Shown: positions 1 to 64,000 of the stretch, in pieces
Layout: the number at the start of each line of letters is the position of its first letter
Position numbering within the stretch: position 1 is the first letter of the stretch
DNA from: an uncultured Isosphaeraceae bacterium
Lineage (GTDB): Bacteria > Planctomycetota > Planctomycetia > Isosphaerales > Isosphaeraceae
Reading direction: 5' to 3'
NCBI GenBank assembly: GCA_945957605.1
Contig: CAMFLR010000004.1
Span: 496,001-560,000, forward strand
DNA: 64,000 bases
Notes under the pieces: model-generated
The model's input: the letters and a program-made list of their open reading frames with translations, nothing else
Databases searched by the model: none
What the model was told of the DNA's origin: nothing
Made by a program: the position numbers and the translations under genes

Positions 1-34
1 GGCTCGCCAGCGCGATACCGGCCATGCGCTCACA

Positions 35-646
35 ATGACCGTCGAACCTGTTCCGGATGATCTCTCGTGGCTTGGCAAACCGCCGGAAGCGTCGCGCGAG
101 CCCGATCAGTCCACACGCATTTACTTACTTATGGACGTATCATCGAGCATGGCCGGCGCTCCTTTGATGGAAGGCCAGTCGGCAGCTCGAGCATTTCTCG
201 ACAAGTGCGATTTCACACGCACCGAGGTTGGGCTGATCTCGTTTTCCGATGTCGTTACGCTGCAGTGCGGTGCAACTGACAATGCGCGGAAGGTTGTCGC
301 TGCGATCAACCGCCTCGAACCGGACGGGACGACGAACCTCGCCGAGGCGATTGGACTGGCACGCTCTCATTTGATCCAGAATGACAAACGCCGATACATT
401 GTAATCTTAACCGACGGATATCCCGATGCCGCCGAGGCCGCCGCGGAAGAGGCACGTACGGCGCGCGAGTCGGGTATCGACATCGTGGCGATCGGTATGG
501 GTCAAGCTGACCTTGATTATCTTCGCAGGCTATCGAGCACCGAGCAGGGATCGGTTTTCGCGAGGCACGGCGAGCTTGTGTCGACGTTTGGACACATTGC
601 GCGAATCATCGCTGAAGGGGGCCGCGGCCTGCGGATCAGCTCATGA
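35..646 (+). CDS. VWA-domain protein, TerY-like (possibly 5'-partial)
   Basis: Cytosolic von Willebrand factor A protein of about 203 residues with no signal peptide. The metal-ion-dependent adhesion site is complete: D-x-S-x-S at residues 34-38 (DVSSS), a Thr in DGTTN near residue 100 and an Asp in LTDGYPD near 126. The short VWA-only layout and the YLLMDVSSSM start resemble TerY-type proteins, which in other bacteria accompany PP2C phosphatases and Ser/Thr kinases. The reading frame is open from base 2 and the ATG at 35 has no clear ribosome site, so the true start may lie outside the window. Its stop overlaps the next start (ATGA), which implies translational coupling. Partner and ligand are unknown. 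Confidence 0.85.
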   Translation: MTVEPVPDDLSWLGKPPEASREPDQSTRIYLLMDVSSSMAGAPLMEGQSAARAFLDKCDFTRTEVGLISFSDVVTLQCGATDNARKVVAAINRLEPDGTTNLAEAIGLARSHLIQNDKRRYIVILTDGYPDAAEAAAEEARTARESGIDIVAIGMGQADLDYLRRLSSTEQGSVFARHGELVSTFGHIARIIAEGGRGLRISS

Positions 647-1518
647 TCGCAACACGGTTTTCCACACTCTCGGCAAATGCTCGCCAGGCGTATGAATTTG
701 CACTGGCGGGTGCAATTGGCGCCGTTTTCGGCCTGTTTTTCTATGTTGAGTTAATCAATACATCATCGATCTGGCTTCGCGATGCGCTGGCCGGCGCACT
801 TATCGGCGGCGCGATTGGATTTGCACTCAACAGCGCGGGGCCGCTTCGCGATGGTGCGTGGCTTACGCTCGCGCGGGCCACAACATGGGGCGCGTGCGCG
901 GGGATGATCGGCGGCGCGATCGGGCTTGTGATCGGCGAGTTTATTCTCGGCGGCTTTCAGGGCGGTTTGATCGGCCGAGCGGTGTCGTGGAGCGTGCTCG
1001 GACTGGGAATTGGCGTGAGTCAGGGCGTTGCTTACCGATCGCGTGAGAAATTGATTTTTGGACTGATTGGCGGCGGCCTCGGCGGATTTGTCGGTGGGTG
1101 GCTTTTTGAAGCGCTTCGGCAGGCGCTGGGCAATCGCACGGACCTGGGGCAGGGGATTGGCATCGCCTTGCTTGGAGCCGGTTTGGGGCTTGGCCTGGCG
1201 CTTGTCGAGCAAGCTCTCCGGCGCGTTTGGGTGCAAGTGATCAACGGTCGACAAGAAGGGCGGAGCTACCTGTTGGGGCGCGGCGTTTCGACGCTCGGAC
1301 TCGATGAGCAGGCGACCGTCGGCCTGTTTGGCGATCCGGCGATTGTTCGGAAGCATGCCGAGATCGCTTATGCGAACGGGCAATACACGTTTCGAGCAAT
1401 CGATGGGAATGCAAGATCGCGAGTCAATGATTTCACGGTCGGCGATTCGCACGCGTTGAAAGATGGTGACGTGATTGAGCTGGGAGGCACGCGTTTAATC
1501 TTTCGGTCTCGGGGCTGA
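643..1518 (+). CDS. Polytopic membrane protein with C-terminal FHA domain
   Basis: A 291-residue protein. The first 190 or so residues hold about six Gly/Ala-rich hydrophobic segments, several with G-G-x-x-G repeats such as GGALIGGAIG-like stretches. The last 90 residues form a forkhead-associated fold, recognised by the G-R-G start, the R-K-H-A-E-I core and the final D-G-D-V-I-E-L-G-G-T strand. FHA domains bind phosphothreonine, so this is probably a membrane platform for a phosphoprotein. The canonical S/N residues of the FHA phosphate pocket are only partly recognisable. It starts inside the stop of the VWA gene and ends 5 nt before the next FHA gene, so the three are almost certainly co-translated. 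The substrate is unknown. Confidence 0.85.
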   Translation: MIATRFSTLSANARQAYEFALAGAIGAVFGLFFYVELINTSSIWLRDALAGALIGGAIGFALNSAGPLRDGAWLTLARATTWGACAGMIGGAIGLVIGEFILGGFQGGLIGRAVSWSVLGLGIGVSQGVAYRSREKLIFGLIGGGLGGFVGGWLFEALRQALGNRTDLGQGIGIALLGAGLGLGLALVEQALRRVWVQVINGRQEGRSYLLGRGVSTLGLDEQATVGLFGDPAIVRKHAEIAYANGQYTFRAIDGNARSRVNDFTVGDSHALKDGDVIELGGTRLIFRSRG

Positions 1519-1523
1519 ACGCA

Positions 1524-2918
1524 ATGACTGGAGCGGCCTGGGGTCTTGAAGTTGTACGCGGGCGCGAAGCGGGTCGATCGTACCGGATCGAATCGGTGTC
1601 GACCGTGCTCGGCAACGCACTCGCCGGTGCCAGTGGGATCGACCTCGCCGCGCAGGAGACCGACTCCCCGCGCAAGATGGCCGCGCGTCAGGCCGTTATC
1701 GACCTCGAACCAGTCGCCCAGAAAATCGTCCTGCGAGACCTCGATAGCCCCGGCGGCACGTTCGTGAATCGCCAGCGTTTGCTTCCAGGGCAGGGGCGAT
1801 CGCTCGCTGCCGGTGACGTGATTCAAATCGGCGCGGTGCAGTTGCGCGTCACCCGCAATGGCGACACACCAGCGCCAGTTCAACAAGCACCCGCGCCATC
1901 GAGTGCAATTCATTTCGCATTGGTCGATGGAACCATCTGCCGAAGCTGGGACGATTTCCTCAAAGTTTCTTCACAAAAGTGGATGTTGCTCCGAGACGAA
2001 ATCACGTCGGGACGCATCGACGCCTGGCTCAATACAATTGGCCAGAGCTCGCTCCACTCAAATCCAGGCTCGCCCGATGTCCGACTCGACGAATGGCTGG
2101 GCAAGTTACCAGTTTCGACCCCCGCTCGTCCCGAGCTTGAAGTTCACCCGCAAACACTCGTGGTTAAGGTGACGCCCGGTGGCGGTATAACAACGCGAAC
2201 AGTAAGCGTGTCGAACGTTGGGCATCGCCTTTTGAAGATTAATGCACGCGTCGAATCAAATGGGTCGGCATGGCTTCGCGTGCCCGCGACGGGCGAGCAA
2301 ACTGTGATCGATTCGGCGGACTTGCCAGTCGAAATCACCATTCCCGATACCTTGTCGCGCCCTTTGAACGCGACGCTGGTGATCGACGGCAATGGTGGCG
2401 TCAAGCGAGTGAATGTGCGGCTTGAGGTGAAAACGGCTGCAGAGCCGACCACTACCGTTGGTTCGGTCCAAACCTCTTCGGCGGGGCAAATTTGGTTGGC
2501 GTCCGTTCCCATTCCACTTCGCATGGTTGCCTTGTCAGTCGTCGCGGTTTTCGCCCGAATTGTCGTGGGAGTCGCGAGTCGTTTCGTGCTTGCTGATGTT
2601 GGCGCGATCACCGGCGAATCGCCTGCACTGCTGGGGCCGGCAATTGTCTTTCTTGCCTTGGGCGCGTTGCTTGGCGGTTTCCTGACGTTCCGGCGGGGCG
2701 GGGGAAGTCAGGTGGTGTATGGCGTTATTTCTGGCGCGCTCACCGGTTCAGCGTTGAGTGCATTTCTGGTTGCCGGTGCTCGGGGTGTTGAGCCGCTGCT
2801 AGGTGGCTTCGGGCAATCGGTCGTGGGAAGCACTCTGGTATGGGGAGTGCTTGGCGCGGGAATCGCCGCGGTCTCGAGTCGAGTCGCGCCGTTCGCTGCA
2901 AATCACGAGGAGGGTTGA
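1524..2918 (+). CDS. FHA domain / Ig-like domain membrane protein
   Basis: A 464-residue protein. Residues 1-115 are an FHA domain (G-R-E-A-G-R-S-Y start, D-S-P-G-G-T-F-V-N core, G-D-V-I-Q-I-G end). Residues 120-190 form a spacer. Residues 195-300 are a beta-rich segment (VSVSN, LPVEITIP, ATLVIDGNGG) like the BACON/abnormal-spindle type of Ig-like domain. The C-terminal 140 residues contain about four hydrophobic helices with Gly/Ala patterns like those of the preceding membrane-FHA protein, which suggests shared ancestry or a shared membrane partner. It lies 5 nt after the previous gene and 3 nt before the next. Its role is inferred only from the domains: phosphoprotein recognition at the membrane. 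Confidence 0.83.
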   Translation: MTGAAWGLEVVRGREAGRSYRIESVSTVLGNALAGASGIDLAAQETDSPRKMAARQAVIDLEPVAQKIVLRDLDSPGGTFVNRQRLLPGQGRSLAAGDVIQIGAVQLRVTRNGDTPAPVQQAPAPSSAIHFALVDGTICRSWDDFLKVSSQKWMLLRDEITSGRIDAWLNTIGQSSLHSNPGSPDVRLDEWLGKLPVSTPARPELEVHPQTLVVKVTPGGGITTRTVSVSNVGHRLLKINARVESNGSAWLRVPATGEQTVIDSADLPVEITIPDTLSRPLNATLVIDGNGGVKRVNVRLEVKTAAEPTTTVGSVQTSSAGQIWLASVPIPLRMVALSVVAVFARIVVGVASRFVLADVGAITGESPALLGPAIVFLALGALLGGFLTFRRGGGSQVVYGVISGALTGSALSAFLVAGARGVEPLLGGFGQSVVGSTLVWGVLGAGIAAVSSRVAPFAANHEEG

Positions 2919-2921
2919 TCG

Positions 2922-3956
2922 ATGTGGACCGTCGCACTTGCGACCCTGCTCGTACTACAAGCTCCGGCAACGACTCCTGCCGATCAGGCGCCGAAGGTCG
3001 TTATCACACAGCCGGATGAGTCGAAATTCCCGGAGATCACCGTTTATTTCGAACTGCGAAAGCCCGACGGCACGTTCATTCGCGACGCGAAGCAGAGCGA
3101 ATTCAAGCTCATGGAGGACGGCCAGGAGCGGCCGATTCTGGGGTTTGATTCGCCGGTGACCCTCGTTACGAAACCAACGACGATCGTTCTCGTCCTCGAC
3201 CGTAGCGGCAGCATGTTGCAGCACGGAAAGATCACCGCACTGAAGCGTGCCGTGGGTTCGTTTCTCGACGATTTGCCGCAAGGGTCGCGGGTCGCGGTGA
3301 TCGCTTTTGGTTCGCAGATTCGCGTTGCATGCCCGTTCACGACCGACATTGAAGAGGTGCGATCTTCTGTCGATCGCATCACTCCCGGTGGAGCGACGCG
3401 GTATTTCGACGCAGTGGGCGAGGCACTCAAGCTACTGGGCGATGAATCAGGGCGGCGCGCAGTGCTTGCCATGACAGACGGACTCGATACCGACAGCAAG
3501 CGGCCGGTCGAGGATGTGGTCGCCGCGGCGCAGCGTCTGGGTGTTCCGGTTCACACGCTGGGCCTGGGCGAAGGAGACGAAATCGATACGGAATCGCTCA
3601 ACAAGCTCGCTGAAGGAACACGCGGTCAGTCGTATCGGGCGAAAGATGCGGAAGGCCTCAAGGCGATCTATCAGGAACTCGCCGACCGGCTTGGCTCGAC
3701 TTACAGCCTGCAATATCAGACCGATCGTAAGGTCCCCGACGGCACGTTGCGTCCAATCAAGCTTTTTTATGCGGAAGCGAAAGAGGTCGGCGAGTCGGCG
3801 GTCTTCATTCGCGGCATGGTTGTGCCTGCGCCAGGGTGGTCGCGACTTTTTCTTGTTCTTGTTGTGAGCTTGAGTGCCTTGGCGGCGTTGCCGAGCTTCT
3901 GGAAAAACACACAATCTGGCAAAAGTGCTAAACATCTGATGGAAAACGGCCGATGA
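2922..3956 (+). CDS. Secreted or membrane-anchored VWA protein
   Basis: A 344-residue protein with a hydrophobic N-terminal leader (residues 1-20). A beta-rich segment (residues 25-85, ELRKPDG, FKLMEDGQ) of the type that precedes VWA domains in 'VWFA-related' planctomycete and acidobacterial proteins comes next. The VWA domain follows, with D-x-S-x-S at residues 93-97 (DRSGS) and a T-D-G motif near 177. A hydrophobic segment near residues 312-332 should anchor the C-terminus. The start is set by a strong AGGAGG 8 nt upstream. It closes the VWA/FHA gene set, whose first and last members are VWA proteins on opposite sides of the membrane. The ligand is unknown. Confidence 0.87.
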   Translation: MWTVALATLLVLQAPATTPADQAPKVVITQPDESKFPEITVYFELRKPDGTFIRDAKQSEFKLMEDGQERPILGFDSPVTLVTKPTTIVLVLDRSGSMLQHGKITALKRAVGSFLDDLPQGSRVAVIAFGSQIRVACPFTTDIEEVRSSVDRITPGGATRYFDAVGEALKLLGDESGRRAVLAMTDGLDTDSKRPVEDVVAAAQRLGVPVHTLGLGEGDEIDTESLNKLAEGTRGQSYRAKDAEGLKAIYQELADRLGSTYSLQYQTDRKVPDGTLRPIKLFYAEAKEVGESAVFIRGMVVPAPGWSRLFLVLVVSLSALAALPSFWKNTQSGKSAKHLMENGR

Positions 3957-4055
3957 ATTCGATACGGCTCGGTAAAACGGCATGAAGATCGGGCCACGGC
4001 GGGCGAACACACGAGTAGGCAACGCGACGGCTCGGCGGCGAAGGGGCAGTGCACG

Positions 4056-4796
4056 ATGGGACTCGACATTATCCTGGCCTTATTCATCCTGGTGGCCGCA
4101 GTGCGTGGCTGGCTGCGAGGATTTGTGATGCAAGCGATACGGCTGGCAGGTCTTGTCGGCTGTGTCTATGGTGCTTCTCCCGTACGCGATTATGCGAAAC
4201 CGTATGTTGCGGAATACTTTCCGTCGATTCGCCCCGACGTGTTCGACCGTATCCTCTGGTGGACATCGGCCGTTGTGATCTACATGGTTTCTGTGGGAAT
4301 CGCCTCAGTTGTTGTGAAGATGAAGCGGAAGCGGCCGTTCGGTGAGATCGAGCCCAATCGCAGCGACCAGTTTGGTGGCTTCCTGCTCGGTGGGATCAAA
4401 GGAGCACTGATCGCGTGCTTCATCGTCGCGGGTCTTCACACCCACGTCGTCCCGCGCGTGAAGGGAGTCGACTGGGCGGTCGAGCAGGCGGATACCTCCT
4501 ATGCCCTCAAATGGAACGATCAGTACCACCCGGCCGAGAAGATGTGGACATCGCCGCCGGTGCAGCACTTCGTTGCCGAAGTGAAGCGCATGGGAATGCC
4601 GGCCAAGGCTGGTGTGGCTGGCGAGAATTCGACGGAAGAGCTTAAGCCCAAAGAAGAAGCGATTCAGGCCGCAAAGGCCGATGGCCCGCCCAAGTTAGGG
4701 ATCGAATTGCCGCAGATGCCGCCGATCGACCCGACCTCGCCCGACTTCACGCGGGAATTTGACAAGCTGTTCGACGAGTTCATGCCCAAGAACTAA
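4056..4796 (+). CDS. CvpA-family membrane protein
   Basis: A 246-residue protein. Residues 1-125 match the CvpA/colicin V production family: an opening helix (LDIILALFILVAAVRGWLRG), three further helices and the R-x-x-G-x-x-x-G-x-x-K-G-A turn (GGFLLGGIKGALIACF). The C-terminal 120 residues are hydrophilic and Pro/Glu/Lys-rich and have no recognised domain. A GAAGGGG ribosome site sits 8 nt before the ATG. It lies 100 nt after the VWA gene and 100 nt before another membrane protein on the same strand, so co-transcription is possible but not shown. CvpA proteins are inner-membrane proteins of unclear biochemical function, linked to envelope homeostasis in other bacteria. Confidence 0.85.
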   Translation: MGLDIILALFILVAAVRGWLRGFVMQAIRLAGLVGCVYGASPVRDYAKPYVAEYFPSIRPDVFDRILWWTSAVVIYMVSVGIASVVVKMKRKRPFGEIEPNRSDQFGGFLLGGIKGALIACFIVAGLHTHVVPRVKGVDWAVEQADTSYALKWNDQYHPAEKMWTSPPVQHFVAEVKRMGMPAKAGVAGENSTEELKPKEEAIQAAKADGPPKLGIELPQMPPIDPTSPDFTREFDKLFDEFMPKN

Positions 4797-4898
4797 TCGC
4801 GGGCCGATGTTCGCGTTGACCGATCACGCGTCGGCTGGCAGACTTGCGACGGGTGCGACAGGAATTGTTGCGCCCGATTTCGGCAAGGAGCCGCAAGG

Positions 4899-6830
4899 AT
4901 GCGACCGACCTTTAAACTGCCGCGTTGGGCCGTTTTCGTCCTGATCTTCGGCGCGTATCTCACGATCCGCGGCTATCACAGCCGCGACGGCGATCAGGCC
5001 TATCGCTTGCCAATTCTGCTTCACCAGCAAGACTCTGCAGTCTTCGCCGACGATCCCTTCGTACGCGCATTCGATACCTTCAACCCGCATCGCGGCTACC
5101 TTGCGCTACTGGACATCACATCGCGACCGCTTGGACTTTCGGTCGCTCTCTTCGGCCTCTTCGCCGGGACATTCGCCGCAGTTTGTTACGGCGTCGATCG
5201 ACTGGCCCGCTCGCTCTGGCCACAAGCCGGTAACGCGGCGGGGTTCCTGGCGGTCGGATTAATCCTGCTTTCAAAGGCAGGAAACGTCGGGACCAATCAT
5301 CTCTTCGAATCGATGCTGCTCGATCGCCTGATCGGCTTTTCGCTTGGTTGGGTCGCGCTTGCCTTCGCAGTTGAAGGGCGGACATTGGTCCCCGGCTCAC
5401 TGATCGGTGCGGTCACGCTTATTCATCCTTCGGTCGGTTTGCAGCTCGGTGCGATGCTTGCGGGTTCGTGGTGCGTTTGGCGAATTCTGGCGCGATGGAC
5501 GGGGATTTCGACGCGAACCTGCGTCACCGGATTGATTGCACTCGCCCTCGCGATGTTGCCGGGTGTGATGCTCACGCTCGGACAGGGGAGCAAGCTCTTC
5601 GAAGGGATGGATCCCGCCGAGTATCGCCTGCTGGGCGTCCAGCTTCAGATGGCACAGCACATGGTGCCATCGATGTGGCGGCAAACGCAGTGGCTGGCGT
5701 GGGCCTGTTATATCGGACTCGGATTGATCGGCGTGGTCGCCATGTTCGCGAACGATTCGGCTGTTCCGCGTGACGATCAAACCCAATTCCGACGTGCACG
5801 ATTTGCATCCACATTCGTGCTCTTGCTTGCGGGGCTTGGAGTTGCCTATCTCGCGGTCGAGGTGGCGCAGAACCTGCAAATCACGGTCTTGCAGCCGTTC
5901 CGCATGGCGACGATCGCGCGGGGGCTGGCCCTCATGGCAATTTCGGGCCGACTGGCGCAGCTCGTGCAACGGTCGGAGCCGCTTGCCTGGGTCCGGGCGC
6001 TTGTGCTAGCCGCTGGTCTCGCAGGCGATCGAGCTATGATTGTCGCTACCCTCTTTGAATTCGCCACAATCGCGTGTTCACGCTGGAAAATTTCAATCTT
6101 TGTCCCGCTCGGGATTCTGGCGATCGGAACATTCGATCTTGCGCGGCATGACACTGAGTCGGGTCATGTTGGAATGCTTATTGCTACGGTGATTGGATTC
6201 CTTGTTCTCTACGCAAGCCGCCTGGAGCTGCGAGTCGGATGGAATCGACGACGAGTAACCCTCGCCGCAGTTGTGTGCTGGGCGGTTCCCTTCGCAGCGT
6301 TTGCGGCTCCGATTGTGTTTGGATCGGAAAGCCGAATTGCGGCAGAGTTGGCGGCGCGATGCAGGTTCGCCGCTGTGCCGACCGACGATATCGAACGGCT
6401 CGCCGTTTGGAGTCGTGCGCACACCGAACCGAACGCGCGATTCATCACCGCGCCGGGGCCGAAGACGTTTCGACTCTGGTCGGAACGGGCGGTTGCGTTC
6501 AACCGCGCAGCGAGTCCGTACCACGCCGCTGGCTTGCGCGACTGGTCAGATCGGTTCCGGGCTCACGTTGGTTTTGAAGGCTCGACCGAATCATTCGTGA
6601 ACGGCTATCTGAGCGACCGCCACGCGTTTGAAAGCCGGTTTGCTCGACTCAACGCAGACGAACTTGCGACGCTCGCCAAGGGGCAGGGGGCGTCTTATGT
6701 GCTTGCTGCAAAGGGAATTGAATGTGGCGGGCAATTGAAGGTCGTTGCGTCCGAGGGACGGTATTCGATCTATCGCCTCGAATCGCGCAGTGCTGATGTC
6801 GCCATGAAAGCAAAAGCCGCGGCGAAATAG
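4899..6830 (+). CDS. Large polytopic membrane protein, possibly DUF6798-containing
   Basis: A 643-residue integral membrane protein with roughly 10-12 hydrophobic segments between residues 8 and 480, then a soluble C-terminal domain of about 150 residues (E-P-N-A-R-F-I-T-A-P, L-W-S-E-R-A, then GLRDWSDRF). The layout, with membrane segments followed by a conserved soluble tail containing T-P-x-x-x-x-F-x-x-x-S-x-R, resembles the planctomycete/cyanobacterial family I know as DUF6798 and also distantly glycosyltransferase-C-like proteins; this is from memory and not certain. The start is supported by AAGGAG 8 nt before the ATG. It converges with glyA, leaving a 42-nt gap. No function can be assigned. 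Confidence 0.85.
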   Translation: MRPTFKLPRWAVFVLIFGAYLTIRGYHSRDGDQAYRLPILLHQQDSAVFADDPFVRAFDTFNPHRGYLALLDITSRPLGLSVALFGLFAGTFAAVCYGVDRLARSLWPQAGNAAGFLAVGLILLSKAGNVGTNHLFESMLLDRLIGFSLGWVALAFAVEGRTLVPGSLIGAVTLIHPSVGLQLGAMLAGSWCVWRILARWTGISTRTCVTGLIALALAMLPGVMLTLGQGSKLFEGMDPAEYRLLGVQLQMAQHMVPSMWRQTQWLAWACYIGLGLIGVVAMFANDSAVPRDDQTQFRRARFASTFVLLLAGLGVAYLAVEVAQNLQITVLQPFRMATIARGLALMAISGRLAQLVQRSEPLAWVRALVLAAGLAGDRAMIVATLFEFATIACSRWKISIFVPLGILAIGTFDLARHDTESGHVGMLIATVIGFLVLYASRLELRVGWNRRRVTLAAVVCWAVPFAAFAAPIVFGSESRIAAELAARCRFAAVPTDDIERLAVWSRAHTEPNARFITAPGPKTFRLWSERAVAFNRAASPYHAAGLRDWSDRFRAHVGFEGSTESFVNGYLSDRHAFESRFARLNADELATLAKGQGASYVLAAKGIECGGQLKVVASEGRYSIYRLESRSADVAMKAKAAAK

Positions 6831-6872
6831 TGCCACGGCTTCTGCCGAATTCGTTCGTGATCTACGATCAAT

Positions 6873-8126
<1,254 letters not shown>

Positions 8127-8211
8127 CGCAATCTCCTGGGGCTGTCGAGGCAATAGAAAGCAGGGAGAGAAAACGCGTGCGCAAGCGCAAAACGCGAACC
8201 GAAGATTTTAC

Positions 8212-8805
8212 TCAGTCGCGACGCCAAATCCACTGGTACTGCCAGCGATGAGTAGGATCGGCCGAGATCCTGCCAGGGTCGGCCGTCGCTTGAATTCGCG
8301 TCGCCCGCCGGCCGGCTTCGGCCAAACCGATGAGTCCAGGACGTTGGACCTGGATCCGCAAAGTACCTCCGGCAACGGCCCAGCTTGCCAACGTATCGTC
8401 GCACGCCTGGAGGTCACCCGAGTGGAGCATCACCGCATAGGAGCTCGCGAATCCGAGCATCTCGTCGCGAACGCGGTCCGCCACATCAACGGAAACGACA
8501 ACCTCTTGTGACGTTTCGCTGACTGCGAACACGCCAGAAAAATGGTGCCGGCCCGACATCCCCACGCACAACCCTTGGGGACTGCCAGCTGAGTCGGGCT
8601 GGAGAAATAGCTCCTGGAAAACCGGGCTAACGACCCGTTGGGGATCGTCTTGGTCGGCGTGCCATTCAATCGCTCGGGCGATGATTTGACGATCGTTGCC
8701 GATCGCAATGGAATGGGTCCAGCGATCGCCCTGGTGTTCGAAGATCAGCGAGAAATCCGCGCATATGATGGAGCGGATCGCTCCCTGATCTTCGAAAACA
8801 GCCAT
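8212..8805 (-). CDS. Hypothetical protein between prfB and glyA
   Basis: A protein of about 197 residues from the ATG at 8805; a TTG at 8817 would add four residues. I do not recognise the family. The sequence is soluble, without signal peptide or membrane segment, and opens with beta-strand-rich text (SIICADFSLIFEHQGDRWTHSI-like pattern), consistent with a small alpha/beta or beta-barrel domain. Trp and His are fairly frequent. Coding is supported by codon usage like its neighbours and by its place in a same-strand run, 37 nt after prfB and 85 nt before the glyA start. Similar planctomycete genes may exist, but I cannot confirm that. Confidence 0.7.
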   Translation of the reverse strand: MAVFEDQGAIRSIICADFSLIFEHQGDRWTHSIAIGNDRQIIARAIEWHADQDDPQRVVSPVFQELFLQPDSAGSPQGLCVGMSGRHHFSGVFAVSETSQEVVVSVDVADRVRDEMLGFASSYAVMLHSGDLQACDDTLASWAVAGGTLRIQVQRPGLIGLAEAGRRATRIQATADPGRISADPTHRWQYQWIWRRD

Positions 8806-8842
8806 GACGAAACACAACCCCTTGGGCGTAGTTAGGCAGAAC

Positions 8843-9962
8843 TTAGCTCTTCTTCACTTCGCCCTTCGCCAGCTTCATACGCAAATAAGCGTCAATGAAG
8901 CCGTCGATGTTGCCGTCGAGCGTGTTGCCGGGGTTGGTGGAGATGAAGTCGGTACGCAGGTCTTTCACCTGCTGGTACGGCTGAAGCACGTACGACCGAA
9001 TCTGGCTGCCGAAGCCGATTTCCGCCTTGTCGTTGTACGCCTTGGCGAATTCGGCCTCACGCTTTTCTTCTTCAAGCCGAATGAGTTTGGCTTTAAGAAG
9101 CTGGAGCGCCAGCGCGTCGTTCTTGTGTTGTGACCGTTCCGATCGAGACTCGGCCGCGACACCGCTCGGGAGGTGCGTGTAGCGCACGCCCGATTCCGTC
9201 TTATTCTGGTGCTGTCCGCCAGGACCGCCGCACCGGAACACGTCGCGCTTGAGTTCATCATCGCGCAGAACGATGTCGATCGTGTCGTCGATTTCGGGGA
9301 GAACGTCGACCGACGCAAACGACGTTTGCCGCTTGTCGGCGGTGCCGAACGGGCTGATGCGCACAAGGCGATGGACGCCGGTTTCGCCTCTGAGATAGCC
9401 GTAGGCATACTCGCCCTTGAGATGGATCGTCACGGTCTGGATACCAGCAACGTCACCATCTTCACGATCAATCACGTCGGCCTTGTAGCGGTGGTTTTCG
9501 GCGTACATCAAATACATGCGTAAGAGCATTTGGGCCCAGTCGCATGCTTCCGTACCGCCGGCACCCGGGTGGATCGTGATGTAGGCGTTGCAGTGGTCAT
9601 TGGGACCACCCAGCATCGACCGCAGCTCGAACTGTTCGAAGTCAGACGTCGCACGTTTGATCGAGTCGCGAATTTCTTCGTCGAACTCGTCTTCGCCCGA
9701 CTCCTCGGCCAACTCGATGAGGGCCTGCAAGTCGTCAGACTGGCGCGCAAGCGATTCGAACGGCTTGAGGACGGCATTGAGCGTCTTCAGCTCGGCAATG
9801 ACACCCTTGGCTTTATCTTGATCGCCCCAGAAGTCGGGGGCTTCCATCAAACGATCGAGCTCTTCGCGACGTTCCGTTTTGTCGCCCAAGTCAAAGAGAG
9901 TCTCGTAAGTTAACGATACGATCGACCACTTCTCGCGCATCGCGCTTCAATTCGATATCCAT
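8843..9962 (-). CDS. prfB: Peptide chain release factor 2, with programmed +1 frameshift
   Basis: RF2 ends translation at UGA and UAA. The main frame holds the peptidyl-tRNA hydrolysis motif GGPGGQ (GGQ at residues 248-250 of the full product), the stop-codon-reading SPF tripeptide (about 203-205) and HPGAGGTEACDW. The true start is the ATG at 9962: codons 1-23 read MDIELKRDAREVV, then VDRIVNLRDSL-like text, ending in CTT, then an in-frame TGA at 9893-9891. Skipping base 9893 joins the first segment (9962-9894) to the second (9892-8843), giving 372 residues, close to E. coli RF2 (365). The CTTTGAC slippery site is the classic autoregulatory signal. It is divergent from gluQ. Confidence 0.95.
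9890..9896 (-). promoter_or_regulatory. prfB: prfB programmed +1 frameshift site
   Basis: Read on the minus strand, the sequence is CTT TGA C: codon 23 (CTT), an in-frame TGA, then C, with the +1 frame continuing as Asp-Leu-Gly-Asp. This is the known RF2 feedback site, where scarce RF2 leaves the UGA unread and lets the CUU tRNA slip onto UUU. In the E. coli site an AGGGGG stimulator lies 3 nt upstream. Here the upstream stretch is TTACGAGACTCT, with only a weak CGAGA. Confidence 0.93.
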
Positions 9963-10112
9963 TGTGAGCCCTTTTCTCGCCTGCAACCGTGCGAAACGCT
10001 TGCCCCAACCTCAAGACTTCACGAGAGATGGCAATGCGCTCTTCACTCTGTGCGAGGGTATTATTAGAACCGATCGACGGCGAGACAACCAGCCCAAGGA
10101 TACGACAGCGGC

Positions 10113-11078
10113 ATGGAGCGATCAGACTCACTGGAACAGGCGTCGCAGGTCATCGGTCGATTGGCCCCTTCACCCACGGGCGGGCTCCACGTGGGGCACG
10201 CGCGGACCTTTTTGATCGCCTGGCTGGCCGCGCGCTCGGCGGGAGGGCGAATCGTTCTTCGCATTGAAGACATCGATACGACCCGCGTCCGGCCTGGGGC
10301 GACGGAACAGGCCATCGCCGACCTGGAATGGCTCGGCTTTGACTGGGATTCCGGGCCTTACGTTCAATCGCAGCGAATGGATGCGTATCGAGAAGCGATG
10401 GAGCTTCTGAAGCGTAAAGAGTTGGTTTATCCCTGTACCTGCACGCGAGCTGATATCGAACGGGCGGCGTCGGCGCCGCATGCGGAGGACGAAGGGCCGA
10501 CGTATCCGGGAACGTGTGCGGGACGATTTGCGCATGACGCCGCCAAACTCGCCGGCAGATCTTTTGCCTGGCGTTTTCGGGTGCCTTCGAGTGACGTCTC
10601 TTGGAATGATTTGTTTCTCGGTGAAATGGCGATCAACCCTGCCGTTCGCGGAGGAGATTTTTCCATCGCTCGCGAGCCGTTTGTGCCGTCTTATCAGCTA
10701 GCGGTTGTCGTCGATGACAACGCGATGGATGTGAACCAAGTCGTGCGTGGAGATGACTTGGTTGTTAGTACGCCACGGCAGATTTTGATTTCGCAGGCGT
10801 TGGGAGCAGCAATTAAACGAACCTATGGGCACGTACCGCTCGTCTGTGATGCAAGTGGCAAACGTCTGGCAAAGCGAGACGGTGCGATCAAACTGGCGAC
10901 GTTGCGCGCCGACGGTGTCGATCCGCGCAATTTGATTGGCTTGCTCGCGCAATCGTGTGGGCTCAGCGAAACAATCGTTCCGTCGCGGCCGGACAACTGG
11001 ATCGATGTCTTTCGACCCGGGTCGGTGCCGCGAGCCTCATGGACTTTCAATCTCAACGAATTCGTAAATCGTTTATGA
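10113..11078 (+). CDS. gluQ: Glutamyl-Q tRNA(Asp) synthetase
   Basis: GluQ (YadB) activates glutamate and transfers it to the queuosine base at the anticodon wobble position of tRNA(Asp). The protein is a 321-residue shortened class I synthetase: it has the Rossmann catalytic core of GluRS but no anticodon-binding domain. Visible features are R-L-A-P-S-P-T-G and H-V-G-H (HIGH-type), K-R-L-A-K-R-D-G (KMSKS-type) and a zinc site C-T-C near residue 109 with Y-P-G-T-C about 25 residues later. Full GluRS would be over 450 residues, so the short form is diagnostic. It is divergently transcribed from prfB, with a 150-nt shared upstream region. Confidence 0.93.
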   Translation: MERSDSLEQASQVIGRLAPSPTGGLHVGHARTFLIAWLAARSAGGRIVLRIEDIDTTRVRPGATEQAIADLEWLGFDWDSGPYVQSQRMDAYREAMELLKRKELVYPCTCTRADIERAASAPHAEDEGPTYPGTCAGRFAHDAAKLAGRSFAWRFRVPSSDVSWNDLFLGEMAINPAVRGGDFSIAREPFVPSYQLAVVVDDNAMDVNQVVRGDDLVVSTPRQILISQALGAAIKRTYGHVPLVCDASGKRLAKRDGAIKLATLRADGVDPRNLIGLLAQSCGLSETIVPSRPDNWIDVFRPGSVPRASWTFNLNEFVNRL

Positions 11079-11126
11079 TCGGATGAGGATGTGCAACGCA
11101 GACCGTTTTCGATTCCGGTGATCCAA

Positions 11127-11651
11127 ATGGCGAAGACGAAGCGGGCGAGCATGCATGAGAACGATTACTTTTCGACCGCATGGATCGAAGATCTTGCTCC
11201 TTCATCCGGATTTCAGAGAGGTTTCTGGATTCTGAAATCTTGGCTTAGCGCAAGCATTATCCGTCGAGATATTTGCATCTATTTGCTTCTTGGTGCCATC
11301 GCGATCGGTGCCACATTTCTCGAAAGCCGGGCATCTTGGCCGCGTGGACGCGCAGGCGATTATGTCACTTGTATCATCGTTGGGCTCGTATGCTTTCCGA
11401 CGATGATCGTTTCGCTCATAAAAGCGATTCGCACTGCACCGCGTGAGGACGATTGCCCGCTGACTACATCCTTGCTGCTAACTCCATATGACATATCTCG
11501 CTCGATTCTTAGCTCGCAGAGGAGCACGCTTCATTTCATCCGAGCGATGGCCTGCCTACTGATCCCTGTAGTCGTGGGGATTGTCGCTGAACAACTCATA
11601 TCCGACGGAGTGACACTGCAGACTCCTGCGGTCGAGCAAAATCAACCGTAG
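11127..11651 (+). CDS. Hypothetical membrane protein
   Basis: A protein of about 174 residues with three probable membrane segments: residues 48-66 (ICIYLLLGAIAIGATFL), about 80-100 (VTCIIVGLVCFPTMIVSLI) and about 140-162 (CLLIPVVVGIVAEQL). The N-terminal 45 residues are soluble. I do not recognise the family. The start is uncertain: a GTG at 11091 is in frame but its GAGGA is only 1 nt away, so I prefer the ATG at 11127. It lies 48 nt after gluQ on the same strand and could be co-transcribed, but nothing links the functions. The next 100 nt hold no gene, then a convergent gene ends. Confidence 0.6.
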   Translation: MAKTKRASMHENDYFSTAWIEDLAPSSGFQRGFWILKSWLSASIIRRDICIYLLLGAIAIGATFLESRASWPRGRAGDYVTCIIVGLVCFPTMIVSLIKAIRTAPREDDCPLTTSLLLTPYDISRSILSSQRSTLHFIRAMACLLIPVVVGIVAEQLISDGVTLQTPAVEQNQP

Positions 11652-11751
11652 CATACGGCCAGTGTCCGAAGCTGAGCGACAGTTACGATCCGCTGCCGTC
11701 GCGTGCGGCGACCTGCTATCACAATGGCAATAGTTGCATCAGCCAGAAACG

Positions 11752-12618
11752 TCAGTCGAAATACCCGCACTTGCGCAAGTGATCTACGCTGCGCTTGACG
11801 CGATCCTGTCGCGCAGCAAGTCCGGGCTCGCCCTCGCCGCCAATTCCTTCGATCTCAATCGTGTAGGCCCCCTTGTAGCCGACGCCATCAAGAATCGTCC
11901 GAATGCGCGTAAAATCGACAGCTCCGCCATCGCCGACAGCCGGGAAATACCAGTCTTCCAGGCCGCCGCGATTGTCTTTCACGTGCACATTGCGAACGAG
12001 CGATTTCACCTTTTCCAGTTCGTCGGCGGGGTTCATGCCTTCGTTGTAATAGGCGATGTTGCCCGTGTCGAAATTCAGGCGGATATTGGGGTGATCGAGG
12101 TCGCCCATCAGTTGCAGCATCGCGGCTGCGTTTTGGGTCGGCCCTTTGTGTGTTTCGAGTGCGATCGTAATTCCCTGTTCGGCGGCGGTGTCGCCGATTC
12201 GACGCAGATTCGCGAGGATTAGCTTGCGTTCCTGTTCGTTCGCGGGCTGGCCGGCGCCTGAAACGACGATATCGACCTCGAACCACTTGCGCGAGAAGAC
12301 GATCCGTCGCTGGGTGATTGCGACGCCTTCCTCGGTGCGAATATCGGCGCCGCCGACGTTGCAGCCGCTTACTTTCACATCGTGCTCGTTCAGCAGATGG
12401 ATGAACGCACTGGCGGTGGCGTCGTCGGCTTTTTCGGTGATCACGGCCGATTCAGGAATGACGAGACCGCCAAAATTGTGGCCGCGGAGCGCGAGTTCAA
12501 GATGGTTGATGCCGGCTGCGCGAATGTTCGCAACCGCTGCGCGCACGCCATCGGGACCGTAGCTGTTGGTGAAGCAACTGACCACGTGCATGAGGAACCG
12601 CTCCGGCGTTTCGTTCAA
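11752..12618 (-). CDS. Sugar phosphate isomerase/epimerase-like TIM-barrel protein
   Basis: A 288-residue member of the xylose-isomerase-like / AP endonuclease 2 TIM-barrel superfamily (cytosolic, divalent metal-dependent). The expected metal ligands are visible in order: Glu in I-A-L-E-T-H, Asp in L-N-F-D-T-G-N, His in V-H-V-K-D-N and Glu in Y-T-I-E-I-E-G. Members isomerise or epimerise keto-sugars or inositol derivatives; the exact substrate cannot be read from sequence. It begins 3 nt after the rnd stop, so the two are probably translated from one message. Such proteins are very abundant in planctomycetes, usually in carbohydrate breakdown clusters; here the only close partner is rnd. Confidence 0.88.
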   Translation of the reverse strand: MNETPERFLMHVVSCFTNSYGPDGVRAAVANIRAAGINHLELALRGHNFGGLVIPESAVITEKADDATASAFIHLLNEHDVKVSGCNVGGADIRTEEGVAITQRRIVFSRKWFEVDIVVSGAGQPANEQERKLILANLRRIGDTAAEQGITIALETHKGPTQNAAAMLQLMGDLDHPNIRLNFDTGNIAYYNEGMNPADELEKVKSLVRNVHVKDNRGGLEDWYFPAVGDGGAVDFTRIRTILDGVGYKGAYTIEIEGIGGEGEPGLAARQDRVKRSVDHLRKCGYFD

Positions 12619-12621
12619 TTG

Positions 12622-13821
12622 TCATTCAGGGTCGACGGGGTCGAGCGCGACCGGGACGTCGGCCTCGGGATCGACGACGCGCAACGCACGCCGACCGGTC
12701 AGCACTTCCATGAGTGTCTGACCGCAGACCTCCCAGCGCCAGCCTGTGGCGAGCGCGGGGGCCGTCTCGGGCTTGCAGCCATCGACCTTCCAGCGGATCA
12801 AGTCTCGCAAATCACTCGCCCCGCCGACGAGCCCATTTGCCACCCTCGCCTGACCGCAGCAGCGGGCAAGCGTCGCCGAAAGCAGGCTCACGACCATCGC
12901 CACGCCAGGGCCTTCGTCGTGCCGTTCGTTGGCGTGCGGAAGCTGGTCGTGCGAAACGGCCGCTGCGCGGGCGATCACGTCGAGGATTTCGTTCGCCTTT
13001 CCGATGAGGTGCGGCCGGTTGAAGTCGCGAAGTGCTTCGAGGTCGCGCCGATTGGCAGGCTGACGCTTGGCGATCGCCACAAGCAGGTCGTCGCGGAGAA
13101 TCGAACGCAACGGGCGGTTCGCACGACGCGCATCGTTTTGCCGCCACTCGGCGAGCAAGCGTGCGACTTCGAGCCCGCGGCGATTGAGTTGATTCAACCC
13201 GGGCAGTTTGCGCCAGCGGTCCTCGTCGTTTCGACCTTTGATCTGGTCGAGAAATGCGGAGAACTCGTCCTCGGCCCACTCAGTTCGGCCCAGCCGCGTC
13301 AGGTCTGACGCAATTCCGTCGGCGAGTTCGAGCAGATAGCGAACGTCGTCGAGAGCGTAGCGCAACTGGGCGGGGGAGAGGGGGCGACGGCGCCAGTCGG
13401 TCCGCGTTTCGCCGCCGGCGAGGGTGATTCCCAGCCGATGGCTCACGAGGTTGTTGAGCGAAAGCGGATAGCCCGGCCCAAGTAACCCAACGGCAATCTG
13501 TACGTCAAACACACGTTTGGGAACGGTACCCGTTTTGATCTTGCAGATGCGAAGATCCTCGCCCGCCGCATGCATCACGACCTCGAGCGTCGGGTCGATC
13601 ACCGCGTTCCAGAACGGCGAGAGGTCGCGCACCTCGAGCGGGTCGATCACCGCGAGGCGATCGACGGTTGCCACCTGAACAAGACAAAGATTGGGCTCAA
13701 ACGTCTCTTCGGAGACAAACTCCGTATCAAACGCAAAGCGCTTCGCCTGCCTGAGGTGCGCTACAAGTTCACTTAGCCCAGCCGCCGTGGTGATGAGCGG
13801 TTCGGCGGATTGCTCCTTCAT
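12622..13821 (-). CDS. rnd: Ribonuclease D
   Basis: A 399-residue 3'-5' exoribonuclease of the DEDDy family, active in tRNA 3'-end trimming and structured-RNA turnover. The exonuclease domain covers residues 8-180: F-D-T-E-F (motif I, residues 30-34), H-A-A-G-E-D (motif II) and Y-A-L-D-D-V (motif III, tyrosine variant). A first HRDC helical domain follows at about 215-300, and the C-terminal 100 residues are a second, more divergent HRDC-like region. Length matches E. coli RNase D (375). A short AGGT precedes the ATG. It is the first gene of a two-gene unit with the TIM-barrel isomerase. Confidence 0.94.
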   Translation of the reverse strand: MKEQSAEPLITTAAGLSELVAHLRQAKRFAFDTEFVSEETFEPNLCLVQVATVDRLAVIDPLEVRDLSPFWNAVIDPTLEVVMHAAGEDLRICKIKTGTVPKRVFDVQIAVGLLGPGYPLSLNNLVSHRLGITLAGGETRTDWRRRPLSPAQLRYALDDVRYLLELADGIASDLTRLGRTEWAEDEFSAFLDQIKGRNDEDRWRKLPGLNQLNRRGLEVARLLAEWRQNDARRANRPLRSILRDDLLVAIAKRQPANRRDLEALRDFNRPHLIGKANEILDVIARAAAVSHDQLPHANERHDEGPGVAMVVSLLSATLARCCGQARVANGLVGGASDLRDLIRWKVDGCKPETAPALATGWRWEVCGQTLMEVLTGRRALRVVDPEADVPVALDPVDPE

Positions 13822-13981
13822 CGAAGACCTACCCGACCTGGCAAGAACAACCCGCTGCGATCCGACGTCGGCCCGCGATACTCGACGCGATTATCACGCC
13901 ATGCGCAAAAACCCGCAAGACGTTGGTGATTACAAAGTATGATCGCGAACCAGTTTCGAGCGACAAATCAACACAAACGCT

Positions 13982-14761
13982 TCAAGCATCCATGCGTGAA
14001 AGAAACATAGATAGGTGTTTGTTGACAGTTTCGGACGCCTCAATTGGCGTGAGATGACCTGCATCGGGGATGATTCGGACCTCCGCTCCCGAGATTCCAT
14101 TGGCCATCGCGCAGATCTCGTCGCGTGGGATAACCTGGTCGTCTGCGCCGCCGATAATCAGTGTCGGCACGCGGATTGACCCGAGCATTCCCGTACGATC
14201 GGGCCGAATCGCCAGTCCACGCAACGTGCTGGCAAGCGCTCTGGGATTCAGTCGCAGGGCACGTTCGCGAACCGCTTCGACGAGTTCGGGCAGTTCGGCG
14301 AAGGTCTTGGGGGCGAAAAGCTTGGGAATCATCGCCTGGACGACTGGCTCCACGCTGTCCTTCGCTTCAAGCTCCGCCGCCAGCTTTTCTCGCCCTTCGG
14401 CAGCGGCGGGTGAATCGCCGCCGGCGCGCGTATTCAGCAAGACAAGCCCTCTAACGCGTGCACCATGCCGGGCGAGAAAAGAAAACGCGACGTATCCACC
14501 CATCGACAGCCCGCCAACGACCGCCTGGCCGGCAACCCCCAGCGAGTCGAGCGTTTCGTTGACGTCGTCAGCAAGCGTATCGACGTCGAAGACGCCGTCG
14601 GCCATCGGGCTGTCGCCGATCCCGCGGAGATCTGGAGCGATGACTCGGTGGTCGCGTGCGAGCGCCTCAACTTGAGCCGCCCACATGGAACGATCGAGTG
14701 GAAAGCCGTGAATCAGGACGACAACCGGACCAGTTCCCCGATCATCACAGGCGAGAATCAT
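13982..14761 (-). CDS. Alpha/beta-fold hydrolase
   Basis: A 259-residue alpha/beta hydrolase. It carries the oxyanion-hole H-G-F-P motif (residues 19-22), the nucleophile elbow G-L-S-M-G-G (serine near residue 86), an Asp in G-G-A-D-D-Q (near 208) and a catalytic His in D-A-G-H-L-T-P (near 236). A helical lid occupies roughly residues 125-190. The sequence resembles the 3-oxoadipate enol-lactonase / general esterase group, but the substrate cannot be assigned. There is no signal peptide, so it is cytosolic. It lies 82 nt downstream of the PmoA-family gene on the same strand and may be the last member of that set. Confidence 0.92.
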   Translation of the reverse strand: MILACDDRGTGPVVVLIHGFPLDRSMWAAQVEALARDHRVIAPDLRGIGDSPMADGVFDVDTLADDVNETLDSLGVAGQAVVGGLSMGGYVAFSFLARHGARVRGLVLLNTRAGGDSPAAAEGREKLAAELEAKDSVEPVVQAMIPKLFAPKTFAELPELVEAVRERALRLNPRALASTLRGLAIRPDRTGMLGSIRVPTLIIGGADDQVIPRDEICAMANGISGAEVRIIPDAGHLTPIEASETVNKHLSMFLSRMDA

Positions 14762-14843
14762 TGGTGTCGCTCCCCGTCGCGCCGCGGAATGCCCGCAACT
14801 GATTCTAAATCAGATTGCAATTTCCAGGCCAGGCGCAAACTCT

Positions 14844-15758
14844 TTAAGCGCGGCGTTCGAGCGTCGGAATGCTGCCCTTGGTCGTCCGCAACACCACTGG
14901 CGGCTCGTTTGCGAACTCAGTCCAGGCGCGATCGTTCGCTGCGGCATTTGCAGGGCCGTCGTGAATGAAGAGACGATAGCGCAGCTCAAGCGGATGGTCG
15001 CGCGCAACGCCGTGCGATTCATTCAAGTTGAACGCAGCGACCATCCAGCCGTCCGATCGTACGTGCCAGGCGGTCGGATGATGCGGGTTCGTGGGATGGT
15101 CGAGGTAAGCGATCCCTTCGACCTTTCCAGGCGCCGTGGGACCAGAATAATCAACCCATCGACTTTTCTGGGCGAAAATCGCCTTCTCGCCGGTTTTGCC
15201 CTCGGCATTGGTCAACCGGCCACCGCCGAGCTGCTCGCTCATCGTCTTTGCGACTCGGACCCCGAAGAAGCCGAAATTCGTTTTGCCGAGCTCGACGGGG
15301 CGATCATTCACAGACTCGAATCGCGACTGAACATCGAGGCAATAGCTCGAGTCGGTCACATGATCGAGCCAAAAAATGACGCTTTGCTTGAGAAGGACGT
15401 TCGAGGCCTGGCGCCACGTCCAATCGGCGGCAAGGCCGCCGCTAGTTGCGCCATCGGCATAAGCGACAACGCGTTCGTGGACGATTCGGAGACCTGCGCC
15501 TGCGCTTTCGCCCCAGAAGTTGAGCCCCGCGACGTACTGATGTCCAAACCACGCCGATTTGTGATGCTCGTGACCGACCGGATTGGGATGCCCCATCCGC
15601 GTGAGTTCAGCGCCGGAAGGACCGCGCAAGGGATAGAGAAACGGTCGAGGAAGATTCGTGCCGAATTCGTATCCCACGCGTTCCTGGCCATCGATACGCA
15701 GACTTGCACGATCGATTCCGGGGATTGCCTGGACGCGTGGGAAGGAGAAATGGGCCAT
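14844..15758 (-). CDS. PmoA-family (DUF6807-like) protein
   Basis: A 304-residue protein with no signal peptide. The histidine-rich HPNPVGHEHHKSAWFGH-type segment at about residues 56-75, followed by G-L-N-F-W, identifies the 'methane oxygenase PmoA' family (Pfam PF14100) despite the misleading family name; it is not a subunit of particulate methane monooxygenase. Other conserved points are the D-Y-S-G near residue 208, the H-P-T-N-P-H-H-P-T-A-W-H-V motif and the final L-R-Y-R-L-F-I-H-D. These proteins are common in planctomycete and Verrucomicrobia carbohydrate clusters, and a galactose-mutarotase-like beta-sandwich is likely. It sits 17 nt after the ExbD-like gene, so it is almost certainly co-transcribed. 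Confidence 0.85.
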   Translation of the reverse strand: MAHFSFPRVQAIPGIDRASLRIDGQERVGYEFGTNLPRPFLYPLRGPSGAELTRMGHPNPVGHEHHKSAWFGHQYVAGLNFWGESAGAGLRIVHERVVAYADGATSGGLAADWTWRQASNVLLKQSVIFWLDHVTDSSYCLDVQSRFESVNDRPVELGKTNFGFFGVRVAKTMSEQLGGGRLTNAEGKTGEKAIFAQKSRWVDYSGPTAPGKVEGIAYLDHPTNPHHPTAWHVRSDGWMVAAFNLNESHGVARDHPLELRYRLFIHDGPANAAANDRAWTEFANEPPVVLRTTKGSIPTLERRA

Positions 15759-15775
15759 GATGAACTCCGCCTCAG

Positions 15776-16903
15776 TCAGGGCTGAACCGAAAGCCGAATA
15801 TCAACCGCTCCACCCGCCTGAACTGCGGCAATAACGCGTTGCAGCCGGTCGTAAGCAGTGTCAGGAGTCGCCTTGATGGCGACGGCGTAGGCAGCTTCAG
15901 CTTTTGCCTTGATCGCGTCGGCCAGTTGGTCGACGCTCAGCGGCTTGGCGTCGAAGGTGATTTGATCCTTTGTCACGGCCACAACGAGCGCCTCGGGCGG
16001 GTTGGCGACTGCCGCTACCTCAACACCTTCCGCGGCGAATCGCGCTCCTTCGCGAACCGCGAAGAAGCCGAATGTGCGATCGTTGAGCCGGAATGTGCCA
16101 GCGATTGCGCCTTTTCCTTCGGTCCAAAGGTATCCCTCGAACTCGCCGCGCGACCTTGGGAATTTCACCACGAGATTGAGCTTGTTCGGAGCATCTGCCG
16201 CCACTGCTCCCGAGACCGGATACACCACCTGGCGCGCATCCGATCGAAACTGGCCCGATGCTTCGCCCTTCTTGTCGATGGCCAGGTCAAGTGTGCCCGA
16301 CCACTGGCCGTTTGCGAACAGGCGATAGCGCCCCGCGAAATCGCGCGCGACCACAGCTCGACCGGGCGTGGGTTGCGGCGGCTTGGAGGGATCGGCGGGA
16401 GGAAGTTTTGTTAGCGCGAAAAGTTTTGCCTCACCCTTTGGCAGGAGGGTTAGTTCCTTTCCGGATGTCAGCGCGAGGTCTTCACCTTTCCCCTCCGGCA
16501 CGATCTGACCCGTGTCGAAATCGACGCCAAAGCCAGGGAAAAGCGCGATTTCGCGTCCCTTGACCATGCGTGCAGCGAGATCCTCGATATCGAACGTATC
16601 AAATCGTTCGAGTAGAAAAACGGGATACGCCTCACCTTCGCCTTCGGGCTTCCGCAACTCGGGCATGACGAGTAATCGAACAAGGTTTCCCTTGGTCGTT
16701 TTCACAAGCAGCAGCGTCCCGCGCGATTCCTTGAGCAAGTTCGGCATCGAGCCGATCTCGCTCATAGTAAGACGTTCCAGCGGTTTGGCGTCGGCCCCTT
16801 TGATCGCCTCGCGAATCGCCTTGCCGTCGATTTGTTCAAACTGGTCGGCTCGCGCGAGCGAAGTGGCCAGCACGACCAAGCAAAATGGTGCAAACTTGTT
16901 CAT
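15776..16903 (-). CDS. Secreted protein with ExbD/TolR-like C-terminal domain
   Basis: A 375-residue exported protein. Residues 1-20 form a Sec-type signal (MNKFAPFCLVVLATSLARA). The middle 270 residues are beta-rich and have no family I recognise. The last 65 residues (I-T-F-D-A-K-P-L-S-V-D-Q-L start, then Y-A-V-A-I-K-A-T-P-D and A-G-G-A-V-D-I-R-L at the end) follow the pattern of the periplasmic domain of ExbD/TolR, here without the usual single N-terminal anchor. The ATG at 16903 is chosen because the signal peptide starts there, 8 nt after the stop of the cytochrome/HEAT gene. The in-frame text upstream of 16903 is antisense-like filler, not protein. Export suggests it works outside the cytoplasm. 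Confidence 0.8.
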   Translation of the reverse strand: MNKFAPFCLVVLATSLARADQFEQIDGKAIREAIKGADAKPLERLTMSEIGSMPNLLKESRGTLLLVKTTKGNLVRLLVMPELRKPEGEGEAYPVFLLERFDTFDIEDLAARMVKGREIALFPGFGVDFDTGQIVPEGKGEDLALTSGKELTLLPKGEAKLFALTKLPPADPSKPPQPTPGRAVVARDFAGRYRLFANGQWSGTLDLAIDKKGEASGQFRSDARQVVYPVSGAVAADAPNKLNLVVKFPRSRGEFEGYLWTEGKGAIAGTFRLNDRTFGFFAVREGARFAAEGVEVAAVANPPEALVVAVTKDQITFDAKPLSVDQLADAIKAKAEAAYAVAIKATPDTAYDRLQRVIAAVQAGGAVDIRLSVQP

Positions 16904-16911
16904 TTGCTCGC

Positions 16912-19900
16912 TCACTTTCCGTTCGAACGCAGAGATTCCTGCGCATTGCGATCGCCCAGGAAGGCGAGCAGGTCGGCGAGTTCGTCGAGTGAAAGATGGC
17001 CGACAACGCCGGCCGGCATGAGGCTCAGCTTGTCGGGGCCTTTTTGATCGACTTCCTTCGCCGGGATTTTCACTTCCTTGCCCTGTGCATCTTTGAGCGT
17101 GATTCCGTCCGGCGTATCGGCCACAAGCAGGCCACTGAGCGTGCGGCCATCGGTCGTCGCGACCTTGAAGGTGTTGTACCCCTCCTTGATCTCCTTCGAT
17201 GGCTCCAAGATCGATTCGACGCGTTTGTCGAAAGTGAGAGTTTCGTAGACCTTGGTGAGGTCGGGGCCGATCGCCGTGCCGACGCCTTCGAGCTTGTGGC
17301 ATGTCGCGCAGCCGCCTTTTTTGCCATCGAGGAAGAGTGCTTTTCCTCGGTTGGGATTCCCCCGACGGCCGACGAAATCTCGCAGCCGGCGAGCATCTTC
17401 GCCGGTGGGCGCGGCCAGCAGTTTCGATTTGAGCATCGCCTGCGTCGCGGCCTGAATTTCGGGAGTCGCGTGACCGCGAATGGCTTCGACAACTCGCGAA
17501 AGGTCTTCGGCGGGGAGTTTGCCTTCGTTAAAACGATGCGCAACGAGCAAGGCTGTTTCGGGCTTCTGGCCGAGGATCGTGATCGCCACGGCGCGAAGGT
17601 TTTGGTCCTTGTCGCTGAGGAACGTCTCGGCCTGTTTGGCACCCGCGCGATAGTCGCTCGCAGCGATTGTGCGAAGCAAATCGGCCTTGAATTCGTTGCT
17701 CGTCGCCTTGGCGAGTTCGTCTGTGAGCAGTGAGGTGAGGTCTTTCGCTTCGTAGCCGCGAAGTGCGGCGAGGATTAGCGAGCGTTCATCAGCCCCGCGA
17801 TCGGCTGAGCCAATCATGCTGATGAGCGTCTTCTTCAACTCGTCGGAGCGGATATCGGCGGCAACACCGAGCGCCGCTTTACGCACATCGGTGTTCTTAT
17901 CGCCGAGCAGGGCAGGGAGGAGGTTTCCGAGCGCCAAGGCTGCGCGGGCTTTCATCGCACCCAAGACTCGAAGTGCCTCGGCGCGAGCCGGGCCATCGGC
18001 CTCGGGGCGATTTTTCAGCCAGTCGGTCAACGATTCAGGAGGAACGGCTGGTCCGAGCTCACGTAAGGCTTTGAACAGACCAACACGTGCGGTGACGGGA
18101 ATGGGATCGGAAGTTGTCGCTTCGGCGATGAGTGCGTCGCGACCTTCGAGCGTGCGCCAGCCTTGGAGCGCGTAAAGGGCGACTTCGGTTTTTTGCTTGT
18201 CACCGGATTTGATCGCCGCCAGCAGTGTGTCGAGGCCAGGTTTGCCCAGCCGCTCAAGTCCGCGAGTAGAGGCATCGCGGAGGAAGGGGTCTGCGCTGGC
18301 GTTCTTTTCCGCTTCCTTGAGTAGCAATGAGGCGATGTAGGTTTGTGGGGTCGCTTTGAGTAACTCAGCTTCTAGTTTCTGAATCTCTGCTTCTTCGTTC
18401 TCCAGCTTAGCGACAAGCGCGGCGTCTCCCGGTGACTTCGCCTTGTTCGCAATTTGCTTGTTAAGCATGCGAATTCGAGTCTGCATCACCGCAAGGCCTC
18501 GGCCCCTGAGTTCTCCCTCGCGTTTTTCTAGCTCTTCTCGCGACGGGGCTGGTTGAGCGTCTGGTGCGGCTTCGAGCGGCAGAAATGTCAGCCGCCCGAG
18601 CATCATGGCGTACGAACGCGCCATCTGCGGATCGCTATGCTCGGCCTCGAGTAGGACGCGAAAAGGGTATGGCTTCGCTCGCCGTATGAACCGGCTGGCT
18701 AGTTCAAGAGCAATACGCCGCACTTTCAGATCTTCCGCTGGCCTCCCACGCAGTTGCTCGAAAGTCATCGGCCAGTTGTCCTGCATAAGCTCTTCCGTAG
18801 TTCGGTCCGCAAGCAACACCGAGATGGCGAGGGGCGTCGGAACGACCTGAAGAAGTCGATCTCGCGCTTTGTCGTCCAGAGGTCTCATACGCACGCGCCG
18901 AATCAATTCAAGTGCCGCGAATCGTCGCATTGGAAAATCGACGGCTTTGTCGGCCCTAAGCACGGTCGCTAGCATCGCATCCTCAAAGCTTGCCGCTTTG
19001 ACGAACCGATCTTTGTCCAATGTTTTGCGCGCCGGCTCTTCCTTCGTCCCACCCCACGTCAGCTTGTAAATCCACCCAAACTGACCATTGCCCGATAGCT
19101 TGCCTGCACCGCCCGAATCAGTCCGCCAGTCGAGAATATACAAAGCTCCGTCCGGCCCCATTTCAGCATCGTCAGGACGAAACAAAGGATCGTCCGACGC
19201 AAGCAATTCAAACTCTTTGTCCACAGCATACGTCGCGCCCGATTCCTTCACCTTGTAAGCGCGGACGAGCTTACGAAACACATCGGGATAGACAAGAAGG
19301 TTGCGTGTGCTGGGTGGAAATGCGCCCGAGTTCAGCACGCAAAGTCCTGCCGGTGCGCCTCGGCCGGTTTCGGTGATCCAGCCGAGACGGCCGGGACGTC
19401 CACCATTCCATGTTGCACGTTCAAAGTCGGGCTGACAGCACCGAGCCCCTTCGCGGAGCCGCCAACCGTAGTCGCCGCCTTCAACGACGTGTAGGATGCG
19501 ACAGCCAGTGAATCCGGGGGAACCTTCGTTGTCGTTATCGGTATGAAAGATGTGGAATTCATCGTCGAACGCGACGTTGCCGAATGGGTTTCGCATCCCA
19601 TAGGCAACCATTTCCATGTGCGAGCCGTCAGGCTTGCAGCGGAAGACGCCGCCACAGCGCAGAACGGTTGCGGTCGAGCCGTCGGAGCCTTTGGCGCGGG
19701 CGTCGCTATCGCCAGTGGTGATGTAAATCCAGCCGTCCGGGCCCATGGTCAGGCCAGAGACGCGGTGGTGCGAGTTGTCGTTGCCGAAGCCGGTTGCGAT
19801 CGACTCGCGCTTCTCGAACTTGCCGTCGCCGTCGGCGTCTTTGAATCGAACGACGTCGTGGCCCAGCGAAATGTATGTCCAGCCGTCCCAGAAGAGCAGA

Positions 19901-20208
19901 CCGGCGGGGAGTTCGAGCTTGTCCATGTAGATCGAGGCTTTGTCGAACACGCCGTCGTTATCGGTGTCGTCGAGCACCTTGATGTGGTCGTTGGGACCGT
20001 CGCCCGACGTCCATTCGATCACATAAAGCCGAGCGTCGGGACCAAACGTCATCGCAACAGGGTTGATGACGAGCGGTTCGGTCGCTGCGATCTCGACCTT
20101 GAATCCAGGCGCAACGCGATAGCCATTCAACCTTGGATCTGGGGTTTGTGCCTTGATGGAAATCGTTGGAAACGCGATGAAAACAAGGAGCCAATACATC
20201 CGGCGCAT
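16912..20208 (-). CDS. PVC-type membrane-bound dehydrogenase / HEAT repeat / heme-binding protein
   Basis: A 1098-residue exported protein with a signal peptide at residues 1-20. Residues 25-410 form a six-bladed beta-propeller of the 'PVC membrane-bound dehydrogenase' type, with calcium-loop-like D-x-D-x-D-G motifs (DTDNDGVFD, DADGDGKFE). Residues 420-940 are alpha-helical HEAT-type repeats with a coiled-coil segment near 600-640. A c-type cytochrome domain follows: C-A-T-C-H near residue 970, with a candidate distal Met in S-L-M-P-A-G near 1075. Such proteins are a planctomycete hallmark and are thought to oxidise sugar-related substrates and pass electrons to cytochromes; the substrate is unknown. 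GAGGA lies 9 nt before the ATG. Confidence 0.92.
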   Translation of the reverse strand: MRRMYWLLVFIAFPTISIKAQTPDPRLNGYRVAPGFKVEIAATEPLVINPVAMTFGPDARLYVIEWTSGDGPNDHIKVLDDTDNDGVFDKASIYMDKLELPAGLLFWDGWTYISLGHDVVRFKDADGDGKFEKRESIATGFGNDNSHHRVSGLTMGPDGWIYITTGDSDARAKGSDGSTATVLRCGGVFRCKPDGSHMEMVAYGMRNPFGNVAFDDEFHIFHTDNDNEGSPGFTGCRILHVVEGGDYGWRLREGARCCQPDFERATWNGGRPGRLGWITETGRGAPAGLCVLNSGAFPPSTRNLLVYPDVFRKLVRAYKVKESGATYAVDKEFELLASDDPLFRPDDAEMGPDGALYILDWRTDSGGAGKLSGNGQFGWIYKLTWGGTKEEPARKTLDKDRFVKAASFEDAMLATVLRADKAVDFPMRRFAALELIRRVRMRPLDDKARDRLLQVVPTPLAISVLLADRTTEELMQDNWPMTFEQLRGRPAEDLKVRRIALELASRFIRRAKPYPFRVLLEAEHSDPQMARSYAMMLGRLTFLPLEAAPDAQPAPSREELEKREGELRGRGLAVMQTRIRMLNKQIANKAKSPGDAALVAKLENEEAEIQKLEAELLKATPQTYIASLLLKEAEKNASADPFLRDASTRGLERLGKPGLDTLLAAIKSGDKQKTEVALYALQGWRTLEGRDALIAEATTSDPIPVTARVGLFKALRELGPAVPPESLTDWLKNRPEADGPARAEALRVLGAMKARAALALGNLLPALLGDKNTDVRKAALGVAADIRSDELKKTLISMIGSADRGADERSLILAALRGYEAKDLTSLLTDELAKATSNEFKADLLRTIAASDYRAGAKQAETFLSDKDQNLRAVAITILGQKPETALLVAHRFNEGKLPAEDLSRVVEAIRGHATPEIQAATQAMLKSKLLAAPTGEDARRLRDFVGRRGNPNRGKALFLDGKKGGCATCHKLEGVGTAIGPDLTKVYETLTFDKRVESILEPSKEIKEGYNTFKVATTDGRTLSGLLVADTPDGITLKDAQGKEVKIPAKEVDQKGPDKLSLMPAGVVGHLSLDELADLLAFLGDRNAQESLRSNGK

Positions 20209-20349
20209 GTGCGAACATCCTCAAGGCACGACGGGGCACAATCAAATTGTCGGTTCGCCCATGAGGATCCGCTTTTCGAAGCATGGATGCAAGAGGCCAC
20301 GAAAGGCGTCCGATTTCCAATCAACTACTCAGAATGCGATCATTCACCA

Positions 20350-20847
20350 ATGACGGCCGACGAATTTGTTACTGCACTCGCAGAAATTGGCAAGTCTGAC
20401 GTGTCGAAGCGAGTTGAGACGCGTCTGTGGACCAAGATCCGCAAGCGGAAGAAACCCGCATTCGAACATCCGCCCGACCCGATCCTTGACCTGCTTGCGC
20501 GCTATGACGTGTCCAAGGTAAGGTTCTTGCAGATTCAGTTTTCGGAAAACAAGATCGCGGACTACGATCAAATCTGGCACGTCGCCACGAAGGCGACCGA
20601 CGATTTCTTCGTTGAGTCTGGCCGTGTTTTGAAGATGTACTACAAGGAGTGTTTCCCCAGCCAAATCGGTCTCAGCTCCGGTCAGTTTCTTGAGTTGATA
20701 TTAATCTATGCCAAAATGTTATCTCTCACATCCGAGAACTCCACAGGACCTTTTGACCCAGTTTTGGTGGAGTATTCCGAAAAGGCTCACGCTTTAGGTC
20801 CCGGAGTGGCGCCGCTCGACTGGTTCTGGGAAACGGGGCGGCGTTAA
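20350..20847 (+). CDS. Hypothetical protein
   Basis: A 165-residue soluble protein that I do not recognise. It opens with an alpha-helical MTADEFVTALAEIGKS segment, contains a basic cluster (KIRKRKK, residues 35-41) and ends with a Trp-rich tail (LDWFWETGRR). The start is uncertain: an in-frame ATG at 20287 would add 21 residues and neither has a strong ribosome site. The frame stays open far upstream, but that stretch lies antisense to the cytochrome/HEAT gene and does not look like protein. It is divergent from that gene and followed by an AT-rich gap. Small lone genes of this kind are often lineage-restricted. Confidence 0.65.
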   Translation: MTADEFVTALAEIGKSDVSKRVETRLWTKIRKRKKPAFEHPPDPILDLLARYDVSKVRFLQIQFSENKIADYDQIWHVATKATDDFFVESGRVLKMYYKECFPSQIGLSSGQFLELILIYAKMLSLTSENSTGPFDPVLVEYSEKAHALGPGVAPLDWFWETGRR

Positions 20848-21315
20848 GAGACTTTATGGTACTCCTCAATCGGTGAGAGCCGCGCAACAAGAGCGCTAAG
20901 CTTTACCAGAGCGTTATGGCACTAAATATATAGATTTCCGGCCTATCCAAGCTTAATGATGCTTTTTGTAAACAAGCAATCAAGCACGCATTATCCTGGG
21001 CGACGGTATGACGTAAAGCTTTTTGTGAATAGAAATTAAATCAATCTCGATCCGAAATAAAACTGTAAAGCTGGGACGAAAAAGTCAACGCATCATGATT
21101 TTTTAACGCCCCCATGTGTTTTTTGCCAGTAGTGTGTCACGGCCCGCGTAACATGGAGCGGTCAACGATTCTGCGAAGAGTCATCCCTGCGATCGCTGTT
21201 CGATCATGGATGCGGTTTTGAGCGTTTGTTGGTCGGTCACGGACGAGCGCGTCGTTCCGGTTCACGCGAACCTGAGCGTGTCCCCCTTCCGCTTTGCAAC
21301 TCGAGGAGCTTGTCG
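20848..21315 (+). other. AT-rich intergenic region upstream of the exported giant
   Basis: A 468-nt stretch with no convincing gene. Bases 20920-21120 are clearly richer in A and T than the surrounding DNA (TAAATATATAG, AAATTAAATCAAT, TGATTTTTTAACG). GCTTTTTGT followed by AA or GAA occurs twice, at 20961 and 21018, about 57 nt apart. It should hold the promoter of the exported protein at 21316, but I cannot place -35/-10 boxes with confidence. Confidence 0.45.
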
Positions 21316-23880
21316 ATGCGTTTACATCCGCGACGAACCGCGTATGCGCGCCCTCGCCATATTCACGCCAAGCGCACAAGAGCCTTGAATTTCGACATAC
21401 TCGACGACCGCATTTTGTTGTCGGTCGGATCGGGCGGTGAGGTCACCCTTGCTGGCCACACGGTACAGTCCGCCCTTCCGATTTCGCTCCTGCCGATGCA
21501 ACCGTTCACGCTTCCCGGCTCTTTCCACAAAGGAAAGCCGATCGACAGTTGGTCGGAGAAGCTCCAAGCCGGCGACAACCTGGCGATCAGCGTCAAACAA
21601 GACAGCACGACGAGCGATCCGCTGCGCATCGAGGTCCTGTCGGCGAGTGGGAAACTCCTCGCGAAGTCGGACGTTGGAACCGACCCGCAGCTCTTCTTCG
21701 CCGCGCAAAAAACCGGCAAGTACATCGTCGAGGTGATCGACAAGACTCCCAAGGCGAAGGGCACAGCGCATTACGAACTCACGCTTCAGGAATTCGCCAT
21801 CAACACCGGCACGCCGCTCGCCAGCGCGACACAGGAAATGGGCAAGCGCTGGGCGTGGGTCGACGGCAACACGCTGACAATTGTTGACCCCAGCGGCCAG
21901 GGGTTCGGCATTACGTCAAACTGGACGAAGACGGTTCAAACCGATCCGTCAACCGGATTGCAGTTCGCCACGTACACGACCGACGGCACGTCGACGATCA
22001 CCATGTCTGTTGCGAACGATCTGATGCCCTCGGGGCCAATGAGCCACGGCGCGACGGACCATATGACGATGACGATCACCGGTCCCATGACCATCGCGAC
22101 CGATCCCGGCCAATGGGGTGGTGACGCGGGCACAATCGCATGGACGGCGTTCGGCGGCGAGAGCACGCCCATTCCGCAAATGCCGGTGCTGCAGATCGCC
22201 TCGTCCGGAATCCATACGGACTTGGCCACTGTCAGCCAGGTGAAGCCAGCCGATAGTCAGACACTGAGCAGCGTCGATGCGACGCAGCTCTTCAATATGT
22301 ATTCATCGCAGTACGGCTTGGGCGTCACCGATTCGGGACTGAATTTCGGCATGGCGTCGGGCGCGGCGATCATGGCGATGCCCAGCTACGCGAAGATTCC
22401 GCTTCGGCCCGACGGCACTTATTTCTATGCGCAGTATAACTCGGCAGCTTCGATTCAATTCGGCGGCGCGACGGCCACTGCGAGCAAAGCTCAAACGGTC
22501 ACGATCATCATCGATCCGTCCGACCCCTTCCTTTACGTTGCGGGCGGGCCGATTGCGTTCGGCGCTTCAATGAATGGGCTGATTCCGTTTGTCGCCGCGT
22601 CGAGTGCCTACACAGGGCCGAGGTTCTCCGGCCATCTCTATGGGGCGATTCAGGGTATTCAGATCGGTGATTTGCCGTTGCAGGCGAGCGGCGACCAGTT
22701 GATCAATCTCGACCCCAACGGAACGGGCCACCTCTTTGGTCTGGGCGGCAACGCCTCGCCGTTGTTCACCACGGCCGGCCTCAAGGTCGCGCTACCGAGC
22801 TTGGGCATCGGCGTCGATGGAACTCTCTCCGCAGGCGAAACGCTCGACGGCGTCTCGTTCACGATTCCGCTCGGAAGCGCAACGGCGTCGTATGTTTCGC
22901 CCGGCGCGGATCCAATTTACGTGCTCAAGCCGCAGTATCTCGGAAAAGGATTGCTCCCGACGATTCCCAAAGCCCTCCTGATCGCTTTCCAGTCTACATT
23001 CACCTACCGCAAGAGCACTATTCCTGGCATCCCCAGCATTCGTATCCCCACCGGAACCGTGGAAAATGCCGACGCGTACATGCCGGGCCCTCAAACAACT
23101 CCACGCGCGGGGGCGCTTGCATTGGCGGGGAGCACGACAAACCCGCTTGCGGGAACGCCGGTAGCCTCGTTCTTCCAGGGAACTCAGTTTTCATTCTCGG
23201 CCGGTTCGTACGGGAACACCCTGAGCGACCTCGCAAACAACATCCAGGCAACGTATCACTACCAGCAAGGGCAGGCGATCAAGTTCGGCTCGTACAGCTT
23301 CGGCGGCCCTTCGCAATCTTTTGACATCACCGCTAACAGCAGCTCGGTGACATTCTCAGGCACGACGGACGTGTTCGTAGGCACCGCGACTGTCAGCGGC
23401 AACGTCAGCCTGCAAACCGGTGCGTTCATGCTGATCGCTACGCTCAATTCGGGTAGCGGAAATATCTCGATCTTGTCGGACGACTCGTCCTTGACCACGA
23501 GTTCGGCGACTGTCGTCTTCGCCAATAATCCCAGCGCAAACGGTAGTCCCAACTTCAGCTTCTACGTGAACTTGAGTATCGGGTTCGACGACGAAAGCGA
23601 CTTCCACACGCCAGACGTCGATCTTGGAGCCTTTACTATTCCCGGGATCGACCTTGGGAATTACGGCGTCTATGGCAACGTGAGCGGAACGATTTATATC
23701 GATCCGTCCAACAGCACATATACGGGAAGCATCACAGCTACGGGCGGACTCGTTCTCGCCGGGAAGCGTGTGAGCGGCACCCTCTCGTCGTCGTTCAGCA
23801 ACGACGTCATCTCGGCGGGAGCCAACGTCGGCATTCCTGGGCTGTACACGAAGTTCATCGGCGTGTCGTTCACGCTCTAA
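21316..23880 (+). CDS. Large exported protein with planctomycete N-terminal sorting motif
   Basis: An 854-residue protein. The basic N-terminus (residues 1-23, rich in Arg and His) leads into L-N-F-D-I-L-D-D-R-I-L-L-S (24-36), the planctomycete L-E-x-L-E-x-R-x-L-L-S type motif found at the start of many large surface proteins. The remainder is low in Cys, rich in Ser, Thr, Gly and Ala, and mostly beta-strand; residues 70-165 look like a pre-peptidase-type beta sandwich (DNLAISVKQ, YIVEVID). The last 350 residues carry repeated G-x-x-S-x-T strands of barrel-like or adhesin-like character. The start is fixed by GAGGAG 7 nt before the ATG. Likely surface-exposed or secreted; function unknown. 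Confidence 0.88.
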   Translation: MRLHPRRTAYARPRHIHAKRTRALNFDILDDRILLSVGSGGEVTLAGHTVQSALPISLLPMQPFTLPGSFHKGKPIDSWSEKLQAGDNLAISVKQDSTTSDPLRIEVLSASGKLLAKSDVGTDPQLFFAAQKTGKYIVEVIDKTPKAKGTAHYELTLQEFAINTGTPLASATQEMGKRWAWVDGNTLTIVDPSGQGFGITSNWTKTVQTDPSTGLQFATYTTDGTSTITMSVANDLMPSGPMSHGATDHMTMTITGPMTIATDPGQWGGDAGTIAWTAFGGESTPIPQMPVLQIASSGIHTDLATVSQVKPADSQTLSSVDATQLFNMYSSQYGLGVTDSGLNFGMASGAAIMAMPSYAKIPLRPDGTYFYAQYNSAASIQFGGATATASKAQTVTIIIDPSDPFLYVAGGPIAFGASMNGLIPFVAASSAYTGPRFSGHLYGAIQGIQIGDLPLQASGDQLINLDPNGTGHLFGLGGNASPLFTTAGLKVALPSLGIGVDGTLSAGETLDGVSFTIPLGSATASYVSPGADPIYVLKPQYLGKGLLPTIPKALLIAFQSTFTYRKSTIPGIPSIRIPTGTVENADAYMPGPQTTPRAGALALAGSTTNPLAGTPVASFFQGTQFSFSAGSYGNTLSDLANNIQATYHYQQGQAIKFGSYSFGGPSQSFDITANSSSVTFSGTTDVFVGTATVSGNVSLQTGAFMLIATLNSGSGNISILSDDSSLTTSSATVVFANNPSANGSPNFSFYVNLSIGFDDESDFHTPDVDLGAFTIPGIDLGNYGVYGNVSGTIYIDPSNSTYTGSITATGGLVLAGKRVSGTLSSSFSNDVISAGANVGIPGLYTKFIGVSFTL

Positions 23881-23938
23881 GCTCGACAACTCGAGGGCGA
23901 CGTTCGGCCTGTTATATCGGGTCGAACGTTGCGGCCTT

Positions 23939-24133
23939 CTAGCGCAATAGACTCGTCAACAAATAAACAACAAGTCCGATTCCCAGTCCGGCGCGAAACC
24001 AGCGCTTCGTGAGATCGTTGCGTAACTTCGATTTTGGTTCTGTAACGGTCGGCACACGCTCCCAACGACGCCATACGACGTGAGTGACGCGCACCTGGTT
24101 TTTACCGGCCAGTCGTCGCGATTCGTCGATCAT
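23939..24133 (-). CDS. Small single-pass membrane protein
   Basis: A 64-residue protein with a basic, soluble first 45 residues and a C-terminal hydrophobic helix at about 47-63 (RAGLGIGLVVYLLTSLL), which would place it as a tail-anchored small membrane protein. Coding is supported by a strong GGAGG 8 nt before the ATG at 24133. No family is recognised. It ends 58 nt from the convergent end of the exported giant, with its own upstream gene (flgM) 137 nt away on the same strand. The alternative is a chance frame, but the ribosome site together with the clean terminal helix argues for a real gene. Confidence 0.6.
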   Translation of the reverse strand: MIDESRRLAGKNQVRVTHVVWRRWERVPTVTEPKSKLRNDLTKRWFRAGLGIGLVVYLLTSLLR

Positions 24134-24269
24134 CGCGTTCGCCTCCGCGATAATGCAACCCCGGGTCCTTCCGGTGAGTATTCAACGACGAATCGGCCGG
24201 TCGGATCAGTCGTGTGGATCTCACGACATCCGGCCGGCCGACGTGTCTTGATTCAGGCGGGGTGATCGA

Positions 24270-24554
24270 TCACCAGCCGCTGAGCTCGTCCATGAGGCGA
24301 TCGAGGGCCATCTCGAGCTTGGCGGGCGTCTCATAGGTGCCCGACGCGATCTCGCGACGAATCGCCTCAACCTTTTCGTGACGAATTTCGGGCAGCCGGC
24401 TGATGCCGTCGAGCATCTTGCCCAGCGGGCTGATCTCGACGTGATCACGCGGCGCTCCCGCATGGACGTTCTGGCCAGCGTCAACCGAGAAAGCAGCCAG
24501 TCGCGGGTAAATCGGTTGGGGGCCTTGCGTTCCCCCGGCTCCGTAGACTTCCAT
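24270..24554 (-). CDS. flgM: FlgM-family anti-sigma-28 factor
   Basis: A protein of about 94 residues. The C-terminal half follows the FlgM pattern: D-H-V-E-I-S-P-L-G-K near residue 47, P-E-I-R-H-E-K-V-E-A-I-R-R-E-I-A-S-G-T-Y near 65 and a final helix E-M-A-L-D-R-L-M-D-E-L. FlgM binds the flagellar sigma factor FliA until the hook-basal body is complete. The start at 24554 is set by GGGAGG 5-6 nt upstream. The N-terminal half is Gly/Pro-rich, as is usual for the unstructured part. No other flagellar gene is in the window, so this copy is isolated; it could serve flagella encoded elsewhere or another sigma factor. Confidence 0.85.
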   Translation of the reverse strand: MEVYGAGGTQGPQPIYPRLAAFSVDAGQNVHAGAPRDHVEISPLGKMLDGISRLPEIRHEKVEAIRREIASGTYETPAKLEMALDRLMDELSGW

Positions 24555-24908
24555 GTAAGCCTCCCCTATCTGGTGTTCGGCCGGTAGCTCCACTACCAGC
24601 GCCCCCAGCGTTGCGAATCAAGGACTGAACCATCCCGCGGAGCTCACTTCCAGCCGCCACTACCCTTCATCCGGGTCAGCAGCTTCGTCTCCGCCGCGGT
24701 GCCAGAGAAAACTCGTCTCCAGCGTCCACACTCTTATCATCGACCGGAAGATGGGCCGAATTTAACTTTCCGATCGAAAATCATGCCCTTTTTCCGCGAT
24801 TTGACGTAACTCATTGGCTGCTCACACTTCCAGTCCTGAACACTCGGCCAGAGGTTTGCCCGATCCGACCAACTGATACACCCGTTATCTTTGCGCTGCT
24901 TCTCTGTC
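24555..24908 (-). other. flgM: Non-coding gap between mlaD and flgM
   Basis: A 354-nt stretch without a convincing gene. It should contain the flgM promoter. On the minus strand AAAGTTAAATT occurs about 215 nt before the flgM start, but the spacing to any GCCGATAA-like box does not fit a sigma-28 promoter. No strong terminator hairpin for mlaD was found. Confidence 0.4.
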
Positions 24909-26189
24909 TTAACGCCGAGTGCTTCGACTGGGCTTCAGCGACTCGGCGAGATTTTGAGAAGTCGTCGAAAGCTTGCTCGTGATTACATTGATGTCGCGCT
25001 GGATTTCGACGAGCGCCGCCTGATTCTGCGCGGTCTGCGGCCGAGCACGCATCGCTTCGAGAGTTTGCACGGCGTCGTTCAGTTCCTTGGCGCCCTTCAC
25101 GAACACCTGAGCCGAGTCATACGCCGCTTGCACGCGGATATCCTCAGGCGTCGGTTTGTAGAAGGGGCTCAGGACGAATGGGTTGGCGAAGATTTTCTGG
25201 ACGAGCTTGTCGGCCCAGTCGGTCGCGTCACGCACGTTGGAAACGGTGCGCTGGATGTCGGTTTTGTTGCGGGCGATCAGTTCGCTGGTCTGATCGGCGA
25301 TTTGATCGGCCTGATAGAGCACGCGGTCGAGCCGGGCTCGGGTGACTTCCGCACCATCAAGGATCTTTTCGAGCTTCGCGCGATCCCTGGTGATCATATC
25401 GTTCGCGGTCGCCGTCAGGTCTCGAACGCTCGCAAGCGTGTTGCGAATGCTTTCGCGATTCTCATTGAGAATGCCACTGACCTGGGTCGTCAGAGATTCA
25501 ACCCGTGCGAGCGATGCCTCAACCTTCGGAGCCGCGGCATTTGCACGACGTGCAACATCCTCGATGTGCCCCGCCGTACCTTCGATCGACGGCCTGACCG
25601 CTTCGATCGTATCCTTCAAGCCGCCCGTCGTGTCTGAGACATTCGCGAGAATGGTCCGAATTCGCGGTCCCGCCTTGTCGACAGTTTCGCGCACCTCGGC
25701 GATCGTATGGCTCAGGTGGTTGCGTTCGACCGGCCCAAGACCGACCTGTTCGAGAATCGGATCGAAGAATGTCGACTCGATCCCTTGGATCACCTGACCA
25801 GGGACGAGTGCGACGGTCGACTTGCCTGACGAGACGATATTCACGCGGGCCGAGCCAGTAATGCTTGCCTGAATTGTGATCTTGGCGTCTTGCTTCAGCT
25901 TGGAGGCGAGGTCGACGGGAACGGAGATCGTCACGCGAGCTCGAAGATTGCCATCGACCTCGGCGAGTGTCACGTCGGTGACTCGACCTGCGTCGATGCC
26001 GGCGATTCGCACGGGGCTGCCGGGCCGAACACCCTGGCCGTCTTTGAAGTCGACTTCAATCGACTGCCGCGAGGTGAGGAATCCGGGGCCGTCGCCGGCG
26101 AGCACCAGGAGTGCGATCAGGCCGCCGAGGGCGACAACCGCCACCAGGCCGACGCGCACCTCGTGCCCCGTCTGTCGAGGACTGCTCAT
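24909..26189 (-). CDS. mlaD: MlaD-like MCE-domain protein
   Basis: A 426-residue protein with one N-terminal membrane helix (residues 11-30, VRVGLVAVVALGGLIALLVLAG). The MCE domain spans about residues 38-115 (I-E-V-D-F-K-D-G-Q-G-V-R-P-G-S-P-V-R-I-A-G core), followed by a long helical coiled region (about 150-420) with a Gly-break and an Asn/Thr-rich heptad pattern. MCE proteins form periplasmic hexamers that shuttle phospholipids between membranes. E. coli MlaD is about 183 residues, so the helical tail suggests a long needle-like or tunnel-forming type, as in PqiB or YebT. The start is at AAGGAG (7 nt). It lies 47 nt after mlaE. Confidence 0.92.
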   Translation of the reverse strand: MSSPRQTGHEVRVGLVAVVALGGLIALLVLAGDGPGFLTSRQSIEVDFKDGQGVRPGSPVRIAGIDAGRVTDVTLAEVDGNLRARVTISVPVDLASKLKQDAKITIQASITGSARVNIVSSGKSTVALVPGQVIQGIESTFFDPILEQVGLGPVERNHLSHTIAEVRETVDKAGPRIRTILANVSDTTGGLKDTIEAVRPSIEGTAGHIEDVARRANAAAPKVEASLARVESLTTQVSGILNENRESIRNTLASVRDLTATANDMITRDRAKLEKILDGAEVTRARLDRVLYQADQIADQTSELIARNKTDIQRTVSNVRDATDWADKLVQKIFANPFVLSPFYKPTPEDIRVQAAYDSAQVFVKGAKELNDAVQTLEAMRARPQTAQNQAALVEIQRDINVITSKLSTTSQNLAESLKPSRSTRR

Positions 26190-26236
26190 TGGCCCGCTCC
26201 TTCGTTTGTACGAAGCGACATCCGTGTCTCTCTTAC

Positions 26237-27127
26237 TTATAACGAAGGGGGTGTGAGAACCGTCGGCCCGAACGCCGGACCCGCCTGGTAGAAGATGAGG
26301 AACCACGAGCTATTGACGACAAGAATCGCAATGCCGCCGAGCGTCGCAGCTCGAAGCGCACTGTTGCCGATGATCTCGTCATTCGCCTCGGTACGAAGCC
26401 CCTCGTAGCATGCAATCCACGACGTGAAGAAGCCGAAGAGCATCCCTTTCAGGAACACCCCAACGACGTCACGCACCCAGAGCATTTGCATGAACATATC
26501 GAAGAAGCCGGGCGTGCTAACCTTGAGCATCCCGGCGGCTACGCCGTAACCGACTGCGATTCCAACCAGCGATCCCCAAACGCCCATCACCGGTCCCGCG
26601 AGTACTGCGGCGATCATGCGCGAGGCGGCGAGTCGGGAAGGTTCGATGGCAGTCCGCAGTTCCGCACTCTGGCCCAAAACAACCGAGCGATCCGGAATCC
26701 ATTCGGGATCGCGGTCGTGAATGTCGCGGTCGGGCTTGCGCAGCTCGCTCGTGAACATTGCGCCATAGAGGCCGGTAAGCACCATCGCCGACATGAGCGG
26801 GGCGACGTTGCGAATCAAACCGACGCCGACCACAGGGCCGATGCCGTCGAGAAACGTGGCACCGAAGTAGGCCTGCATCGCCAGAAATGAGCCGAGGCCG
26901 ACGTGCAGGATGGCAATCAGCGGAATGCCGAAATGAAAAATCCGGTCCATCTGATGCGTGACCGCTTTGCCGAGGGCAGGGGCGTCACGTTCGGGCCGGA
27001 AGATGCAGCGAATGACCTTGAGGCCGAGGACACCCATGCCGCCCAGGTAATGGACGACGTTGAGAATCGTACGGCCGATCGATTCGAACGGTCTGAGCAA
27101 CGGGGCAGTGGTCGACAGGGCGGTCAT
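26237..27127 (-). CDS. mlaE: MlaE-like permease of an MCE lipid transporter
   Basis: A 296-residue integral membrane protein of the MlaE family, the membrane part of an ABC transporter that moves phospholipids through an MCE complex. About five membrane helices are visible (near residues 70-92, 105-130, 175-200, 225-250 and 268-288), with the family's G-I-P-L-I-A-I-L-H-V-G-L-G start. The expected R-E-L-G-P-like motif reads R-N-V-A-P here, and the segment after S-E-L-R (P-D-R-D-I-H-D-R-D and on) is about 14 residues longer than in E. coli MlaE. mlaD follows at 47 nt. No mlaF ATPase is adjacent. Confidence 0.9.
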   Translation of the reverse strand: MTALSTTAPLLRPFESIGRTILNVVHYLGGMGVLGLKVIRCIFRPERDAPALGKAVTHQMDRIFHFGIPLIAILHVGLGSFLAMQAYFGATFLDGIGPVVGVGLIRNVAPLMSAMVLTGLYGAMFTSELRKPDRDIHDRDPEWIPDRSVVLGQSAELRTAIEPSRLAASRMIAAVLAGPVMGVWGSLVGIAVGYGVAAGMLKVSTPGFFDMFMQMLWVRDVVGVFLKGMLFGFFTSWIACYEGLRTEANDEIIGNSALRAATLGGIAILVVNSSWFLIFYQAGPAFGPTVLTPPSL

Positions 27128-27171
27128 GATCGGCCCTCCGTGGCCGGGTTCGGTCGGTTGCGCGGCGAACT

Positions 27172-27570
27172 TTAACGTTTTCGCCGCGACCTGACCAGCC
27201 CGTCTTGCGACGCAACTGCTGGTTGGCTCTTCGACTTCTCAGCCCACCAGGCCTTCCACTTCGCAACAGCGGGCGCACGCTGTTCGGGCTCGCCCCAGGC
27301 GATGAAGCCAAAATCTTGCCTGGTGCGTGTCTTCAGATTCTCATTTGCAGTCATGCGAACGACGGCGTCTTTGTCATCCAGCCCCTGAATCCAGGCCGGA
27401 ATCGCAATGGCGTCGGGCTGATTCTCGCCCAATCCCACTGCGCCAGCGCGTACAACAGGCGCAGGGTTGAGCATGTCGCGAAAGTTGCGCGGCCGAAGAC
27501 TCGAACATCCACTTGCGCAACAAATACCAGTGAGAATCCCAGCGAAAGCAACGAAACGCCACCTATCCAT
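27172..27570 (-). CDS. Small lipoprotein
   Basis: A 132-residue probable lipoprotein. The signal sequence (residues 1-18, FVAFAGILTGICC) ends in a lipobox-like A-S-G-C near residues 19-22, so maturation by lipoprotein signal peptidase is expected. The rest carries D-D-K-D-A-V-V-R-M-T-A-N-E-N-L and W-K-A-W-W motifs that recall one HEAT-like repeat; I do not know the family. The start at 27570 follows AAGGAAGGGG, about 9 nt away; in-frame text upstream of it is not protein-like. It lies 44 nt before mlaE on the same strand and may be part of that transport unit. mqnE is divergent. Confidence 0.75.
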   Translation of the reverse strand: MDRWRFVAFAGILTGICCASGCSSLRPRNFRDMLNPAPVVRAGAVGLGENQPDAIAIPAWIQGLDDKDAVVRMTANENLKTRTRQDFGFIAWGEPEQRAPAVAKWKAWWAEKSKSQPAVASQDGLVRSRRKR

Positions 27571-27757
27571 GGTGGGACACCCCTTCCTTGAGGTCGATCC
27601 TTGTTCGTGGCGCGCGGAGATTAGCGTTTTGGGAAAGATCGGGCAAGCCGGATCGACCTGGCGCTGGCACACAATCGCTCCGAGCCTTGATGATTCGTTC
27701 AATTCGGACTAAAATAACGGACAGAATCGGCAAGTGGATGTGCAGGAGGGCGGGGTG

Positions 27758-28906
27758 ATGGCGACTGTGGCGGCGGAACTGAGGAAGATTCGCGATAAAG
27801 TCGAAGCGGGCCAGCGTCTTACGTTCGAAGATGGTATGACGCTCGAAGCCTCGAACGACATTTTCACGATCGGTGAACTCGCCAACATCGTCCGCGAGCG
27901 CTACAACGGCAACTTTGGCTATTACAACGTCAACACGCACATCAATCCGACGAATGTTTGCGTCTACAAATGCGATTTCTGCGCATTTCGGGCCGATCTG
28001 GACGACAAACGCGCCTACACGATGGATCGCGACCAGATCATCGAGCGCGCCAAACAGGCTCATGACCGCGGTGCGACCGAACTGCACATCGTCGGCGGCC
28101 TCCATCATAAGTTGCCGTTTCAGTATTACGTTGATGTCGTGAAGTGGGTGAAGGAAGCGGCTCCCGAGATTCACGTCAAAGCATACACCGGCGTTGAGGT
28201 CGAGTGGTTCGTCAAAATCGACCGCAAGCCGATTCGCGACATCCTTCAAGCTCTGATCGACGCCGGCCTGGGCAGCTTACCCGGCGGCGGTGCTGAGATT
28301 TTTCATCCCGAAGTTCGCGAGCAGATCTGCGGCGCGAAGGCCAACACTGAAACATGGCTCGAAGTTCACCGGACTGCCCACCAGCTTGGTCTGAAGTCGA
28401 ATGCGACCATGCTTTACGGCCACATCGAAAAGGCCCAACACCGCATCGATCACCTCATGCGACTGCGCGAACTTCAGGATGAAACCGGCGGTTTCCAGAC
28501 GTTCATCCCGCTCGCCTTCCATCCCGATCACTCGCGCATGGACGAGATCCCCAAGCCTTCGGGCGTGATGGATCTCAAGACGATGGCGATCAGCCGGCTC
28601 ATGCTCGACAACTTCCCGCACATCAAGGCTTACTGGGTGATGCTGGGGATCAAGATTGCTCAGGTCGCACTCAAATTCGGGGCCGACGACCTCGATGGAA
28701 CCGTCGTCCACGAAACGATTTATCACGCCGCCGGCGCTGAAACTCCCCAAGAGATTTCGGTGAAGGAAATTCGCCGCCTGATCGCCGAAACTGGCCGCGA
28801 ACCAGTCGAGCGCGACACGCTCTACCACAAGGTTGAGCGCAGCGAAGGAAGCTGGCGTGCGGGCGATGCGATCAAAGTGACCGCGCTCGCAGGCGTCGGC
28901 CGCTAA
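27758..28906 (+). CDS. mqnE: Aminofutalosine synthase, radical SAM
   Basis: MqnE catalyses the second step of the futalosine route to menaquinone, making aminofutalosine from a chorismate-derived enolpyruvyl benzoate and S-adenosylmethionine. The 382-residue protein has the radical SAM cluster motif C-x3-C-x2-C at residues 68, 72 and 75 (CVYKCDFC), a (beta/alpha) barrel with G-G-x-H-H, and a final E-I-R-R-L-I-A-E-T-G helix. The near-paralogue MqnC is similar; I prefer MqnE because of the Y-Y-x-D-x-V-K-W-V-K-E segment and the length. The start is the ATG after GGAGGG; an in-frame GTG at 27734 is less likely. Its neighbours are not menaquinone genes. Confidence 0.9.
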   Translation: MATVAAELRKIRDKVEAGQRLTFEDGMTLEASNDIFTIGELANIVRERYNGNFGYYNVNTHINPTNVCVYKCDFCAFRADLDDKRAYTMDRDQIIERAKQAHDRGATELHIVGGLHHKLPFQYYVDVVKWVKEAAPEIHVKAYTGVEVEWFVKIDRKPIRDILQALIDAGLGSLPGGGAEIFHPEVREQICGAKANTETWLEVHRTAHQLGLKSNATMLYGHIEKAQHRIDHLMRLRELQDETGGFQTFIPLAFHPDHSRMDEIPKPSGVMDLKTMAISRLMLDNFPHIKAYWVMLGIKIAQVALKFGADDLDGTVVHETIYHAAGAETPQEISVKEIRRLIAETGREPVERDTLYHKVERSEGSWRAGDAIKVTALAGVGR

Positions 28907-28914
28907 TCCTCTCG

Positions 28915-28984
28915 GGTGCCACTGGCTTTGCCAGTGCTCTTAAATTGGGCGGAAAACAGGGGCACTGGCCGAGCCAGTGGCACC
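28915..28984. repeat. Inverted hairpin-doublet repeat, copy 1
   Basis: A 70-bp element directly after mqnE. The outer arms GGTGCCACTGGCT (28915-28927) and AGCCAGTGGCACC (28972-28984) are exactly complementary. Each half is also its own hairpin: CACTGGC-TTT-GCCAGTG (28920-28936) and CACTGGC-CGA-GCCAGTG (28963-28979). A related copy lies at 58245-58321. This REP-doublet layout resembles REPIN elements. It may double as a transcription terminator, though no T-run follows. Confidence 0.8.
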
Positions 28985-29165
28985 TTGAATTTTCAGCTCC
29001 GCAGTGAACAGGTCAGTTATTTCGCGAATTCGACGGGCAGGTCGGATTGACGCTCTTGCGTTGATTTCCTACCATCCCGCCGATTCAGCGCCTCGCTGTT
29101 GGATTTGCGGGGATCTTGTAAGCTGAGACAAGTTAGGACGACCGGGGCTCAAGGAGGAGCAGCCG

Positions 29166-29873
29166 ATGCGCGACCACACCAAGGCGTTTTGCAAGCTCGC
29201 CACCGAGACTTTCGACTGCCCAGGGCCGGTTTACGAGTTCGGCTCCTACCAGGTGGAAGGCCAGCTCGACTACGCCGACCTCCGCTCGTTGTTCCCCGGC
29301 AAGCCCTACGTCGGCTGCGATATGCGGCCTGGCCCCGGTGTCGATCGCGTTGAAGACGTCAGCAAGATGACGATCGGCGACAACGAAGCCGGCACTGTCC
29401 TTTGCATCGAAACATTTGAGCACGTTTTTGAAGTTCGTCGCGCGTTCGACGAGGTTTACCGGATTCTCAAGCCGGGCGGGATGTTCATCTTCACCTCGCC
29501 GCTGAATTTCCGGATCCACGGCTATCCCGATGATTACTGGCGCATGACGCCAAGCTGCCTGCGCCGGATGATCTCGAATTATGATGCCCGGCTGTCGGGC
29601 TTCCAGGGATATCACAAATTCCCGCACACAGTGATGGCCGTCGCCTTCAAGGCTCCCGCGCCGGCTGATTTTGCCGCGCGTGCCGGCCGATTCTCCACAG
29701 TTTACGACGCGTGGCTCAAGAAGGCTCGCCTCGAACGTCCGTTCAACATTCGCATGAAAGAGGCGGTCGGCCGCATCTATCGCTCGAAGGGCGAGCGGTA
29801 CCAGACCGACCACTACTACAACGCCGATCTCACGCTCGACATTGGGCATGTGTCGCTCGCTCAAGCGGGCTAA
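29166..29873 (+). CDS. Class I SAM-dependent methyltransferase
   Basis: A 235-residue soluble methyltransferase. The SAM-binding region is V-Y-E-F-G-S-Y (motif I, residues 22-28), V-G-C-D-M (motif II) and V-L-C-I-E-T-F-E-H-V (motif IV, residues 79-88), with the usual I-L-K-P-G-G-M-F-I-F post-motif strand. The pattern matches Methyltransf_11-type enzymes that act on small molecules, lipids or glycan precursors. The motif I Gly-rich loop is unusual: only one Gly is present. AAGGAGGAG lies 6-7 nt before the ATG. It precedes a phosphodiesterase gene by 64 nt on the same strand. The substrate is unknown. Confidence 0.88.
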   Translation: MRDHTKAFCKLATETFDCPGPVYEFGSYQVEGQLDYADLRSLFPGKPYVGCDMRPGPGVDRVEDVSKMTIGDNEAGTVLCIETFEHVFEVRRAFDEVYRILKPGGMFIFTSPLNFRIHGYPDDYWRMTPSCLRRMISNYDARLSGFQGYHKFPHTVMAVAFKAPAPADFAARAGRFSTVYDAWLKKARLERPFNIRMKEAVGRIYRSKGERYQTDHYYNADLTLDIGHVSLAQAG

Positions 29874-29937
29874 TACACACAAGCAACTCGACATATTCTC
29901 GCAAAAAGAATCGAATCGTTGTTTGGGGATTGCCGCG

Positions 29938-31569
29938 ATGCAGACGAGCGAACGACTGCTCTTGATTGGTCTCGATGGAGCGACCTGGACCGCACTCGAC
30001 CCGATGCGCAAACGTGGGTTGATGCCCAATCTCGACGCGTTGCTCGCTCGTTCGGCATACGGCCCGCTGCAATCAACGATTCCGCCGATGACCTCGGCGG
30101 CGTGGACGACCGTGATGACCGGTTGCGGACCGGCGCGTCACGGTGTGTTCGACCACCGCTACTTCGACATTCCCGCGAACCGGATGCGCGTGAACCACGC
30201 GGGCCGCGTTCGCGTGCCTACCTTTTTCCAACTGCTCTCACAGGCTGGCCGCACGGTCGTCAGCTTGAACGTGCCGGTAACCTATCCGCCTTCGAACGTT
30301 AAAGGGCTGATGGTTTCGGGCATCGACGCGCCGCATCTCGACGCCGCGCTCTCGGGTTCACCGAAGTTCGCCGAGCGGTTGCGGGCCGAAGTTCCGGGCT
30401 ACCACATTCGAGCGCTCTGGAAGCGTCCGCCCCAAAGCGCTGAAGAAATGAAGGCTAACGCCGACGCGACGACCGACCTGGGCCGTTGCCGCGTAAAAGC
30501 CGTACGAATCGCCGACGAAATGCATCCCGACTGGTCGGCTCTGATGGTTCAATTCCAGAACCTCGACCCGTTCCAGCATCGCGCCTGGCGTTATTTGAAC
30601 ATTGATGAAACAGGCATCGAACATCCCGCGATGAACGCCGCGGCCGGCGAGGTTTACCGCGGCATCGACGAAGCCATCGGCGGCCTTTGCGAACTCGCCG
30701 ATAAACGGGGCGCGGGCGTGATGGTAATGTCAGACCACGGCTTCGGCCCGTGCCTGGGACGCGTCCACGCCAACCGCATTCTCATCGACGCCGGAATCGC
30801 CGCTTTGCCGGGAATTCTCGGCACGTTGCGACGCCGCGGCCGACAACTCATCGACCACGCTCGCACGTTCCAGGCGAAGCGGAACGATCCCGAAGCACGG
30901 TCGGCGACGTTTGAACATTCGCTTAAGGCTCAATATCCGTTCAACTGGTGGAAGACGCTCGCATTCGTGCCCCACCAGGACACAGCCGCGATGATGTACC
31001 TCAATCGGTCCGACCGCCACGCGGGTGCAGCGCTCGCCACGCCTCGCCAACGGGAGGAAGTGCTGCTGGCGGCGTCGAACGCGCTGGCCGAGGCTCGTCA
31101 TCCCGAAACCGGCGTTTCGCTCTTCCCGAAAATCGTCAATGTCGCCCAGGCGTACAACGTCGATCCGGCTCGCGAAGGCTTCCCGGATCTCGTCGCCTTG
31201 CCCGACGAGAACTACTGGGTTCGCACGAAGCTAAGCCCAGGATCCGCATGGGTCGAAGCCGACGACAATCTCCCTGGCACGCATCGCCCCGAGGGAATCG
31301 TCGCGGTTTCCGGGGTGGGAATCACTCCCGGCCGCAACCTCGATGCCCACCTCAACGACATCGCACCATCGGTGCTCAAATGGTTCCAGTTGGCGATTCC
31401 CGACCATATGGAAGGGAAGCCGCTGCCGTGCCTGAGTGCGTTGCCGACCGTGCGTCACGACAATGGTTCGAGCCCGGTCAAAGGACCACATCGTCCCGAC
31501 TTCGAGTTCTCGGACGAGGAGCAGAAGCTTATCGAGCAGCGACTCCTCGACCTTGGTTATCTCGGCTGA
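29938..31569 (+). CDS. Type I phosphodiesterase / nucleotide pyrophosphatase-like protein
   Basis: A 543-residue member of the alkaline-phosphatase superfamily. Motifs for the two-metal site are the early L-I-G-L-D-G-A-T-W (Asp near residue 12), P-P-M-T-S-A-A-W-T-T (nucleophile region near residues 48-56), M-S-D-H-G-F-G (near 267) and a late G-T-H-R-P-E-G-I (near 448). Homologues cleave phosphodiester or phosphosugar bonds; I cannot assign the substrate. There is no clear signal peptide, so it is cytosolic or membrane-associated. The start at 29938 follows GGGGAT; the open frame upstream of it is dubious. It is probably co-transcribed with the preceding methyltransferase. Confidence 0.88.
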   Translation: MQTSERLLLIGLDGATWTALDPMRKRGLMPNLDALLARSAYGPLQSTIPPMTSAAWTTVMTGCGPARHGVFDHRYFDIPANRMRVNHAGRVRVPTFFQLLSQAGRTVVSLNVPVTYPPSNVKGLMVSGIDAPHLDAALSGSPKFAERLRAEVPGYHIRALWKRPPQSAEEMKANADATTDLGRCRVKAVRIADEMHPDWSALMVQFQNLDPFQHRAWRYLNIDETGIEHPAMNAAAGEVYRGIDEAIGGLCELADKRGAGVMVMSDHGFGPCLGRVHANRILIDAGIAALPGILGTLRRRGRQLIDHARTFQAKRNDPEARSATFEHSLKAQYPFNWWKTLAFVPHQDTAAMMYLNRSDRHAGAALATPRQREEVLLAASNALAEARHPETGVSLFPKIVNVAQAYNVDPAREGFPDLVALPDENYWVRTKLSPGSAWVEADDNLPGTHRPEGIVAVSGVGITPGRNLDAHLNDIAPSVLKWFQLAIPDHMEGKPLPCLSALPTVRHDNGSSPVKGPHRPDFEFSDEEQKLIEQRLLDLGYLG

Positions 31570-31581
31570 TCGGAGTTACGA

Positions 31582-32076
31582 TCAGATCAGGTCGAGTCGG
31601 CGGCGTGGGCTGCGTGCGCGGCTGCAGGCTGCACAAATGCCGGTGATCATGAACCGGTGCCCCTCGGCGCGAAAGCCGTTTTGCAGGCTCACGGCCTCGC
31701 GAATCTTGACGATGTCGTCGTTGATGAACTCGACCACGCGGTTGCACTCGGTGCAGTGCAAATGGTCGTGCGATGGGTAGCCGTAGTCGTGCTCGTACGC
31801 CGTGCGATTCGTGAGGCGTAGTTCGCGGAGCAGACCGGCTTCGACAAGAAGTCGCAGGGTGCGATAGACGGTCGAACGACTCACTTTTCGGTCGTTCGCG
31901 TGCAACTCGGCGACGAGCTCATCCGCGTCGAAGTGCTTGTGCGAGTCGAAAATGTGCCTGAGGAGCACCCGGCGCGGCTCGGTGAGCTTTTCCCCGCGAA
32001 TTTCCAAGAATTCGCGGAACTTCACCTCAGGAGTCGACGATTCCTGCACGGGCCCCAGCGGCGTTTGATTCGCCAC
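31582..32076 (-). CDS. Fur-family transcriptional regulator
   Basis: A 164-residue Fur/Zur/PerR-type repressor. The N-terminal winged helix carries K-L-T-E-P-R-R-V-L-L-R-H-I and S-R-S-T-V-Y-R-T-L-R-L-L (recognition helix, near residues 65-77). The regulatory part has H-D-H-L-H-C-T-E-C (metal site) and a second zinc Cys pair C-A-A-C near the C-terminus, so a structural zinc is likely. The type of sensed metal cannot be settled. The start is GTG at 32076 after AAGGA. A perfect 7-1-7 inverted repeat sits about 70 nt upstream, as expected for autoregulation. It is the last minus-strand gene before the convergent phosphodiesterase. Confidence 0.93.
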   Translation of the reverse strand: MANQTPLGPVQESSTPEVKFREFLEIRGEKLTEPRRVLLRHIFDSHKHFDADELVAELHANDRKVSRSTVYRTLRLLVEAGLLRELRLTNRTAYEHDYGYPSHDHLHCTECNRVVEFINDDIVKIREAVSLQNGFRAEGHRFMITGICAACSRARSPRRRLDLI

Positions 32077-32145
32077 AAAAGTCGTCCTTCGTTACGGAGA
32101 TTAGCCAAATCAATCTCTGATGCGTCGCCTCGCAGCGATGCCAAT

Positions 32146-32160
32146 CAATAATCATTATTG
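32146..32160. promoter_or_regulatory. Fur-box-like 7-1-7 inverted repeat
   Basis: CAATAAT-C-ATTATTG is a perfect 7-1-7 inverted repeat and close to the Fur-family consensus ending in AATnATT. It lies 69 nt upstream of the GTG start of the Fur-type gene, in an AT-rich patch (ATCAATAATCATTATTGTAC). The most likely reading is an autoregulatory operator. Confidence 0.72.
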
Positions 32161-32179
32161 TACTGGTGATCAATGATTT

Positions 32180-32219
32180 CGGCCATCGGTCCGGGCAAAA
32201 AATGCCGGACCGATGGCCG
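32180..32219. terminator. 15-bp hairpin between the secreted protein and the fur-type gene
   Basis: A perfect 15-bp stem (CGGCCATCGGTCCGG at 32180-32194 with its complement at 32205-32219) around a 10-nt loop GCAAAAAATG. It lies 38 nt downstream of the stop of the 32258-33157 gene (minus strand), so it may end that transcript, but there is no T-run after the stem on either strand. Confidence 0.55.
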
Positions 32220-32257
32220 TAAGCAATGTGCTTCAAACAATTTACGAGCCGGTCTTT

Positions 32258-33157
32258 TTACGAATTCGGCGGCGTGAGCGATAGAACGGGACCGGTTACC
32301 GGATTCACGGCAGGCGGGCTCGGCATGTTGCTTCCGCGTGTCACGGCGGGGCCGGAAATCACGGGAGCCGCGGTCGTCGCCGGAGCACTCAGCGCGGGAC
32401 CGGCCGGTGCATTGCCGATGCTCGGGCTGACATGGCTCAGCTTCATCTGAATCGCTTCGAGCGCCTTGTGCAGTTTGTGCAGCGACGGGTCGCAGCCGTG
32501 CGGGTTGCCCGAGTACGAGAATGACGTCGCGCGGAGCTTGCCGTATGAACGTTCGTAAACGACGACCTGAGCCGCTTCAATCTCGTCGGCCGAAGCATTG
32601 CCGCAGTGGCCGTGAATACGGTAAATATCGCCCTGACGTAGCGTGTCGAGAATCGGCTTCATCAGGTCGGCACCGACGTGATGCACCCCTTCGCCGTCGA
32701 TGACCGTGCCGTCGGCGAAGACCTGGATGAACATGCCGAACTGCGTGCCGTTATCGGCGCGGCCGAGCGAAACGCGCGTGAGCACCGGGTCCGACTCGGT
32801 CGGCGGCTTGCTCACGCGTGAGTGCGGCGTAATTCGCGGGGCAGGGCCGCTCGTGCTCAGGTCGGGCGTTGACGGCGGCTGGGTCGGAGTCGTGGTGACG
32901 ACGGTTGCGTTGGTGGGCAAGTTCGACATCGTCGGCTTCGACGATGCCGGCGCGTCGTGGTCGTGATTATGATTCGAGCTCGACGACGAGCTGTTGCTAC
33001 TGCTTGATGAACTGCTGCCGCCGAGACGGAAAAGCCGCGCGAGACGGCTGCCGCCTTGAGGCTCGTCGGCCAGGCTTGCGGGCACGAAAAGCGCGGACGC
33101 ACAGAGGCACGCCGCGGCAATCCGCAAACCTCGATTGGTGTGATGTATCAGCCGCAT
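32258..33157 (-). CDS. Secreted Ser/His/Asp-rich protein
   Basis: A 299-residue exported protein. Residues 1-30 are a Sec signal (AAACLCASALFVPASLA). A poly-Ser stretch at about 48-62 is followed by N-H-N-H-D-H-D, a plausible metal-binding patch, and then a Thr/Pro-rich linker (75-120). The conserved part (about 125-250) opens with P-V-L-T-R-V-S-L-G-R-A-D-N-G-T and contains I-H-G-H-C-G-N, N-P-H-G-C-D and H-K-L-H-K-A-L. The tail is Pro/Ala/Ser-rich. AAGGAGG (6 nt) fixes the start. I do not recognise the family. It sits upstream of a Fur-type gene, which makes a role in metal handling worth testing. Confidence 0.72.
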   Translation of the reverse strand: MRLIHHTNRGLRIAAACLCASALFVPASLADEPQGGSRLARLFRLGGSSSSSSSNSSSSSSNHNHDHDAPASSKPTMSNLPTNATVVTTTPTQPPSTPDLSTSGPAPRITPHSRVSKPPTESDPVLTRVSLGRADNGTQFGMFIQVFADGTVIDGEGVHHVGADLMKPILDTLRQGDIYRIHGHCGNASADEIEAAQVVVYERSYGKLRATSFSYSGNPHGCDPSLHKLHKALEAIQMKLSHVSPSIGNAPAGPALSAPATTAAPVISGPAVTRGSNMPSPPAVNPVTGPVLSLTPPNS

Positions 33158-33248
33158 CGCCAGCCTCCTTGCCGGTGAAGCTCTATTTTCATGTCAAACG
33201 AGATCGTCGGCCATCAACCGTTCGAGCCCCGCAGTTCGCCTGAACGAC

Positions 33249-34958
33249 TCAGGACGCGGTAACTCGATAAACCTCCTCAACGGTCGAAAGCCCCTGCAAT
33301 ACCTTATCGACCGCGCTCTGCCGCAAAGTTTGCATTCCTAGCTCGATCGCCACTTTCCGCAGAACGTCCTTCGAGATCTGTTGGAAAATGAGCTCGCGAA
33401 TCACGTCCGTGCACTCCATGATCTCGAAAATCCCAGTACGACCGAGATACCCCGTCTGGAAGCAAGCAGCGCAACCGCGTCCGCGTGCCAAAACGAGGTC
33501 AGGGTAAGCACTTGGGTCGAGATCGAGCAATGAGAACACGTTCTCGTCGGGCTGGTATTCTTCGCGGCAGTTCGGGCAGATTTTCCGCATCAGGCGCTGG
33601 GAAACAACGCCGAGCAAGGTGTTGGAAAGGAGATATCCAGGAATCTTGAATTCGTAAAGATTGCCGATTGTGCTGGGAGAATCGGATGCATGGATCGTGC
33701 TGAAAACCAGCACGCCCGTCATCGCGGCGCGGATACCGATTTGCGCGGTTTCCTGGTCGCGAATTTCGCCGATCATGATCACATCCGGATCCTGCCGGAG
33801 CATGGCCCGCAATCCTTCGCTGAACCCAAGGAGCGCCTTACTATCGACCTGCATCTGATTGACGCCGGCGATGCGGTGCTCGATCGGATCCTCGATCGTC
33901 ATTACGTTCCGCGTTGGAACATTCACGCGCCCGAGGCAAGAATAAAGCGTTGTCGACTTTCCGGCTCCCACCGGACCGGCAACCAGCACCGCGCCATAAG
34001 GCTTGGAACAGAGGCCGGAAAGAACTTCGGAATCGCGCCTGCTCAGGCCCAGTTGGTCGAAAGAGACCGCCTCGTTGAGCGCCTCGTGAATGCGGACGAC
34101 GACCTTTTCGCCGAGTGCCGTCGGAATCGTGGCGATACGAAGGTCGCGGGTTCGTTCCTTGTAGCGAATCGTGATCCGGCCGTCCTGCGCGTGGCGGCGC
34201 TCAACGATATTGAGGTTCGACATCACCTTGAGACGGCTGACGAGTGCAGTTGCCAGACCAGCTTCCAGGTCGAGCACGTCGTGCAACTGGCCGTCGATTC
34301 GGTAGCGAACGCGCGTGTGATTTTCCTGCGGGTCAAAGTGCACGTCGGTCGAGCGGCAATCGCAGGCGCGACCGAGAACTTCGGTGACGAGGTCAACCGG
34401 ACCGGCGGTCGCTGCGATTTCACGCAACTCGCCACGGACGTTTCGCTCAGGGCGCGCCAGGTCAGACGGCAGCGCGGCGGCTGACTCGATTCCCGTCTCG
34501 CCGACGAGAACCACTTCGGCCGTGACCGTCGCTGGCGACGCCGGTAGCGCAGGCATGGTTTCTGTTTCTTCGACCGAGTTTTGAATCTCGGCCGAGTCGG
34601 CCAATACCGGGAGATTTTCGTCGACAGCCTCAGCAATCACCGACACTCTCTCGACGATGATTCGGTTGAGTTGGTCGCTGGGCACGAGCTTGAGACGCAG
34701 CAGCGCCTGGCGCAGGTCGAGCTTGTGCTCCCACCCGAAGCGCTGGGCACCAATGAGCTGCTGCGAGGTGATCAGTCCATCCTGAACGAGAAGAGCGCCC
34801 AACGCCTGTTCCGCCGCGGCAGGCAAAGTCTCTGCGGGAGTAACCACCGTCGATTCTCCGAGGAGAAAGGGATCGCTTTGGCTCGGCCGTTGGAGAAACC
34901 AGCCCCGGTTCGATTGAGCAAGGTGATTCGCGCCAGGCAAGGCACGCTGGAAGTGCAT
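33249..34958 (-). CDS. GspE/PilB-family secretion or pilus ATPase
   Basis: A hexameric ATPase of the type II secretion / type IV pilus family. From the ATG at 34958 it has about 569 residues. An MshEN-like N-terminal domain (D-G-L-I-T-S-Q-Q-L start) is followed by the ATPase core: Walker A G-P-V-G-A-G-K-S-T-T, an Asp box I-E-D-P-I-E-H-R, Walker B V-I-M-I-G-E-I-R-D and a His box. A zinc motif C-P-N-C-R with C-A-A-C-F about 35 residues later is as in GspE. The start is uncertain; a TTG at 35024 lies inside the preceding permease gene. No pilin or inner-membrane partner is nearby. Confidence 0.9.
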   Translation of the reverse strand: MHFQRALPGANHLAQSNRGWFLQRPSQSDPFLLGESTVVTPAETLPAAAEQALGALLVQDGLITSQQLIGAQRFGWEHKLDLRQALLRLKLVPSDQLNRIIVERVSVIAEAVDENLPVLADSAEIQNSVEETETMPALPASPATVTAEVVLVGETGIESAAALPSDLARPERNVRGELREIAATAGPVDLVTEVLGRACDCRSTDVHFDPQENHTRVRYRIDGQLHDVLDLEAGLATALVSRLKVMSNLNIVERRHAQDGRITIRYKERTRDLRIATIPTALGEKVVVRIHEALNEAVSFDQLGLSRRDSEVLSGLCSKPYGAVLVAGPVGAGKSTTLYSCLGRVNVPTRNVMTIEDPIEHRIAGVNQMQVDSKALLGFSEGLRAMLRQDPDVIMIGEIRDQETAQIGIRAAMTGVLVFSTIHASDSPSTIGNLYEFKIPGYLLSNTLLGVVSQRLMRKICPNCREEYQPDENVFSLLDLDPSAYPDLVLARGRGCAACFQTGYLGRTGIFEIMECTDVIRELIFQQISKDVLRKVAIELGMQTLRQSAVDKVLQGLSTVEEVYRVTAS

Positions 34959-35004
34959 GTACTGCCTGATTGTTTCCGATGGGCGAACCGAATGCCAGAG
35001 GGCG

Positions 35005-36486
35005 TTATCCCTGATTTTGTGCAAATCGAAGCCGCGAATGAAACCGGCCGTAACAAAGGTAGATCATCATTCCGATTGTGAGCCAAGCAATTAACCGAAT
35101 CCAGTTATCACGTCCCAATGCAAACATCAGGCCACCGTTCACTAGAACGCCCAACACCGCAATAACTGGCAGCGCCGGTACACGAAATGGCCGATCCATT
35201 TGTGGGTGAGTGCGCCGCAAAATTAACACAGACGCACAAACAATAACAAAAGCAAACAGCGTACCCACGCTCACGAGTTCGGCGAGGAAGTCGAGGGGCG
35301 CGAAAGCGGAAAGAAGCGCAACAAGCACGCCGATGAGGATCGTCGACTTCCACGGCGTGAGGAAGCGGGGATGAATCGCGCCGAAGAAACCAAGCGGCAG
35401 CAAGCCATCGCGCGCCATCGCCAGAAGAATGCGCGGTTGGCTAAGCAGGCCAACCAGCAGAGAACTTGTTGTACCCGCGAGAATCCCAACCGTCACCATC
35501 GTCGCGACGATCGGCAAATTCCGCTGATGGAAGACTGACGCAAACGGAGCTTTGGTATCGATCGTCGCGTATGGGATCATCCCCGTGAGCACGGCCGAAA
35601 CCGCGACATAAAGCGTCGTACAAATAATGAGTGAGCCAAGGATCCCAATCGCGAGGTCGCGTTTCGGGTTTCGAGCCTCTTCAGCGTGTGTTGATATCGA
35701 ATCAAAGCCTATGTATGCGAAGAAGATTCGGCCTGCCCCTTCGGCCACGCCCTTCCAGCCCTGTTCGCGATGAAGAAACGGTGTCCAGTTCGCAGGCCTG
35801 ACGTACGCTGCACCGACGAGTATGACCGTGGATATGATCAATAAATTGAGAATCACCATCGACGCGTTAAAACGTGCACTTTCGCGAATACCTATCACGA
35901 GCACAACGGTAACGCCCAGAACGATGAGCGCGGCAGGAAGATTGAACCAGGGAGTGATGTATTCGCCGCCGACGTTGATGTGCTCCCAGACGAACCGGCC
36001 TTGTTTCAGGTCGTATTTCCAGGGCGAACTGACGAACCTTGGGTCGAGTCCGCCGCCGGTTATCCCTTGAATCAACACTTGCAGATAATTCGCCCACCCT
36101 ACAGCCACCGCAGCAGAGCCGATGGCGTATTCGATAATGAGGTCCCAGCCGATGATCCACGCGATCACTTCACCAAGAGTTGCATACGCATACGTATAAG
36201 CACTTCCGGCGACGGGCACCATGCTTGCCATTTCGGAGTAGCAAAGCGCAGCCAGGCCGCATCCAACTCCGGCGAGCAGGAACGAAAGAATCATCGACGG
36301 ACCAGCATAATCATGCGCGACTTCGCCGGTGAGCACGAACACCCCGGTGCCAATGGTCGCCCCGACGCCAAGCGCCACGAGTGCGATGGGACCAAGCACG
36401 CGATGTAGCCGTTCTCCCCCCTCCATCTCCCCGAGCAGCGTGGCGACGGGCTTCCGAACGAACAGCATCGAATGTTTCTTGTTCAT
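35005..36486 (-). CDS. APC-family amino acid permease
   Basis: A protein of about 493 residues with 12-14 membrane helices. The N-terminal signature G-P-I-A-L-V-A-L-G-V-G-A-T-I-G-T-G-V-F-V (residues 32-51) is the helix 1 break of the amino acid-polyamine-cation family; the later A-Y-I-G-F-D-S-I and A-E-E-A-R-N-P match the cationic amino acid transporter (CAT) group. The probable substrate is an amino acid, possibly cationic; this is inference. The ATG at 36486 is preceded by GAGGA (8 nt). Its stop lies 46 nt upstream of the preferred ATPase start, so the two genes may form one unit. It is divergent from the acyltransferase-like gene. Confidence 0.92.
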   Translation of the reverse strand: MNKKHSMLFVRKPVATLLGEMEGGERLHRVLGPIALVALGVGATIGTGVFVLTGEVAHDYAGPSMILSFLLAGVGCGLAALCYSEMASMVPVAGSAYTYAYATLGEVIAWIIGWDLIIEYAIGSAAVAVGWANYLQVLIQGITGGGLDPRFVSSPWKYDLKQGRFVWEHINVGGEYITPWFNLPAALIVLGVTVVLVIGIRESARFNASMVILNLLIISTVILVGAAYVRPANWTPFLHREQGWKGVAEGAGRIFFAYIGFDSISTHAEEARNPKRDLAIGILGSLIICTTLYVAVSAVLTGMIPYATIDTKAPFASVFHQRNLPIVATMVTVGILAGTTSSLLVGLLSQPRILLAMARDGLLPLGFFGAIHPRFLTPWKSTILIGVLVALLSAFAPLDFLAELVSVGTLFAFVIVCASVLILRRTHPQMDRPFRVPALPVIAVLGVLVNGGLMFALGRDNWIRLIAWLTIGMMIYLCYGRFHSRLRFAQNQG

Positions 36487-36570
36487 GTCGCGATTCCTCG
36501 GGGCTTTCTGGGAGATCACACGGTACGATATCGGGACTCGCCCGTCCAAGCCCTGCCCGAGGTGATTGTC

Positions 36571-37824
36571 ATGGAAACGAACAATCCCACCGACACAACC
36601 CCTGCCGCAATTCCTCCCGCGCGTTTGCTGTCACTCGACGCCTATCGTGGCTTTGTGATGCTCGCGATGGCGTCGGCGGGGCTGGGGATTCCACAGGTCG
36701 CCAAGCATTTTGAAAGCAGCGATCTCTGGCAGCGGCTGGCGCATCAGTTCGACCACGTCGAGTGGCGTGGCTGCGCCTTTTGGGATTTAATTCAACCATC
36801 GTTCATGTTTATCGTCGGCGTGGCGATGCCGTGGTCGTACGCGAGCCGCCGCGAGAAAGGAGCAAGCTGGTTCGAGCAGTTCGGACACGCACTCAAACGG
36901 TCGGCGATTCTCGTCGTTCTTGGCGTATTTCTCGCGTCGAACTGGTCGAATCAAACAAGCTGGATTTTTACGAACGTGCTTGCACAGATCGGCCTGGGGT
37001 ATCCGATTTTGTTTCTGGTGATGGGGCTTGGCGTCCGCGCGCAACTCGCCGTGGCGTTAGGGATTTTGCTCTTCGACTGGTCGCTTTTCGCCTTCTGGCC
37101 GCTACCGAGTTCGAGCGCAGATTTGGTTGCAATGCCAAGCTATTCGACACTCTTTCAACACTGGACGAAGGGTGCCAACTTCGCGGCCGACCTCGACGCG
37201 GCGGTGCTCGGACATCTTCCCTATCCCGATGGCTCCGGCTTCAAGATCAACACCGGCGGCTACACGACGCTGAATTTCCTGCCGTCGATCGCCACGATGA
37301 TTTTCGGTATCACCGCAGGACGATTGCTGCGCTCACCACGAACGGACGTCGAAAAGCTGCGAATTCTCGCGTGCGCGGGTTTGGTTGGAATCGCACTCGG
37401 AACGGCGATGGACTACTCGGTTTGTCCGGTGATCAAGCGGCTCTGGACACCAAGTTGGACGATCGTGAGCGCGGGCTGGGCAGCGGTTTTGCTGGCGGGT
37501 TTCTACGCTGTCATCGACGTGCTCAATTACAAAAAGCTCGCCTGGCCTCTCGTCGTTGTCGGAGCAAACTCCATAGTTATGTACATGATGGCACAATTGA
37601 TCAAACCGTGGGTCAAGCAGACGCTGCGCATTCACCTGACGACCGCGTTTTATGCACTCGACCATGTGGTGGGACTTGGCCCAAGTTTCACCCCGAGAGT
37701 TCAGGCCCAGGGGACGCTTTTCGCCGGTAATTACGGACCAATGTTTGAATCAATCGCCGTGCTCGGCGTGCTCTGGCTTGTGTGCGTCTGGCTCTACCGT
37801 CAGCGCATCTTCGTTCGTATTTGA
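36571..37824 (+). CDS. NagX/DUF5009-like acyltransferase membrane protein
   Basis: A 417-residue polytopic membrane protein with about ten helices. S-L-D-A-Y-R-G-F-V-M-L (residues 22-32) and the W-R-G-C-A-F-W-D-L-I-Q-P-S-F-M-F-I-V-G motif are typical of the heparan-alpha-glucosaminide N-acetyltransferase / DUF5009 group, which move acetyl groups across membranes to glucosamine or related sugars. The GAGGTG site 7 nt upstream sets the start. It runs into the convergent flippase-like gene, with a 75-nt tail-to-tail overlap of the coding regions. The acceptor is unknown; planctomycete peptidoglycan or exopolysaccharide are possible. Confidence 0.88.
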   Translation: METNNPTDTTPAAIPPARLLSLDAYRGFVMLAMASAGLGIPQVAKHFESSDLWQRLAHQFDHVEWRGCAFWDLIQPSFMFIVGVAMPWSYASRREKGASWFEQFGHALKRSAILVVLGVFLASNWSNQTSWIFTNVLAQIGLGYPILFLVMGLGVRAQLAVALGILLFDWSLFAFWPLPSSSADLVAMPSYSTLFQHWTKGANFAADLDAAVLGHLPYPDGSGFKINTGGYTTLNFLPSIATMIFGITAGRLLRSPRTDVEKLRILACAGLVGIALGTAMDYSVCPVIKRLWTPSWTIVSAGWAAVLLAGFYAVIDVLNYKKLAWPLVVVGANSIVMYMMAQLIKPWVKQTLRIHLTTAFYALDHVVGLGPSFTPRVQAQGTLFAGNYGPMFESIAVLGVLWLVCVWLYRQRIFVRI

Positions 37825-38847
37825 CGCCAGTTCAGCCGCGGCGTTTGGGCTTGTAAGCTCGCGTACCCAGCGCAGGTTCGTGAGATAAATGATCAGCCCA
37901 AGCAGTCCGCTTGCGTACATCACCGTGCGAAAAGCCATCATGGCGATGGTGCCGTTCGCGACGGCGTCGGTCGCGGCGTCACCCGTGAGACCGAGCGCGA
38001 ACAGCCGTCCACTGACGATTTCCGTCAGGCCGAGCGCACCGAATGGGAGCGGCACAGCGGTGGAAAACAAGACGAGCGGCACGATGAGGAAATGTTCGCC
38101 AAAGCTGGGAATCTGGTCGAAAACGGCGCGGCTCGCTACATAGAACGCGACGACATAAATGCTGTGAATACAGGCCGACGCAATGAGGCAGGCAACTACT
38201 AGCTTGGCATTCGAACGATAAGCCCCAGCCGCCGATTCGAGTTCTTTGAGAATCTTCACCAGCTTCGGCCGGCCGCCCGTGAGACGATCGAGCAGGGGGT
38301 AGAGTCGCGGCTGAAACAGGACAAAGAGCCCGGTCAGGCCGCAGGCGAGCAGCGCCCAGACGATGCCGATCAGGATCTTCACCTGGTCGTTTGCGCGTCC
38401 AAACGCGAACGCCGCCGCGACGCCTGCGAGGACGAACAATCCAGCGAGACCGAGCAAGCGGTCGATCACCATCGAAGCGACCGCCTTCGCTTTGCGCGTG
38501 GGATGGGCTCGCGCAAGAAAGACAGCCTTGATGACGTCGCCGCCAACGGCACCTGGAATCACAAGATTGAAGATATTTCCAATAAAACCAAGTTTGATCG
38601 CATCGAGCAAACGAAACGGAAGGTCGAGCGCACGCACGAGTGTGAACCAGCGCACGAAGGTGCACACGAGGGCGACGACGTAGATTACAAACGCCAGGCC
38701 GAAGAGGCCAAAATCAACGCGGTGCGCGAACACCTGCGCGAGCTTCTCGCGATTCGACCAGACCGCAAGCCCGAGCAATGCAAAACCAACAACCACGAGC
38801 GCGGCATTGACGAGAGTCGAACGCAACGACTTGGATTTCGCCGCCAT
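37750..38847 (-). CDS. Lysylphosphatidylglycerol synthase TM-domain family protein
   Basis: A 365-residue protein with about eight membrane helices, of the lysylphosphatidylglycerol synthase/flippase transmembrane family (PF03706 type). Motifs are F-I-G-N-I-F-N-L-V-I-P-G-A-V-G-G-D-V-I-K (residues 88-107) and P-L-P-F-G-A-L-G-L-T-E in the last third. It lacks the C-terminal aminoacyltransferase domain of MprF, so it resembles the UPF0104 flippase-only proteins. The start overlaps the hisB stop by one base (TGATG), so it is co-translated with hisB. The last 75 nt overlap the end of the convergent acyltransferase-like gene. The lipid cargo is unknown. Confidence 0.88.
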   Translation of the reverse strand: MAAKSKSLRSTLVNAALVVVGFALLGLAVWSNREKLAQVFAHRVDFGLFGLAFVIYVVALVCTFVRWFTLVRALDLPFRLLDAIKLGFIGNIFNLVIPGAVGGDVIKAVFLARAHPTRKAKAVASMVIDRLLGLAGLFVLAGVAAAFAFGRANDQVKILIGIVWALLACGLTGLFVLFQPRLYPLLDRLTGGRPKLVKILKELESAAGAYRSNAKLVVACLIASACIHSIYVVAFYVASRAVFDQIPSFGEHFLIVPLVLFSTAVPLPFGALGLTEIVSGRLFALGLTGDAATDAVANGTIAMMAFRTVMYASGLLGLIIYLTNLRWVRELTSPNAAAELASNTNEDALTVEPDAHKPEHAEHGD

Positions 38848-39443
38848 CAGAGCGCGCCCTTGGTCGAGGGGACGCCGGTACCGCGTGCGTCAATCTCAAC
38901 GGCCATGCGCAGCGTGCGGGCCAATCCTTTGAAGATCGCCTCGCTGATGTGGTGCGTGTTCCGCCCGTAATGGAGCAACACGTGCAGATTCATGCGCCCA
39001 TGCGTGCTTACCGCTTGCCAGAAATCGGCAACCAGTTCGCTATCGAACGTGCCGATCTTTTGCGAGGGCATGGGAGCATTCCAGACCCAGTAGGCGCGTC
39101 CGCTCAGGTCGACGGCTGTCGTCACCAGGGTTTCGTCCATCGGCAGAATGCAGTGACCGTAACGGCGGATCGACGCCTTGTTGCCGAGCGCCTTGTCGAT
39201 CGCCATGCCGAGGCAAATGCCGATATCTTCCGTCGTGTGGTGATCGTCGATATGAAGATCACCGTTGCAGGTCACTTCGAGATCGAACAGGCCGTGACGA
39301 GTGAACAGCTCGAGCATGTGATCGAGAAAACCGACGCCCGTTTTGATCTGCGCGCGCCCCGTGCCATCGAGATTGATCTTCAGCGCGATTTGCGTCTCTT
39401 TCGTCGCGCGCGAGATTTCGGCGATTCGGTCGGACACGTTCAT
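38847..39443 (-). CDS. hisB: Imidazoleglycerol-phosphate dehydratase
   Basis: HisB removes water from imidazoleglycerol phosphate in histidine synthesis (cytosolic, Mn-dependent). The 198-residue length fits the monofunctional enzyme. Landmarks are F-L-D-H-M-L (residues 39-44), the metal-binding [12 protein letters not shown] (63-74), R-Y-G-H and the second metal site [16 protein letters not shown]. It is separated from hisC by a structured 363-nt gap, and ends within the start of the flippase-like gene. It lacks the phosphatase domain found in enterobacterial HisB. Confidence 0.97.
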
Positions 39444-39501
39444 GCTCGTTGTGGAAAGGAGTTACGCACGTGGTACTAGACGATTGAATGAACCTGGATA
39501 G

Positions 39502-39605
39502 CCGGGACAACTTGCTGGTCCCGGTCGCGAAGCGACAAGAGGATATCGCCATCTTTTCCGCGTCGCCCTCTTGTGGCTGCGCCACCTGGACAACAAGTTG
39601 TCCAG
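39502..39605. repeat. Hairpin doublet with complementary arms
   Basis: Two hairpins about 60 nt apart: CCGGGAC (39502-39508) with GTCCCGG (39518-39524), and CTGGACAAC (39586-39594) with GTTGTCCAG (39597-39605). Across the element GGACAACTTG (39505-39514) is exactly complementary to CAAGTTGTCC (39594-39603), and ACAAGAGG (39535-39542) to CCTCTTGT (39567-39574). This gives competing short-range and long-range folds, either a structured RNA or a REP-like doublet. Confidence 0.65.
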
Positions 39606-39727
39606 ACCACCCAATCCAATCTGCTCCACTATCCCAGTTGCATAACTCGTCATGGAGTTTCGGGGCGGAAAACGTCTACCCGTAATGAGTACCGACTATA
39701 GCAAGCTGGCCTAAACTCGTCGCCCCG

Positions 39728-39754
39728 ATTTTTTGCCACTACGCGGCAAAAAAT
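39728..39754. repeat. 10-bp inverted repeat downstream of hisC
   Basis: ATTTTTTGCC (39728-39737) and GGCAAAAAAT (39745-39754) are exact complements around a 7-nt loop. It lies 53 nt after the hisC stop. The T-rich arm comes first on both strands, so it is not a standard intrinsic terminator, although it could still pause or end the transcript. Confidence 0.55.
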
Positions 39755-39806
39755 AGAGAGTGGAACGGAGAAAGTCGAGAGTAGACCGAGCAGCTTGCAC
39801 GCGGTA

Positions 39807-40871
39807 TTAGCCGACGATCTCTCGAAGCGCGACGAGCAACGCATCAACTTCGGCGTCTGTGCCAACGGTGATTCGCAGACCATCCGCACGGCCCGGATAC
39901 TTCATCAGCCGGACGAGAATCTTGCGTGCCTTGAGGGCATCATAAACCTCGCGCGCCGGCGCACCGCCTTCGCACCAGACGAAATTCGCCGAGCTATTGG
40001 GAACGTTGTATCCCATCGAGCGAACTGCTGCGGTCAATCGTTTTCGAGTGGCGATGATCTTTCCGCGCGTTTCGCGGAGATATGCCCGATCTTTGATCGC
40101 CGCCGCGCCGCCAAGCAAGCTCAGGCTATCGCAGTTGTACGAATCCTTGACCTTTTCCAAGCCGGCAACAATTTCGGGCCGCGCGATGAGATATCCCAAT
40201 CGCAGGCCGGCGAGTCCGTAGCCTTTGCTCAGGGTGCGCGTGACGATCACGTTGGGATGATCGGCAACGAGGCCAATGCAATGTGTCTCGGCGAAGTCGC
40301 CATAAGCCTCGTCGACGACGAGCGGGCAGGGGAGCGCGGCGGCAAGCTTGGCGACTTCAGCCGGCGGCAAGCATGTTCCCGACGGGCTGTTGGGGTTCGC
40401 GAGGTACGCGAGTCGAACACCAGGGCGAGCAAACGCGAGCGGATCGAGCGTCCAGTCATTGTCGAACGGCACTTCTTCGAGCCGGCCGTTTTGTAGCTCG
40501 CCGAGCGTGCGATAAAGGATGTAGCTCGGTGTGGGATAGACGATGAGATCGTTCGCGCCAATGAACGCGCGGGTCATGATCGTCAGCAAATCGTCGGAAC
40601 CATTTCCCACGAGAATCTGTTCGCGCGTTACGCCGTGGAGCGTGGCGGCGGCGTCGCGAAACGCGGTGCCGACTGGGTCGGGGTAGCGTCGCAGCCGGCC
40701 GTCGAGCGCGGGGATGATTGCCTTGCCAACTTCGGGCGAGGGAGGGTAGGGGTTTTCGTTCGTGTTGAGCTTGATGTACTCACCGTCGCGCGGCTGCTCG
40801 CCGGGGACGTAGCCAGACATGGCGTCGATGTGCGGAAGGAAGGGGCTGCGGCGATCGGAAGGCGCGGTCAT
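39807..40871 (-). CDS. hisC: Histidinol-phosphate aminotransferase
   Basis: HisC converts imidazole acetol phosphate and glutamate to histidinol phosphate with PLP. The 354-residue protein has the class I/II aminotransferase fold: L-N-T-N-E-N-P-Y-P-P-S at residues 35-45, G-N-G-S-D-D near 90, N-P-N-S-P-S-G-T near 158 and the PLP lysine in R-T-L-S-K-G-Y-G-L-A-G-L-R-L-G-Y near 213. The start overlaps the stop of the preceding GNAT gene by 4 nt (ATGA), which suggests coupled translation. Aromatic aminotransferase activity is a possible alternative, but the his context supports HisC. Confidence 0.96.
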   Translation of the reverse strand: MTAPSDRRSPFLPHIDAMSGYVPGEQPRDGEYIKLNTNENPYPPSPEVGKAIIPALDGRLRRYPDPVGTAFRDAAATLHGVTREQILVGNGSDDLLTIMTRAFIGANDLIVYPTPSYILYRTLGELQNGRLEEVPFDNDWTLDPLAFARPGVRLAYLANPNSPSGTCLPPAEVAKLAAALPCPLVVDEAYGDFAETHCIGLVADHPNVIVTRTLSKGYGLAGLRLGYLIARPEIVAGLEKVKDSYNCDSLSLLGGAAAIKDRAYLRETRGKIIATRKRLTAAVRSMGYNVPNSSANFVWCEGGAPAREVYDALKARKILVRLMKYPGRADGLRITVGTDAEVDALLVALREIVG

Positions 40872-41392
40872 TTCTGCGAGGCCTCGCTGGCGTTAGCTGT
40901 CGTTGCAATTGACGCAAGCCGTTCGAGCGGCCCGTCGGTCAGGCGGTACGTCGTCCAGTCGTCCATCGGCCCGGCGCCGAGCGATCGGTAAAAGGCGATC
41001 GAAGGAGCGTTCCAGTCGAGCACCATCCACTCGACTCGTCCACATTTCCGCTCGATCGCGAGTGCGGCGATTTGTGCAAGCAAGCCTTTGCCGATGCCGG
41101 CCCCGCGGTGTGCCGGCTGGACGTAAATATCTTCGAGCCACAAACCGGGCTGGCCGCGAAACGTCGAGAACGTATGGAAGAACAGGGCAAATCCAACGAT
41201 CTTGCCGCTCACCTCGGCGACGATCGCTTCGGCAAACGGCCGCGGGCCGAACATATTGCGACGCAGGTCGTCGCCTGATGCCTTCGCGAGCGATTCGAGC
41301 TTCTCATAAACCGCAAGCTCGTAAATGAGCGCGGCGATGGCGTCACAATCGGCGGGCGTCGCAGGTCGAAGCGTGAATGGCGAGGTTGTCAT
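40868..41392 (-). CDS. GNAT-family N-acetyltransferase
   Basis: A 174-residue acetyltransferase. The acetyl-CoA site is V-Q-P-A-H-R-G-A-G-I-G-K-G-L-L (motif A, about residues 92-106), preceded by L-E-D-I-Y and followed by W-M-V-L-D-W-N-A-P-S-I-A-F-Y-R-S-L-G-A. The pattern, with F-F-H-T-F-S-T-F near residue 72, matches diamine (spermidine/spermine) N-acetyltransferase-like members. The substrate is not proven. It overlaps both neighbours by 4 nt (ATGA at each end), so it is built into the his operon even though it is not a known histidine enzyme. Confidence 0.9.
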   Translation of the reverse strand: MTTSPFTLRPATPADCDAIAALIYELAVYEKLESLAKASGDDLRRNMFGPRPFAEAIVAEVSGKIVGFALFFHTFSTFRGQPGLWLEDIYVQPAHRGAGIGKGLLAQIAALAIERKCGRVEWMVLDWNAPSIAFYRSLGAGPMDDWTTYRLTDGPLERLASIATTANASEASQK

Positions 41393-42231
41393 TGTCCCGG
41401 CGGCCCCGGCGGAATGTCCTGGTCGGTGATTTCGATCGACGTCATCTGACTGCGGAATTTCGCCGCGGCGGCAGGGGTGACACCCGTGTTCCGCACGGTC
41501 ACGTACCTGAGCGACTTCATTTTCTTGATGAATTCGAGCGACGCGTCGGTAATGTCCGTGCCATCAAGATCGAGCGATTCCAGAGCGTCGAGGTTCACGA
41601 GTTTCGCAACGCCAGCGTCGGTGATGTTGTTATCCGTCAAAACCAGCGTCCGCAGCTTTTTCAGCCCCTTGATGTGTTCGGCCGACGCGTCGCAGAACGG
41701 CTCGAGTCTCTTCCCTTCGTAGTCGCGCGTCCGGAACAGTTGAAGATGCTCTAACTCGGAGAGGCTTGCGAGCACGTCGAGATCCTTATCCTCCAATCCA
41801 TACACTCCACCGAGGTCGAGCGATTTGAGGTGAAGGAGTGATTTGAGCGGAACCAGAACGTTCGGTACTCGCGTGGCGAGGAACGAGGGATAGCGGGCGG
41901 AATTGGCGCGAACTTGTGACTCACCGCCGTGCCAGATCGTAACAGGAGTCAGGTCCCAATCGACCGCGAGGTTATTCGATCGCAGTGTGGCCATCGCGAC
42001 GAGTTGTTCGTTGAAAAACGTCCAGAAAGTCGCGACGGCACCAACACCGATGGCAAGAACTAACACAACTCCCCGCACCAACCACTTCCGAAACCGCTCG
42101 CGGCGCGCCACCCACGCGTGAACTTCCTCCGACGTGATCTGCACGGGAGTCGCAAGCTGCGGCCGAGAGACGGTCGGACCGGGAAGCGGCGGCGATGGGT
42201 TCGGCGTCATAACGAACTCGACTTTCTTCAC
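41389..42231 (-). CDS. Leucine-rich-repeat membrane protein
   Basis: A 280-residue protein with a soluble N-terminal 48 residues, one membrane helix at about 49-68 (WLVRGVVLVLAIGVGAVATFW) and a C-terminal repeat domain of about five LRR units (L-K-S-L-D-L-G-G, L-E-H-L-Q-L-F, L-R-T-L-V-L-T-D-N-N-I-T-D-A-G-V, L-E-S-L-D-L-D-G-T-D-I-T-D-A-S-L, L-R-Y-V-T-V-R-N-T-G-V) of the planctomycete type. The repeats should sit outside the cytoplasm. The start is GTG at 42231, overlapping the hisD stop by 4 nt; an ATG at 42210 is an alternative. It is the second gene in the his operon; its role is unknown. Confidence 0.85.
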   Translation of the reverse strand: MKKVEFVMTPNPSPPLPGPTVSRPQLATPVQITSEEVHAWVARRERFRKWLVRGVVLVLAIGVGAVATFWTFFNEQLVAMATLRSNNLAVDWDLTPVTIWHGGESQVRANSARYPSFLATRVPNVLVPLKSLLHLKSLDLGGVYGLEDKDLDVLASLSELEHLQLFRTRDYEGKRLEPFCDASAEHIKGLKKLRTLVLTDNNITDAGVAKLVNLDALESLDLDGTDITDASLEFIKKMKSLRYVTVRNTGVTPAAAAKFRSQMTSIEITDQDIPPGPPGQ

Positions 42232-43610
42232 TCGGTGACGGGCGGTTCCGGATCCTCGAGACGAATGTCGACACTGTAACGATGAGCGGTCAGCCCTTCC
42301 TTGTCAGCGAGCACGCGTACGTCGTTCGCAAACGCAGCGAGGCCGTCGCGATCGACGTAGATCAGGCTTGAACGCTTCAAAAAGTCGTTGGCGCACAAAC
42401 CAGAAGCCCAGCGTGCCGTGCCGCCGGTCGGCAAGACGTGCGATGGTCCCGCTGCATAATCACCGAGCGCGACGGGCGTGTCGTGCCCAAGAAAAATCGC
42501 CCCGGCGTTCGTCAGCTGCTCGGCAAGTCGGAATGGATCCGACGTCGAAACATGGAGGTGTTCGGGAGCGATGAGATTCGTCAGGCTAACTGCTTCGTCT
42601 TCATCGCGAACCTTGATGAGAGCGCCAAAGCGTTCGAGGCTATCGCGGGCGAGGTCGCCGCGGCTGAGACGGCCAAGTTGTTCTGAAAGCGCGTCGGCCA
42701 CGCGATCGCACAGGTCGTCTTCCCAGGTGATCATGATGCTCGCACCCGGCGAGTGCTCGGCCTGGCTGATCAAGTCGGCCGCAATGTAGCGCGGGTCGGC
42801 CGTCCAGTCGGCGATGAGCACAACTTCGCTGGGGCCGGCGATGCTATCGATATCGACCTCGCCGTAAACGTGCCGCTTCGCCAGCGCGACGAAAAGGTTG
42901 CCAGGACCGACGATCTTATCGACCTGCTCGATTCCCTCGACACCATAAGCTAGCGCTGCGACGGCCTGTGCTCCACCAATCCGGTAGACCTCGGTCACAC
43001 CCAGCGCGTGGCAGGCCGCGAGCAGATCGACGTTATAACCGCCGAATTTCGTGGGTGGGACGACCACAGCAATTTGCTGAACTCCAGCGGCCTGTGCTGG
43101 CACGACGGTCATCAAGAGCGACGACGGATACGCGGCTGCACCGCCAGGAATGCAAACCCCAGCGCGACGCAGCGGACGGTAGCGAAGCTGCAACTCGCAA
43201 TGCGCTCCGCGCTTCATACGGGCATCGCGATTGAGAATGCCCGATTGAAACGCCATCACGTTGTCGCGCACGCGACGAATCGTCTTCAAATAGGCCGAAT
43301 CCGCCTGTGCATATGCTGCCTTCAATTCCTCGGGCGAGACGCGAATCTGGTCGCGATCAAGCCGTACGCCGTCGAGCTTTTCGGTGTAGTCGAGTACGGC
43401 GTCGAGTCCGCGCGATTGCACCTCTGAGCAAATACGTTCGACCACTTGCTGCGGCGTGAGCGGCTCGCCGAAGGTCGCGATGGTTCGTGCTCGTCCCTGC
43501 GGGCTGACGACGTTTCCATTCGGGCTGAGTTGTCGTCTCAAAGCAAGGATGGCCGAACGGGCATCCTCGCCAGCCGTGTTGATTCTTCCGATCTGAAGCG
43601 TCGTCGACAT
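42228..43610 (-). CDS. hisD: Histidinol dehydrogenase
   Basis: HisD performs the last two steps of histidine synthesis: histidinol to histidinal to histidine, with two NAD and a zinc ion. The 460-residue protein has I-P-G-G-A-A-A-Y-P-S-S-L-L-M-T at about 142-156, R-I-G-G-A-Q-A-V-A-A-L-A-Y-G near 200, G-P-S-E-V near 248 and the catalytic I-A-P-E-H-L near 340. The start is set to 43610 by AGGA 5 nt upstream. It heads a set of genes joined by 4-nt overlaps, so its promoter lies in the 229-nt gap upstream. Confidence 0.96.
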   Translation of the reverse strand: MSTTLQIGRINTAGEDARSAILALRRQLSPNGNVVSPQGRARTIATFGEPLTPQQVVERICSEVQSRGLDAVLDYTEKLDGVRLDRDQIRVSPEELKAAYAQADSAYLKTIRRVRDNVMAFQSGILNRDARMKRGAHCELQLRYRPLRRAGVCIPGGAAAYPSSLLMTVVPAQAAGVQQIAVVVPPTKFGGYNVDLLAACHALGVTEVYRIGGAQAVAALAYGVEGIEQVDKIVGPGNLFVALAKRHVYGEVDIDSIAGPSEVVLIADWTADPRYIAADLISQAEHSPGASIMITWEDDLCDRVADALSEQLGRLSRGDLARDSLERFGALIKVRDEDEAVSLTNLIAPEHLHVSTSDPFRLAEQLTNAGAIFLGHDTPVALGDYAAGPSHVLPTGGTARWASGLCANDFLKRSSLIYVDRDGLAAFANDVRVLADKEGLTAHRYSVDIRLEDPEPPVTE

Positions 43611-43684
43611 TTCTTCCTGGCCTCTACCCCTCGAACAGACGAAAACCATTCTAGTCGGTCAGGCAAGGAACCGCGCCACCTTTT

Positions 43685-43706
43685 ACCTCTGATTTTTGTC
43701 AGAGGT
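43685..43706. terminator. 8-bp hairpin upstream of hisD
   Basis: ACCTCTGA (43685-43692) and TCAGAGGT (43699-43706) form a perfect stem with a 6-nt TTTTTG loop. It lies 75 nt before the hisD start, after the end of the 43840-44268 gene. On the minus strand it is followed by AAAAGG rather than T, so it is a weak terminator candidate; an operator is also possible. Confidence 0.45.
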
Positions 43707-43839
43707 TTGAAATTAGCCGGGCGTTGCGGCAAACGCAAAGAGCAAAATGGCTTGCGCGAAGCGTTTTATACAGCCAAGTTATGCCAGGATAAACATTCGA
43801 GAACTGAGTTGGGACTTAGCGGGATTGGACTTTGATTCG

Positions 43840-44268
43840 TCAGGCGACGATCAAGAAGCGAAAGTCGGTACCGTCGGCCACGGCTTTTTCCAAAGCCACC
43901 TGGCAGTACTTTAGTTCGTCGAGCACTTGTTTTCGCCATGCTGGCGATTCGACCACCAGGTCATTCGGCTGGCATTCGAGATGCGTACGCAACGCTTGAA
44001 CCGAAGCTAACGCGGGGTTTGGATTAAGCCAATTGCCCGCCGCCTGGATGTCGGACATTTCGATCTCGGCGTGTTCGTCCAGATCCTCATCGAAATCGGC
44101 GTATTCGGCTTCAAGCTGGCTGTAATCGTGAAAGTCGCTCAGCTTCGCCACATTGAGTTTTGCACAGAGGTCATCCAGCGGATCTTGCAATCGAACCATC
44201 AACGAATTGTCGTCTCGCTGATCATCCTGCGACATACCGCGAACGTCGACCCACAGCGTATGCCCCAT
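43840..44268 (-). CDS. Hypothetical acidic protein
   Basis: A protein of 142 residues from the ATG at 44268. Its opening M-G-H-T-L-W-V-D-V-R-G is characteristic of a small planctomycete family of unknown role. The middle is strongly acidic (EYADFDEDLDEHAEIE), and the C-terminal 45 residues are helical, with W-R-K-Q-V-L-D-E-L-K-Y-C. There is no signal peptide or membrane segment. An in-frame codon at 44301 would add 11 residues but lacks support. It lies between amt and hisD, 230 nt before hisD, on the same strand. Confidence 0.72.
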   Translation of the reverse strand: MGHTLWVDVRGMSQDDQRDDNSLMVRLQDPLDDLCAKLNVAKLSDFHDYSQLEAEYADFDEDLDEHAEIEMSDIQAAGNWLNPNPALASVQALRTHLECQPNDLVVESPAWRKQVLDELKYCQVALEKAVADGTDFRFLIVA

Positions 44269-44346
44269 TGTCGCGATCCCGGAGAGTAGGGGAACGAGCA
44301 AAGTACATCGCGGGCATCATATTCGTCGACCCACCACGTTTCTTGA

Positions 44347-44384
44347 GAAAAAGTCGGGACGGCCGCAACGTGTGCGACCGCCCC
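44347..44384 (-). terminator. amt: Intrinsic terminator of amt
   Basis: Read on the minus strand, an 11-bp stem with two G-U pairs (GGGGCGGTCGC with GCGGCCGTCCC, arms at 44384-44374 and 44366-44356), a 7-nt loop ACACGTT and then GACTTTTTCTC. It starts 13 nt after the amt stop. Stem plus T-run is the classic Rho-independent layout. Confidence 0.8.
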
Positions 44385-44396
44385 TCTGGATTTTCA

Positions 44397-45746
44397 TCAA
44401 GCCTTGCTGCCGGCGAAGATTTCGGCGCCGAGCGCCGTTTCGCCGTGCTGGCTAAGGTCGAGACCTTCGTCTTCCTGCTCGGGCGTAACACGGAGCGGGA
44501 TGATCAGGTCGGTGATCTTGTAGAGGATGAACGAGCCGACGAACGCGAAGACCGAGACGAGCACGAGTGCCTTGCCGTGGGCGATCATCAGCGACATGCG
44601 CGTGACGCTGCCATCGGCGGGCAGTGCTGCGAAGATCGCCGTGAAGATCATGCCGGTCATGCCGCCGACACCGTGGCACGGGAAGACGTCGAGCGTGTCG
44701 TCGAGCGTCGACTTGGTGCGGAGATGCACGGCGAGATTGCTGATCACGCTGGCGACGAGGCCAATCGTGATGCTCTGGGCGACGGTGACAAATCCGGCGG
44801 CCGGAGTTACCGCGACGAGGCCGACCACCGCGCCGATGCACGCACCAAGGGCCGACGGCTTCTTGCCCATCAACCAGTCGAAGAAAATCCAGCCCAGCAT
44901 CGCCGCGGCGCTGGCGGTGTTGGTGGTAGCGAAGGCGATTGCGGCGTCGCCATTGGCCTTCAGCGCGCTACCGGCATTGAAACCGAACCAGCCGAACCAG
45001 AGCATACCGGTGCCGAGGAGCACGAACGGCACGTTGGCGGGGATGTGCTCGTGGCCGTGGACGTGGGCTTTGCGGCGACCCAGGATCAAAGCTCCGGCAA
45101 GCGCGGCCCAACCGGCCGACATGTGCACAACGGTGCCGCCTGCGAAGTCCTTCACGCCCCAGCCGAAGAAGAGGCCATCCGGGTGCCATGTCGCGTGCGC
45201 GAGCGGGCAATAGATGATCAGGCTGAAGAGCACCATGAACAGCAGGTACGAAGAGAATCGCACGCGTTCGGCGAAGCTACCTGTGATAAGCGCCGGCGTG
45301 ATGATCGCGAATTTGAGTTGGAACATCGAGAAGACGAGCAGCGGAATCGTCAACTTCATTCCACTCGCTGCGCCGAGGGCAGCGGTGTCGCCGCCGACCC
45401 CATTGAACATCCAGAAGGTCATCGGATTGCCGATGATCCCCAGGCCTCCAATGTCATCGCCGAATGCCAGGCCGAATCCAACGGCCACCCACACCAGGCT
45501 AATCACGCCGAGTGCGATCACGCTCTGAAGCATGGTCGACACGACATTCTTGAAACCGACCATGCCGCCGTAAAAGAACGACAGGCCGGGGGTCATCAGC
45601 AGCACCAATGCAGATGCGGTGATGAGCCAGGCGGTGTCACCCGAATTGAGCGGATCGCCGGGCTTTGCAGTGGCCGCAGCGCCCAGGGGCAAAAACGCGA
45701 GAACGGCGACGATCGCCAGCAGAATGAAGGGAATTGGCTTCTTCAT
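44397..45746 (-). CDS. amt: Ammonium transporter
   Basis: A 449-residue Amt/Mep/Rh channel protein. An N-terminal cleavable hydrophobic leader is followed by about 11 membrane helices. Family marks are D-T-A-W-L-I-T-A-S-A-L-V-L-L-M-T-P-G-L-S-F-F-Y-G-G near residue 36-60, F-A-G-G-T-V-V-H-M-S-A-G-W (first pore His, near 200-212) and F-P-C-H-G-V-G-G-M-T-G (second pore His, near 350-360). A neighbouring glnK (PII) gene is usual but is absent here. The gene is monocistronic, with a strong terminator after its stop. Nitrogen control of transcription is likely but not visible. Confidence 0.96.
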   Translation of the reverse strand: MKKPIPFILLAIVAVLAFLPLGAAATAKPGDPLNSGDTAWLITASALVLLMTPGLSFFYGGMVGFKNVVSTMLQSVIALGVISLVWVAVGFGLAFGDDIGGLGIIGNPMTFWMFNGVGGDTAALGAASGMKLTIPLLVFSMFQLKFAIITPALITGSFAERVRFSSYLLFMVLFSLIIYCPLAHATWHPDGLFFGWGVKDFAGGTVVHMSAGWAALAGALILGRRKAHVHGHEHIPANVPFVLLGTGMLWFGWFGFNAGSALKANGDAAIAFATTNTASAAAMLGWIFFDWLMGKKPSALGACIGAVVGLVAVTPAAGFVTVAQSITIGLVASVISNLAVHLRTKSTLDDTLDVFPCHGVGGMTGMIFTAIFAALPADGSVTRMSLMIAHGKALVLVSVFAFVGSFILYKITDLIIPLRVTPEQEDEGLDLSQHGETALGAEIFAGSKA

Positions 45747-46369
45747 GAGCGAATACCTACCTCTCCAGGAAGTGAAGAATCATCAACACGCAGCAATTCG
45801 ATCCAACGTGGATAGACGGACGTCCTGCAGACCGCGGCTTCACGGTCTGAGTGACGATCGCACTCGAAATAGCAAGAGTTGAAGATTCCGGAGGGAGAGT
45901 CCGGCATCTCAATTTTCAAGCGAAGGAATTCAGCAGCGCAGGATGAGACTGCGCCAGGTTGAAATCACCGCGAACTTCGGCAGGCTCAAATCCGAACGCA
46001 GTCCTGCGGCGATGTCGATCGACAATGTCCGCTGCAGGTAAGAACGAGATCCGCACGATCGCGGCTCAGGTCTCGCGCCCGTGCGATGTGCCAGCCGGCT
46101 GAGAATCAAAAAACTCGCCGACGTCGGCACGAATTCACACGACATTTCGTGCGTGCGCAAACGATTCACCCGTTGTTCATGGGTGTCGGTATCAACGGAA
46201 ACCAGAAGGGTAAGCACCCTAGTGAGGGTGAATGCGACGGACGTCATGAGAACTGAGAACGGTGGGAGCTGAGGGAAATTAGCTGTGACACACAAACCTA
46301 CCCGGGCCATGCGTTTTACGCAAGATACCAGTCGGCCACGTTGAACTGTGCAATCGTCACAAGTTGAAA
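45747..46369 (-). other. amt: Long intergenic region upstream of amt
   Basis: A 623-nt stretch between the amt start and the end of the DUF6940 gene. No frame in it looks like protein: short frames overlap each other and show no ribosome sites with plausible products. It should hold the amt promoter. I looked for a sigma-54 -24/-12 element (GG-N10-GC) and did not find one with correct spacing. Confidence 0.5.
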
Positions 46370-46957
46370 TCAGACAGGGAGTCGATAGGGGCCATGAGCG
46401 TAATACTTCGGCCGGTCGTCGAGCCGGACGTGTAACCAGGGGACACCCGCGCCAGCCGTGCTGAGCCAGACAGGCCGCGCCGATAGGCGTCCGAGCATTG
46501 CAGTGCCGACACTCCGCCAAAGTGCGAGTTGCTGCGTATCCGGCGCGAGCCGCATAAATGTCGCGAGATGCGCGTAAGCATTGGCGTCGGTGATCTGACG
46601 TGGCACCACGAGAATCGCGTCGCGTCCCAGATTGGGAAAAACGACGACATTTGGATCCGCTGAATCGCCGAACTGTTTCGCGAACGCCGAGGAATCGGCC
46701 ATCGAGGTCAATCCTGGACTGTCGACCAGAACGAATTCAAACGGACGACCGAGAGTGGCAGAAGAGACGGCAGGGGTCTCCCAGCGAAATGCTTTGAAGC
46801 TTGAAACCGCCAGAGTTTTATTTAGCAAGTGACAGAATTCGATATCATCTGCGAGCGCGGAAACAACCTCGCCAAACGTGGCGGGACGATCGTCACGACG
46901 CACAACGTAATGGTCAACTCGGTTGCTGACGAGCACGCGGCGGTCGATCGTCCACAT
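46370..46957 (-). CDS. DUF6940-family protein
   Basis: A 195-residue soluble protein that matches the pattern I know as DUF6940: a central F-E-F-V-L-V-D-S, V-V-F-P-N-L-G-R-D-A-I-L-V-V-P, then the strongly conserved end P-V-W-L-S-T-A-G-A-G-V-P-W-L-H-V-R-L-D and P-K-Y-Y-A-H-G-P-Y-R. The function of the family is unknown. The start is placed at 46957 because GAGGA lies 5 nt upstream; an in-frame GTG at 47026 would overlap the previous gene. The gene upstream (47007-47327) is on the same strand, 49 nt away, so the pair is probably co-transcribed. Confidence 0.8.
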   Translation of the reverse strand: MWTIDRRVLVSNRVDHYVVRRDDRPATFGEVVSALADDIEFCHLLNKTLAVSSFKAFRWETPAVSSATLGRPFEFVLVDSPGLTSMADSSAFAKQFGDSADPNVVVFPNLGRDAILVVPRQITDANAYAHLATFMRLAPDTQQLALWRSVGTAMLGRLSARPVWLSTAGAGVPWLHVRLDDRPKYYAHGPYRLPV

Positions 46958-47006
46958 CGCATCCTCGCGTGTTGTCGAAGAAGAGATTCGAGAGACTTCT
47001 TGCCAA

Positions 47007-47327
47007 TCATTTCTCGGGAGCGCCACACAAACGGAGGTACTCTGGTTCGATCGCGTTCCATGCTTCGATAAGCGTCGCAGGCGGCTGACGGTTGATTCGT
47101 TCTAACGCGTGCAAGCAGCAAGGTCGCTCTATTCCCCAGTAATACCGCAGTAACTCAACTTTGAAGTCTGCGATTAGCCCTGGGATGTTATGCGCCTGAT
47201 CCGCCATCACAAAGCAAAAGCGTTGGTCGTCAGCAAAATGACGAATCCAAAGCAGCGTCCCTCTCAATAATTCGAGGAACATCCCACGCAGTGGTTCCGG
47301 ACATTCAATTTTCTCAGTTTCGCACAT
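47007..47327 (-). CDS. Hypothetical small protein
   Basis: A 106-residue soluble protein that I do not recognise. It begins M-C-E-T-E-K and is helical, with a W-I-R-H-F-A-D-D segment near residue 27, L-L-R-Y-Y-W-G-I-E-R near 60 and P-C-C-L near 70. Cys and Trp are frequent for its size, and codon usage and length suggest a real gene. The ATG at 47327 has only a distant AAGG. It is followed 49 nt later by the DUF6940 gene, forming a likely two-gene unit between amt and the threonine aldolase. Its taxonomic range is unknown. Confidence 0.65.
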   Translation of the reverse strand: MCETEKIECPEPLRGMFLELLRGTLLWIRHFADDQRFCFVMADQAHNIPGLIADFKVELLRYYWGIERPCCLHALERINRQPPATLIEAWNAIEPEYLRLCGAPEK

Positions 47328-47514
47328 GAGCCAGCGAGCCTTGGTCTGCCTTTAAATTGCTGAGAATGTAACGCGCACGATACAGAATTTTGCTCGATTG
47401 CTCCAGCAACCGAGATGCGCTGAAGTGTCTCGAAGATTTGACACGCGTTCGGTTGTAGCTAAAGTGACACGATCGATCCATCACACAGCTTTGGCTGATT
47501 TTCAGGGAATTCCC

Positions 47515-48549
47515 ATGCGAGTGAGCGACTTTCGATCCGACACCGTAACGAAGCCCTCCGCCGCGATGCGACAGGCCATGAGCGAGGCCGAAGTTGGTGA
47601 TGACGTGCTGGGTGAAGACCCGACAATCAACGCGCTTGAGCAGAAAACTGCTGCGCTACTGGGCAAAGAAGCAGCGCTCTTCGTTCCGACCGGGACGATG
47701 GGGAATCAGATCGCCATTGGGGTGCATGCCGGACCCGGTGACGAATTATTGTGTGCGAGTACGTCGCACGTTTACGTATGGGAAGGTGGGGGGATCGCTC
47801 GCCTCTCAGGCGTTACCACCCGGCCCATCGACACGCCCAACATGATGCTTAACCGCGAAGTGCTCGAAGGCAAAATCCGGCCTGATGATGGCCACTACGT
47901 TCGCACGCGCCTGGTTACACTCGAAAACACCCACAATCGCGGCGGCGGCAAAGTTCATCCGATTGACGACGTCCGCGCCATCTCGGCCTGGGCCCGCGGG
48001 CATGGGATTGCAATGCATCTCGACGGTGCGCGGCTTATGAATGCCGTTGTCGCTTCGGGCATTGCCGCGGATGTCTGGGCAAAAGAATTCGACACGATTT
48101 CGCTCTGCTTTTCCAAGGGGCTAGGCGCTCCTGTTGGTTCGGCGATCGTGGGTACAGTCGAACATATCCGCAAGGCACACCGTTTGCGCAAGGTATTCGG
48201 CGGCGGCATGCGCCAGGCCGGAATCATCGCTGCCGGCGCGCTTTTTGCTCTTGAGAAGAATGTGCCGCGGCTGGCCGACGATCATGCGAACGCGCAAATC
48301 ATCGCGCAGGCCATCGAGGAGACCGACGGTTTTCAACTCGAGTCGGGCACTGTCGAAACAAATCTCGTCTGGTTTCAGGTGGATCCCAGGATCGGCACAG
48401 CAGCAGAAGTGGTGGCGAAACTGCGCGAGCGTGGAATCCTCATGATTGCGATTGGACCGCAAGCGGTGAGGGCATGCACGCATCTCGACGTCAGCACCGA
48501 TGACTGCGTTCGGGCCGCCGATGCTCTGAGGAGTATCGCGCAGCATTGA
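47515..48549 (+). CDS. ltaE: Low-specificity L-threonine aldolase
   Basis: A PLP enzyme that splits threonine or allo-threonine into glycine and acetaldehyde. The 344-residue protein carries D-F-R-S-D-T-V-T-K-P (residues 5-14), V-P-T-G-T-M-G-N-Q near residue 60-68, the L-E-N-T-H-N-R-G-G-G motif, the M-H-L-D-G-A-R-L-M-N stretch and the PLP lysine in S-L-C-F-S-K-G-L-G-A-P-V-G-S near 200. The start is at the ATG after AGGGA; in-frame text upstream is not protein-like. The endonuclease V gene starts at or just after its stop. Confidence 0.94.
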   Translation: MRVSDFRSDTVTKPSAAMRQAMSEAEVGDDVLGEDPTINALEQKTAALLGKEAALFVPTGTMGNQIAIGVHAGPGDELLCASTSHVYVWEGGGIARLSGVTTRPIDTPNMMLNREVLEGKIRPDDGHYVRTRLVTLENTHNRGGGKVHPIDDVRAISAWARGHGIAMHLDGARLMNAVVASGIAADVWAKEFDTISLCFSKGLGAPVGSAIVGTVEHIRKAHRLRKVFGGGMRQAGIIAAGALFALEKNVPRLADDHANAQIIAQAIEETDGFQLESGTVETNLVWFQVDPRIGTAAEVVAKLRERGILMIAIGPQAVRACTHLDVSTDDCVRAADALRSIAQH

Positions 48550-48575
48550 ATTTCAAGGAAAGATGGAACGACGCC

Positions 48576-49262
48576 ATGATGGATACGTTGTTGACGCATC
48601 GCTGGGATCTGACGACGGCCGAAGCTCGCGAGCTGCAAACCGAAATGGCGCGGTGCGTTGACACGTCGACGCCGCTTCCCCAGGTCAACTTGATTGCAGC
48701 CGCTGACGTCTCGTTCAACCGGTTCGACACCCAGATCGCAGCGTCCGTCATCGTCGTCCGGGCCGACACGTTCGAGCTGGTCGAACGTGTCGGTCTCGTC
48801 CATCCGATGAAGTTCCCTTACATCCCCGGGCTTCTCTCATTTCGCGAAGCGCCCGCGGTGCTCGAGGCGTTCAGCCGGCTGAAATCCGACTTCGACGTGG
48901 TGCTTGTCGACGGTCAAGGAATCGCCCATCCGCGACGCTTGGGAATCGCCAGCCATCTCGGATTGATTCTCGACAAGCCAACCGTTGGCTGCGCGAAGAG
49001 CCGGTTGATTGGCACCTATGACGCACCGGGAGCACGCAGGGGCGAGAGATCACTTTTGCTCGACAGCGGAGAAATTGTTGGCGCGGTCGTTTCTACAAAA
49101 GACCGCGTAAAACCGCTCTTTGTGTCGGTCGGACATCGGTGCGACCTCGACTCCGCGGTTGCACTCGTGCTAAAAACATCGGGGCGTTATCGCGTACCCA
49201 CGCCGTTGCGAATGGCGCACGAAGATGTCAACGAAGTGCGACGCGCATCGAAGCGGCGATGA
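48576..49262 (+). CDS. nfi: Endonuclease V (deoxyinosine 3' endonuclease)
   Basis: Nfi cuts DNA at the second bond 3' to hypoxanthine and related deaminated bases. From the ATG at 48576 it has about 228 residues; an in-frame TTG at 48546 overlapping the aldolase stop would add ten. It has the expected A-D-V-S-F (first catalytic Asp), Y-I-P-G-L-L-S-F-R-E wedge motif, V-L-V-D-G-Q-G-I-A-H-P-R-R-x-G-I-A-S-H-L-G (second Asp and His) and S-V-G-H-R near residue 190. It lies after ltaE on the plus strand, with a glycosyltransferase gene 73 nt downstream. Confidence 0.95.
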   Translation: MMDTLLTHRWDLTTAEARELQTEMARCVDTSTPLPQVNLIAAADVSFNRFDTQIAASVIVVRADTFELVERVGLVHPMKFPYIPGLLSFREAPAVLEAFSRLKSDFDVVLVDGQGIAHPRRLGIASHLGLILDKPTVGCAKSRLIGTYDAPGARRGERSLLLDSGEIVGAVVSTKDRVKPLFVSVGHRCDLDSAVALVLKTSGRYRVPTPLRMAHEDVNEVRRASKRR

Positions 49263-49335
49263 TTTCGAGTCGAGATTCCGGTAAAACTCTGGCGTGGCTC
49301 GAAGATTCTGAGAAACGCCAGCCAGAGTTGTCGGA

Positions 49336-50457
49336 ATGTCGGAAAAACCACGGCTGGTGATCGACGGCAGACGCCTGAGCGGCAAGCGCACCGGAGTAGG
49401 CCGCTATCTCGAAACGCTGCTCAATCAATGGGCCGAAACCTCATGGCCGGAATTTGAAACGCTACTGATTGTGCAGGATGAATCTGCGCTTGCGAGAGTT
49501 CCAGATCATCCGCGTTTGACTGTAAGGACGATTGGCAGTCGCTGGCCCGGTTTGATCTGGGAAATGTTCGGTCTTCGACGCTTTTTGCGGGCCTGCGATC
49601 TCCTTTTTGCACCAACGAATTTGATTCCGCCCAACTGGCGCGGCCGCACTGTGCTCGTGGTGTTCGACACCTTGCTCGAAAACTGCCCGCAAGGATTCTC
49701 TTGGCTCGTAAGACTGCGATTTCGGCAGCGATACCGCGCGGCGGCTCGACGCGCCACACGCATCGTCGTACCTTCGATCGCCACGCGCGAAGATGTGGCG
49801 AATTTTTATAAAATCGATCCTTCGCGCATCGAAGTGATTTATCCTTCGATCGATTCCCACTTCGCACCAGTCTCGAAAACGCAGATTGAGTCTGCCGCGA
49901 AAACCGTCGGGATCGATGGCAATCCTTATTTCATTTTTGTAGGCAAACCATCGGCACGCCGGCATTTGTCGGAAATCATCGACGCTTTCACGCGTTTTCA
50001 CGCAAAACATCCAAAAGCGCGACTCCTGTTCGTTGGGCCAGAAAGTGATTCCATTCCGACCGCAAGCGGGATTATTCACGCCGGTCACGTCGGTGAAGAT
50101 GTGCTGGTCGGTCTGCTCAGTGGAGCATTGGGCTGTCTTTATCCGTCGGATTCCGAAGGATTCGGCCTGCCCGTGGCCGAGGCGATGGCATGCGGCTGTC
50201 CGGTGGTGACGCTCCGCAGAAGTGCACTCGTCGAGTCAGGTGGAGATGCCGCGTTTTATCTCGAAGAGCCGTCCGTGGGTGAAATTGAGAGAGCGATGCA
50301 CGCCCTCTATGACGACGAGAATTTGCGAGCCCGACATCGAAAACTCGGCCTTGCTCACGCGCGACGATTTCAAGGGAATGGGTTTGCTGAGGCAGTTAAA
50401 GCTGCCATCGAAGCGGAAGGGGGACTGGCAGTCACCCAGTCGGGTCGAGTAGTCTAA
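49336..50457 (+). CDS. Glycosyltransferase family 4 protein
   Basis: A 373-residue GT-B enzyme using a nucleotide-sugar donor. The N-terminal half begins I-D-G-R-R-L-S-G-K-R-T-G-V-G-R-Y (residues 9-24), typical of GT4 mannosyl- or rhamnosyltransferases. The C-terminal half has Y-F-I-F-V-G-K-P-S-A-R-R near residue 197 and the donor-binding E-x7-E signature P-S-D-S-E-G-F-G-L-P-V-A-E-A-M-A-C-G near 275-290. There is no signal or membrane helix, so it acts at the cytoplasmic face. The product is probably a cell-surface glycan; no other glycan gene is nearby. Confidence 0.9.
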   Translation: MSEKPRLVIDGRRLSGKRTGVGRYLETLLNQWAETSWPEFETLLIVQDESALARVPDHPRLTVRTIGSRWPGLIWEMFGLRRFLRACDLLFAPTNLIPPNWRGRTVLVVFDTLLENCPQGFSWLVRLRFRQRYRAAARRATRIVVPSIATREDVANFYKIDPSRIEVIYPSIDSHFAPVSKTQIESAAKTVGIDGNPYFIFVGKPSARRHLSEIIDAFTRFHAKHPKARLLFVGPESDSIPTASGIIHAGHVGEDVLVGLLSGALGCLYPSDSEGFGLPVAEAMACGCPVVTLRRSALVESGGDAAFYLEEPSVGEIERAMHALYDDENLRARHRKLGLAHARRFQGNGFAEAVKAAIEAEGGLAVTQSGRVV

Positions 50458-50543
50458 CGCGCCAACGACGCGCATCGAGGGCCGAAAGAACGCCCTTCCC
50501 ACCGCGCATGATAAGCCGCACTCGACAAGGGAGATCCGACAGA

Positions 50544-51248
50544 ATGGCCGCTCACCCTCTTTCCGCCGATCAACTGGCGGAGCTTCGCAAGTGGAACTCC
50601 CCAACCATCTCCAACGCCATCGAGATCTTCAACGTCCGCCCGCGCGACGTCGGTTTCCTGCCGCACACGATTCGCTGCCTGCTGCCCAGCATTGGCCCGA
50701 TCGTCGGCTACGCGGTGACGGCGCAAACGATGGCCGCGCCGCCGACCGAAAAGGCGCCCGATCTTCTCGCCGACTACCTGAAATACGTGGCGTCGGTTCC
50801 TGGCCCCAAGATCGCTGTTGGGCAAGACCTCGACACGCCGGCGGGCCTTGGCGCCCAGTTTGGCGAAGTGACCGCGACGATTCACAAGAAGCTCGGCTGC
50901 GTCGGCCACATCACCGATGGCTGCCCGCGCGACCTCGACGAAGTTGAAGCCCTCGGATTCGGTCTCTTCGGCCTCAATCCTTGCGTGAGCCACGCTTACG
51001 TGCGGCTCGTCGACTTCGGCAAGCCGGTGAAGCTCGCGGGCGTCGAGATCAAGCCGGGCGACCTGCTCCACGCCGATAAGCATGGCGTGTGTATCATTCC
51101 GCTGGAAATCGCGGACAAGGTCGCCGAAGCGTGCGCTGAGGTGGAACGCGTTGAGCGGCCAGTGCTCGAAATCTGCCGCGGCGATAACTTCGACCTCGAC
51201 GAGTACATTCGCCTGCGGTCGGAAATGAAGGTGAAAATCCGCGAGTGA
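50544..51248 (+). CDS. RraA-like family protein
   Basis: A 234-residue protein of the RraA / 4-hydroxy-4-methyl-2-oxoglutarate aldolase family. Visible marks are the S-P-T-I-S-N-A-I-E start (residues 17-26), the swivelling-domain H-I-T-D-G-C-P-R-D-L-D-E-V near residue 128 (the metal/substrate Asp-Gly and Arg-Asp) and the late P-G-D-L-L-H-A-D-K-H-G-V-C-I-I-P. RraA proteins inhibit RNase E in enterobacteria, but most homologues are aldolases or decarboxylases. This group is common in planctomycetes, often near sugar dehydrogenases. GGGAG lies 10 nt before the ATG. It converges on the 51357 gene. Confidence 0.88.
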   Translation: MAAHPLSADQLAELRKWNSPTISNAIEIFNVRPRDVGFLPHTIRCLLPSIGPIVGYAVTAQTMAAPPTEKAPDLLADYLKYVASVPGPKIAVGQDLDTPAGLGAQFGEVTATIHKKLGCVGHITDGCPRDLDEVEALGFGLFGLNPCVSHAYVRLVDFGKPVKLAGVEIKPGDLLHADKHGVCIIPLEIADKVAEACAEVERVERPVLEICRGDNFDLDEYIRLRSEMKVKIRE

Positions 51249-51280
51249 GCGAACCGACGAAGCATAATCCGGGTTAGCCC

Positions 51281-51336
51281 CAAGCGCAAGAAATCGGCCC
51301 AACACTGTCATAGATCGACAGTTTGGGCCTTGTGCT
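51281..51336. terminator. Bidirectional terminator hairpin
   Basis: A long stem between two convergent genes: GGCCCAA-C-ACTGTC (51296-51309) pairs with GACAGTTTGGGCC (51317-51329) with one bulged C, and the flanks AAGCGCAAG and CTTGTGCTT extend it through one G-U pair. No long T-run follows. Position and strength suggest shared termination for the RraA-like gene and the 51357 gene. Confidence 0.65.
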
Positions 51337-51356
51337 TCTCAATTCGTTAGATATGG

Positions 51357-51818
51357 TCACGACGTCGCTTCGGGCGGTACGACGACTTCGTAGCGCGCGT
51401 GCTGGCGAATCGTCTCATCGGGCCGAAGAGCGTCGACGTGCTTGCCTTCTGCGAACCAGCGTCCCTTGCGATACTCAAAGAAGGCGGTTGCGTGCCGGAT
51501 GCTTGTCTCGTCGAACGGATTGACGTCGAACTCAACGCCCACCAGCGCGAACAAACGATGCGTCTGGCGATCGCGGGCCCAGCGGACGGGACTCAGCCAT
51601 TGGGCGTCGTCCCACCGGATCGCTTCCATCGGGTCGCTCAGCGCCAGAGCGCGAAGAAACCGCGCTTCGAGCCATTCACGCTCGTGACGAAACGTCACGC
51701 GGGCCTGGTCGAATCTCATTCCGTCGAGCAGAAGACGAAGCGGCCGACGGGCAAAATACCAGCCTGCGATCGTACTGGCGGGGAGAATAATCCCCCAGAT
51801 GACCGGCCCAGTGCCCAT
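51357..51818 (-). CDS. Hypothetical membrane-anchored protein
   Basis: A 153-residue protein with an N-terminal hydrophobic segment (residues 4-23, GPVIWGIILPASTIAGWYFA) followed by a soluble domain. That domain carries R-F-D-Q-A-R-V-T-F-R-H-E-R-E-W-L-E-A-R-F, a helical stretch, and Trp-containing beta segments (W-L-S-P-V-R-W, V-G-V-E-F-D-V-N-P-F). I do not recognise it. The start at 51818 has GGAGG only 6 nt upstream; an extension to 51887 is unlikely. It is divergent from nfo, with about 100 nt between. Confidence 0.7.
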   Translation of the reverse strand: MGTGPVIWGIILPASTIAGWYFARRPLRLLLDGMRFDQARVTFRHEREWLEARFLRALALSDPMEAIRWDDAQWLSPVRWARDRQTHRLFALVGVEFDVNPFDETSIRHATAFFEYRKGRWFAEGKHVDALRPDETIRQHARYEVVVPPEATS

Positions 51819-51924
51819 GGCGTGCCTCCATCGAGGACATCCCTGACGAACAGATTCATCATAATTCACAATTCCCTCATCGGGCAAGAGCGTTGCTCAC
51901 ATTAGAGAGGAAGGATTTGTCAAG

Positions 51925-52818
51925 GTGGCTTCCCCCAAGAAAAAGTCGACGCGGCTTACCCCGCCTCACTTTGGCGCGCACATGTCGATGGCCGGCGGAT
52001 ACGAACGCGCCGTCCATTCCGCAAAGGAAATCGGCTTCACGACCACGCAGCTTTTCGTCAAAAGCAACAACCAATGGCGCGCGGCCACTCTGACCGATGA
52101 CCACATCTCGGCGTTTCGATCTGCCCTGGCGACAACCGGGATCACAACACCGGTCGCACACAATTCCTACTTGATCAACCTGGCCAGCCCCGACGACGCG
52201 CTCTGGAACAAGTCGATCGACGCGATGACCGTCGAGGTCGAACGGGCCGAGGCGTTAGGAATCGGCGAACTGGTCGCCCATCCCGGTGCGCACACCGGGT
52301 CAGGTGAAGCGGCAGGTGTCGCGCGGATCGTCCTTGCGCTCGATGAAATTCACCGCCGGACGCGCGGCGTTTCGGTGATCATCGACCTGGAAACGACGGC
52401 CGGGCAGGGGAGTTGCCTGGGAGCCGATTTTGCCCACTTCGGGCAGATACTTGCAGGTGTCGCGGAACCTGAAAGACTCGGCGTTTGCGGCGACACCTGT
52501 CACGTCTTCGCCGCTGGATACGCATTGGGCACGAAGGAAGAATACGACAGTACGATGGCCGCGTTAGAGGCGGCGATCGGCATTGGTCGCGTTCGCGTCT
52601 GGCACCTGAACGACAGCCAGAAACCGCTGGGCAGCCGAGTCGATCGCCATGCCGGGATCGGCCTGGGTTGCCTGGGAATCGAGCCGTTTCGTCACATGGT
52701 GAACGACGCGCGATGGCGGGGAATTCCGCTCATCCTCGAGACCCCAAAGGGCACGAAGGACGGCGAGAGTCTCGATTCAATCAATCTGCGCACATTAAAA
52801 TCGCTTTTGATCGACTGA
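51925..52818 (+). CDS. nfo: Endonuclease IV (AP endonuclease)
   Basis: Nfo cleaves the phosphodiester bond 5' to abasic sites and trims 3' blocking groups. The 297-residue TIM barrel keeps all nine metal-ligand positions: V-A-H-N-S-Y, V-A-H-P-G-A-H, D-L-E-T-T-A-G-Q-G, C-G-D-T-C-H (Asp and His), W-H-L-N-D (His), D-R-H-A-G (Asp and His) and I-L-E-T-P-K-G. The start is GTG at 51925 with AAGGA upstream. A decayed partial copy lies 1.4 kb downstream at 54184-54388. Endonuclease V is 2.7 kb upstream. Confidence 0.96.
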   Translation: MASPKKKSTRLTPPHFGAHMSMAGGYERAVHSAKEIGFTTTQLFVKSNNQWRAATLTDDHISAFRSALATTGITTPVAHNSYLINLASPDDALWNKSIDAMTVEVERAEALGIGELVAHPGAHTGSGEAAGVARIVLALDEIHRRTRGVSVIIDLETTAGQGSCLGADFAHFGQILAGVAEPERLGVCGDTCHVFAAGYALGTKEEYDSTMAALEAAIGIGRVRVWHLNDSQKPLGSRVDRHAGIGLGCLGIEPFRHMVNDARWRGIPLILETPKGTKDGESLDSINLRTLKSLLID

Positions 52819-52836
52819 CCGCCACGCAACAATCGA

Positions 52837-52871
52837 GCCGGCCCGACTCAATGATTTGAGGCGGGACCGGC
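52837..52871. terminator. Hairpin between convergent nfo and methyltransferase
   Basis: GCCGG-CCCG (52837-52845) pairs with CGGG-A-CCGGC (52862-52871) with one bulged A, and the inner segment CTCAA-TGAT-TTGAG continues the stem. It is 18 nt after the nfo stop and lies between convergent ends. No T-run on either side, so termination is inferred. Confidence 0.6.
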
Positions 52872-52915
52872 GCAAAAATTTCGCTCGAAAAGCTTCAGTG
52901 CGAGCGATCCGCAGA

Positions 52916-53932
52916 TCAGCCCGTTACCGCATGAGTCGGATTGGTCTTCCCCAGAATGCGCTTCGCCACTCGTTTGCCCTTGCGAAGAACCTTGCGAAAC
53001 AGGCTCACTGTCTCGGGCGGCGCGACGGGCGCGGGAATTTCTGAGACCACCGGAGCAGGTTCGGGCTCGACCGCTACTGGCGGGGGCGCAATCTTGCAGT
53101 GATAGTATTGGATGTAGCAGCGATCGACCAACGTGCTGAGGCCGGCGTTGGCGTAGAAGTCGCGGTAGTCGATGTACCCCTGCCGATAGGTGTTGATCAT
53201 TTCGACCACACCAAGTTGGTCGATGATCTCGAACCCGGCTTCACGCAGGTTGCGCTGAAGGTGGTCGGGCGTGTATTCCAGCTTGTGTTCAGGATGAATC
53301 CACTCGTCGGTGCCGATGTGAATCCCGGTCATCAAGCGATTGGGCGTATCGAGGCAGAAGCTGCCTTCTGGCTTGAGGATGCGAATCACTTCTTTATAGA
53401 CGGCGCTCGCCTGTTCCTCGGTGATGTGCTCGATGCTTTGCCCTGACCAAACGAGGTCGACCGACTGCGAAGGGATCGCGCTCAGGTCGGTCATGTTCGT
53501 GAAAAGGGTATAGATCGGACCGGCGTGAGTATTTCCAGCCGGGATCTTTCGATCCTTGTACATATCGCATCGGTCTTCAGGCGGAAGATCGACGACGGTG
53601 AGATTGTCGAACTTGTAGGGGTAGCCCATCTGGAAGATGGAGCCGTTCGCACCGCCGAGGTCGACGATGACTTTGGCCTTGGGAAGATGGGTCGCCACCA
53701 GCTTGCACCGCGCAGTGTGCAAATTCATCAGGTGGGTTGGCTTCGCCTGTTGTGCGGACCACCGGACGAAGCGATGATCGTGGTTCAGGATGTAAATCGG
53801 CTTCGACTGGTCCTTCCGGAAATCCCATTCCGGCTCAAAGACATCGTCCGAATCCACGTTTTGCTGAGCTTCAGCACTGGCGGTCAATTCTTCGCAAGTC
53901 TGGTCAACGCCTTGAGTTGCAGTATTTGACAT
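52916..53932 (-). CDS. SAM-dependent methyltransferase with Pro-rich C-terminus
   Basis: A 338-residue class I methyltransferase. The N-terminal 50 residues are acidic and disordered-looking. The catalytic core (about 85-250) has V-I-V-D-L-G-G-A-N-G (motif I, residues 88-97), the acidic V-V-D-L-P post-I strand and D-L-V-W-S-G-Q-S-I-E-H-I (motif IV). The Pro/Val/Glu-rich stretch (about 285-310) leads to a basic C-terminal 30 residues. The sugar- or glycan-related group with Y-C-C-type tail is possible, but no substrate can be named. The start is at 53932 after AGGA. It converges on nfo, separated by a hairpin. Confidence 0.85.
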   Translation of the reverse strand: MSNTATQGVDQTCEELTASAEAQQNVDSDDVFEPEWDFRKDQSKPIYILNHDHRFVRWSAQQAKPTHLMNLHTARCKLVATHLPKAKVIVDLGGANGSIFQMGYPYKFDNLTVVDLPPEDRCDMYKDRKIPAGNTHAGPIYTLFTNMTDLSAIPSQSVDLVWSGQSIEHITEEQASAVYKEVIRILKPEGSFCLDTPNRLMTGIHIGTDEWIHPEHKLEYTPDHLQRNLREAGFEIIDQLGVVEMINTYRQGYIDYRDFYANAGLSTLVDRCYIQYYHCKIAPPPVAVEPEPAPVVSEIPAPVAPPETVSLFRKVLRKGKRVAKRILGKTNPTHAVTG

Positions 53933-54183
53933 CGTACCATCCTGGTTTTTGACTTGTCGATTGCATCCTGATCGGCAAACACGATATGCGAGTTCGATCG
54001 CATAATGCGGACAATTCGTCAACCAGACTTGCGCTGGACGGTGATTTGGCGGTGTCGTGCGAGGGACGGATGAATCGAATGGAAATGTGATTGCTTGGAG
54101 TAAAAACCAGCGTCTCGGAGATGTCAAAACCCGAAAAATCGGAAAAGCCGCGTGCTTAGCGTTCGAGCATGACTTCGGCCCTG

Positions 54184-54388
54184 GGGAATACGTTCGGCCA
54201 ACGAGACGCTTGGCATCCATCTCGTTTTCGCCGCGGGGTATGCGTTGGGTACACCGTCGGAGTACGATGACACGATGACGGCGGGAGAAGATGCGACCGG
54301 TGTCCCAAGGGTGCGGGTCTGGCACGTAAACGATTGTCAAAAGTCGCTGAACATCGCTCGCGTAGGTTGCGGCGTATCGGCAAGTTAG
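54184..54388 (+). pseudogene. nfo: Relic of a second nfo (endonuclease IV) gene
   Basis: In the frame of 54218 the DNA reads H-L-V-F-A-A-G-Y-A-L-G-T then S-E-Y-D-D-T-M and V-R-V-W-H-V-N-D-C-Q-K-S-L, closely matching the intact Nfo (V-F-A-A-G-Y-A-L-G-T, E-Y-D-S-T-M, V-R-V-W-H-L-N-D-S-Q-K-P-L). Similarity may reach upstream to E-T-L-G-I against E-R-L-G-V, with the C-G-D-T-C metal-site residues deleted. After S-L the match fades, and a TAG ends the frame at 54386. No start or ribosome site is present. It lies 18 nt before ppk1, so decay has left only the centre of the barrel. Confidence 0.82.
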
Positions 54389-54406
54389 ACGGGAGTTTGG
54401 GGGCTC

Positions 54407-56590
54407 ATGGCGAAAAACGCGAACAACGGTAGCATCAAAAAGCAAACGACCCCAACCGATCCCTCGAACCCGAGTTCGATGCCGACCGACCCAGCCACCT
54501 TTATCAACCGCGAGCTTAGCTGGCTGGAATTCGACGAACGCGTCCTCGAAGAAGCGCGCGACAACAGCAACCCACTTCTCGAGCGCTTGCGTTTCCTGGC
54601 GATCTCGGCCTCAAACCTCGACGAGTTCTTTGAGGTACGCGTCGCCGGTCTCCAGGCCCAGGTTTACGACGGACTCGAGCCGCAGGACACTCCACCCGAC
54701 GGCATGGAACCAGCCGACCAGTTGAACGAGATCTCCCGGCTCGCGCACAACTTCGTCGAACGTCAGTACGACGCCTGGTATCACGAAATCCGCCCGTCGC
54801 TGATGAAGCAGGGGATCATACTCTGCGAGCACGAAGACCTCACGCCGGCTCAGCAGAAATACCTCGACGACTATTACCACACACAGGTTTACCCGGTCCT
54901 CACTCCGCTAGCGATCGACCCCGCACATCCATTCCCGCACCTGCATAACAAAAGTCTGAATATTATTTTGCGCGTCGAGGACCAAAACCACGACACTCCC
55001 CGCCAGCTCTACGCTGTGCTGCAAGTGCCGAGCGTTCTCAATCGGCTCGTTCCGTTGCCCTCGGAGGATGACGGCAAGCGGCGGTTTGTGCTGCTGGAAA
55101 AGGTGATTGGTCCACGCTTGGATTCGCTTTTCGGCGGATTCAAGGTCGCAGGCCGAGTGCCGTTCCGAGTTACGCGCAACAGCGATCTGACGATTCAGGA
55201 AACCGAGGTGAAGAGCAACCTCCTCACGACGGTTCAGGAAAACCTGCGTCAGCGCAAGTGGGGCGCGGCGGTTCGGCTGGAAATTAATGACCGCGCCGAC
55301 GACGAATTCCTGGCGCAACTCATGAATTCGCAGGCGCTCGATATTGAGCGGCGCGATGTTTACAAGGTGCCAGGGCCTGTCGATCTCACCGCGCTTACGG
55401 CAATCTGCAAGATCGACGGGTTCCGCGAGTTGAAAGAACCGCCATTCGAGCCGCAACTGCCCGCGCTCTTCGCCAATCGGGCCAGCGTTTTTTCGGCGAT
55501 CCGCGAGCAGGATATTCTCGTCCATCACCCATACGAATCGTTCGGCGCAGTCATTCAGTTCATCGAGCAAGCCGCCGACGATCCGCACGTTCTCGCCATC
55601 AAGCAAACGCTTTACCGCACGTCGGACGACAACCCGATCATCAACGCGCTCGCCCGCGCGGCCGAAAACGGCAAGCAGGTGACGGCCCTGGTCGAGTTGC
55701 AAGCGCGTCTCGACGAAGAGAACAACATCGTCAAGGCTCGTGCTCTTCAGAAGGCGGGCGTGCACGTTGTGTACGGCATGGTCGGCCTTAAAACTCACTG
55801 CAAGGCCGCGCTGGTCGTGCGTCGCGAGCACGACGGAATACGCCGGTACGTTCATCTCGGAACGGGCAACTACAATCCGATCACAGCGCGAATTTACACC
55901 GACCTCAGCTACTTCACCTGCCGTCCCGAATTCGGTGAAGACGCGAGTGCGCTGTTCAACGTGCTGACCGGCTATTCGCAGGGGCTGACCTGGAACAAGC
56001 TGGTGATTGCGCCCGAACATCTGGCCGATCGTTTAATCGCGCTGATCAATCGTGAAAAGGCTCACGCTGAGGCCGGCAAGCCTGCGCGAATCATCGCCAA
56101 GATGAACTCACTTGTCGATCCCGCCGCAATTAATGCGCTCTATGGTGCGTCGCAAGCCGGGGTGAAGATTGACCTGATCGTCCGCGGGATTTGCTGTTTG
56201 AGACCGGGAATGCCGGGCGTTTCCGAGAACATCCGAGTGATTAGCATCGTCGACAAGTTTTTGGAACACTCCCGCATCACCTACTTCCAGAACGACGACA
56301 AACCCGAACTCTATCTCGCCTCGGCCGACTGGATGCCGCGTAACTTCCGGCGTCGCGTCGAAATCATGTTCCCGATCGAAGAGCCGCGGCTGCATCATCG
56401 GGTCGTCGACGGCATCCTCAGCGTCGCGCTGATGGACAACGTGAAAGCCCGCATCCTGCAACCCGACGGCACGTACAAGCGATGCAAGCCGAAGCCCGGC
56501 GATCCGCTCGTGCGATGCCAGGTCGAGTTCCAGAACATGGCCCGAGAGTTCTCGGAAGCCGCGTTGGCGAGTCAGGTTGTGCGCGGCTAG
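54407..56590 (+). CDS. ppk1: Polyphosphate kinase 1
   Basis: PPK1 reversibly makes polyphosphate from ATP. The 727-residue protein has the four-domain layout: an N-terminal helical domain opening F-I-N-R-E-L-S-W-L-E-F (residues 32-42), a head domain, and two phospholipase-D-like catalytic domains with G-L-K-T-H-C-K-A (near 462) and H-L-G-T-G-N-Y-N (near 484). The first 25 residues are polar and poorly conserved. The ATG at 54407 is preceded by GGGGG. A SixA-type phosphatase gene converges on it downstream. The gene begins 18 nt after the nfo relic. Confidence 0.96.
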   Translation: MAKNANNGSIKKQTTPTDPSNPSSMPTDPATFINRELSWLEFDERVLEEARDNSNPLLERLRFLAISASNLDEFFEVRVAGLQAQVYDGLEPQDTPPDGMEPADQLNEISRLAHNFVERQYDAWYHEIRPSLMKQGIILCEHEDLTPAQQKYLDDYYHTQVYPVLTPLAIDPAHPFPHLHNKSLNIILRVEDQNHDTPRQLYAVLQVPSVLNRLVPLPSEDDGKRRFVLLEKVIGPRLDSLFGGFKVAGRVPFRVTRNSDLTIQETEVKSNLLTTVQENLRQRKWGAAVRLEINDRADDEFLAQLMNSQALDIERRDVYKVPGPVDLTALTAICKIDGFRELKEPPFEPQLPALFANRASVFSAIREQDILVHHPYESFGAVIQFIEQAADDPHVLAIKQTLYRTSDDNPIINALARAAENGKQVTALVELQARLDEENNIVKARALQKAGVHVVYGMVGLKTHCKAALVVRREHDGIRRYVHLGTGNYNPITARIYTDLSYFTCRPEFGEDASALFNVLTGYSQGLTWNKLVIAPEHLADRLIALINREKAHAEAGKPARIIAKMNSLVDPAAINALYGASQAGVKIDLIVRGICCLRPGMPGVSENIRVISIVDKFLEHSRITYFQNDDKPELYLASADWMPRNFRRRVEIMFPIEEPRLHHRVVDGILSVALMDNVKARILQPDGTYKRCKPKPGDPLVRCQVEFQNMAREFSEAALASQVVRG

Positions 56591-56650
56591 CGCTTGTCGA
56601 ATCCCAGGCTCAGTGCTGGGTGGCCGGCGGCTGGACTGAGCGAAGCGAGG

Positions 56651-56673
56651 GAAGCCCCGGAATTTCGGGCTTC
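56651..56673. terminator. ppk1: Hairpin downstream of ppk1
   Basis: GAAGCCC (56651-56657) pairs with GGGCTTC (56667-56673) around a 9-nt loop, in the 136-nt gap between the convergent ppk1 and sixA ends. No T-run follows on the plus strand. A terminator role is plausible from position only. Confidence 0.45.
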
Positions 56674-56726
56674 GCTCTATATGCGCGTCCACCCGATACC
56701 GGGCTGGCGCGATAATACGCGTTGGC

Positions 56727-57224
56727 TCACCCTTCGCGCAGCTTTCGAATAAATCGCGGACGCGTGATCCAATCGATATGGAACGCGCCCGTGGGATCAT
56801 CCCTCAGGGCCGCCACACCGGCCTTGCGCAACGAAACCGGCATGGGTTCGATCTGGCCGGTCGTCAGATACGCGAGCAACTGCGAGAGATTGGGATTATG
56901 GCCGACGAGCATGATCCGCTTTTCGCCGCGCGTTTTGAGCCAATTCGCAATCGACTCGGCCGAATTGCCGGGGGCGAGGATGTCGTTATCCTCGAGCAGG
57001 AAGGGGATCGACAGCACTTCGGCGACGAGCTCGGCGGTTTGAGCTGCACGGGGGAGGGGGCTCGTGATGATCTTTTCGAGCTTGAGGCCCATCCGTTTGA
57101 GCCCGCGCGCGACTTGCCTGACGCGCCGCTCCCCCTTCTCGGTCAAAGGACGGTCGTCGTCCTCGAGTCCGGGAGTGCCGTGAGGCCAGGCCACGCCGTG
57201 CCGAAACAGAAAAAGCCGAACCAT
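56727..57224 (-). CDS. sixA: SixA-like phosphohistidine phosphatase
   Basis: A 165-residue histidine-phosphatase-superfamily enzyme. The nucleophile motif is L-F-L-F-R-H-G-V-A (residues 4-12), with T-S-P-L-P-R-A-A-Q-T-A near residue 55 and a second catalytic His in M-L-V-G-H-N-P-N near 105. SixA dephosphorylates phosphohistidine on signalling proteins such as ArcB or the nitrogen PTS. The start is the ATG at 57224, preceded by GAGGCGG; the much longer frame upstream of it runs antisense to the SDR gene. It converges with ppk1, a common genomic association with polyphosphate metabolism. Confidence 0.9.
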   Translation of the reverse strand: MVRLFLFRHGVAWPHGTPGLEDDDRPLTEKGERRVRQVARGLKRMGLKLEKIITSPLPRAAQTAELVAEVLSIPFLLEDNDILAPGNSAESIANWLKTRGEKRIMLVGHNPNLSQLLAYLTTGQIEPMPVSLRKAGVAALRDDPTGAFHIDWITRPRFIRKLREG

Positions 57225-57404
57225 GAATCCGCCTCGCCGCAGGAGTAAGGGCTGGTCGGCTAGATTATCCCCCAAACTGCGTGCTTTTCCCAGACTAAAA
57301 ATGGCGTCGAACGCGATCGGATCTGCGAATCCCTTGGACGGCAGGGCGGCATGCAGTAATCTGGCGCTCTGTCGCAAACCCAAGGCAAGATGAAGGATAC
57401 CCGC

Positions 57405-58166
57405 ATGGGCGTTCTCGATCGATTTCGGATTGATGGCAAAGTTGCAATCGTCACCGGCGGCTCGCGCGGGCTGGGGAAGGTCATGGCACAGGCCTTGGCT
57501 GAGGCGGGTGCGAGCGTGGTGGTGACGGCCCGCACGCTCGATTCGGCCGAATCCGCGGCGCGAGAAATTCCCGGCGGCAAGGCGATCGGCGTCGCTTGCG
57601 ACGTGACGAAGGCGGACGATGTTGATGCTTTGGTCGCGCGAACCCTGAGTGAGTTTGGGCGTGTCGATATCCTCGTCAACAACGCGGGGATCAACATCCG
57701 CGGGCCGATTGAGACGCTGAAGGAAGACGACTGGGATGCCGTCATCGACACCAATCTCAAAGGTCCGTGGCTTTGCTGCCGCGCGGTTGCTCCTCACTTC
57801 AAGAAGCAAGGGTCGGGCCGTGTTATCAACCTCTCCAGCATGCTTGGCGAGATCAGCATCCCCGACCGCACGCCGTACGCTTCGAGCAAGGGCGGTCTCA
57901 CGCTGATGACCAAAACTCTGGCCCTCGAATGGGCCAAGTTTGGAGTCACGGTCAACGCCCTTTGCCCTGGGCCATTTCTCACCGAAATCAACACGGCCCT
58001 CATCAAAGACCCAGCGCTTAACGCTGCGTTCGTCTCCAAGATTCCTCTCGGTCGCTGGGGCGATCCGCAGGAACTTGGGGCGGTCGCTGTGTTTCTTGCG
58101 TCTGACGCATCGAGCTTCATGACCGGCGCGACGCTGTTCATTGACGGCGGCTACACCGCCCAGTAA
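57405..58166 (+). CDS. SDR-family oxidoreductase
   Basis: A 253-residue short-chain dehydrogenase/reductase. The cofactor-binding loop is T-G-G-S-R-G-L-G (residues 17-24), followed by C-D-V-T (near 64), N-N-A-G (near 92), the catalytic S-S-M ... Y-A-S-S-K (Ser near 142, Tyr 155, Lys 159) and C-P-G-P-F. It resembles gluconate 5-dehydrogenase or 3-oxoacyl-ACP reductase; the substrate is open. AAGGA lies 7 nt before the ATG at 57405; an in-frame ATG at 57390 would add five residues. A hairpin-doublet repeat follows its stop. Confidence 0.9.
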   Translation: MGVLDRFRIDGKVAIVTGGSRGLGKVMAQALAEAGASVVVTARTLDSAESAAREIPGGKAIGVACDVTKADDVDALVARTLSEFGRVDILVNNAGINIRGPIETLKEDDWDAVIDTNLKGPWLCCRAVAPHFKKQGSGRVINLSSMLGEISIPDRTPYASSKGGLTLMTKTLALEWAKFGVTVNALCPGPFLTEINTALIKDPALNAAFVSKIPLGRWGDPQELGAVAVFLASDASSFMTGATLFIDGGYTAQ

Positions 58167-58244
58167 CGGAGTCAGTCAGTCCGTTCGCCCTCTTTTCTTT
58201 TGGCTCGTGATTGATTCCGGGTTGGAGGTCGAAATCGAGCCGTC

Positions 58245-58321
58245 GGGTGCCACTGGTCGTACCCCACCAATGTGCCATACATGGCGTCAAACACACTGGT
58301 TGAGTACAACCAGTGGCACCC
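58245..58321. repeat. Inverted hairpin-doublet repeat, copy 2
   Basis: The outer arms GGGTGCCACTGGT (58245-58257) and ACCAGTGGCACCC (58309-58321) are exactly complementary and share GGTGCCACTGG with copy 1 at 28915. The right half is its own hairpin, CACTGGTTG-AGTA-CAACCAGTG (58294-58315); the left half has lost its second arm. It lies 78 nt after the SDR stop, just as copy 1 follows mqnE. Confidence 0.75.
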
Positions 58322-58411
58322 AGAAAGACCTGATTCAACGCGGACTTAGGGACATCACCCCGGAATCCGTTATGAGCCTTCCCCTTTTCCTTGTTTGGCG
58401 GAGTCATTCCT

Positions 58412-59614
58412 GTGAGTGCGGTTCAACAGCTTAGCGTTCCCAAAGGGTTTCGCGCCAGCGCGGTTCGGGCCGGCATCAAGCCGTCCGGTAACCTCGACCT
58501 GGCTCTGATTGTGGCGGATAACCCCTGCACCGCCGCGGGAACGTTCACCACCAACAGGGTTGCCGCCGCACCGGTGAAATGGGACAGGGCGATACTCCCT
58601 TCAGACAAAATCCAGGGGATCGTCGTCAACGCGGGCAACGCCAACGCCGCGACGGGCGATCAAGGTCTTGCCAACTCGAAGGCGACCGCCGGTTTTCTCG
58701 CCGCGAAACTTGGCTGTGCGCCCGAAGCGATTCTTGTCGCATCGACGGGCGTGATCGGTCATCAATTGCCGATGGAAAAGGTCGAAAAGGGCGTGATGAA
58801 AGCGTACGAGGACCTTTCGCACGCTGAATCCGGCTTTCGCGCCGCTTCCGAAGCGATGATGACGACCGATACTCACCCGAAAGTCGTGACGCGCAAGTTC
58901 ACGATCGGTGGTAACGACGTGCGGTTGCTCGGCCTCTGTAAAGGGGCAGCGATGATCGGCCCGCGGATGGCGACGATGCTCGGTTTCATCATGACCGATG
59001 CGAACGTCGCAGCGAGTGATTTGCAGACGATTCTCAGCGAGTCGGTCGACGTGTCGTTCAACTGCGTGTCAGTCGAAGGACACGAAAGCACGAACGATAC
59101 CGTGCTCTTGCTCGCAAGTGGAGCAGGGGGCGGACCGAAGCTGACCGGAGCAGACCTTTCGGCGTTCGCTGCCGAGGTGAAGTCGGTCTGCATCGACCTC
59201 GCGAAGATGATTCCCGGCGATGGCGAAGGCGCGACGCACACGATGACGATCGACGTCGAAGGTGCGCGGACACGTGAGGAAGCTCGCCAGATTGCCCGGG
59301 CCGTCGCCGATAGTGCGCTCGTCAAAACCGCGGTTCACGGCGCCGATCCCAACTGGGGACGCATCGTCTCAGCCGCCGGCTACAGCGGAGTGATGTTCGA
59401 CGAGCCCGAGCTATCGCTCTGGGTCAACGGCACGGCGCTCTACCGCGACGGCGCACCGGTCACCTTTGATGCCGACGCGGTCTCGAAGGGTATCAAGGCA
59501 AATCGCGACGTCGCGATCAGGCTCGTGCTCACGCACGGCTCGGCGTCGATTCGATTCTGGTCGTGCGACCTGACGGCCGAATACATTCACCTCAACGCCG
59601 ATTACACGACGTGA
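58412..59614 (+). CDS. argJ: Bifunctional ornithine acetyltransferase / N-acetylglutamate synthase
   Basis: ArgJ transfers acetyl from N-acetylornithine to glutamate in the cyclic arginine pathway; some members also make acetylglutamate from acetyl-CoA. The 400-residue proenzyme self-cleaves at the Thr in P-R-M-A-T-M-L-G-F-I-M-T-D-A (Thr near residue 189), preceded by C-K-G-A-A-M-I-G. N-A-G-N-A-N-A-A-T-G near 79 and the C-terminal H-G-A-D-P-N-W-G-R motif are also typical. The start is GTG at 58412, 8 nt after GGAG; a TTG at 58391 is less likely. No other arginine gene is nearby. Confidence 0.95.
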   Translation: MSAVQQLSVPKGFRASAVRAGIKPSGNLDLALIVADNPCTAAGTFTTNRVAAAPVKWDRAILPSDKIQGIVVNAGNANAATGDQGLANSKATAGFLAAKLGCAPEAILVASTGVIGHQLPMEKVEKGVMKAYEDLSHAESGFRAASEAMMTTDTHPKVVTRKFTIGGNDVRLLGLCKGAAMIGPRMATMLGFIMTDANVAASDLQTILSESVDVSFNCVSVEGHESTNDTVLLLASGAGGGPKLTGADLSAFAAEVKSVCIDLAKMIPGDGEGATHTMTIDVEGARTREEARQIARAVADSALVKTAVHGADPNWGRIVSAAGYSGVMFDEPELSLWVNGTALYRDGAPVTFDADAVSKGIKANRDVAIRLVLTHGSASIRFWSCDLTAEYIHLNADYTT

Positions 59615-59639
59615 TGTGAAGTTAAACTGATACGATGAA

Positions 59640-59667
59640 CCCGGTTCGCATTTCGCAGCGAACCGGG
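59640..59667. terminator. Hairpin between argJ and a convergent gene
   Basis: CCCGGTTCGC (59640-59649) pairs exactly with GCGAACCGGG (59658-59667) around an 8-nt loop, 26 nt after the argJ stop and 9 nt before the end of the convergent gene. It may act in both directions; no T-run is present. Confidence 0.6.
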
Positions 59668-59675
59668 CCGTCGAT

Positions 59676-60182
59676 TCAGGATTGGTCGGGCTTACGTTGC
59701 GCGGCCGCAAGGGGCCGAAGCACGGCGAGCATCGTGTTGAGATGCGCCAGACGCGGACCGAAGCGGTCGACAAAGTCGCTCAGCGCGAAGTCGCCTTCGA
59801 CCAGATTGTCGTGATTTTCCTCGATATAGTGCGACATATCGCCCATGAGGGCGGCGTGCACTGATTCGAGCTGGCCGAGCGCCATCTTGCAATCGTCAAT
59901 CACGCGATCGTGGCTGTTTTGCCAGCGCTCCAACTCGCCGATTTGCCGGCTCCGCTGGTCGCGAGCAATTTGCGCAGCTTCCTTGGCCAGGTCGAGCTGA
60001 GCCTTGCTGGTTTCAAGGATCTGCCGCTGCACGTCGAGTGATTGCGACTGCAGGCTGATCAGAGCATGGAGCAGAACGACGGGGTCGTTGGTCGAAGCGT
60101 TCACTCCGCCCGGCGCCTGGCCCGTGGGAGAAACTTCCATCCGGTAGGTCCAGGACGGGGGCGGGTTTTCGCGTGTCGACAC
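59676..60182 (-). CDS. Coiled-coil protein of unknown function
   Basis: A protein of 168 residues starting at the GTG at 60182 (AGGAGG 5 nt upstream; the adjacent GTG at 60185 is too close to it). Residues 35-115 form a long amphipathic helix with heptads (L-L-H-A-L-I-S-L-Q-S-Q-S-L-D-V-Q, then A-Q-L-D-L-A-K-E-A-A-Q-I-A). The C-terminal region has D-F-V-D-R-F-G-P-R-L-A-H-L and a Leu-rich end. It is soluble, without signal peptide. I do not recognise the family. A 7-6-7 palindrome (60258-60277) lies about 75 nt upstream and could be its operator. Confidence 0.72.
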   Translation of the reverse strand: MSTRENPPPSWTYRMEVSPTGQAPGGVNASTNDPVVLLHALISLQSQSLDVQRQILETSKAQLDLAKEAAQIARDQRSRQIGELERWQNSHDRVIDDCKMALGQLESVHAALMGDMSHYIEENHDNLVEGDFALSDFVDRFGPRLAHLNTMLAVLRPLAAAQRKPDQS

Positions 60183-60257
60183 CACTGCCTCCTGAGTTGA
60201 TCGCGCGTGGATCCGGTGAGCATCGCTTCACGGACGCAATACCGTAAATATACGCGC

Positions 60258-60277
60258 ACTGTCCGATTCGGGACAGT
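60258..60277. promoter_or_regulatory. 7-6-7 palindrome upstream of the coiled-coil gene
   Basis: ACTGTCC-GATTCG-GGACAGT is a perfect inverted repeat. It lies 37 nt beyond the nnrD stop and about 75 nt before the start of the 59676-60182 gene on the minus strand, near an AT-rich TATATTTACGG. It could be an operator or the end of the nnrD message. Confidence 0.45.
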
Positions 60278-60313
60278 CCAAGCCGTCAAATCAGGGGCAG
60301 ATGTCGCGAGAAA

Positions 60314-61180
60314 TCAATAATCGAGGTGCGTGAAGGTGTCTGCAAGCGCATCGACGATATCGCCCGCAATCAACCCGATCATCCCGTTCTGATCACGCGC
60401 GACATCACCAGCGAGCCCGTGCGCATACGTCCCAAGACATGCCGCCTCGAACGCAGGCAACCCCTGACCCAGCATCGCCGCAACGACGCCCGTCAGCACG
60501 TCTCCCGAGCCACCGGTCGCCATACCAGGATTGCCGGTTATGTTCACGTAAACTCGTTCGCCGTCGGTCACAATCGTTCCAGCGCCTTTCAAGGCGACAA
60601 CGATCCCGTGCTTGGCGGCAAACGTGGCGGCGAGGTTTTCTCTGTCCGCTTGAACCTGCGCCGTCGAGACGCCGAGCAAGCGGGCAAACTCGCCAGGATG
60701 GGGTGTAATAATAATCGGCCGTTTCGCGTTGGAAAAATCAGCGCCGTCGCCGAGTGCATTGAGCGCGTCGGCGTCAAGAACGGTCGGTACCTTGCACTCG
60801 TTGACAATCCACTGTACGAGCGCATCGATTTCGGACGAACGACCGAGTCCCGGCCCGGCGGCGATGACTGTCGCCGATTCGGCCAGGCGTGCCAGGTCGG
60901 CCTTTGCGTCGGTGAACGAAACCTGGCCGGCGTTCGTCTGCGCCAGCGGCCAGGTCATGTACGACGGTTCGAACTGCGAAACGGTCGGCTGGATTTCGAG
61001 AGGAGACGCGATGCGAACGAGTCCCGCACCGCTGCGCAGACTTGCAGCGCCGACGAGTGCAGCCGCCCCCGCCATTCCGCGACTACCGGCGATCACCAGG
61101 ATGTTGCCGAACATCCCCTTGTGGGCGTCGTCGGGTCGTTTCGGGAGGCGAGGGGGCATTTCAATGCGACGCAAGGCCAT
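60314..61180 (-). CDS. nnrD: ADP-dependent NAD(P)H-hydrate dehydratase
   Basis: NnrD repairs damaged nicotinamide cofactors by dehydrating NAD(P)HX with ADP. The 288-residue ribokinase-like protein has A-G-S-R-G-M-A-G-A-A near residue 32, A-A-G-P-G-L-G-R near 107, T-P-H-P-G-E-F-A-R-L-L-G near 165 and G-G-S-G-D-V-L-T-G near 220. It lacks the epimerase domain found in fused Nnr proteins, so NnrE must be encoded elsewhere. The start is the ATG at 61180 after GGAGA, overlapping the larB end by 20 nt; an ATG at 61159 is an alternative. Confidence 0.93.
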   Translation of the reverse strand: MALRRIEMPPRLPKRPDDAHKGMFGNILVIAGSRGMAGAAALVGAASLRSGAGLVRIASPLEIQPTVSQFEPSYMTWPLAQTNAGQVSFTDAKADLARLAESATVIAAGPGLGRSSEIDALVQWIVNECKVPTVLDADALNALGDGADFSNAKRPIIITPHPGEFARLLGVSTAQVQADRENLAATFAAKHGIVVALKGAGTIVTDGERVYVNITGNPGMATGGSGDVLTGVVAAMLGQGLPAFEAACLGTYAHGLAGDVARDQNGMIGLIAGDIVDALADTFTHLDY

Positions 61181-62000
61181 GAGCCGATTCTCCGCTGGGT
61201 CCGTCCGTAACTGACTGTTGAGTCGCCGCGACCGATCGCGCCTGCCCAGCGCGACGAGCAATCAAGCCGGCGACGTGCCCGCCGTTGAAACCGGCGTCGA
61301 TGTTTGTGACGACGACATTCGACGAGCAGCTATTGAGCATACCAAGAAGCGCGGCGAGACCCTGAAAATTCGCGCCGTAACCAATGCTGGTCGGCACCGC
61401 GATCACCGGGCAATCGACCAGTCCGCCCACCACGCTGGGCAATGCGCCTTCCATCCCCGCGACCACCACCAGCGCATCGGCACCGGTGAACGAGGTCAGG
61501 CGATTGAACAGGCGGTGAATCCCTGCGACGCCGACGTCGGCCACGAGCATCACGTCGCAATTCCACGCCTCAGCCGTTACGCGGGCTTCCTCAGCGACGG
61601 GAAGGTCGCTGGTGCCAGCCGTAATCACGACAACGCGCCCGAGTTTCGGGCCGTCGTCATCCGGGCCTTTGATGCGAAATGTTCGTGCAACCTTGTTGTG
61701 AACGCCTTGCGGGAACGTTTCCAGCAGCGTGGCGCCGGTTTGGTCGCTGATGCGGGTCGCCAGGCCGCCGAGGCCGTGCGCGACCATCGTGCCCATGATT
61801 TGCACGACCTGTTCGGTGGTTTTCCCCTGTCCGAAGATCACTTCGGGGAAGCCACAACGCATTCGGCGATGGAGGTCGACCGTCGCGAATCCGCCGGTGT
61901 CGTGCAAGGCCGGCGTGCGTAACCGGTGCTCGGCCTCGGCTGTGGTGATCGTGCCGAGGCGTACAGCCTCGAGCATCTGCCTCAATTCATGTGAGTCCAT
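61161..62000 (-). CDS. larB: Nickel pincer cofactor biosynthesis protein LarB
   Basis: LarB carboxylates and hydrolyses nicotinic acid adenine dinucleotide, the first step to the nickel-pincer cofactor used by lactate racemase and related enzymes. The 279-residue protein has an N-terminal helical segment, then the AIR-carboxylase-like core with P-E-V-I-F-G-Q-G-K-T near residue 52, I-T-A-G-T-S-D-L-P-V-A-E-E-A near 128, and V-A-G-M-E-G-A-L-P-S-V-V-G-G-L near 182, plus the late N-I-D-A-G-F-N-G-G. LarC and LarE, needed to finish the cofactor, are not in this window. It overlaps nnrD by 20 nt. Confidence 0.93.
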   Translation of the reverse strand: MDSHELRQMLEAVRLGTITTAEAEHRLRTPALHDTGGFATVDLHRRMRCGFPEVIFGQGKTTEQVVQIMGTMVAHGLGGLATRISDQTGATLLETFPQGVHNKVARTFRIKGPDDDGPKLGRVVVITAGTSDLPVAEEARVTAEAWNCDVMLVADVGVAGIHRLFNRLTSFTGADALVVVAGMEGALPSVVGGLVDCPVIAVPTSIGYGANFQGLAALLGMLNSCSSNVVVTNIDAGFNGGHVAGLIARRAGQARSVAATQQSVTDGPSGESAHGLASH

Positions 62001-62218
62001 GTGCGGTCCTGCGCTCGCATCGGCGGGCAAAAGTGAGAGTTAAACATTTTACAGTGTCGATGTGCGGCCGGCAAACGCTTCGGCCGGGAGCGGGCAAGGG
62101 AATTCACAGGTGGGGCTTTAATCGGATTTGGCTATGCTGCTACAATGCTTGCATCTTGACCGGAAGTCGGCCGGATCGAACGACGGGCCGCCGGTGTCGG
62201 GGGTGGGAGAAACCCGCG

Positions 62219-63160
62219 ATGTCTTTGAAGCCTGGTATCGCCAAGCAGCCAATTCCCGTCGCCCAGCCCGCCCCCCCGCGCGTGAAGGTTGACGCCAACG
62301 CCGAAAACGAAACCCCCGAAGAAGCCGTTCTGCTTACGCCAGCAGGCATCAAAGGTTGGGTTGTATCGGCCATCTTACACGGAATCTTGCTGATCATCCT
62401 TGCCCTCTGGGTCTTCAGCCCACCGGGCAAAGCACCGCCACAGTTTGATACTCGCATCGCCGGTAGCGAATTCGGTGTGCCGGAAGGCGTGAACATGCTC
62501 GGCGGCGTCGATACGCCCATCAACATGCCAACACCGATCCCCACGAGCGAACCCACGGCAACGAAGTTCGCCACGCTCAAAACCGATGATATCATGATCA
62601 CAAATCCGTCCGCAGGATTCGCCGGCAACACCGGCAAGAATCCTGGCGCCGGATTAGGCGACGGCTTCGGCCTCGCGAAGCTGGGAAGCGGCAGTGAGAA
62701 CGTGCGAGGCGTCGAAGTCAAAGTCGGCGATCCGCAGTTCACTCTCCTCTGGGATTCGAAGGCCGACCTCGACCTGCACGTGATCGAACCAGGCGGGAAA
62801 GAGATTTACTGGCTCGACACCAAAGGCTCCTACAACGGCGAGTTGGACGTCGACAATCGCGAGGGTTTTGGTCCCGAGAACATTTACTGGCTCAAGCAAA
62901 AAGATGACGGCAGCAAGGATCTTGGATTAGGCCCGGCGGGCGAATATCGCTGGTTTGTGCATTACTACCGCGGATTTGATGGTGCAAGCATCCCTACTCG
63001 CTGGAAGGTGCGCATCAAGCACAACGGCAAGGTTGATGTCGTTCAGGGTGTGTTGCAGGTCAAAGATGCGCGAAGCAAGGAATACGTGCTGAAAATCGAT
63101 CCGGCACCTGGACGAGAAACGGTTCGCGGCAGTGAACCGACTGCAACGAAGCGACGATGA
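62219..63160 (+). CDS. Membrane-anchored DUF2135 (YfaP-like) protein
   Basis: A 313-residue protein with a hydrophilic N-terminus (residues 1-42), one membrane helix (about 46-66, VVSAILHGILLIILALWVF) and an outside domain. Residues 85-150 are a low-complexity Pro/Thr/Gly linker. The DUF2135 domain (about 165-290) opens F-T-L-L-W-D-S-K-A-D-L-D-L-H-V-I-E-P-G-G-K and includes L-D-V-D-N-R-E-G-F-G-P-E-N-I-Y-W and Y-R-W-F-V-H-Y-Y. Acidic positions suggest Ca binding. The function of the family is unclear. GGAGA lies 8 nt before the ATG. It is divergent from larB. Confidence 0.85.
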   Translation: MSLKPGIAKQPIPVAQPAPPRVKVDANAENETPEEAVLLTPAGIKGWVVSAILHGILLIILALWVFSPPGKAPPQFDTRIAGSEFGVPEGVNMLGGVDTPINMPTPIPTSEPTATKFATLKTDDIMITNPSAGFAGNTGKNPGAGLGDGFGLAKLGSGSENVRGVEVKVGDPQFTLLWDSKADLDLHVIEPGGKEIYWLDTKGSYNGELDVDNREGFGPENIYWLKQKDDGSKDLGLGPAGEYRWFVHYYRGFDGASIPTRWKVRIKHNGKVDVVQGVLQVKDARSKEYVLKIDPAPGRETVRGSEPTATKRR

Positions 63161-63190
63161 TTGACGGGGAATTCGGAAGCTGGAGGCACG

Positions 63191-63457
63191 ATGCGCTTCG
63201 ATTGGTTGGCGTGAAGCATCTGCGGCTTGTGCATTTGGCTGGCGTTGCTATCGTCCGCAATCACCTGTGTCCCTGAAGTCCAGTATTTGGGCGAGGTCTT
63301 ACCAGGCACCTTCTCGGGAGTCGCACTTTTAGCGTTCGGAGCGGCAATCGTGCTGAGCAGATTGCCTCGAACACATCGCATCCTCCAACCCAGGCCACTC
63401 TGGTCCGTCTTCTTTATGGTCGCAATCACCATTATGCTGCTGGCCCTATGCGGCTAA
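63191..63457 (+). pseudogene. Small membrane protein gene interrupted by TGA at codon 8
   Basis: An ATG at 63191 follows GGAGG by 4 nt, but the frame meets TGA at 63212-63214 after MRFDWLA. Downstream of the stop the same frame stays open to 63457 and encodes two to three hydrophobic segments (I-W-L-A-L-L-S-S-A near the start, G-V-A-L-L-A-F-G-A-A-I-V-L in the middle and S-V-F-F-M-V-A-I-T-I-M-L-L-A at the end). Possible readings are a nonsense mutation, restart at a TTG (63227), or selenocysteine, which would give U-S-I-C; no convincing SECIS hairpin was found. It is 30 nt after the DUF2135 gene. Confidence 0.55.
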
Positions 63458-63519
63458 CTACGAGATTCGCGGCTTGACCGCTAGTTGCATACGAGATTTC
63501 CACCGGAGGGCAAGTAGAA

Positions 63520-63792
63520 ATGGCGTCGTTTACGAAGAGCACGTACACGGATTCAGACGTCGAAGTTGATGGGAACGAATACCACGGCTGCACCTTCAAC
63601 AACACCGTATTGGTGTTTAAAGGCGTCGCTCCACCTTCATTCCTTGGTTGCACGTTCAACAACCATACGTGGCGTTTTGAAGATGCAGCGCTTTTGACTT
63701 TGCATTTGACCGTGCTTTTATATCGAGAAGACCCAGGATTCCGGGTTGGTCTCGATCAAGCCTTTCGTGGCGAAACGCCGCCTGTTGCGTAA
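63520..63792 (+). CDS. Small protein with duplicated G-C-T-F-N-N motif
   Basis: A 90-residue soluble protein. G-C-T-F-N-N occurs twice, near residues 23-28 and 43-48, each in a strand-turn-strand context (V-D-G-N-E-Y-H-G-C-T-F-N-N and P-S-F-L-G-C-T-F-N-N-H-T-W-R-F-E). This resembles a short right-handed beta-helix-type repeat found in many small bacterial proteins of unknown role. The C-terminal third is helical. GGAGGG lies 9 nt before the ATG, and a strong intrinsic terminator follows the stop. No function can be assigned. Confidence 0.78.
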   Translation: MASFTKSTYTDSDVEVDGNEYHGCTFNNTVLVFKGVAPPSFLGCTFNNHTWRFEDAALLTLHLTVLLYREDPGFRVGLDQAFRGETPPVA

Positions 63793-63828
63793 CTCAACAA
63801 TCACAGGCCACAGAAGGTATTCACGGCA

Positions 63829-63863
63829 AAAGGAGGAAGGGAAAACCCTTCCTCCTTTCTTTT
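63829..63863 (+). terminator. Intrinsic terminator
   Basis: A perfect 13-bp stem, AAAGGAGGAAGGG (63829-63841) with CCCTTCCTCCTTT (63846-63858), around a 4-nt AAAA loop and followed by CTTTT. It starts 36 nt after the stop of the 63520-63792 gene. It may also serve the converging minus-strand gene at the right edge. Confidence 0.9.
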
Positions 63864-63919
63864 GCACACTTCATTGAACCCGACAAAAACCCGACCGGTT
63901 CGCAACGCCTAATGGACAA

Positions 63920-64000
63920 CTAGCGCGGTGCTTCTACTGGAGCAAAGGCCGGATCACCCGCCCCGGCCTTGCTCGCTTTTCCACTGAAGTTATCGCCCCA
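63920..64000 (-). CDS. C-terminal fragment of a minus-strand protein (partial)
   Basis: Reading the minus strand from the right edge, W-G-D-N-F-S-G-K-A-S-K-A-G-A-G-D-P-A continues to V-E-A-P-R and TAG at 63922-63920. The start lies outside the window, so only the last 26 residues are seen. They are rich in Gly, Ala, Lys and Pro, like a flexible tail. The convergent arrangement with the 63520 gene and the terminator between them support a real gene. The family cannot be named. Confidence 0.5.
   Translation of the reverse strand, partial: WGDNFSGKASKAGAGDPAFAPVEAPR

Follow-up and report, generated by a model that had tools for sequence, protein, structure and literature searches.

The window, that is, the whole 64-kb stretch of DNA analysed here, corresponds to C4:496001-560000 in a genome of 8.84 Mb and 33 contigs. 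At 28914-28984 it holds a 71-bp doublet of two inverted REPs, to which no strand is assigned and which we read from its sequence, pair count and fold as a REPIN (family A). The left REP (28914-28936, plus strand) consists of the tag GGGTGC and the hairpin CACTGGC-TTT-GCCAGTG (28920-28936). The right REP (28963-28984, minus strand) has GGTGC, preceded by an A where G is usual, so that its tag reads AGGTGC, followed by CACTGGC-TCG-GCCAGTG, which on the forward strand is CACTGGC-CGA-GCCAGTG at 28963-28979. The 13-nt outer arms (28915-28927 and 28972-28984) are exact reverse complements, and the arrangement given by the first-pass annotation, facing CACTGGC-NNN-GCCAGTG hairpins within complementary 13-bp arms, is exact at 28915-28984. 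Because the outer arms overlap the hairpin stems, two separate hairpins and one long hairpin across the doublet (20 of 22 nt matching) are alternative folds. Folded as DNA, the doublet reached -25.9 kcal/mol compared to a shuffle mean of -12.6 (z -6.0), and none of 200 shuffles was as good. An Rfam scan of the 64-kb window gave no matches.

The REPIN begins 7 bp past the stop of a plus-strand ORF of 390 aa (27734-28906) that has matches in 21 of 21 genomes and whose product looks like the aminofutalosine synthase MqnE. Downstream lies a plus-strand ORF of 235 aa (29166-29873). A second site in the window, at 58245-58321, also follows a coding region, as had been noted for both sites. The same next gene is kept, and the REPIN is absent, in G010, G005 and G001, the last of these belonging to the same genus with 90 percent identity. 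Inspection by eye of the 420 bp that follow the orthologous ORF found no REPIN in the ten relatives displayed, whose intergenic DNA has diverged so far that no exact empty site can be read. From this comparison of sequences, the family A REPIN at 28914-28984 is probably lineage-specific.

The motif GGTGCCACTGG occurred 220 times (112 + 108) genome-wide, compared to 7 (4 + 3) for the reversed control pattern, and the inverted pair GTGCCACTG-N32..62-CAGTGGCAC occurred 68 times, compared to 0 for its control. A search of the 64-kb window alone for the 11-mer with up to 2 mismatches gave 14 matches, not above the 15.4 seen in shuffles; the case against chance is therefore carried by the genome-wide counts. 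In about 562 kb of the same genome, 102 exact GTGCCACTGG REPs were found, of which 74 were type A, 19 were type B and 9 fell outside the pattern. The commonest length of type A pairs was 73 bp (12 of 37), and 7 of 9 type B pairs were 75 bp long, one of the nine being a misfiled type A pair. The first-pass annotation had proposed counting pairs and checking their spacing and flanking genes, and had allowed that only two copies might exist or that they might be terminators specific to two genes. Spacing proved narrow, position intergenic, and copies far more numerous than two. Chance palindromes, or terminators of just these two genes, would agree with both window sites coming after a gene, but given the excess of pairs and motif copies over their controls we consider this explanation to have a negligible probability. 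Family A thus has the inverted REPs, short spacing and many intergenic copies of a REPIN.

A RAYT gene, which had also been suggested as a target of search, was found. Searching the genome with PF01797 returned eight genes, five RAYT-like and three IS200-type. Four of the RAYT-like genes (L034, L036, L037 and L038) exceeded the cut-off of NF047646 (NCBIfam REP_Tyr_transpos); the fifth, L035, is truncated and scored 64.8 of 80 bits, below the cut-off. Three family A-type REPs adjoin L036 (G000:C14:191602-192069), away from the window, and we refer to this gene as RAYT-A. The presence in one genome of a RAYT gene next to REPs of this very type is, with copy number, narrow spacing and intergenic position, what bears out the REPIN reading. 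In three aligned RAYT proteins the H-V-H motif and the Tyr of Y-I-H-x-N-P are invariant, as in HUH/tyrosine enzymes, and the best PDB match of their profile was 4er8, the E. coli TnpAREP (E 2e-7). A GGGTG-tagged hairpin lies 47-181 bp outside each of the five RAYT-like genes, against a background density of 0.032 unassigned GGGTG hairpins per kb; outside the three IS200-type genes there was none, with one match inside L033.

Each of the five RAYT-like genes adjoins its own REP family, all tagged GGGTG. Family A REPs flank L036, and, in a count by eye, the REP flanking L037 matches the type B REP of the window at 25 of 28 nt. Family C, GGGTGC-CATGCTTCCGCC..., flanks L038; family D, GGGTGG-CCGGGACAAC..., flanks L035; and family E, GGGTGG-CACCGGATC..., flanks L034. 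Family C is very small, with REPs on the RAYT flanks (L038:1128-2031) yet only 7 pattern matches genome-wide. Beside the truncated L035, family D REPs form an inverted pair (L042:6143-6245) in which a second small hairpin follows the GGGTGG-tagged one. The window itself contains a single family D REP on the minus strand at 39566-39612 (extent judged by eye), with a GGGTGG tag, the hairpin GGACAAC-TT-GTTGTCC and then GTGGC-GCA-GCCAC.

The association of tag and gene extends beyond this genome. We kept the best 80 of 461 confirmed RAYT relatives, those named being mostly from Planctomycetota. Tagged hairpins lay within 300 bp of the RAYT in 58 of 80 loci, compared to 8, 6, 5, 4 and 1 of 80 in the farther bins. 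The tags point outward, plus outnumbering minus by 49 to 15 on the 5' side and minus outnumbering plus by 49 to 9 on the 3' side, and 31 of the 80 loci had outward tags on both sides. When all hexamers preceding strict hairpins were tested, GTGCCA ranked first, occurring 60 times in the 38.6 kb close to RAYTs (33 of 80 loci) and 6 times in the 259.8 kb far from them (5 of 80 loci). A looser scan gave 46 of 80 loci, a number that includes chance-like hairpins, and the strict hexamer and distance-bin scans are preferred. On a tree of 82 rows (79 relatives and 3 of this genome's own), 60 of which could be typed by stem, stem type changed 11 times compared to a shuffled mean of 24.5, and 0 of 200 shuffles were as low. 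The stem type CACTGGT was not clustered on the tree (125 of 500 as low), and the tree scan found no tagged hairpin at 22 of the 79 usable relatives. In some close relatives of RAYT-A, GTGTGC replaces GGGTGC.

Across the phylum, the tag hairpin was found in 20 of 199 genomes, with two or more in 9 (this one included). RAYT matches were present in each of these 9, but overall in as many as 132 of the 199 genomes, so that co-occurrence of hairpin and RAYT is weak evidence when taken alone. The inverted pair pattern was present in 5 of 30 genomes, this one included; the same-genus genome G001 had no such pairs.

All 38 family A REPINs are intergenic, in DNA of which 83 percent is coding. They lie in 15 convergent, 22 tandem and 1 divergent gaps, classes that hold 16, 57 and 26 percent of intergenic bases, respectively, counts that are approximate because the gene classes come from a home-made gene caller with errors, which in the window missed the ORF at 57390-58166. 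Convergent gaps are thus favored and divergent gaps shunned, and the 3' ends of genes are close (median about 38 bp). Family A pairs were chosen by exact outer motifs, which biases apparent conservation, so conservation was counted only at positions outside the search motif; there, the hairpin arms differed from the consensus at 3.2 percent of bases. Loop hexamers were identical within a REPIN in 14 of 38 cases compared to 8.2 in shuffles (p 0.006), in line with the two REPs of a pair being spread together.

The nearness of 3' ends, the preference for convergent gaps and the slight divergence of the hairpin arms next to far more decayed outer arms would also be seen if the host kept these hairpins as transcription ends or stabilizers of mRNA 3' ends, their mobile origin being history only. 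A consensus scan likewise scored the right hairpin (28963-28979) as terminator-like on the minus strand, with 2 sites in the region compared to 0.7 in shuffles. However, the T-run rule of intrinsic terminators does not hold for family A, a run of four Ts being present in 5 of 37 downstream flanks and equally in 5 of 37 upstream flanks, and retention by the host leaves unexplained both the copies flanking RAYT genes and the stems that track the RAYT tree. We regard host retention as a serious but rather unlikely explanation.

The second window site had been described as another copy of the same doublet. Its tag and the initial bases of its stem are as in family A; its right hairpin, though, is CACTGGTTGAGTACAACCAGTG and not CACTGGC-NNN-GCCAGTG. 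Treatment of both sites as one family was rejected, and 58245-58321 is assigned to a separate REP family, B, forming a REPIN-like core (no strand assigned) within a larger 177-bp element at 58202-58378, also without strand. The terminal inverted repeats of this copy have 5 and 4 mismatches to the consensus, and its flanking 8-mers match at 5 of 8 positions. We collected 22 family B elements by their ends. Their terminal inverted repeats begin SGCTCATG... and extend about 26 bp, their length is 176-178 bp in 13 of 22, and the exact core motif is inside 19 and absent from three. End-like sites numbered 31 + 35 genome-wide, compared to 0 in the control.

The 8-mers flanking the 22 elements were identical at 6.23 of 8 positions, compared to a shuffled mean of 2.60 and a maximum of 3.82 in 5000 shuffles; 5 of the 22 pairs were perfect and 11 had at least 7 matches, and flank identity peaked at length 8 only. 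Statistically, over these 22 elements, insertion of family B duplicates 8 bp of target. Family B is thus a short element with terminal inverted repeats and a target duplication of fixed length, that is, a MITE, and its spread is most simply attributed to a cut-and-paste transposase and not to a RAYT, most likely one of DDE type. Of the first-pass interpretation, the REPIN reading and the link to RAYT hold, but the site at 58245-58321 sits in a MITE with target duplications. As a parent of the MITE, ISL3 was unsupported, the PF01610 loci L079-L081 being without matching ends. Separately, the ISL3-type transposase gene at G000:C11:51723-52423 (L079, L081) is broken: its matches fall in two neighboring pieces, and an in-frame stop interrupts one of them.

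Family A also has traces of outer arms. A weak inverted motif was found in its outer flanks with up to 3 mismatches in 26 of 76, compared to 4-6 of 76 in controls, and with up to 2 mismatches in 13 of 76, compared to 0-1 of 76 in shifted windows; the copy at 28914-28984 has no outer arm above background, with 4 mismatches on one side. The edge of these arms is CTAG-like and is often the stop codon of the neighboring gene. Among stops 25-31 bp from a family A REPIN, 13 of 15 were TAG or TAA, whereas elsewhere within 60 bp the number was 8 of 18; it looks as if the stop codon had come from the edge of the element. These weak arms suggest that a larger element may at one time have carried family A as well, and the decayed arms, the edge at CTAG and the excess of TAG and TAA stops would fit a family A that is, like family B, a MITE moved by a DDE transposase, with TA-bounded ends and a secondary link to RAYT. 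On the other hand, target duplications were looked for at family A and none was found, the REPs beside RAYT-A are without outer arms, and conservation is much higher in the core than in the arms. A MITE identity for family A therefore seems improbable to us. We infer that a larger unit has decayed here, while the hairpins at its center continue to be maintained or recopied.

Type B-like REPs are also associated with another element. In 18 of 18 copies (L207-L224, G000) an insertion sequence end, GAATCCCGGACA-N-TATTG, here called IS end X, abuts inside a type B-like REP hairpin. RCCAGTG was present within 24 nt in all 18 copies, compared to 7 of 2666 background windows. The copies are nearly always at contig ends, and the element seems to target REP hairpins and to break the assembly. 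The one IS110-type transposase, on C9, could not be linked to IS end X.

Taken together, these data indicate, with a probability we put at roughly 0.87, that 28914-28984 is a family A REPIN with RAYT-A as its likely copying partner, and that the family B REPIN rides on a MITE most likely moved by a DDE-type transposase. Each REP would form a hairpin in single-stranded DNA with a GGGTGC-type tag at its 5' foot. RAYT-A, as an HUH/tyrosine enzyme, would recognize tag and hairpin on single-stranded DNA and cut beside them, and the doublet would thereby be copied to new intergenic sites; a DDE-type transposase would insert the family B MITE, duplicating 8 bp of target. Binding, cutting and copying by RAYT-A are argued from analogy: according to the text of PMC8266576, TnpAREP of E. 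coli, Stenotrophomonas and Marinomonas cuts single-stranded REPs at CT or CA with involvement of the GTAG tag, and RAYT-A may read GGGTGC and the hairpin in the same way.

A broader reading, which we hold at about even odds, is that a large planctomycete RAYT group, with five systems in this genome, reads a GGGTG-type guide where others use GTAG, with a stem that co-evolves with the enzyme, and that a DDE-moved MITE has taken up one REPIN type or more, a second having perhaps been taken up by a TA-targeting MITE. The same hairpins would then be spread by two unrelated chemistries and serve as landing pads for a third element, IS end X. A natural set of RAYTs appears to read a tag other than that of E. 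coli, and the stems change along the RAYT tree, so that the rule by which enzyme residues relate to tag and stem could be tested across such pairs. The occurrence of a REPIN as part of a MITE that has clear target duplications suggests that REPs may have means of spread other than their RAYT.

In Pseudomonas, REPINs are reportedly inverted REP doublets with many intergenic copies and a RAYT gene flanked by the same REPs. The doublets described here are alike in all of these respects, including the RAYT beside the same REPs. Unlike the Pseudomonas REPINs, of GTAG or GTGG type, they have the tag GGGTGC, a planctomycete host and a sister family inside a MITE; neither GTAG, GTGG nor CGTC is present at the hairpin foot. 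We compared tags with the text of PMC3733652, PMC6006769, PMC8266576 and PMC2817692. The text of PMC3733652 describes GTAG- and CGTC-tagged REP superfamilies, R. baltica included, that resemble the present families: one foot of the hairpin bears the tag, dimers occur, a genome can have several families, and the RAYTs are family-specific. As far as that text goes they differ in the tag, GGGTG-C or GGGTG-G in the present families; for R. baltica the consensus is given in a figure of the paper, and its tag may overlap with ours. A CnGA tag marks class 3, found mainly in Planctomycetes, Acidobacteria and Proteobacteria according to the text compared, and GGGTG differs from all three published tags, GTAG, CGTC and CnGA.

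A literature text search on the motif letters returned, among the matches listed, none on bacterial REPs by title, and no description of a GGGTG tag was found in the literature text searched, a scope that stops short of figures and supplements. GGGTGCC as a string is not new, since the Stenotrophomonas REPs Smal3 and S_sp2 have GGTGGGTGCC at the head (text of PMC2817692); in those, however, GTGCC is inside the palindrome, whereas here it precedes it. Section 16 of PMC3733652 describes in P. putida and P. fluorescens terminal inverted repeats of degenerate GTAG-1 units joined to unrelated stem-loops. Family B is like these in the fusion of a REP to a larger inverted-repeat structure and in hundreds of copies, and unlike them, as that text presents them, in its measured 8-bp target duplications and terminal inverted repeats of about 26 bp. 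ISPpu9, in the text of PMC8450116, is an insertion sequence inserted in REPs, as IS end X is, the latter being known here from its end alone. The first-pass annotation was aware of no description of this family. The kind is already known and GGGTGCC occurs in two Stenotrophomonas REPs, but judged by the literature text compared, the group with the GGGTG tag and the core borne by a MITE both look new.
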